Made by a program: the position numbers and the translations under genes. Shown here piece after piece: positions 1 to 21,963 of a DNA stretch of 21,963 nucleotides. Each line of letters begins with the position of its first letter. The stretch's first letter is position 1. This stretch comes from an uncultured Clostridia bacterium. GTDB taxonomy: Bacteria > Bacillota > Clostridia > Lachnospirales > Lachnospiraceae. The DNA lies in NCBI GenBank assembly GCA_946614685.1, contig CAMOHF010000001.1, positions 1 through 21,963 on the forward strand. Direction: 5' to 3'. The notes below the pieces were generated by a model, which was given only the letters and a program-made list of their open reading frames with translations, was not told the DNA's origin and searched no databases.

Positions 1-1549
1 CGTACTTCTCCTGCACCCATTCTGTTATCTTCTTATATGTAGCTTTTGCTTCAGCACTGGTTTCATCCAGTTCGTCCAAGTCCACTTTTACTCTGATTCT
101 ATCATCCGGATTTTGTTGGGACAAAAGAACAACCGTCTCCACATGAACGGTTCGCGGAAACTGATCCACGGCACACGCCTTGACGACACGGTAGCCACGA
201 GAGATCATAACCGCAAGGTCCCGGACCAGAGACGTGGGCTTGCAACTGATATATACGATTTCGTCTACTCCATACGACAAAATCTTTTCGAGTGCCTTCG
301 GATGGATACCGTCACGCGGCGGGTCTACGATGATCATGTCCGGTTTTTCCTCGACATCATCAAGTGTTTTAAGCACATCGCCCGCTATAAAGGAGCAGTT
401 CGTCAATCCGTTGATCGCAGCATTCTCTTTCGCTGCACGTACTGCTTCCTCAACGATCTCTATTCCGATCACATGTTTTGCAACAGGCGCCATCATCTGT
501 GCGATCGTTCCTGTTCCGCTGTAGAGATCATATATTACCTTGGTTTTGTCTGCCTCATTAGACAAAGCCCCGTTATTCAGGATGTATTCTCTTGCTTTAC
601 CGTACAAGACTTCACACCCGCCGGTGTTCGTCTGAAAAAATGAAAACGGAGAAATCTTAAACGAAAGTCCCATCACCTGCTCAGTGATATAATCCTTGCC
701 GTAAAGGATCTCCATGCGATCGCATTTTACTACGTCACCCAATGTATCGTTTTCCGTATAGAGTACACCGGCCAGATGATCCTCCGCAGGAAGCTCTTCA
801 AACAGGGAAACCAGTCCTGTGGCATAAGCATCCAGCATGTCATGATAACTGTCGCCAAACCCGTAGTTTGCCCACTGTGTCGATGTTACCAGATTGATCA
901 GGAATTCACCGGTTGCGCGCGATCTTCTGACCACCAGGCTCCGGAGGATTCCCTCATGTTTCATTCTGTGATAAAACGGAACCTTCCTTTCGGCAAAAAA
1001 AGCGGATGTAAAATCAAGGATTCTTCCCCACACAGGTCCGACAATCTCGCAGGCACTCACCTGAAGGATGTCGTAAAATCCGCCCTTCTTGTGAAGTCCG
1101 AGCGCCAGAGGTCCGTCCTTATAGGCATCCCCAAAGGTATACTCCATCTTGTTCCTGTACGCCTTATCCGTCGGAGATCCGCAAATTCCTTCCCATACAT
1201 AGTCGGCACTGTTGCTTCCTTCCGCAAGCAGCACGCGGTCAAGCAGTTTTTTCACAACCTGCTCCTTAAGCTTCAACTGGTTCTCGTAAGACAGAGTTGT
1301 ATAACTGCATCCTCCGCAGTTTTCCACATACGGGCAGGTTGGTGTCACGTCCTCCATGGGACTTCTCTCCAGTACGGAGAGAACCGTACCTTCGGCCATT
1401 CCCGCTTTTTTCTTCTTTACGCGATAAGAAACCGTCTGTCCGGGAAGCGCGCCCTTGATTGTCACTTTTCTTTCTGATGCAAAAAGACTTCCCTTGTTTG
1501 GGAAGTCGTATTCTTCGATTTTTCCTTCCAGGATATCCCCTTTTTTCAT
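1..1549 (-). CDS. rlmD: 23S rRNA (uracil-5-)-methyltransferase RlmD/RumA family, 3' end cut by window edge
   Basis: SAM-dependent m5U methyltransferase acting on 23S rRNA. The 516 visible codons start with an N-terminal TRAM-like RNA-binding segment (about residues 1-65). An iron-sulfur cysteine cluster follows (C72, C78, C81 in CPYVENCGGCSY, with a later Cys as likely fourth ligand). Next come the SAM-binding motif YDLYSGTGTIAQ, the VDPPRDG motif and the SCKP motif with catalytic Cys436. ATG at 1547-1549 is chosen because AGGAGT lies just upstream. The gene starts 11 bases after the stop of the phosphodiesterase gene, so it is the last visible gene of the rmlD operon. The family normally ends near HVETVVLLS. 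Here the frame continues at least 35 more residues, starting QQNPDDRIRVKVDLDELDE, and leaves the window. The m5U family call is secure. The exact target base (U1939 in E. coli RlmD) is inferred. Confidence 0.93.
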   Translation of the reverse strand, partial: MKKGDILEGKIEEYDFPNKGSLFASERKVTIKGALPGQTVSYRVKKKKAGMAEGTVLSVLERSPMEDVTPTCPYVENCGGCSYTTLSYENQLKLKEQVVKKLLDRVLLAEGSNSADYVWEGICGSPTDKAYRNKMEYTFGDAYKDGPLALGLHKKGGFYDILQVSACEIVGPVWGRILDFTSAFFAERKVPFYHRMKHEGILRSLVVRRSRATGEFLINLVTSTQWANYGFGDSYHDMLDAYATGLVSLFEELPAEDHLAGVLYTENDTLGDVVKCDRMEILYGKDYITEQVMGLSFKISPFSFFQTNTGGCEVLYGKAREYILNNGALSNEADKTKVIYDLYSGTGTIAQMMAPVAKHVIGIEIVEEAVRAAKENAAINGLTNCSFIAGDVLKTLDDVEEKPDMIIVDPPRDGIHPKALEKILSYGVDEIVYISCKPTSLVRDLAVMISRGYRVVKACAVDQFPRTVHVETVVLLSQQNPDDRIRVKVDLDELDETSAEAKATYKKITEWVQEKY

Positions 1550-1560
1550 AAACACTCCTG

Positions 1561-2052
1561 TTAAATATAATCAAATCTGCAGGATACCGATCCATCATCA
1601 GCGAGCGTCAGCATTGCAAACGTCTTCTTTCGGTCTTCCTGTCGCGGTCTGCTGATACTCCCGGGATTCACGATATACGGATCTCCCTCCTGCTCCGGCT
1701 CGTACCAAACCGGCACATGAATATGCCCAAAGGCCGCGATCGTGCAACCTGCTTCCATCGCCTGATAACGGAGAATATTCAACCCTCCGCTCACGCCGGA
1801 GAGATGTCCGTGGGTACAATAGAACCTGTGCGGTCCAAAGGTCGGCATGATCACCTGTTTAAGCGAATAGTCATAATCACAATTACCGCGTACAAGATAG
1901 AAGGGCTTGGGGCACTTGTTTTCAAGTTCAAGATAATTCGTGCCCACATCGCCCAGATGTATCACGGCGTCAAACTCCGCAGCCTTCTTCATGGCTGCGA
2001 GAACCGCATCGTTATTCCCATGAGAGTCACTGACGAGAAGAACCTTCCACAT
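1561..2052 (-). CDS. YfcE/MJ0936-type metallophosphoesterase
   Basis: Small calcineurin-like phosphodiesterase of 163 residues, the usual length for the YfcE family. Members hydrolyse phosphodiester model substrates with two metal ions in the cytoplasm; the natural substrate is generally unknown. All metal-ligand motifs are visible: D9 and H11 in DSHGN, D35 in GDV, N57 in RGNCD, H81 in THGH, and H110/H112 in FGHIH. The NPGS motif near the C-terminus is also typical. The ATG is two bases past the rmlD stop codon and the next gene starts 11 bases after its own stop, so it sits inside a three-gene operon. The family call is firm; no specific role can be assigned. Confidence 0.92.
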   Translation of the reverse strand: MWKVLLVSDSHGNNDAVLAAMKKAAEFDAVIHLGDVGTNYLELENKCPKPFYLVRGNCDYDYSLKQVIMPTFGPHRFYCTHGHLSGVSGGLNILRYQAMEAGCTIAAFGHIHVPVWYEPEQEGDPYIVNPGSISRPRQEDRKKTFAMLTLADDGSVSCRFDYI

Positions 2053-2054
2053 GT

Positions 2055-2996
2055 TCAGGCTCCGATCTCATCCAGATATCTTGCCACGGCGTCTTTCCAG
2101 TCCGGAAGCAGCGTAAATCCCTGCTCCGCCAGTTTACTCTTGTCAAGCCTTGAGTTGAACGGGCGTTTTGCCTTGGAAATACCGTACTCCTCCGTCGTTA
2201 CACCGTGCACGCGAAGGTGGTTTTCATCATACGCCTCCTTACCGCGCGCTGCCATCTGACGAAAGATCTCAGTCGCAAAATCGTACCAGCTGATGTATCC
2301 GCCTTCGTTTGTAGCATGATAATAACCGTACTTTTCCGTTACGATCATATCCACAAGAAGTCTTGCCAAATCAAGCGTATAAGTCGGTGTTCCGATCTGA
2401 TCATCCACCACGCGGAGTTCGTCATGATTCTCTCCGATCTTGATCATCGTCTTGATGAAATTGTTACCGTTTAAGCCAAATACCCATGCAATACGCACGA
2501 TAAAGAATTTGTCTAATGCGTTCGCCACCGCCTGTTCACCGCCAAGTTTTGTCTCTCCGTATACATTTAACGGTGCATAATTCTTGTCATCCGGCTGCCA
2601 GGGCGTCTCACCCTGACCATCGAACACATAATCCGTGGAAATGTACATCATTTTCGCACCTGCATCGGCGCATGCCACAGCGATGTGCTTTGTACCATCC
2701 ACATTGATCGCACGCACCTTCTCCTGCTTATCCTCATCCTCCGCAGCATCCACCGCCGTCCATGCCGCGCAGTGAATCACTGCGTCCGGATGGACTTCAC
2801 CGATTACGCGTGACACTTCCGAAGCATCCGTTATATCCATCTTTACATATGGCATCCCTATCACTGCGGACCCATCATCCACACCACTGTACTGATCCGC
2901 AATATCGCTTCCGACGCCTTCCAAACCGCGTGCCGCAAGTTCATTCATTACATCATGACCAAGCTGCCCGGCCACACCAGTTACCAATATCTTCAT
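2055..2996 (-). CDS. rfbD: dTDP-4-dehydrorhamnose reductase (RmlD/RfbD family)
   Basis: NAD(P)H-dependent extended short-chain reductase. In the canonical pathway it makes dTDP-L-rhamnose from the 4-keto sugar for cell-surface polysaccharides. The 313-residue protein has the nucleotide-binding GVAGQLG at residues 7-13, the catalytic STDYVFDG motif with T121, and Tyr146/Lys150 in YGETK. An upstream in-frame ATG at 3032 would add 12 residues, but that stretch overlaps the terminator hairpin of the preceding gene. The MKILVTG start at 2996 has a GGAGAGG ribosome binding site 8-11 bases upstream, so it is preferred. It heads the operon with the phosphodiesterase and rlmD genes. No rmlA, rmlB or rmlC lies in the window, so the sugar substrate is inferred from family alone. 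Confidence 0.92.
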   Translation of the reverse strand: MKILVTGVAGQLGHDVMNELAARGLEGVGSDIADQYSGVDDGSAVIGMPYVKMDITDASEVSRVIGEVHPDAVIHCAAWTAVDAAEDEDKQEKVRAINVDGTKHIAVACADAGAKMMYISTDYVFDGQGETPWQPDDKNYAPLNVYGETKLGGEQAVANALDKFFIVRIAWVFGLNGNNFIKTMIKIGENHDELRVVDDQIGTPTYTLDLARLLVDMIVTEKYGYYHATNEGGYISWYDFATEIFRQMAARGKEAYDENHLRVHGVTTEEYGISKAKRPFNSRLDKSKLAEQGFTLLPDWKDAVARYLDEIGA

Positions 2997-3020
2997 AATC
3001 CGTTCCTCTCCTATTGAAGT

Positions 3021-3052
3021 AAAGACCGCCATAGTTTCCCACAGCGGTCTTT
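3021..3052 (-). terminator. Terminator hairpin after glnN
   Basis: A perfect 9-bp inverted repeat (AAAGACCGC at 3021-3029, GCGGTCTTT at 3044-3052) encloses a 14-base loop. Read on the minus strand it lies 14 bases after the glnN stop and is followed by a short broken T run (TTTACTT). It should reduce, perhaps not abolish, readthrough into rmlD. No convincing separate rmlD promoter is visible, so partial readthrough may feed that operon. Confidence 0.65.
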
Positions 3053-3065
3053 TGTTTTACCGTTA

Positions 3066-5162
3066 TTATACTGAGAACAATAATTCCTCGTAGCTCGGGT
3101 ACGGAAGCATGTTCTGAGGCAGATAATCCTCAACGGCATCCGCGCTGGCTCTTAAATCTTCCATGTCCGCAAGAATCGTATCGTGATAGAACTCTGCTGC
3201 CTTCTGCATATCGGTCATGGCTTCCACTGTCGCAGTATCCTCTTTCAGCTTGGCAAGCTTCTTGTAGATATCGTTGTAAGCGTCAGTGATCACACCAAGC
3301 TGCTCCATTTCAGCCTCGCAGCCAAATGAGCCGACTGCTTTTCTTCTCTGGATGGATTCGGACAGCTTATCCGCATAGGTCATAAGTGCCGGCAGGAACT
3401 GATGGCTCAGCATGCTCTGCATCGTTCGATCCTCGATCCGAATCGTCTTACAATACTTCTCAAGCTGAATCTCGTATCTGGACTTGAGTTCCTTCTCTGT
3501 CAGTACCCCATGCTTTACGAACATCTCGATGTTTCTTTCCTTCACAAGGTAAGGAAGCGCAACCGGTGTGGAAGGAAGGTTGAGCAGGCCTCTCGACTCC
3601 GCCTCGGCAACCCACTCCTCGGTATAACCGTCACCGTCAAAGAGGATTCTCTTATGATCCTTGATGGTACGGCGGAGCAGCTCTCGCACCGCATCCTCCA
3701 TCTTCTCGGGCTCAACACCCTCTAAGGACTCATTGAACTGTGCCAGTGTATCCGCTACCGCGGTATTCAGCATGATGTTCGGGTCCGCAACGGAATGCGC
3801 GGAACCGAGGGATCTGAATTCGAATTTATTGCCGGTGAAAGCGAAGGGTGAAGTTCTGTTTCTGTCTGTCGTATCTCTTGACCAGTGCGGCAGAACCGCT
3901 GCGCCTGTCTCCATGCGCACCTTCGCCTGCTGCTCAAAAAATGTACCGTTCTCGATGGAGTCAAGCACTGCCGCAAGCTCATCTCCCAGGAAAATGGAGA
4001 TGATGGCAGGGGGTGCCTCGTCCGCACCGAGTCTGTGGTCGTTACCGGCGCTGGCTGCGGATACACGAAGAAGATCCGCGTGATCGTCTACCGCTTTGAT
4101 CACCGCAACGAGAAATACCAGGAACTGGAGATTCTCTGCCGGTGTCTTGCCGGGATCGAGAAGGTTTACACCGCTGTCCGTTGTGATGGACCAGTTGTTA
4201 TGCTTACCTGATCCGTTGATTCCTTCAAAAGGCTTCTCGTGAAGAAGACACGCCAAACCGTGACGCTCCGCTACCTTCTTCATAACCTCCATCGTCAGCT
4301 GGTTATGATCAACCGCAACGTTCGTAGTCTCGAAAACCGGTGCCATCTCGTGCTGTGCGGGTGCCACCTCGTTGTGCTTCGTCTTCGAAGGAACACCAAG
4401 CTTCCAGAGTTCCTCATCCAGCTCGTGCATAAAGGCGGAAACCCTTGTCTTTAACGAGCCGAAATAGTGATCTTCCATCTCCTGTCCCTTCGGAGGCATA
4501 GCTCCGAGCAGGGTACGTCCGGTGAAGATCAGATCCTTACGCTTCTCGTACAGCGCACGATCCACAAGGAAATACTCCTGCTCCGCGCCCACCGTCGTGT
4601 GAACGGTACGGATCTCGGTCTGACCGAGTTTGTGCAGGATCTTCACGGCTTCCTTGGACAAGACGTCCATGGAGCGAAGCAACGGTGTCTTCTTATCCAA
4701 AGAGTCACCGCTGTAAGAACAGAACGCCGTAGGAATATAAAGTGTCTTATCCTTGATAAACGCAGGTGATGTGGGATCCCATGCCGTGTAGCCTCTCGCC
4801 TCAAATGTAGCACGGAGTCCGCCCGAAGGGAAACTTGACGCATCCGGCTCGCCCTTTCTGAGCTCTTTGCCGGAGAAATCCATAATTACCTGTCCGTCTC
4901 CGACCGGAGTAAGGAAGCTGTCATGCTTCTCCGCGGTATATCCTGTCATCGGCTGGAACCAGTGTGTATAGTGTGTTGCACCATGCTCTACCGCCCACTC
5001 CTTCATAGCAACCGCTACAGAGTTGGCCACGTCAAGCTCCAGGTGCGTATTGTTTTCCATCGTCTTCCGAAGCGCTTTGTAGACATCCTTCGGGAGTTTT
5101 TCACGCATGATCTTGTTATTAAAAACCAAACTTCCGTACATCTCAGGTACATTGTTCGACAT
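3066..5162 (-). CDS. glnN: Glutamine synthetase type III (GlnN)
   Basis: ATP-dependent ligation of ammonia to glutamate in the cytoplasm, the main low-ammonia assimilation step. At 698 residues it matches the long type III enzymes (about 700 residues) rather than types I/II. Visible signatures are GAEQEYF (192-198), which carries metal and substrate ligands, the type III motif HNEVAPAQHE (263-272), and GINGSGKHNNWS (314-325). DHRLGADEAPPA follows further on. The start at 5162 has AAAGGAG eight bases upstream. The gene appears monocistronic: a strong terminator of the upstream gene lies at 5235-5272 and its own hairpin at 3021-3052. No GlnK or ammonium transporter is adjacent. The type assignment is confident. 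Confidence 0.97.
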   Translation of the reverse strand: MSNNVPEMYGSLVFNNKIMREKLPKDVYKALRKTMENNTHLELDVANSVAVAMKEWAVEHGATHYTHWFQPMTGYTAEKHDSFLTPVGDGQVIMDFSGKELRKGEPDASSFPSGGLRATFEARGYTAWDPTSPAFIKDKTLYIPTAFCSYSGDSLDKKTPLLRSMDVLSKEAVKILHKLGQTEIRTVHTTVGAEQEYFLVDRALYEKRKDLIFTGRTLLGAMPPKGQEMEDHYFGSLKTRVSAFMHELDEELWKLGVPSKTKHNEVAPAQHEMAPVFETTNVAVDHNQLTMEVMKKVAERHGLACLLHEKPFEGINGSGKHNNWSITTDSGVNLLDPGKTPAENLQFLVFLVAVIKAVDDHADLLRVSAASAGNDHRLGADEAPPAIISIFLGDELAAVLDSIENGTFFEQQAKVRMETGAAVLPHWSRDTTDRNRTSPFAFTGNKFEFRSLGSAHSVADPNIMLNTAVADTLAQFNESLEGVEPEKMEDAVRELLRRTIKDHKRILFDGDGYTEEWVAEAESRGLLNLPSTPVALPYLVKERNIEMFVKHGVLTEKELKSRYEIQLEKYCKTIRIEDRTMQSMLSHQFLPALMTYADKLSESIQRRKAVGSFGCEAEMEQLGVITDAYNDIYKKLAKLKEDTATVEAMTDMQKAAEFYHDTILADMEDLRASADAVEDYLPQNMLPYPSYEELLFSV

Positions 5163-5196
5163 GATTGGATCTCCTTTCGTACATAACTAACTACGT

Positions 5197-5228
5197 ATTC
5201 TACCATATATCTTGCGTTTGTGCCACAA
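5197..5228 (-). promoter_or_regulatory. Possible glnN promoter and small palindrome
   Basis: The short gap between the upstream terminator and glnN must hold the glnN promoter. The best -10 is TAGAAT (5202-5197, minus strand), but no good -35 is spaced from it. An 11-base palindrome, TTGTGCCACAA (5218-5228), covers the expected -35 position and could be an operator for an activator or repressor. This is a weak assignment. Confidence 0.3.
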
Positions 5229-5234
5229 CAGACT

Positions 5235-5272
5235 AAAAAAACACGAGAGGCGGCAGAACGCCGTCTCTCGTG
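5235..5272 (-). terminator. Strong intrinsic terminator of the Met/Gly-rich membrane protein gene
   Basis: A 13-bp stem (5242-5254 with 5260-5272, one G-T pair) has a five-base loop. On the minus strand it is followed by seven consecutive T (complement of 5235-5241). It lies 13 bases after the stop codon at 5286 and closes the SPFH/zinc-ribbon cluster. Confidence 0.9.
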
Positions 5273-5285
5273 CGAATCGCAAGCT

Positions 5286-6860
5286 TTAGTACGAATAGAA
5301 AGAAATATCAATCTCCGTGAGTCCCTTCTCCGGGTCTACGTAGAATTCAATATCATCGTACTCATTGAATTCATAATCGAGAATATCGTTATATTCACTG
5401 TGGTTATTCGACTGTGGCTCGCCGTAAGCCGCGATGATATCCTCTTTGGAGGAATGCCATGTGATGCCCTTCGGCATGATCACCTCGGGAACATTATCCG
5501 TATCGCAGAAACCGATATCCAGGCTCAGGTAACAGATCTTGCACTGATCATAAGGCTTCTTTGCACTGTCGAGGTTCACATACTTGACGTATGCGGTGAA
5601 CCATTCGTCGTACTTGTCGTTGGCAATCTCATAGAGCCAGGAATCATCGTTCGGATCAAGTTCTTTGTCGTCCTCCTCGATCTCCTCATCCAGCTTCCAG
5701 TCAGCCGCAAGCTCGCTTGCATCGAAGGGAACCTTGTACACCTTGCCGTCAAAGTAGATCTGGAAATCCGCAAGATTCTCGGACAGTCCCGCAGGCGCTG
5801 CCACCACGTGGGAAGGAACATTGCTCGGTCCGGCACTTTCAGTGGTCGTATCCGTCGCTGTGTCCGTAGGTTCTTCCGTCGAAGCTGCTGTCTCTGTAGG
5901 CTCAGAGCTCCACTCCGTCGTATCCTGGCTGTCACCGCTGTTCATGTCTACAACATACCACTTACTGCCGATCTTTACGCATGTGAATACAACATCGGCC
6001 GTCTCATCGGACTTCTCTCCCATGAATTCCACCTTGGTATTCACGGCAAGCGTTACCTCCGCAGCTTCCGAAATATTCAGATTTACTCCGTCCCTGGAAT
6101 CAATATCCGATTTCACGGTCGCTGCATCAAGGTTCTTCACGGACTTGACTTCCTGCACCGTCATCTTCATGCCGAAGCCCTTCATCATATCAAGTGCGGC
6201 TTTGATCTCTTCCTTGTTGGATCCGAGATCTGCCATAGAAGTTTTTCCGTTTTGCATTTCCTTGGGAATACATGCCAGCAGTCCGTCGACGTCTGCGTCA
6301 TTCATGCACTCGATAAAATGTTTTGCAACTCCTTCGGGTCCCTTGCCCTCCTTCTTGAAGAGTCCGAACACATCAAACACGAAGACCAGAAGCGCTGCAG
6401 CTATCAGCAAAACTGCGGCTATAATCCCGATAATAAGTCCCGTATGTTTCTTCTTCGGTGGCGTTGCGCCGCCGTTTCCGCCAAACATCGGATTCAAGCC
6501 GGGCTGCATACCCATACCCTGGGGTGCCATACCGCCCATCGGAGACTGCATGCCCATACCGTTTCCGGGAAGGGGTCCTGTCTGACCCATCGGCTGCATG
6601 CCCATGCCCTGCGGCGCCATACCGCCCATCGGAGACTGCATTCCGCCTCCTGCCATCGGGCCTGTCATGCCCATACCCTGCGGTGCCATACCGCCTGCAG
6701 GCTGTACGGGAAGGGGGCCGGTCTGGCCCTGTTCTGTAAAACTGGGAGTAAATGCGCCGGGTTGCGGCATTCCCATACCCTGTCCGGAGAAATCAGGTGC
6801 TGAGGTCAGCACGGTGGTTCCCTCCTCAGACGAGGGCGTCTGATTCATCTGATTATCCAT
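5286..6860 (-). CDS. Single-pass membrane protein with Met/Gly/Pro-rich cytoplasmic N-terminus and extracellular domains
   Basis: I do not recognise a named family for this 524-residue protein. Residues 1-135 are low complexity, rich in Met, Gly, Gln and Pro, and contain two identical 17-residue copies starting MQSPMGGMAPQG (74-90 and 104-120). KKKH precedes a transmembrane helix at about 141-163, which predicts an inside N-terminus. A folded segment follows (about 172-308; KGPEGVAKHFIECMNDADV), resembling the NTF2-like/DUF4878 domains of Firmicute surface proteins. After it come a Thr/Ser/Glu linker (about 312-345) and an acidic C-terminal domain. The MDNQMNQ start at 6860 has AGGAG nine bases upstream; a longer in-frame start at 6920 would overlap the promoter and is rejected. 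The gene has its own promoter but follows the TPM gene closely, so it probably belongs functionally to the SPFH cluster. Confidence 0.8.
   Translation of the reverse strand: MDNQMNQTPSSEEGTTVLTSAPDFSGQGMGMPQPGAFTPSFTEQGQTGPLPVQPAGGMAPQGMGMTGPMAGGGMQSPMGGMAPQGMGMQPMGQTGPLPGNGMGMQSPMGGMAPQGMGMQPGLNPMFGGNGGATPPKKKHTGLIIGIIAAVLLIAAALLVFVFDVFGLFKKEGKGPEGVAKHFIECMNDADVDGLLACIPKEMQNGKTSMADLGSNKEEIKAALDMMKGFGMKMTVQEVKSVKNLDAATVKSDIDSRDGVNLNISEAAEVTLAVNTKVEFMGEKSDETADVVFTCVKIGSKWYVVDMNSGDSQDTTEWSSEPTETAASTEEPTDTATDTTTESAGPSNVPSHVVAAPAGLSENLADFQIYFDGKVYKVPFDASELAADWKLDEEIEEDDKELDPNDDSWLYEIANDKYDEWFTAYVKYVNLDSAKKPYDQCKICYLSLDIGFCDTDNVPEVIMPKGITWHSSKEDIIAAYGEPQSNNHSEYNDILDYEFNEYDDIEFYVDPEKGLTEIDISFYSY
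6501..6641 (-). repeat. Duplicated 51-base segment, period 90 bases
   Basis: Bases 6591-6641 and 6501-6551 encode the same 17 residues (MQSPMGGMAPQGMGMQP). This is an internal duplication within the cytoplasmic low-complexity region of the membrane protein. It is likely a slippage- or recombination-prone coding repeat. Confidence 0.8.
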
Positions 6861-6891
6861 CTGTGAGTTCTCCTTTTTTAATGATGTTCTT

Positions 6892-6920
6892 ATTATACAC
6901 ATTTGCAAAGGTAATTGCAA
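6892..6920 (-). promoter_or_regulatory. Sigma-A promoter for the Met/Gly-rich membrane protein gene
   Basis: TTGCAA (6920-6915) and TATAAT (6897-6892) are separated by exactly 17 bases, upstream of the AGGAG ribosome binding site and the ATG at 6860. It begins directly after the TPM gene stop. The gene can therefore be expressed independently of the upstream four-gene operon, as well as by readthrough. Confidence 0.8.
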
Positions 6921-6926
6921 AACACC

Positions 6927-7739
6927 CTAAAACTTGCCGGAGCTTCCGCCGTGTACCGTACCGGACGAGGATACGTGCGTGGAACTTCCGCCACCGCCGC
7001 CGGTACTTCTGACTACCGGTCGGAACTCACTGTTTCTGTACACTTCCTGCGCGCCCGCAAGTGTAACGCCTCCCACAAGGTAGGTCGTTGCCTTGGTCGC
7101 CTTCTTTACGGTCTTAGTCTCGCCTTTTAACTTGGTCACTCTCGCTAGGGAAGCCAGGAAGCCCGCAACGATTGCGATAATGGCATCCTTTACCGCCTGA
7201 AAAGGTCCCTTCGGGAGATTCCCCTTGTCATAAGGCTTGCCTGTCGCCGCCTGCTTCAGAAAATCGTCCGCCAGATCCGCGTAGATATTGAACGCCTTAT
7301 CATAAGCCTTGTCGGAAAGCTTCGGCTTGATCTTGCCGATCATATACTCCTGACCTGCATCCGTGAAGGCCGTGATGCCCGTACCCACGGTTGAAAAAGC
7401 CCAGTCATTCTCCTCGGTATTCACCATAAACAGGATACCGCCGCCGCGCTTTTCAAACGCATCGCTGTCGAGCATGGCATCCGCGCATTCCTCCGGTGTC
7501 ATATTGTAAAGAGAACTGTCCGTGTAAACGATAACATTGGTATCATACTTTGCACTGATCTCGGCCAGACGGGTGTTTAGCGCAGCCTCCTCCCCGTCAC
7601 CGATCAGGTTTGCATTGTCAACCACATATATTCCCTCATCCGACGCCGCACGAAGCTGCATGGGGCAGACCGTAAGCGTAAGAACAGCCAGCAGGAGGAG
7701 CGCAAGTGTGAGTTTATAAATCTTCATCATCTTTTTCAT
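6927..7739 (-). CDS. TPM-domain membrane protein (YdjH-like)
   Basis: Exported or membrane-anchored 270-residue protein. It has a signal peptide (about residues 1-32, basic start then LALLLLAVLTLTV, probable cut after LRAA). A TPM/TLP18.3-type domain follows (about 36-165; IYVVDNANLIGDGEE, then GGGILFMVNTEENDWAF). A hydrophobic helix lies near 182-200. The Gly/Ser-rich tail (GGGGGSSTHVSSSG, ending HGGSSGKF) is typical of Firmicute TPM proteins. AGGAGG lies about seven bases before the ATG. It starts 16 bases after the double zinc-ribbon gene, inside the SPFH operon. In B. subtilis a TPM protein of the pspA-ydjGHI operon works with a zinc-ribbon membrane protein and an SPFH protein; the same role is inferred here from gene content, not shown. 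Confidence 0.88.
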   Translation of the reverse strand: MKKMMKIYKLTLALLLLAVLTLTVCPMQLRAASDEGIYVVDNANLIGDGEEAALNTRLAEISAKYDTNVIVYTDSSLYNMTPEECADAMLDSDAFEKRGGGILFMVNTEENDWAFSTVGTGITAFTDAGQEYMIGKIKPKLSDKAYDKAFNIYADLADDFLKQAATGKPYDKGNLPKGPFQAVKDAIIAIVAGFLASLARVTKLKGETKTVKKATKATTYLVGGVTLAGAQEVYRNSEFRPVVRSTGGGGGSSTHVSSSGTVHGGSSGKF

Positions 7740-7755
7740 ATCGCATCCTCCTTTC

Positions 7756-8823
7756 CTATATCAGCCAGAGCAGGAACAAAGCGCCGAATACGATCGCGGA
7801 TACGATTCCCGCGAAGGAGAAAAGCTGACGCTTGTAAGCCGCTTTGTCGTACGGAAGATCGCCGACAAATTTGCCTGTCTGACCGTTCATTGCAAATCTG
7901 TAGTGCTTGCCCTGCCAGGTGGTATTTAAAATCCATACGGGATAAAGTGCATATTTCGCCTGTCCCTGCATCATGCTGATGTTGGACGCCACCGGCGTTG
8001 CGGTATTGAATCCCTTCACCGTGTTTCGCATCGCTTCTTCCACGCTCTTTTTGATGCGTTCGTCCGCGCGCACAAAACCTTCCTGCGGGGAAACGTCGTA
8101 CTTGTCCGCCATATATCCGGCAAGGTACGCAGGTGTGAAAGGAACCGCCTCGTTTGTGTTGAAGGGCTCGATGGAATCCATCAGATCATCCTCCATCTTT
8201 GTGGATGCGTCGATGGGAATGTTGCGGAAGGACATGTTGCCGCTTCTGAAGACATCAAAATGTCCGACCTCAATCTGCGCACCGTTGTTTTGCTCTCTGG
8301 TAGCGTTGTAGGTTACCTCTCCGTAGACGTCCGCATCGAACACCCAGAAGGGTACGTACACGCCCTTGATCTCGTCGATGTGCTTCTGATCCTTGAATAC
8401 CTTCGGAACCAGCTTCTTGCCGGACACAAAGCGGGAAAGCTTTGCCTTGGCCTCCTTCTTATCAAGCTTGAAGGGGATAATAAAGTCCGGACGCAGACTG
8501 CCGGAAAACTGGGACGCCCTTACGATGGGGCTGTCACAGTAGGGACAGCTTGTGGATGCAAGCGTGTCGTCTCCGACCACCTCTCCGCCGCAATTCTCGC
8601 AGACATAGGTGAGCAAGCCGTCTTCGCCCACGTTCCAATTATCGCTTTGCATATTCCAGGAGGAAGCTCCCCCCGCCTGCTGCTGCGCTGTCGCACCGCC
8701 GGCCGCCGCGTCATAAGCTGCAGCATCGTGCACCGCACCGCAGTACGGGCAGATCAGCTTTTGTGTTTTACTGTCAAACTCCAGCGCGCCGCCGCAGCTT
8801 GAACACTTGTATTCGTTTGCCAT
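7756..8823 (-). CDS. Tail-anchored double zinc-ribbon protein (YdjG-like)
   Basis: A 355-residue protein with two CxxC...CxxC zinc ribbons at the N-terminus (C7, C10, C25, C28 and C75, C78, C93, C96), split by a Gln/Ala-rich linker. A conserved middle domain follows (about 105-330; IIPFKLDKKEAK, GVYVPFWVFDADVYGEV, LYPVWILNTTW). The protein ends in a single hydrophobic helix at about 333-355 with nothing after it, so it is tail-anchored with the ribbons in the cytoplasm. Such proteins are often annotated as TFIIB-type zinc ribbon or as helicase PriA-like because of the ribbons alone; no helicase motif is present. The start has GGAGG upstream. It sits between the DUF4428-like and TPM genes with gaps of 18 and 16 bases. 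The YdjG-like assignment rests on architecture and synteny. Confidence 0.87.
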   Translation of the reverse strand: MANEYKCSSCGGALEFDSKTQKLICPYCGAVHDAAAYDAAAGGATAQQQAGGASSWNMQSDNWNVGEDGLLTYVCENCGGEVVGDDTLASTSCPYCDSPIVRASQFSGSLRPDFIIPFKLDKKEAKAKLSRFVSGKKLVPKVFKDQKHIDEIKGVYVPFWVFDADVYGEVTYNATREQNNGAQIEVGHFDVFRSGNMSFRNIPIDASTKMEDDLMDSIEPFNTNEAVPFTPAYLAGYMADKYDVSPQEGFVRADERIKKSVEEAMRNTVKGFNTATPVASNISMMQGQAKYALYPVWILNTTWQGKHYRFAMNGQTGKFVGDLPYDKAAYKRQLFSFAGIVSAIVFGALFLLWLI

Positions 8824-8841
8824 CTTAACCTCCGCGCTTTC

Positions 8842-10074
8842 TTAGGGTCTGGGATTGCCACATCCCTCGCAAAACGCACCCGTATTGGTGGTTCCGCATG
8901 CACAGGTCCATGTGCCGCCGGCCGCCTGATTCGTCGCACCCATCTGCTGATTCGGCATCTGATTCATACCCATCTGGTTCTGCATACCCATGTTGTTCAT
9001 CTGGTTCATGCCCATCTGGTTCTGCATACCCATGTTGTTCATCTGGTTCATGCCCATCTGGTTCTGCATGCCCATATTGTTCATCTGGTTCATACCCATC
9101 TGATTCTGCATGCCCATATTGTTCATCTGGTTTTGCATACCCATGTTGTTCATCTGGTTTTGCATACCCATGTTGTTCATGCCGCCCATCTGGTTCTGCA
9201 TGCCCATATTGCCCATTTGGTTCATGCCCATCTGATTCTGCATGCCCATGTTGTTCATGCCGCCCATCTGGTTCATGCCCATATTGTTCATCTGGTTCGG
9301 CATACCCATGTTACCCATCTGGTTCATACCGCCCATCTGATTTTGCATGCCGCTCTGGTTGCCCATCATCATGTTGACGGCAGTTGCCACGGCCGCACCC
9401 ACAGCGTTTCCGGGATTCATACCCATACCGCCGTTCATACCCATGCCGTTCATGCCCATACCGCCGCTCACGGAAATATTGCTGCGTCCGGTCAAGGCCG
9501 TCTCCATCTGCATAGCCACCTGCTGAAGTCTGACATATCTCGCATCCTGCATGGAAGTCGGTCTGTCGGAGGAGCTGCACAGATCCATGCGGATCTCGTC
9601 AAAGTAAGGATTGTCCACCGAGATAATGAAATCAAAATCATAATGATACTCATAGCGGGGCGGGTTGTAACTCTTTCTGCCTTCCGGAGTCTCGCGCATC
9701 AGCTCATGCTTGTTCTCCTTGACATCAAGATTGCAGTTCAAAACAGAGGAAAGCGGAATCACATCGGGATTGCTGTCTCTCCAGTTGGTGTTCCTGCTTA
9801 CCACAAATGCGCCCATGTTCTGGTCAATGTAGAGTTTGTAGTAATCGCCGAATGTTGCTGTCGGATGAAAAGCGGACACCTGTTGCTTGTTCGCTTCGCG
9901 GTAAGCAAGCTGCTCCTTGATCTCATCGATCGTGCTGTGCTTTCTCTCTGAAAAGAAGGGAGAGAGCTTTGACGCACAGTCCTTACACATATTGCCGTCT
10001 TCTAATTTGCGGTTGCCGAGCATGCCGATCTTCTCACCGCAGATATCACAGAATTTCTTCTCAAATAAACCCAT
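8842..10074 (-). CDS. DUF4428-type zinc-finger protein with long Met/Asn/Gln repeat domain and C-terminal zinc ribbon
   Basis: A 410-residue protein of unknown function. The N-terminus has a CxxC...CxxC finger (C9, C12, C30, C33) like DUF4428. A compact middle region (about 70-195) with alternating beta-like stretches (FVVSRNTNWRD, YHYDFDFIISVDNPYFDE) recalls bacterial PH-like domains. Residues 206-377 are an extreme low-complexity tract of Met, Gly, Asn and Gln, including four perfect 14-residue units. The C-terminus is a short zinc ribbon (C391, C393, C402, C405) of the same TWTCxCG type found in the SPFH protein encoded just upstream. AGGAGGT precedes the ATG. The protein is predicted cytoplasmic, with no membrane segment. 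The shared ribbon type and operon position suggest it is a partner of the SPFH protein. Confidence 0.85.
   Translation of the reverse strand: MGLFEKKFCDICGEKIGMLGNRKLEDGNMCKDCASKLSPFFSERKHSTIDEIKEQLAYREANKQQVSAFHPTATFGDYYKLYIDQNMGAFVVSRNTNWRDSNPDVIPLSSVLNCNLDVKENKHELMRETPEGRKSYNPPRYEYHYDFDFIISVDNPYFDEIRMDLCSSSDRPTSMQDARYVRLQQVAMQMETALTGRSNISVSGGMGMNGMGMNGGMGMNPGNAVGAAVATAVNMMMGNQSGMQNQMGGMNQMGNMGMPNQMNNMGMNQMGGMNNMGMQNQMGMNQMGNMGMQNQMGGMNNMGMQNQMNNMGMQNQMNNMGMQNQMGMNQMNNMGMQNQMGMNQMNNMGMQNQMGMNQMNNMGMQNQMGMNQMPNQQMGATNQAAGGTWTCACGTTNTGAFCEGCGNPRP
8944..9459 (-). repeat. In-frame tandem repeat array, 42-base units
   Basis: The coding tract for residues 206-377 is built of short repeats. Its most regular part (8956-9123) is four consecutive 42-base units encoding NNMGMQNQMGMNQM, with synonymous changes such as ATG-GGC versus ATG-GGT between copies. 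Further left-over and shortened units extend to about 9459. Unit lengths are multiples of three, so copy-number change would keep the frame. Confidence 0.93.
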
Positions 10075-10100
10075 GTTTTACCTCCTGATGAAAGCCAAAT

Positions 10101-10129
10101 GCACACCGTGAGAATCTCCCGCGGTGTGC
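10101..10129 (-). other. Intercistronic stem-loop between SPFH and DUF4428-like genes
   Basis: GCACACCG (10101-10108) pairs with CGGTGTGC (10122-10129) in the 65-base gap between two co-directional genes. Only a poor T run follows on the minus strand (ATTTGGCTTT), so it is more likely a partial terminator or an mRNA-stabilising hairpin that sets the ratio of SPFH protein to downstream products. Confidence 0.5.
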
Positions 10130-10139
10130 GTTTGTACTT

Positions 10140-11486
10140 TTACGCCTTGATGTCTTTGTCGTCAAAAGGGTCGCCGCACTGAGGACAGAATTTCGGCGGG
10201 TTCGCCGGATCCTCGGGCTCCCAGCCGCACTTGTCGCACTTGTAAAGAAGCGCACCTGCCGGCTTCGGGCTTCCGCAATTTGAGCAGAACTTGCCCTTAT
10301 TCACCGATCCGCAGGAGCAGGTCCAGCCGTCTGCTGCCGCAGGTGCCGGCTTCGGGCTTCCGCACTGAGGACAGAAGTTTCCGGTTGCGGTAGCTCCGCA
10401 GGAACAGGTCCAGCTACCGGCTGCAGGTGCCGCAGGTGCTGCCTGTGCGGGTGCTGCCTGGGCCGCCTGGGCCGCCTGCTGCTGTCCCATAGCAAAGAGG
10501 TTCTGTGCATTGACACCGCCTGCTGCCTGTGCCATGCCCATACCCATGAAGCCCATCATAGCGCCGTTGGGATTGCCGGCTGCCGCCTTCATAGCGTCTG
10601 CCTGTGCACCTACGAGTGTAGCGCCTGCCATGGAAGGATCCTTGAGCATGGCGGTTCTCTGTGCCTGCTTGATCAGATCCTCGTCTTCCTTCGGAAGCGT
10701 GATGGGATTTAATGCGATAGATTTTACCTTGAGACCGCGAAGCTCGCCCCACTTTGCGGAAAGAACTTCATTGATGGCATTCTCAAGTTCGGTCGTATGT
10801 GTCTGAATCTGGTTCGGACGAAGTTCGAGTTCGGAAAGTTTTCCGAGTGCGGGCGCAAGTGCGCTGATAAACTCGGTCTTAAGCTGTCCCTCGATCTCGC
10901 TTCGAAGGTATTCCTGCTCTACATTACCGCATACATTTTTATAGAAGAGAAGCGGGTCGGAAATAACGAATGAATACACGCCGGAGCATCGAACGGATAC
11001 GTCGATATCAAGTCCGATCTTGGAATCTACCACACGGAAGGGTACCGGACTGGGTGTGCCGAATTTGTTATCGATCAACTCTTTTGTATTGAAATAGTAT
11101 ACTCTCTGATCCTTACCTGTATCACCGCCGTAAGCGAAACGCTTGCCGATGGTCTTGAAGGTGTTTAAGATCCCCTGGCCGAGACCGCCGGTGAAGATAC
11201 TGGGCTCGGATGATGTGTCGTAAGTATACTCGCCGGGAACCGCACACAGATCCACGATCTGTCCCTGCTCCACGATGATCATACACTGTCCGTCCGCCAC
11301 CGCGATGCCGGAACCGTTGGAAATGATATTGTCATTTCCTTTTGTGTTGGAAGAACGTCCGGATACACGCTTCATACCCTTGGTCACCATCACGTCCTTC
11401 TCCATAGCTTCACAATAAAAGAACTCAAGCCACTGATCCGCTAAAGTCCCCCCTGCTGCACCGAGTGCTGCTTTGATCAAACCCAT
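10140..11486 (-). CDS. SPFH-domain protein with three C-terminal zinc ribbons (YdjI-like)
   Basis: First gene of the cluster, 448 residues. The SPFH/band-7-type domain covers about residues 55-265 (VADGQCMIIVEQGQIVD, VPGEYTYDT, PFRVVDSKIGLDIDVSVRCSGVY cut here to its key part, then LSELELRPNQIQTH). A Met/Ala/Gln-rich low-complexity hinge follows (about 305-356; MMGFMGMGMAQAAGG). Three zinc ribbons end the protein: C361/C363/C372/C375, C390/C392/C401/C404 and C417/C420/C434/C437. No transmembrane helix is obvious, so membrane contact would need partners, plausibly the tail-anchored and TPM proteins encoded downstream. Homologues are sometimes labelled virion core protein; there is no phage context here. 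GGAGG lies nine bases before the ATG. In B. subtilis the related YdjI links PspA to the membrane; no pspA occurs in this window. Confidence 0.9.
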   Translation of the reverse strand: MGLIKAALGAAGGTLADQWLEFFYCEAMEKDVMVTKGMKRVSGRSSNTKGNDNIISNGSGIAVADGQCMIIVEQGQIVDLCAVPGEYTYDTSSEPSIFTGGLGQGILNTFKTIGKRFAYGGDTGKDQRVYYFNTKELIDNKFGTPSPVPFRVVDSKIGLDIDVSVRCSGVYSFVISDPLLFYKNVCGNVEQEYLRSEIEGQLKTEFISALAPALGKLSELELRPNQIQTHTTELENAINEVLSAKWGELRGLKVKSIALNPITLPKEDEDLIKQAQRTAMLKDPSMAGATLVGAQADAMKAAAGNPNGAMMGFMGMGMAQAAGGVNAQNLFAMGQQQAAQAAQAAPAQAAPAAPAAGSWTCSCGATATGNFCPQCGSPKPAPAAADGWTCSCGSVNKGKFCSNCGSPKPAGALLYKCDKCGWEPEDPANPPKFCPQCGDPFDDKDIKA

Positions 11487-11533
11487 AAATTACATCCTCC
11501 TTTTATGATTTCATGTGATTGAAACTAAGTTCT

Positions 11534-11562
11534 ATTATAAAACATCCGCACCTTTGAAACAA
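11534..11562 (-). promoter_or_regulatory. Sigma-A promoter of the SPFH/zinc-ribbon operon
   Basis: TTGTTT (11562-11557) and TATAAT (11539-11534) are spaced by 17 bases, leaving a leader of roughly 40 bases before the SPFH start codon. It is the only good promoter upstream of the four closely spaced genes down to 6927. The same -35/-10/spacing combination recurs at the cellobiose phosphorylase gene. Confidence 0.8.
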
Positions 11563-11628
11563 CATCATGATTTACTTATTTTTCTTGTTTTTTCGGTGTT
11601 TTTTGCGCAGAAACTACCCGTTTGGGTA

Positions 11629-11657
11629 TTGTGCTTTCGGACACTCTTTGATATACC
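11629..11657 (+). promoter_or_regulatory. Probable promoter of the lipoprotein gene
   Basis: TTGTGC (11629-11634) and TATACC (11652-11657) with a 17-base spacer lie upstream of the GGAGGAG ribosome binding site and the ATG at 11700. It is divergent from the SPFH promoter about 70 bases away. The -10 is imperfect. Confidence 0.5.
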
Positions 11658-11699
11658 TTGCGTGATTCATTTCGTTTGATTGTTGAAGGAGGAGAAAAC

Positions 11700-12656
11700 A
11701 TGAAAAAGAAATTGATTGCACTTTCAATGATGACCGCCATGGCACTTTCAATGGCTGCCTGCGGTAAGGATGGGGATTCCGACACAACTACAGCGGCAGC
11801 AACCACCACAGAAGCTGCTTCCACAGAGGCTGCAACCACAGAGGCTGCTTCCGGTGCCGAGGCTGAGCTTGAGATGCTGCACGGCGTATACAAGATCAAG
11901 TATGACTCAGCTGCATATCGTCCCGCAACAGACGATGATATGCTCGGCGACCTGATCCCGCTTGACGAGACCAAGTACCCCAAACTCTATGTTACCTATC
12001 TGATGGGCGAGGATCGCCTGAAGGAAGAGATGGATGCGATCGACAAGGCTGCAGCAGCAGACAAGGAAGAAGTCACCATCGACGGACACAAGGCGTACAT
12101 CTATAAGGAAGCAGATGACTTGCTCGGACACCTCTACGCTTGTGTGATTCCCTTCGATAAGACGATCAAGTCCGCAGACGGTTACTACAATCAGGTGGAT
12201 GCCATCTACATCTACGGTTACGGCGATACCGAAGACATGATCTACAACGATGTCGTATTAAACATCATGAAGAGCATCGATATCGACGAGTCTCTCGAGG
12301 ACGCTGCGGAAGCGGCAGTTACCGAGGAGCAGGCCAAGAATGAAGCAGCAGGTGCCGAGAAGGGCTACGGAAAGTCCAACGCAGAGGCAACCGGACACTG
12401 CACTCTCGAGGTTCTTCAGGAGACCTACAAGTGGCAGAAGGAAGCCGGCTTCGATATGACCTACGAGGAGTTCAAGGAGCATTTCGGATGTGACGGTGCC
12501 CCCTGGTATGACGGCGCATTCGATGACGAGCGTCACGCATACAAGTGGGAGACCGAGGACGGCTCCGACTTCCTCTATGTAACCTTCGCAGTGAATGCGG
12601 ACGGCTCCGAGACTTACAAGAGCTGCACGTACTCCACAGCCGTAAAGGGCGAGTAA
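11700..12656 (+). CDS. Secreted lipoprotein of unknown function
   Basis: A 318-residue predicted lipoprotein. The signal peptide (MKKKLIALSMMTAMALSMAAC) ends in a lipobox with C21 as the lipidated residue. A Thr/Glu/Ala-rich linker covers about 27-52. A mixed alpha/beta region follows (about 58-205; MLHGVYKIKYDSAAYRP, DGHKAYIYKEADDLLGHLYACVIPF). After an Ala/Glu-rich bridge comes a compact C-terminal segment (about 235-315) with YKWQKEAGFDMTYEEFKEHF and several aromatic residues. I recognise no named domain. ATG at 11700 is chosen over an upstream in-frame ATG (11658) because it has GGAGGAG in front and begins the signal peptide. It is transcribed away from the SPFH operon as a single gene with its own terminator, and is anchored to the outer face of the membrane. 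Confidence 0.87.
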   Translation: MKKKLIALSMMTAMALSMAACGKDGDSDTTTAAATTTEAASTEAATTEAASGAEAELEMLHGVYKIKYDSAAYRPATDDDMLGDLIPLDETKYPKLYVTYLMGEDRLKEEMDAIDKAAAADKEEVTIDGHKAYIYKEADDLLGHLYACVIPFDKTIKSADGYYNQVDAIYIYGYGDTEDMIYNDVVLNIMKSIDIDESLEDAAEAAVTEEQAKNEAAGAEKGYGKSNAEATGHCTLEVLQETYKWQKEAGFDMTYEEFKEHFGCDGAPWYDGAFDDERHAYKWETEDGSDFLYVTFAVNADGSETYKSCTYSTAVKGE

Positions 12657-12680
12657 AACACGCTGGCAGACGCCAGGCCG

Positions 12681-12725
12681 AAAAACACAAGACATGCAGC
12701 GAGACTTTCGTTGCATGTCTTTTTC
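12681..12725 (+). terminator. Terminator of the lipoprotein gene
   Basis: AGACATGCA (12690-12698) pairs with TGCATGTCT (12712-12720). The stem extends inward by about four more pairs and is followed by a run of five T (12720-12724). It starts about 30 bases after the lipoprotein stop codon. An A run (12681-12685) on the other side makes it usable from the opposite strand too. Confidence 0.85.
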
Positions 12726-12935
12726 ATTGACGCCAACGCTTGCAAGCCACCCCTCAGGACCCACTCTCGTTAAGCATGGGCGCCCCTAGCCTCACTAAGC
12801 TCTCGGGCATAAATGCCCGAATCGCTAAGTGAAGAGGCCCATGGTTGACCTTCGGGGTGGCTTCAAGCTTATGGCTGGTCTTCGCGAGAGACAGCCGGCA
12901 AGACGCAGGTCTGACGTAGGGTCAACCACGGGTCT

Positions 12936-12978
12936 CGGTACTTAAAAAGCAGCCAATCGGCTGCTTTTTTTAGTACCG
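12936..12978. terminator. Long hairpin with A/T flanked core, probable bidirectional terminator
   Basis: CGGTACT/AGTACCG form the base, A5/T5 the middle and GCAGCC/GGCTGC the top, with loop AATC (12955-12958). On the plus strand GGCTGC is followed by seven T (12965-12971). On the minus strand the mirror image has five T. It is the first terminator-like hairpin after the response regulator gene and so may end the signalling operon. It also sits in the centre of the structured region. Confidence 0.7.
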
Positions 12979-13023
12979 CTAGGGGTACCCGTGATTAGCG
13001 AGAGCGGGTCCCGAGTCAGGCCT

Positions 13024-13088
13024 GGCGTCTGCCGGCGTCACTCTGGCGTCACCCTGACGTCTCCTTGGCGTCAACCCGGCGTCAGTCT
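13024..13088. repeat. Six phased GGCGTC-type hexamers, 10-11 base period
   Basis: GGCGTC occurs at 13024, 13034, 13045, 13067 and 13078, and GACGTC at 13056. The spacing is 10, 11, 11, 11 and 11 bases, with variable pyrimidine-rich fill. The period is close to one DNA turn, so the hexamers face the same side of the helix. The array ends at the response regulator stop codon (TAG, 13089-13087). Two GACGCC copies lie inverted at 12669 and 12729. It could be a protein-binding array or a decayed tandem repeat. Confidence 0.85.
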
Positions 13089-13713
13089 AGAAGCCCGGTA
13101 CGATGAGTTTTTGCTCGACGGCGTCAATCGCCAGCTGATACTTGGAGTTGTACCCCGCCTTGGTCAACATATTCTTGATGTGGAACTTGACGGTATTCTC
13201 GGAAATGCCAAGCTCCTCCGCAATATCTCTGTTGAGGCGTCCCTCGCACAGAAGTCTTAGGACTTCAACCTCTGTCTTCGTGAACTCGATGCTCTTGGCG
13301 CATCCGATCTCGACAGTCGGCGTGGCATCCGGGTAGATGCTTTCCCCTTCCATCGTGCGGTCCATCAGCTCGAGCAGGCCGAGTTCTCCGTGCTCCTTGT
13401 ACCAGAAGCTTTCGCATCCGGCTTCCCGCGCCTTTTCAATGAATGTCATCTCCGGAAGCGAGGTTACGATGATGATCTTGATATTCGGATGCTGCTTTTT
13501 GATCTCACCCGCAGCCGCAATTCCGTTCTCACGGTTCTCCGTGTACACATCCATCAGGATCAGATCCACAGGATTCTTCTGCGTATAGAGCACTGCTGCC
13601 TTTGCGGAAGACAGCTGCTCCACAATTTTGTATTTTTTCTCCGCCGTGGCGATCACCGTCTCAAACAGCGACTGCACGATGACGGAATCATCAACGATCA
13701 AAACCTTTATCAT
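13087..13713 (-). CDS. NarL/LuxR-family response regulator
   Basis: A 208-residue two-component regulator. The receiver domain (about 1-120) has the acidic pair D8/D9, phospho-acceptor D55 in LILMDVYT, T84 and K106. The LuxR-type helix-turn-helix covers about 143-198: FTKTEVEVLRLLCEGRLNRD, then IAEELGISENTVKFHIKNML. It is the third gene of an operon whose reading frames overlap by ATGA (13710-13713), so it is translationally coupled to the histidine kinase. Its target promoters are not known. The divergent cellobiose phosphorylase gene at the far end of the operon and the phased hexamers directly beside its stop codon are places to look. Domain assignment is firm. Confidence 0.95.
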   Translation of the reverse strand: MIKVLIVDDSVIVQSLFETVIATAEKKYKIVEQLSSAKAAVLYTQKNPVDLILMDVYTENRENGIAAAGEIKKQHPNIKIIIVTSLPEMTFIEKAREAGCESFWYKEHGELGLLELMDRTMEGESIYPDATPTVEIGCAKSIEFTKTEVEVLRLLCEGRLNRDIAEELGISENTVKFHIKNMLTKAGYNSKYQLAIDAVEQKLIVPGF

Positions 13714-15053
13714 GATTCTTTTCCTTTGTCCCTTAAGTCCCTCGGTTCAAATATCGTAAGGCATACGCCGTCCTTGTCGCTGACGGAAAGACTGCCGCCC
13801 TCCTGCTCGAGTCCGTATCTGACAGAGGAAAGACCTCCGCCCTCAGTGACAGGCCCCTTCGGCAGTGTTCCGTTGTCACGGATCATGTAGCGTGTGCCAT
13901 CATCACCCAAGTCATCCACCCGGACATAAAGCGCATCCGCACCGGCATGCCGCTTGGCATTGATGGCCGCTTCTCGTATCGCTGCCATCACCGGATCCGA
14001 CGCATTTATCACATCCATATTATAGTCGTTCTCATCGTAAAAGTAAATCCGGATGCCCAGCTGCTTCTCAAGCGTATCCAGTGCCGCACGATCCTCTTTC
14101 GGTTCTCCCTCCGTGAAAATGTCGTAGAGATCCTCGATGGTTTCCTCCCATGCGGAAAGCGATCTGACCAGCTGTTCCTCCGTCGCTTCGTCATCCATGT
14201 ATGTCTGTTTTGCCGAAAGCAGCATCTGCCCGAATCGCTCGTGGACACGGATCTTTACGGACAGGCTCTCCTTTTCACGCTTTGTCTCCTCTGCTTGAAG
14301 CAGGGTGCGGGACAGTTCCTTCCCGGCTTGATCCAGGCTGTCGTGACGCTCTCGTATGGTATCCAGTTCCTCATAGAGCGACGTCACGTCCTGCGCGATG
14401 ATCTCCGTGTAGTGCCGCCCTTCATCCGAAAGCTTCCCCGAAAAGATACGCCAGGTTTCTCCGTCAACCAGTCGCACCGCAACACCCTCCCTGTAAGGGA
14501 TCACTTCCCGGATACTTCCGAAGCTGCGAGGCTCGCCTTGATCAAGCAAATGTATCAGACGCACCGGATGGATGAGCGGACCTCCGAACAGTTTGTCATA
14601 CAGGCGTTCCATCGATTTATTATAGAGGATCGGTTCGCCGTTCTCTCCGCAGATACAGATCCCGTTCGGAAGATTGTTAAGCGCCTCGATAACGGATGCC
14701 CTCGTGGTTTTTCTTTTGACATACCCTTTGATCACCATCGCGATCAGTATGCTCGCCCCCAAAAACAGCGTTTCCCAGACCAGCCAGACCTCGGACGGAA
14801 CGCGTCCTACCAGATCGTTCACCATCGTCATCCGCCCCGATGATCCGGGGGGTGCTCCGACATCTTTTAGCGAGATCATACCCGCAAGTACCAGTACGTG
14901 TGCGATCGTCAGGAGTACGACCTGAGCCATGACTATCTTCAGCTTAAAGTAAAAGAGAACCGCGATCAAAACCAGTGCGGCGACCAGCGCAGCAAATCCA
15001 AGTCCCTCCACCAGACAGCGCATGGTGGTTCCGGCCAAAGCAAATTCCGTCAT
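13710..15053 (-). CDS. Membrane PAS histidine kinase, partner of the response regulator
   Basis: A 447-residue sensor kinase. Three hydrophobic segments lie near 13-37, 40-61 and 90-110. A PAS-like domain covers about 117-225 (LNNLPNGICICGENGEPILY is its entry; it ends at IIAQDVTSLYEEL). A coiled coil (226-270) leads to a degenerate dimerisation helix with likely phospho-acceptor H271 (VHERFGQML, compare HDxxGQxL of the HisKA_3 class). The C-terminal ATPase domain has an N box (E361, N365 in REAAINAKRHA), D393-N394-G395 and a GGGLSSVRYGLEQ lid (405-417). It starts at an ATGA overlap with the upstream sensor gene (15050-15053) and ends in another ATGA overlap with the regulator. The autokinase role is inferred from motifs. 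Confidence 0.9.
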   Translation of the reverse strand: MTEFALAGTTMRCLVEGLGFAALVAALVLIAVLFYFKLKIVMAQVVLLTIAHVLVLAGMISLKDVGAPPGSSGRMTMVNDLVGRVPSEVWLVWETLFLGASILIAMVIKGYVKRKTTRASVIEALNNLPNGICICGENGEPILYNKSMERLYDKLFGGPLIHPVRLIHLLDQGEPRSFGSIREVIPYREGVAVRLVDGETWRIFSGKLSDEGRHYTEIIAQDVTSLYEELDTIRERHDSLDQAGKELSRTLLQAEETKREKESLSVKIRVHERFGQMLLSAKQTYMDDEATEEQLVRSLSAWEETIEDLYDIFTEGEPKEDRAALDTLEKQLGIRIYFYDENDYNMDVINASDPVMAAIREAAINAKRHAGADALYVRVDDLGDDGTRYMIRDNGTLPKGPVTEGGGLSSVRYGLEQEGGSLSVSDKDGVCLTIFEPRDLRDKGKES

Positions 15054-16744
15054 GCCGCACCACCTCCCTTCGTAAGGGATGTTTCCTCCTGCGGCAACTG
15101 CAGGGATATCACGATACCGTCCTCATCCGTCTCACTTTCAACCCGTCCGCCTGCTTCGTGCACGCGACCGGCAAGGACTCTGTTCATCGAGAATTCCTCA
15201 GTATTCCCGCACGCAATCTCCGCCGTGCATACATACTGTCCCTTTCTTGCCATCATGATCAGGTACATCCTCTGTATGTCCGGCAGATACCTGTATAAGA
15301 GTTCCTCAAGAAAATCATAAAAGAGAACAGCATTCTCGATGGTAAGACCGGGCAGTTCTCCGACAGTAGCATTCACTTCGATTCCGAAATCTTTCAGATA
15401 CCCGCTCATCTCCGACACACAGAGGCGCAACTCTCCGCCTGCATTGGTGGAAGGCATTTCATTGAGGATCACCAGGTTGCTTCTTCGCTTGATATATACG
15501 CCAAAAATGTTGATCAGACCGAGCAGCGACCGTTTCTCCTCCACCGAAGACGTACGCGCTTTCGCAAGCAGTTTTTTCATATGTCGGATCACGCCGCTGT
15601 TTTGCTTGATGCAGTCGTGAAACAGACGGTTTCCCTCCTTGAACTTGCTCTGTTCTTCTACGATACGGATGGTTTTCGCAAGCTCGGCATTGGTTCGGGT
15701 CAGTCTTTCATTGACCTCCTTCGCCTCCTCCATCGCCTGCGTGATCTCGGCGGTATTCTCCGACCACATGACATAACCGCCCCGCAGCTCGTGCAGATAG
15801 AGGATCTCGTCTCCGATCTCCAGTTCTTTTTCATTCTCGAGAAGCGCTTCAAACACCTCGGGCTCGATCGGTGTCGCTTCTTTTGACAGAAACTTTGCCT
15901 CTCCGTCCTTTTCCAAAACCTGCATATTCACGGAGGCGTTCGTAAAGCACCATTCATAGTCCGTATTCGTCGGGATGGCCCCGTAATAGATCATCATCTC
16001 TACCAGAACGCCCGTTATCGTAATATAGAAGGACGTCAGGTCCAGCATACCGCCCAGGATCTCGTGCCCTGTCACGTATCCCACCGTATATACAAGAACG
16101 AGCACACCGACCAGGGCGATCATTCGACCGCTTTTTCGTCCCGTTTTATGCTTTGCCACCACCATCATACGAACGAGGCCGAATAAGGACGCGCCGATGA
16201 TCCATGCAAGTTCCGTATAGTATAAGGGCGCATAGGTGTACTTTCCCGATACGTTGTAGTCCTCCGCCGGGATAAAGATCAGGTGATGCAGATCGTTGGT
16301 AAGCACAAGCGCAAGCAGTATCGTCGGAAGTAAGCCGAGCAGCTTGATTCCGAGCGGGTACGGCTTTTCGGTCACTCCCTCGAAGATCAGGAGTGCGATA
16401 TACGGGATGAAGAGCATCGGAAGATAGTACAGATACCACAGAAACCTGTTTAAAAAAGGCATGCGGGGAAATACATACCAGCGCAGAGCGCGGAACATGA
16501 CGAACCCCAGGCACAGAAGAACCAGAACCACCGTCAGATAACGGGTGCGATGCCACAGGATCCTCCGCCAGCAGTTGACGCCCCAGCAGGCTACGAGAAA
16601 ACTTTGAACCATAATGATCGTGACGTTGCGCAGACTTCGGAAATACCCCATCTCGATCTTACACCGATAAAGCGCCCCCATAAACACAAACGCAAGCACC
16701 ATCCATGCCGCGATTATCCAATTGGTCAATTCTCTCCTTTTCAT
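15050..16744 (-). CDS. 7TM sensor, histidine-kinase-like with degenerate ATPase half
   Basis: A 564-residue membrane sensor. The first 255 residues are strongly hydrophobic with about seven helices, in the manner of the histidine kinase N-terminal 7TM region. A PAS-like stretch follows (about 260-330), then a coiled coil (330-370). A dimerisation-like helix carries H376 in RLFHDCIKQ. The C-terminal part (about 430-552) has the length and ending of a kinase ATPase domain (GGRVESETDEDGIVISLQLP) but lacks a recognisable N-box Asn and glycine-rich boxes. At the N-box position it reads FYDFLEELLYRYLPD. It is therefore probably a pseudokinase that modulates the kinase encoded next, whose frame overlaps by four bases. 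The ATG at 16744 has no ribosome binding site and the promoter abuts it, so translation may be leaderless. Confidence 0.85.
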   Translation of the reverse strand: MKRRELTNWIIAAWMVLAFVFMGALYRCKIEMGYFRSLRNVTIIMVQSFLVACWGVNCWRRILWHRTRYLTVVLVLLCLGFVMFRALRWYVFPRMPFLNRFLWYLYYLPMLFIPYIALLIFEGVTEKPYPLGIKLLGLLPTILLALVLTNDLHHLIFIPAEDYNVSGKYTYAPLYYTELAWIIGASLFGLVRMMVVAKHKTGRKSGRMIALVGVLVLVYTVGYVTGHEILGGMLDLTSFYITITGVLVEMMIYYGAIPTNTDYEWCFTNASVNMQVLEKDGEAKFLSKEATPIEPEVFEALLENEKELEIGDEILYLHELRGGYVMWSENTAEITQAMEEAKEVNERLTRTNAELAKTIRIVEEQSKFKEGNRLFHDCIKQNSGVIRHMKKLLAKARTSSVEEKRSLLGLINIFGVYIKRRSNLVILNEMPSTNAGGELRLCVSEMSGYLKDFGIEVNATVGELPGLTIENAVLFYDFLEELLYRYLPDIQRMYLIMMARKGQYVCTAEIACGNTEEFSMNRVLAGRVHEAGGRVESETDEDGIVISLQLPQEETSLTKGGGAA

Positions 16745-16751
16745 ATAAAAT

Positions 16752-16780
16752 ATGATACATTTCCCCTACGATTGACGCAA
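16752..16780 (-). promoter_or_regulatory. Promoter of the signalling operon, abutting the start codon
   Basis: TTGCGT (16780-16775) and TATCAT (16757-16752) are separated by 17 bases. The -10 ends only seven bases before the ATG at 16744-16742, so transcription should start at or next to the start codon. No Shine-Dalgarno sequence is present between them. This is the only good promoter on the minus strand of this 152-base divergent gap. Confidence 0.6.
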
Positions 16781-16834
16781 GATTTTCTTCACTTTTTCTT
16801 TGTGGGATTTGCTACCTGTTCGGTTCGATTTCTG

Positions 16835-16863
16835 TTGTTTTTTATGCACATTTATTATATAAT
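16835..16863 (+). promoter_or_regulatory. Sigma-A promoter of the cellobiose phosphorylase gene
   Basis: TTGTTT (16835-16840) and TATAAT (16858-16863) with a 17-base spacer lie 33 bases before the ATG, followed by an AAGGAAGG ribosome binding site. It is divergent from the signalling operon promoter about 55 bases away, so one bound regulator could affect both. Confidence 0.82.
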
Positions 16864-16896
16864 AGTGGCAGTTTCTACGAAAGGAAGGTACACTAC

Positions 16897-19347
16897 ATGA
16901 AGTTCGGTTACTTTGATGACGCAAACAAAGAATACGTCATTACTTCCCCGAAGACTCCTTATCCCTGGATCAACTATCTGGGAACACAGGATTTCTTCTC
17001 CTTAATTTCCAACACGGCAGGCGGTTATCATTTCTATAAGGATGCACGTCTTCGTCGTATTACCCGTTATCGTTACAACAACATTCCCGTAGATATGGGC
17101 GGTCGTTATTTCTATATCAATGAAGACGGCCTCATCTGGAATCCGGGATGGTCACCCGTGAAGACAACACTTGATTTCTATCAGTGCCGTCATGGTATGG
17201 GATACACCATCATCACAGGTAAGAAGAACGAACTCAAGGCAGAGGTTACCTTCTTCGTACCCCAGAATTACCACGGAGAGATCCAGAAGGTGGTATTAAA
17301 GAACGAGGGTACAACCAAGAAGTCTTTCACACTTTTCTCCTTCCTGGAGTGGTGTCTCTGGAACGCTGAGGATGATTCCACCAACTTCCAGCGTAACTTC
17401 AACACCGGTGAAGTAGAGGTAGAGGGTTCCACACTCTTCCACAAGACAGAGTACAAGGAGCGTCGTGATCACTTCGCATTCTACACCGTAAATTCCGACA
17501 TTGACGGATATGACTGTGACAAGGAAAGCTTCATGGGACTTTACAACAGCTTCTCCAACCCGGACGCTGTTATTGCCGGCAAGTCCAACAACTCCAAGGC
17601 AGACGGCTGGTCACCCATCGCTTCCCACAGCATCAACATCGACCTTGCTCCCGGCGAGGAGAAGGCTCTGGTATTTATCCTTGGTTATGTAGAAAACGGC
17701 AAGGACAAGTGGAACGCAGACGGTTCCATGAAGAAGGATCAGGCTTACGAGATGATCAAGCAGTTTGATACTGCCGAGAAGGTAGACGCTGCATTTGCTG
17801 AGAACAAGAAGATGTGGGATGCGCTTCTTTCCAAGTACAACGTATCCACACCCGATGAGAAGGTTGACCGTATGGTCAACATCTGGAACCAGTACCAGTG
17901 TATGGTTACCTTCAATATGTCCCGTTCCGCTTCCTACTTCGAGAGCGGTATCGGACGTGGTATGGGATTCAGAGATTCCAACCAGGATCTTCTCGGATTC
18001 GTACATCAGATCCCGGATCGCGCAAGAGAGCGTATCCTCGATCTTGCAGCTACGCAGTTTGAGGACGGCGGCTGCTTCCATCAGTACCAGCCCCTCACCA
18101 AGAAGGGCAACGACACCATCGGCGGTGACTTCTCGGACGATCCTTTGTGGATGATCCTCTCCACCGCAGCTTACATCAAGGAGACCGGCGATTACGGCAT
18201 CCTCGATGAGAGCGTACCCTACAAGAACGATCCCGCTCTTGCACAGTCGATGATGCATCACTTAAAGCAGTCCTTCTACCACGTGGCAGAGAATGTAGGA
18301 CCTCACGGACTTCCTCTCTCCATGCGTGCAGACTGGAACGACTGCCTCAACTTATCCTGCTTCTCCGACACACCCGGCGAGAGCTTCCAGACCTACACTT
18401 CCCCGAAGTACGGCGATGACAAGTTCTCCAAGGTTGCAGAGTCTCTCTTCGTAGCTACTCTCTTCACCTACGCAGGTCCCGAGTACGTGGCACTCTGCAA
18501 GAAGAAGGGTGACGACGCCGAGGCTGCCAAGGCACAGGCTGAGATCGACAAGATGAAGAAGAACATTATGGATGCAGGCTGGGACGGCGACTGGTTCCTG
18601 CGTGCATACGATGACTTCGGCAAGAAGGTTGGTTCCAAGGAGTGCGAGGAAGGACAGATCTTCATCGAGCCTCAGGGCTTCGGTATCATGTCCGACATCG
18701 GCAAGGAAGAGGGTTACGCAGAGAAGGTACTTGATGCAGTAGAGGACAAGCTCGGCTGCAAGTACGGTCTCGTCTTAAACAACCCCGCATTCACCAAGTA
18801 CTACATTGAGTACGGTGAGATTTCCACCTACCCCGCAGGCTACAAGGAAAATGCCGGTGTATTCTGCCACAACAATGCATGGATGATCGCAGCAGCTGCT
18901 TACGCAGGCCAGGGCGACCGTGCCTTCGACTGGTATTCAAGAATCGCTCCCGCCTTCCTTGAGGAGATTTCCGATCTCCACAGAACAGAGCCTTATGTAT
19001 ACGCACAGATGATCGCAGGAAAGGATGCAGGCCGCTCCGGCGAGGCCAAGAACTCCTGGCTCACCGGTACCGCTGCATGGAACTTCGTAGCGATTTCTCA
19101 GTACATCCTCGGTATCACACCGGACTTTGACGGTCTTAAGGTTGATCCTTCCATTCCTTCGGCTTGGGACGGATTCACAGCAACACGTCAGTTCAGAGGT
19201 GACACCTACAACATCAAGGTCGAGAATCCTTCCCATATCTGCAAGGGCGTTAAGTCCATGACAGTCGATGGCAAGGACGTATCCGGCAACGTCATCCCCG
19301 TGATCGGCGACGGCGCAGCACACGAGGTTGTCGTAACCCTCGGTTAA
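16897..19347 (+). CDS. cbp: Cellobiose phosphorylase (GH94)
   Basis: Cytosolic enzyme that splits cellobiose with phosphate into glucose and alpha-glucose 1-phosphate, saving ATP during cellulose or beta-glucan use. Its 816 residues match GH94 cellobiose phosphorylases. The N-terminal beta-sandwich covers about 1-300 (start [20 protein letters not shown]), the (alpha/alpha)6 barrel about 325-735, and a small C-terminal beta region follows. [17 protein letters not shown] (351-367) forms part of the sugar-phosphate site. [10 protein letters not shown] carries W480 and the likely catalytic acid D482, by analogy with the DWND motif of characterised enzymes. There is no signal peptide. Codon use is strongly biased to a few C-ending codons, which suggests high expression. 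It is a single gene between its own promoter and a perfect terminator; no cellodextrin transporter or phosphoglucomutase gene is adjacent. Confidence 0.96.
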
Positions 19348-19350
19348 TAC

Positions 19351-19390
19351 CATCAAAAAGGACGATCCGAAAGGATCGTCCTTTTTGATG
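19351..19390. terminator. Perfect bidirectional terminator between convergent genes
   Basis: An 18-bp perfect stem (19351-19368 with 19373-19390) closed by a GAAA tetraloop has A5 and T5 within the outer stem. It therefore acts on both strands. It separates cellobiose phosphorylase from the convergent EAL-domain gene, whose stop is at 19401. Confidence 0.93.
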
Positions 19391-19400
19391 CTTTATATAA

Positions 19401-21053
19401 TCAGTAAATCGGAAGTTCAATAAACTCTTCATACGGAACCGGCTTGGAATAGTAATAGCCCTGGAAGGAATGTACCTTGTACTTCTTCAGGCAGTCCTTC
19501 ATGGATTCCGTCTCAACGCCCTCCACACAGACCTCAGCCGAAAATGCATCGGCAAGAGATGAGATAAACTCTACCGTGATCTGATCCTCTGCCCGTGTCT
19601 CGATTCCCTTCACAAACTCTCTTTCGATCTTCACGGTATCCACCGCAAGTTCGCGAATGATGCCAAGGGTGGAGAATCCCGTACCGAAATCATCCAGTGC
19701 GATCTTAACGCCGTTCTCCCTGAAGGTCAGTACGATATGCCTTAAGAGCTCCATATCGATCAAACGACAGCGCTCCGTGATCTCCAGACAGAGATTCTCG
19801 GGAGGATATCCCGTCTCCTCAAGCAGTTCCATCACCATATCGATAAAACCTTCCTGCTCCAGCTGGGTATAGGAGAGATTGACATTCATGGTGAAGTTCG
19901 GATGCTTTGCAAGCATCTCCTTGCCGTCCGTCATCGCCCTTCGCAGGATCCACTCACCGAGTGCAGGAAAGAGCATATCCTGTTCCAGTACCGGGATAAA
20001 ACGATCCGGCGGTATCAGGCCGTAAGTCGCATCTCTCCAGCGGATCAGCGCCTCCGCGCCTTTGATCTTCTCGGTTGCCACATCCACCACGGGCTGGTAG
20101 AAAAGGGCAAATCCCTTAAAATCCTCGGATATACTGTTGCGGATCGCATTGAGGATCTCCAGACGCTTTTGATTGTCGTCGGACATACCGTCATCGAATC
20201 GAACCAGTGCTCCGAGCCTGCGTTTTTTGGACTCATAGTAGGCCGACTTCAGACAGGCATAAGCAGTCTTGTCGTTCACGGTGAAGTTGTCGATCACCAC
20301 ATAGCCCGCATTTAAAGCCAGGCTGACGTGACTGCCGTCCACATAAAACTCCTTGCTGACTTCTTCCTTGATCTCCTCGTAGATCTCCTGAAGCTTTCTC
20401 TCGGAGAGACCATGCGTGATGGCTGCGATCTTGGTTCCGTCCATACGGTATACGGAGCCGAATGAAAACAGTTTTTTCCTGATGAAGCGCGCCAGCTTTT
20501 GGAAAATCCGGTTACCGAAACTGTAACCGTAAATGTCATTCACCTGGGAGAATCCCGTTGTACCGATCTGGAGGATGATACCCTCGTCATGACTCCAGAA
20601 CATCCCGCGAAGATCCTCAAAGAATCCGTACAGGGACCGCAGCCCCGTCACGGTATCCGTATAGTTGTGCAATCCGTGATTCTTGATGGAGCCGGCAAAG
20701 TACTTCGGACGTCCGTCAGACTGTCTGATCACCACACCCTTGCAGGTGCAGGTCACATACTCACCGTTTCTGGATTTGGCTCGATACTGCATATCGTGGC
20801 CACCGGAGGTTCCGTCAAAGATCGTCGCAATGCTGTGATTGTAATTCTCCCTGTCGTCCGGATGCACATGCTCTTCCCAGATCGCACCCGCTCCCTCCAT
20901 ATACTCGTTCGGGAGATCAAAATAATCCACGGCACTTTTCGACCAGCGCGAATAGTCATCGTCCATATCACAGACATAGACATACGCCCCTTCCGAAACC
21001 GTGGAAAATGCATTGAACAATTCATCTAATTTTGTCTTTGATTCTTCATTCAT
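19401..21053 (-). CDS. PAS / degenerate GGDEF / EAL protein, probable c-di-GMP phosphodiesterase
   Basis: A 550-residue soluble signalling protein. An N-terminal PAS domain covers about 15-125 (EEHVHPDDREN, YRAKSRNGEYV). A GGDEF-type domain follows (about 130-287; TDTVTGLRSLYGFFEDL), but its active-site loop reads YRMDGTKIAAI in place of GGDEF, so cyclase activity is unlikely. The EAL domain (about 295-545) keeps the usual catalytic set: E334 in EALIRW, N392 in NVNLS, E424 in LEITE, D454/D455 in DDFGTGFS, K475, E511 in VEGVET and Q531 in QGYYYSKP. The predicted activity is c-di-GMP hydrolysis, with the GGDEF-like domain perhaps binding nucleotide for control. ATG at 21053 is preferred over 21071 because GGGGGA lies seven bases before it. 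It has its own promoter and shares the terminator with cellobiose phosphorylase. Confidence 0.92.
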   Translation of the reverse strand: MNEESKTKLDELFNAFSTVSEGAYVYVCDMDDDYSRWSKSAVDYFDLPNEYMEGAGAIWEEHVHPDDRENYNHSIATIFDGTSGGHDMQYRAKSRNGEYVTCTCKGVVIRQSDGRPKYFAGSIKNHGLHNYTDTVTGLRSLYGFFEDLRGMFWSHDEGIILQIGTTGFSQVNDIYGYSFGNRIFQKLARFIRKKLFSFGSVYRMDGTKIAAITHGLSERKLQEIYEEIKEEVSKEFYVDGSHVSLALNAGYVVIDNFTVNDKTAYACLKSAYYESKKRRLGALVRFDDGMSDDNQKRLEILNAIRNSISEDFKGFALFYQPVVDVATEKIKGAEALIRWRDATYGLIPPDRFIPVLEQDMLFPALGEWILRRAMTDGKEMLAKHPNFTMNVNLSYTQLEQEGFIDMVMELLEETGYPPENLCLEITERCRLIDMELLRHIVLTFRENGVKIALDDFGTGFSTLGIIRELAVDTVKIEREFVKGIETRAEDQITVEFISSLADAFSAEVCVEGVETESMKDCLKKYKVHSFQGYYYSKPVPYEEFIELPIY

Positions 21054-21083
21054 ATAGTTCCCCCGCCCCATTCAGCTTCTTAT

Positions 21084-21112
21084 ATTATACTCCGATTCCG
21101 GGCCGGTGGAAA
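21084..21112 (-). promoter_or_regulatory. Promoter of the EAL-domain gene
   Basis: TTTCCA (21112-21107) and TATAAT (21089-21084) have a 17-base spacer, about 30 bases upstream of the chosen ATG at 21053. The -10 is consensus; the -35 matches four of six positions. Confidence 0.62.
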
Positions 21113-21171
21113 GCATTATTTCCAAATCCGCACTTCATTTGACAGGCTTTTTAGCGTCAAAGATGGAGAAT

Positions 21172-21204
21172 AAAAAACGACCCGTGAGAACATCTCACAG
21201 GTCG
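21172..21204 (-). terminator. Terminator of the HU gene
   Basis: A 12-bp stem (21178-21189 with 21193-21204, one G-T pair) with a tight three-base loop is followed on the minus strand by six T (complement of 21172-21177). It lies about 20 bases after the HU stop codon. Confidence 0.88.
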
Positions 21205-21224
21205 CTTTTGTACGGAGAAGAAGA

Positions 21225-21524
21225 TTACTTCTTCTTAGCCTTCTTGGGCTTGGAATTTACAAGCTCCTTAAGGGCCTTACCGGGCTTGAACTTAGGCACT
21301 GCAGCTGCCTTGATCTTGATAGCCTCTCCGGTCTGGGGATTTCTGGCTGTTCTAGCCTTTCTCTCGGTTGTCTCGAAGGTACCGAAGCCGATCAGCTGAA
21401 CCTTCTCCTTCTTCTGCATCTCAGCAGATACAACGTTGATAAATGATTTTACTGCAGCCTCAGAATCCTTCTTGGAAAGACCTGTCTCTTCAGCGATAGC
21501 TGCTACAAGCTCTGTCTTGTTCAT
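21225..21524 (-). CDS. hup: HU-family nucleoid DNA-binding protein
   Basis: A 99-residue histone-like protein that binds and bends DNA as a dimer. The sequence follows the HU fold: MNKTELVAAIAEETGLSKKD, then a helix to residue 38, then beta strands VQLIGFGTFE, and the DNA-binding arm RKARTARNPQTGEAIKI with its intercalating NP. The C-terminus has an extra lysine-rich tail (KPKKAKKK) beyond the usual 90 residues. The ATG at 21524 has GGAG upstream; an upstream in-frame ATG at 21575 would place the ribosome binding site inside the gene and lies at the promoter, so it is rejected. It is a single gene with its own strong promoter and terminator. Confidence 0.96.
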   Translation of the reverse strand: MNKTELVAAIAEETGLSKKDSEAAVKSFINVVSAEMQKKEKVQLIGFGTFETTERKARTARNPQTGEAIKIKAAAVPKFKPGKALKELVNSKPKKAKKK

Positions 21525-21575
21525 GTTCTTTCTCCTTTTTGAAAAGATAATCTTTCGGTTTCCCCGATACATCAT

Positions 21576-21604
21576 ATTATACTTGCTTTGGCGCTATATT
21601 TCAA
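21576..21604 (-). promoter_or_regulatory. Strong sigma-A promoter of the HU gene
   Basis: TTGAAA (21604-21599) and TATAAT (21581-21576) have a 17-base spacer, leaving a leader of about 45 bases before the HU start. It is consistent with an abundant protein. Confidence 0.85.
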
Positions 21605-21642
21605 CCTTTATATGCATATTTATGGGCTTTTTAGGCTTATGA

Positions 21643-21671
21643 TTGCAAGATTTTACGACATCAACTATAAT
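21643..21671 (+). promoter_or_regulatory. Promoter of the right-edge lipoprotein gene
   Basis: TTGCAA (21643-21648) and TATAAT (21666-21671) with a 17-base spacer are followed by a GGGAGGG ribosome binding site before the ATG at 21718. It diverges from the HU promoter. Confidence 0.8.
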
Positions 21672-21717
21672 GAAGGAAGACGTAAGGAAACACCAACTTC
21701 AGGGAGGGATTTATTTC

Positions 21718-21963
21718 ATGAAAATCAATCCGAAAAAAGCCATGATGATCGGCCTGGCATCCTCCATGCTCTTTACGGCAGCCGGCTGTAAGGATAAGAC
21801 GAATACCGACGCCACAACCGCATCCGCAACCGTCGAGCAAAACTCTCCCGCCGTAGTATACGGTCCGCCGGAGTTTTTCACCGAAGAGGATGTAACCACG
21901 GAGGAAGCAACCGAAACCACGGAGGCGCCTTCCGTCAACCAAACCAAGAACGAAGACGTATAC
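21718..21963 (+). CDS. Lipoprotein, N-terminal part only (cut by window edge)
   Basis: The 82 visible codons start at an ATG preceded by GGGAGGG. The signal peptide (MKINPKKAMMIGLASSMLFT) ends in the lipobox TAAGC with C24. A Thr/Ala/Glu-rich linker follows, with the motif VVYGPPEFF near residue 47. The Tyr-Gly-Pro-Pro motif reminds me of short Lachnospiraceae lipoproteins, but this is recollection only. Function is unknown; it is predicted to sit on the outer membrane face of the cell. The 3' end lies outside the window. Confidence 0.8.
   Translation, partial: MKINPKKAMMIGLASSMLFTAAGCKDKTNTDATTASATVEQNSPAVVYGPPEFFTEEDVTTEEATETTEAPSVNQTKNEDVY

Follow-up and report, generated by a model that had tools for sequence, protein, structure and literature searches.

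A Self-Complementary Interval between Convergent Genes

The window analyzed here, a stretch of DNA of 21,963 nucleotides, contains a gene-free interval flanked by the 3′ ends of two convergent genes, with ORFs at 11658-12656 (+) and 13087-13713 (−). The names lipoprotein and response regulator for these genes come from the original prediction, and the translations agree with both. The plus strand of 12657-13040 was predicted to fold at −231 kcal/mol, compared with −134.27 on average for shuffled sequences (z −15.65), with none of 100 shuffles equal to it, and the minus strand gave a z of −15.85, with 0 of 100 shuffles folding equally well. On direct reading, 12757-12773/12995-13011 forms 15 of 17 possible Watson-Crick pairs; 12738-12753 is paired with 12854-12868 with one bulge (inverted repeat I5); and the outer arms 12660-12679/13019-13038 and 12727-12736/13065-13074 are 95% and 100% complementary, respectively. 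The inverted repeats of the interval are genuine and far above chance expectation, and the self-complementary gap that had been predicted is present with every one of its named pairings in place. Elsewhere in the window, the adjacent predicted proteins at 8842-10074 (−) and 10140-11486 (−) have similar zinc-ribbon-like C-terminal motifs, and the first of them contains a long M-, G-, N-, and Q-rich repeat, both as read from translation only.

The interval almost certainly consists of two inverted neighboring copies, A (minus strand) and B (plus strand), of one dispersed element family. In the core of the element, ∼90 nt in length, three parts meet at a junction: a short stem, a second stem that is long and has a U-U mismatch at its center, and a small hairpin with a GNRA loop. 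This core caps an outer stem of ∼25 to 30 bp whose sequence varies between copies with the pairing kept. A covariance model of the core, R1, was built from alignment A3, which comprises 51 of 62 extracted rows (omitting L128, a misfit, and ten rows near kept ones) and includes no window sequence, although two of its rows come from the same assembly as the window, on different contigs. When the window (22 kb) was searched with R1 at E ≤ 10, exactly two matches were obtained, A and B on opposite strands, with the E-values to be taken as rough. The features of the interval are listed here.

12738-12870 (−): element A, whole hairpin, consisting of the core, outer stem 12744-12758/12849-12863, and flanking pairs (from I5, the fold, and sequence reading; outer limits approximate)
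12754-12855 (−): RNA-like core of element A (R1, 26.9 bits, E 3.9e-5)
12763-12770 (−): small hairpin of element A, AC-GAGA-GU, with the GNRA loop at 12765-12768 (sequence and family loop census)
12757-12773 (no strand assigned): start motif of A, pairing with that of B (12995-13011; 15/17 Watson-Crick)
12894-13036 (+): element B, whole hairpin, consisting of the core and outer stem 12894-12915/13015-13036 (from inverted repeat I3, 22 nt, 73% complementary, and the fold; outer limits approximate)
12915-13014 (+): RNA-like core of element B (R1, 29.0 bits, E 1.1e-5)
12998-13005 (+): small hairpin of element B, GC-GAGA-GC, with the GNRA loop at 13000-13003 (sequence)
12944-12975 (+): apical hairpin of element B, carrying A and T tracts and resembling a terminator by eye (I9, 11 nt, 100% complementary)
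12689-12721 (+): intrinsic-terminator-like hairpin just past the lipoprotein gene, outside A and B (terminator scan, 15 pairs, T-rich tail; I4)
13036-13090 (+): tandem 11-bp GC-rich repeats adjoining element B (direct repeat D1, spacing 11, 11, 11)

The start of A is GGACCCACTCTCGTTAA and that of B is GGACCCGCTCTCGCTAA, and these two starts pair mutually to give the 17-position helix. This helix had been regarded as enclosing the branches of one large RNA; its pairing is real, but its topology is different, since it joins the starts of two inverted copies. Likewise, what was previously read as a pseudoknot, the crossing pairing 12738-12753/12854-12868, is copy A's own outer stem. Because the pairings are alternatives of two neighboring hairpins, no pseudoknot is required, and what had been described as a single large RNA is replaced by two copies, ∼130 to 145 nt each, of one hairpin element. 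Single copies are found elsewhere, for example at loci L026, L027, and L029, and the A-B pair is therefore not a unit. The terminator scan did not include the 12944-12975 hairpin of element B in its list, and a promoter scan of 12500-13200 found no promoter-like site.

Distribution of the Element Family

Compared with its own assembly, the interval matched once in full and seven times in part, in both orientations, and one of these matches fell inside the interval itself. Among 60 relatives, an orthologous interval was detected only in genome G027 (93% identity), together with many partial matches there, and A and B are both common to that genome. The G027 orthologue has 61 extra bases, with GACGCC-type repeats, between window positions 12677 and 12680, immediately interior to the outermost arm; the two genomes therefore differ in the outer frame of the region. 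A pattern for the element start matched 50 times in G027 vs. 22 times for a reversed control, and 24 vs. 11 times in the incomplete G000. A second, commoner subtype, searched with an 83-nt query, has matches in at least 23 of 37 genomes of the genus, and A and B, at 27 to 29 bits, score far below most copies of this subtype 2. Tandem repeats with a period of about 10 to 21 bp adjoin further copies of the same subtype as B in G027 and G000, as seen by eye in the flanks of L031, L035, L089, and L090. At L097, on contig C13 of G000, the left and right flanks each resemble a different G027 locus (L090 and L082), reflecting either recombination between copies or misassembly through the repeat.

An order-wide search with R1 at E ≤ 1e-5 under stricter filters identified the element in at least 30 of 295 sampled genomes and at least 13 of 129 genera. 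Among the matches listed, all 30 genomes belong to family f1, which we infer to be the Lachnospiraceae; 18 further listed f1 genomes gave no match. At E ≤ 0.001, copy numbers were at least 19 in G000, 43 in G027, 46 in G034, 18 in G010, 39 in G315, and 77 in G177, these and the order-wide counts being lower bounds obtained from scoring part of the candidates. R1 gave no match at E ≤ 1 in six other loci (57 kb). The relatives of the response regulator gene in RUG655 and RGIG4992 lie in other gene orders, and R1 found no match in those loci, nor did an exact core pattern match any viral contig searched.

RNA-Level Signatures of the Core

The core is very probably selected as RNA. In A3, 92.8% of the cells of the model structure are standard pairs and two-sided changes are present at 19 of 26 pairs. 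None of 500 shuffles reached four of the five covariation measures, the covariation score included, and the fifth, further pair types, was reached by 19 of 500; slid structures left 23 to 43% of cells paired. RNAalifold applied to A3 recovered the basal stem, the long second stem, and the GNRA hairpin, and did not predict helix 2, the weakest of the model, with 76.5% of cells paired. The 56 matches from other genera (51 distinct) have two-sided changes at 23 of 26 pairs, with 0 of 500 shuffles reaching any measure, in an alignment that was fitted to the R1 model and is thus biased toward it. Compensatory changes in homologs, proposed in the original prediction as the sign of an RNA, are present both in A3 and in other genera.

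The loop of the small hairpin is GNRA in all 51 A3 rows, represented by GAGA (20), GCAA (16), GAAA (11), GTAA (2), GCGA (1), and GGAA (1), and it is GAGA in both A and B. In alignment A4, 52 of 56 rows (52 of the 54 ungapped) are GNRA, the others being two gaps, AGGA, and GATA. A census of 76 rows, several of them misparsed, contained two true exceptions by eye, L203 and L092, neither of which is in A3.

G-U and A-C juxtapositions were counted on the sense strand of the outer arms of 61 of the 62 copies using equal mismatch penalties, giving G-U 54 vs. A-C 17 (P = 1.3e-5). The corresponding numbers for the core are 62 vs. 25, or 33 vs. 8 (P = 1.1e-4) after removal of two pairs, of which one has U-G in 29 rows and the other is doubtful; both P values are optimistic, as the rows are related. 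A broader set of 83 rows, kept from 94 candidates by requiring at least 18 Watson-Crick arm pairs and with some copies entered twice under two anchors, gave 123 vs. 72 in the same direction. An excess of G-U on one strand speaks for RNA because processes acting on DNA only should be symmetrical.

Variable Outer Arms and Mobility

Among copies in G010 and in the G008/G020/G025 group, the core is near-identical, whereas the outer stem of ∼25 to 30 bp differs with its pairing kept. At one orthologous site in two species (L117/L215), where the flanks are identical at 257 of 287 and 285 of 296 positions, the arms have ∼8 and ∼9 differing positions by eye, and both versions pair. The arms are identical at other orthologous copies, such as L213/L218 and L214/L219. 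The outer arm as an inverted target duplication or a preexisting palindrome was considered and found no support as a general rule, since the L117/L215 arms changed together in place; the direct repeats at G034 units, described below, also disfavor it.

We consider it highly likely that the element is mobile as DNA. In the G034 species group it is a miniature inverted-repeat transposable element (MITE). The MITE features are found in that group and not at A and B of the window, where neither terminal nor direct repeats like those of G034 are visible by eye. In G034 and its relatives, the core lies in a unit with 16-bp terminal repeats and ends TARNCAATTGCGAAAC. An end pattern of this type matched 99 times vs. 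12 for the reversed pattern, and the spacing of end-pairs, among the matches listed, is 36 to 271 bp. From these end-pairs, 20 units of 36 to 271 bp, several of them core-less, were chosen by eye. Direct repeats of 10 to 12 bp lie within one base of the ends in 9 of the 20 units vs. 8 of 380 mispaired flanks, under a rule fixed after inspection of the data. In a strict 11-bp register, direct repeats are present in 5 of 20 units vs. 5 of 380 mispaired flanks, and three of them are perfect. The core-less units are 36 to 124 bp in length; those at L190, L197, L201, and L205 (36 to 51 bp) are barely more than both terminal repeats.

One operon junction was compared in 11 genomes, of which seven were matched and four had no match at E ≤ 1e-20. 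In G029 and G022 the junction is empty, the stop codon being directly followed by the next ribosome-binding site. It is filled in G034 by a unit with a perfect 11-bp repeat and in G011 and G001 by units with cores in opposite orientations. G015 has a remnant there that lacks the core and is bounded by ends of this kind. The junction in G036 (L315) holds a hairpin of unlike sequence, CCGTCAT...ATGACGG, as if the site attracted hairpin elements. Of two other loci considered, L099 has a flanking gene from a paralogous family, so its flanks are uninformative on an empty site, and at L196 synteny breaks on the left.

Outside this group, 8 of 12 loci in G315, from another genus, share ends like GGGGCTGTAAAAAATC by eye, and one locus in G324 has ends like those of G034. 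Copies at L122, L125, and L230 lie inside the apex of a second family hairpin. Across these loci and L189, L196, and L199, copies either are nested at another copy's apex or have a hairpin added to the apical loop; the apex of element B in the window also holds another hairpin. Such arrangements suggest repeated insertion at hairpin tips. A search for a transposase with these ends, which covered Y1_Tnp (PF01797), found none in any of six genomes, and the same search was positive in 5 of 14 known genomes used as a control.

The original prediction had set an RNA gene, marked by compensatory changes, against a mobile element, marked by many copies with target-site duplications in one genome. The outcome falls on both sides: Compensatory changes are present, one species group has numerous copies flanked by target-site duplications, and the MITE-like palindromic element that had been offered as one option is borne out in that group.

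A Probable Mobile Hairpin Element with an RNA-Selected Core

We interpret the interval as two inverted copies of a nonautonomous dispersed hairpin element, MITE-like and with a core selected as RNA, and assign this overall reading a probability of roughly 0.7. Copies would spread as DNA through the transposase of another element acting on the outer arms. Those beside genes would be transcribed from neighboring promoters and then fold, and the fold would be kept because the folded transcript is recognized, the likeliest candidates for this being host double-strand RNases and RNA-binding proteins. Recognition might limit harm to neighboring genes or aid persistence of the element. The pair in the window, lying between convergent genes, would form a long hairpin in read-through transcripts from either side. 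This particular role, a recognized transcript that limits harm or aids persistence, is offered tentatively, as less likely than not. Another possibility, also less likely than not, is that of a mobile structured RNA, in which the core is the functional conserved part of the transposable unit, needed for spread or for tolerance by the host. Lineages would then exchange the DNA ends, and a single RNA would be carried by several transposition systems across the family.

Were the element a pure DNA-level palindromic repeat of the MITE or REP kind, with stems kept by hairpin-templated correction and no RNA function, the direct and terminal repeats of G034 and the existence of core-less 36- to 124-bp units would be accommodated, and templated correction would also yield the joint in-place change of the arms at the orthologous site. 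We judge this unlikely, because it leaves unexplained a GNRA loop in 51 of 51 rows whose positions 2 and 3 vary just as GNRA permits, the one-strand excess of G-U relative to A-C (54 vs. 17 in the arms; 33 vs. 8 in the core), and a conserved center with unlike ends across genera.

Covariation and the GNRA loop would also be expected of a multicopy small RNA gene or cis-acting leader RNA, duplicated around the genome and not itself mobile, and many G034-type units are located by eye just upstream of a Shine-Dalgarno sequence. When gene starts beside 76 copies were tallied with a crude ORF plus Shine-Dalgarno rule, they were on the sense side only for 30 copies and the antisense side only for 17, but on both sides for 11 and on neither for 18. 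The leader reading was set aside, as this orientation bias toward gene starts is weak. A nonmobile RNA of either sort is improbable in view of the opposite orientations in G011 and G001 at one operon junction, the direct and terminal repeats of G034, the position of the window pair between convergent genes, and a 12500-13200 region with no promoter-like site. A single ornate RNA of ∼400 nt with interlocking helices, possibly HEARO-like, would account for the pairings and the extreme fold energy, but it is very hard to sustain when halves of this kind occur singly elsewhere (L026, L027, L029), when R1 fits the two halves separately on opposite strands, and when no Rfam match is found.

Returning to the mobile hairpin with an RNA-selected core, its interest lies in an unusual combination of mobile-repeat behavior with an RNA-like conserved center. 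The usual view of MITE-like palindromes in bacteria is that of DNA parasites whose ends are conserved, whereas here the conserved part is a central RNA fold with one-strand signatures of selection. If confirmed, the element would offer a case in which selection at the RNA level on mobile DNA can be tested. It would also supply a new RNA family for the annotation of gut and rumen genomes and would commonly add structure to transcripts near many genes.

Comparison with Known Systems

Searching the window with the 4,227 families of Rfam 15 at the curated gathering score produced no match. The best hit of a relaxed search had an E-value of 0.025 and 23.5 bits against a cut-off of 90, and that of a further relaxed search had an E-value of 2.6. 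HEARO, ROOL, GOLLD, OLE, and raiA, suggested earlier as candidates, were not found at threshold in the window, insofar as they are among these 4,227 families. A structured element outside Rfam, as had been envisaged, is present, and so is RNA-like selection. Nothing was found at the element in 14 related loci, where the sole Rfam match, away from the element, is a TwoAYGGAY RNA at 2387-2548 (−) of L074 (85.2 bits). In the titles and abstract beginnings of open-licence literature we found no description of the element, the nearest titles concerning stem-loop families in bacterial genomes (PMC2267715), enterobacterial small mobile sequences (PMC2759123), and a repeated element in Bordetella (PMC3110155). 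The repeat, scattered in tens of copies per genome, is apparently hitherto undescribed.

Structured RNAs tied to mobile DNA include the HEARO/IscB omega RNA, the TnpB guide RNA, and the IS110 bridge RNA. The present element resembles these in being a mobile unit that carries a structured RNA, and it differs from them in having no Rfam match in the window and 14 loci and no internal ORF; to our knowledge, direct repeats such as those in G034 are not a mark of those systems. REP elements, which are associated with RAYT (Y1) proteins, are likewise hairpin repeats scattered between genes, but they are much shorter than the present element, and Y1_Tnp was absent from all six genomes searched.

Among known elements, the closest in kind are bacterial MITEs and dispersed palindromes, represented by ERIC/IRU, NEMIS, RUP, and BOX. 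Like these families, the element is short, noncoding, intergenic, present in many copies, and hairpin forming, with terminal inverted repeats and direct repeats in G034. It is unlike them in that its ends and arms vary, whereas its center is conserved across genera and has the one-strand signatures of an RNA.
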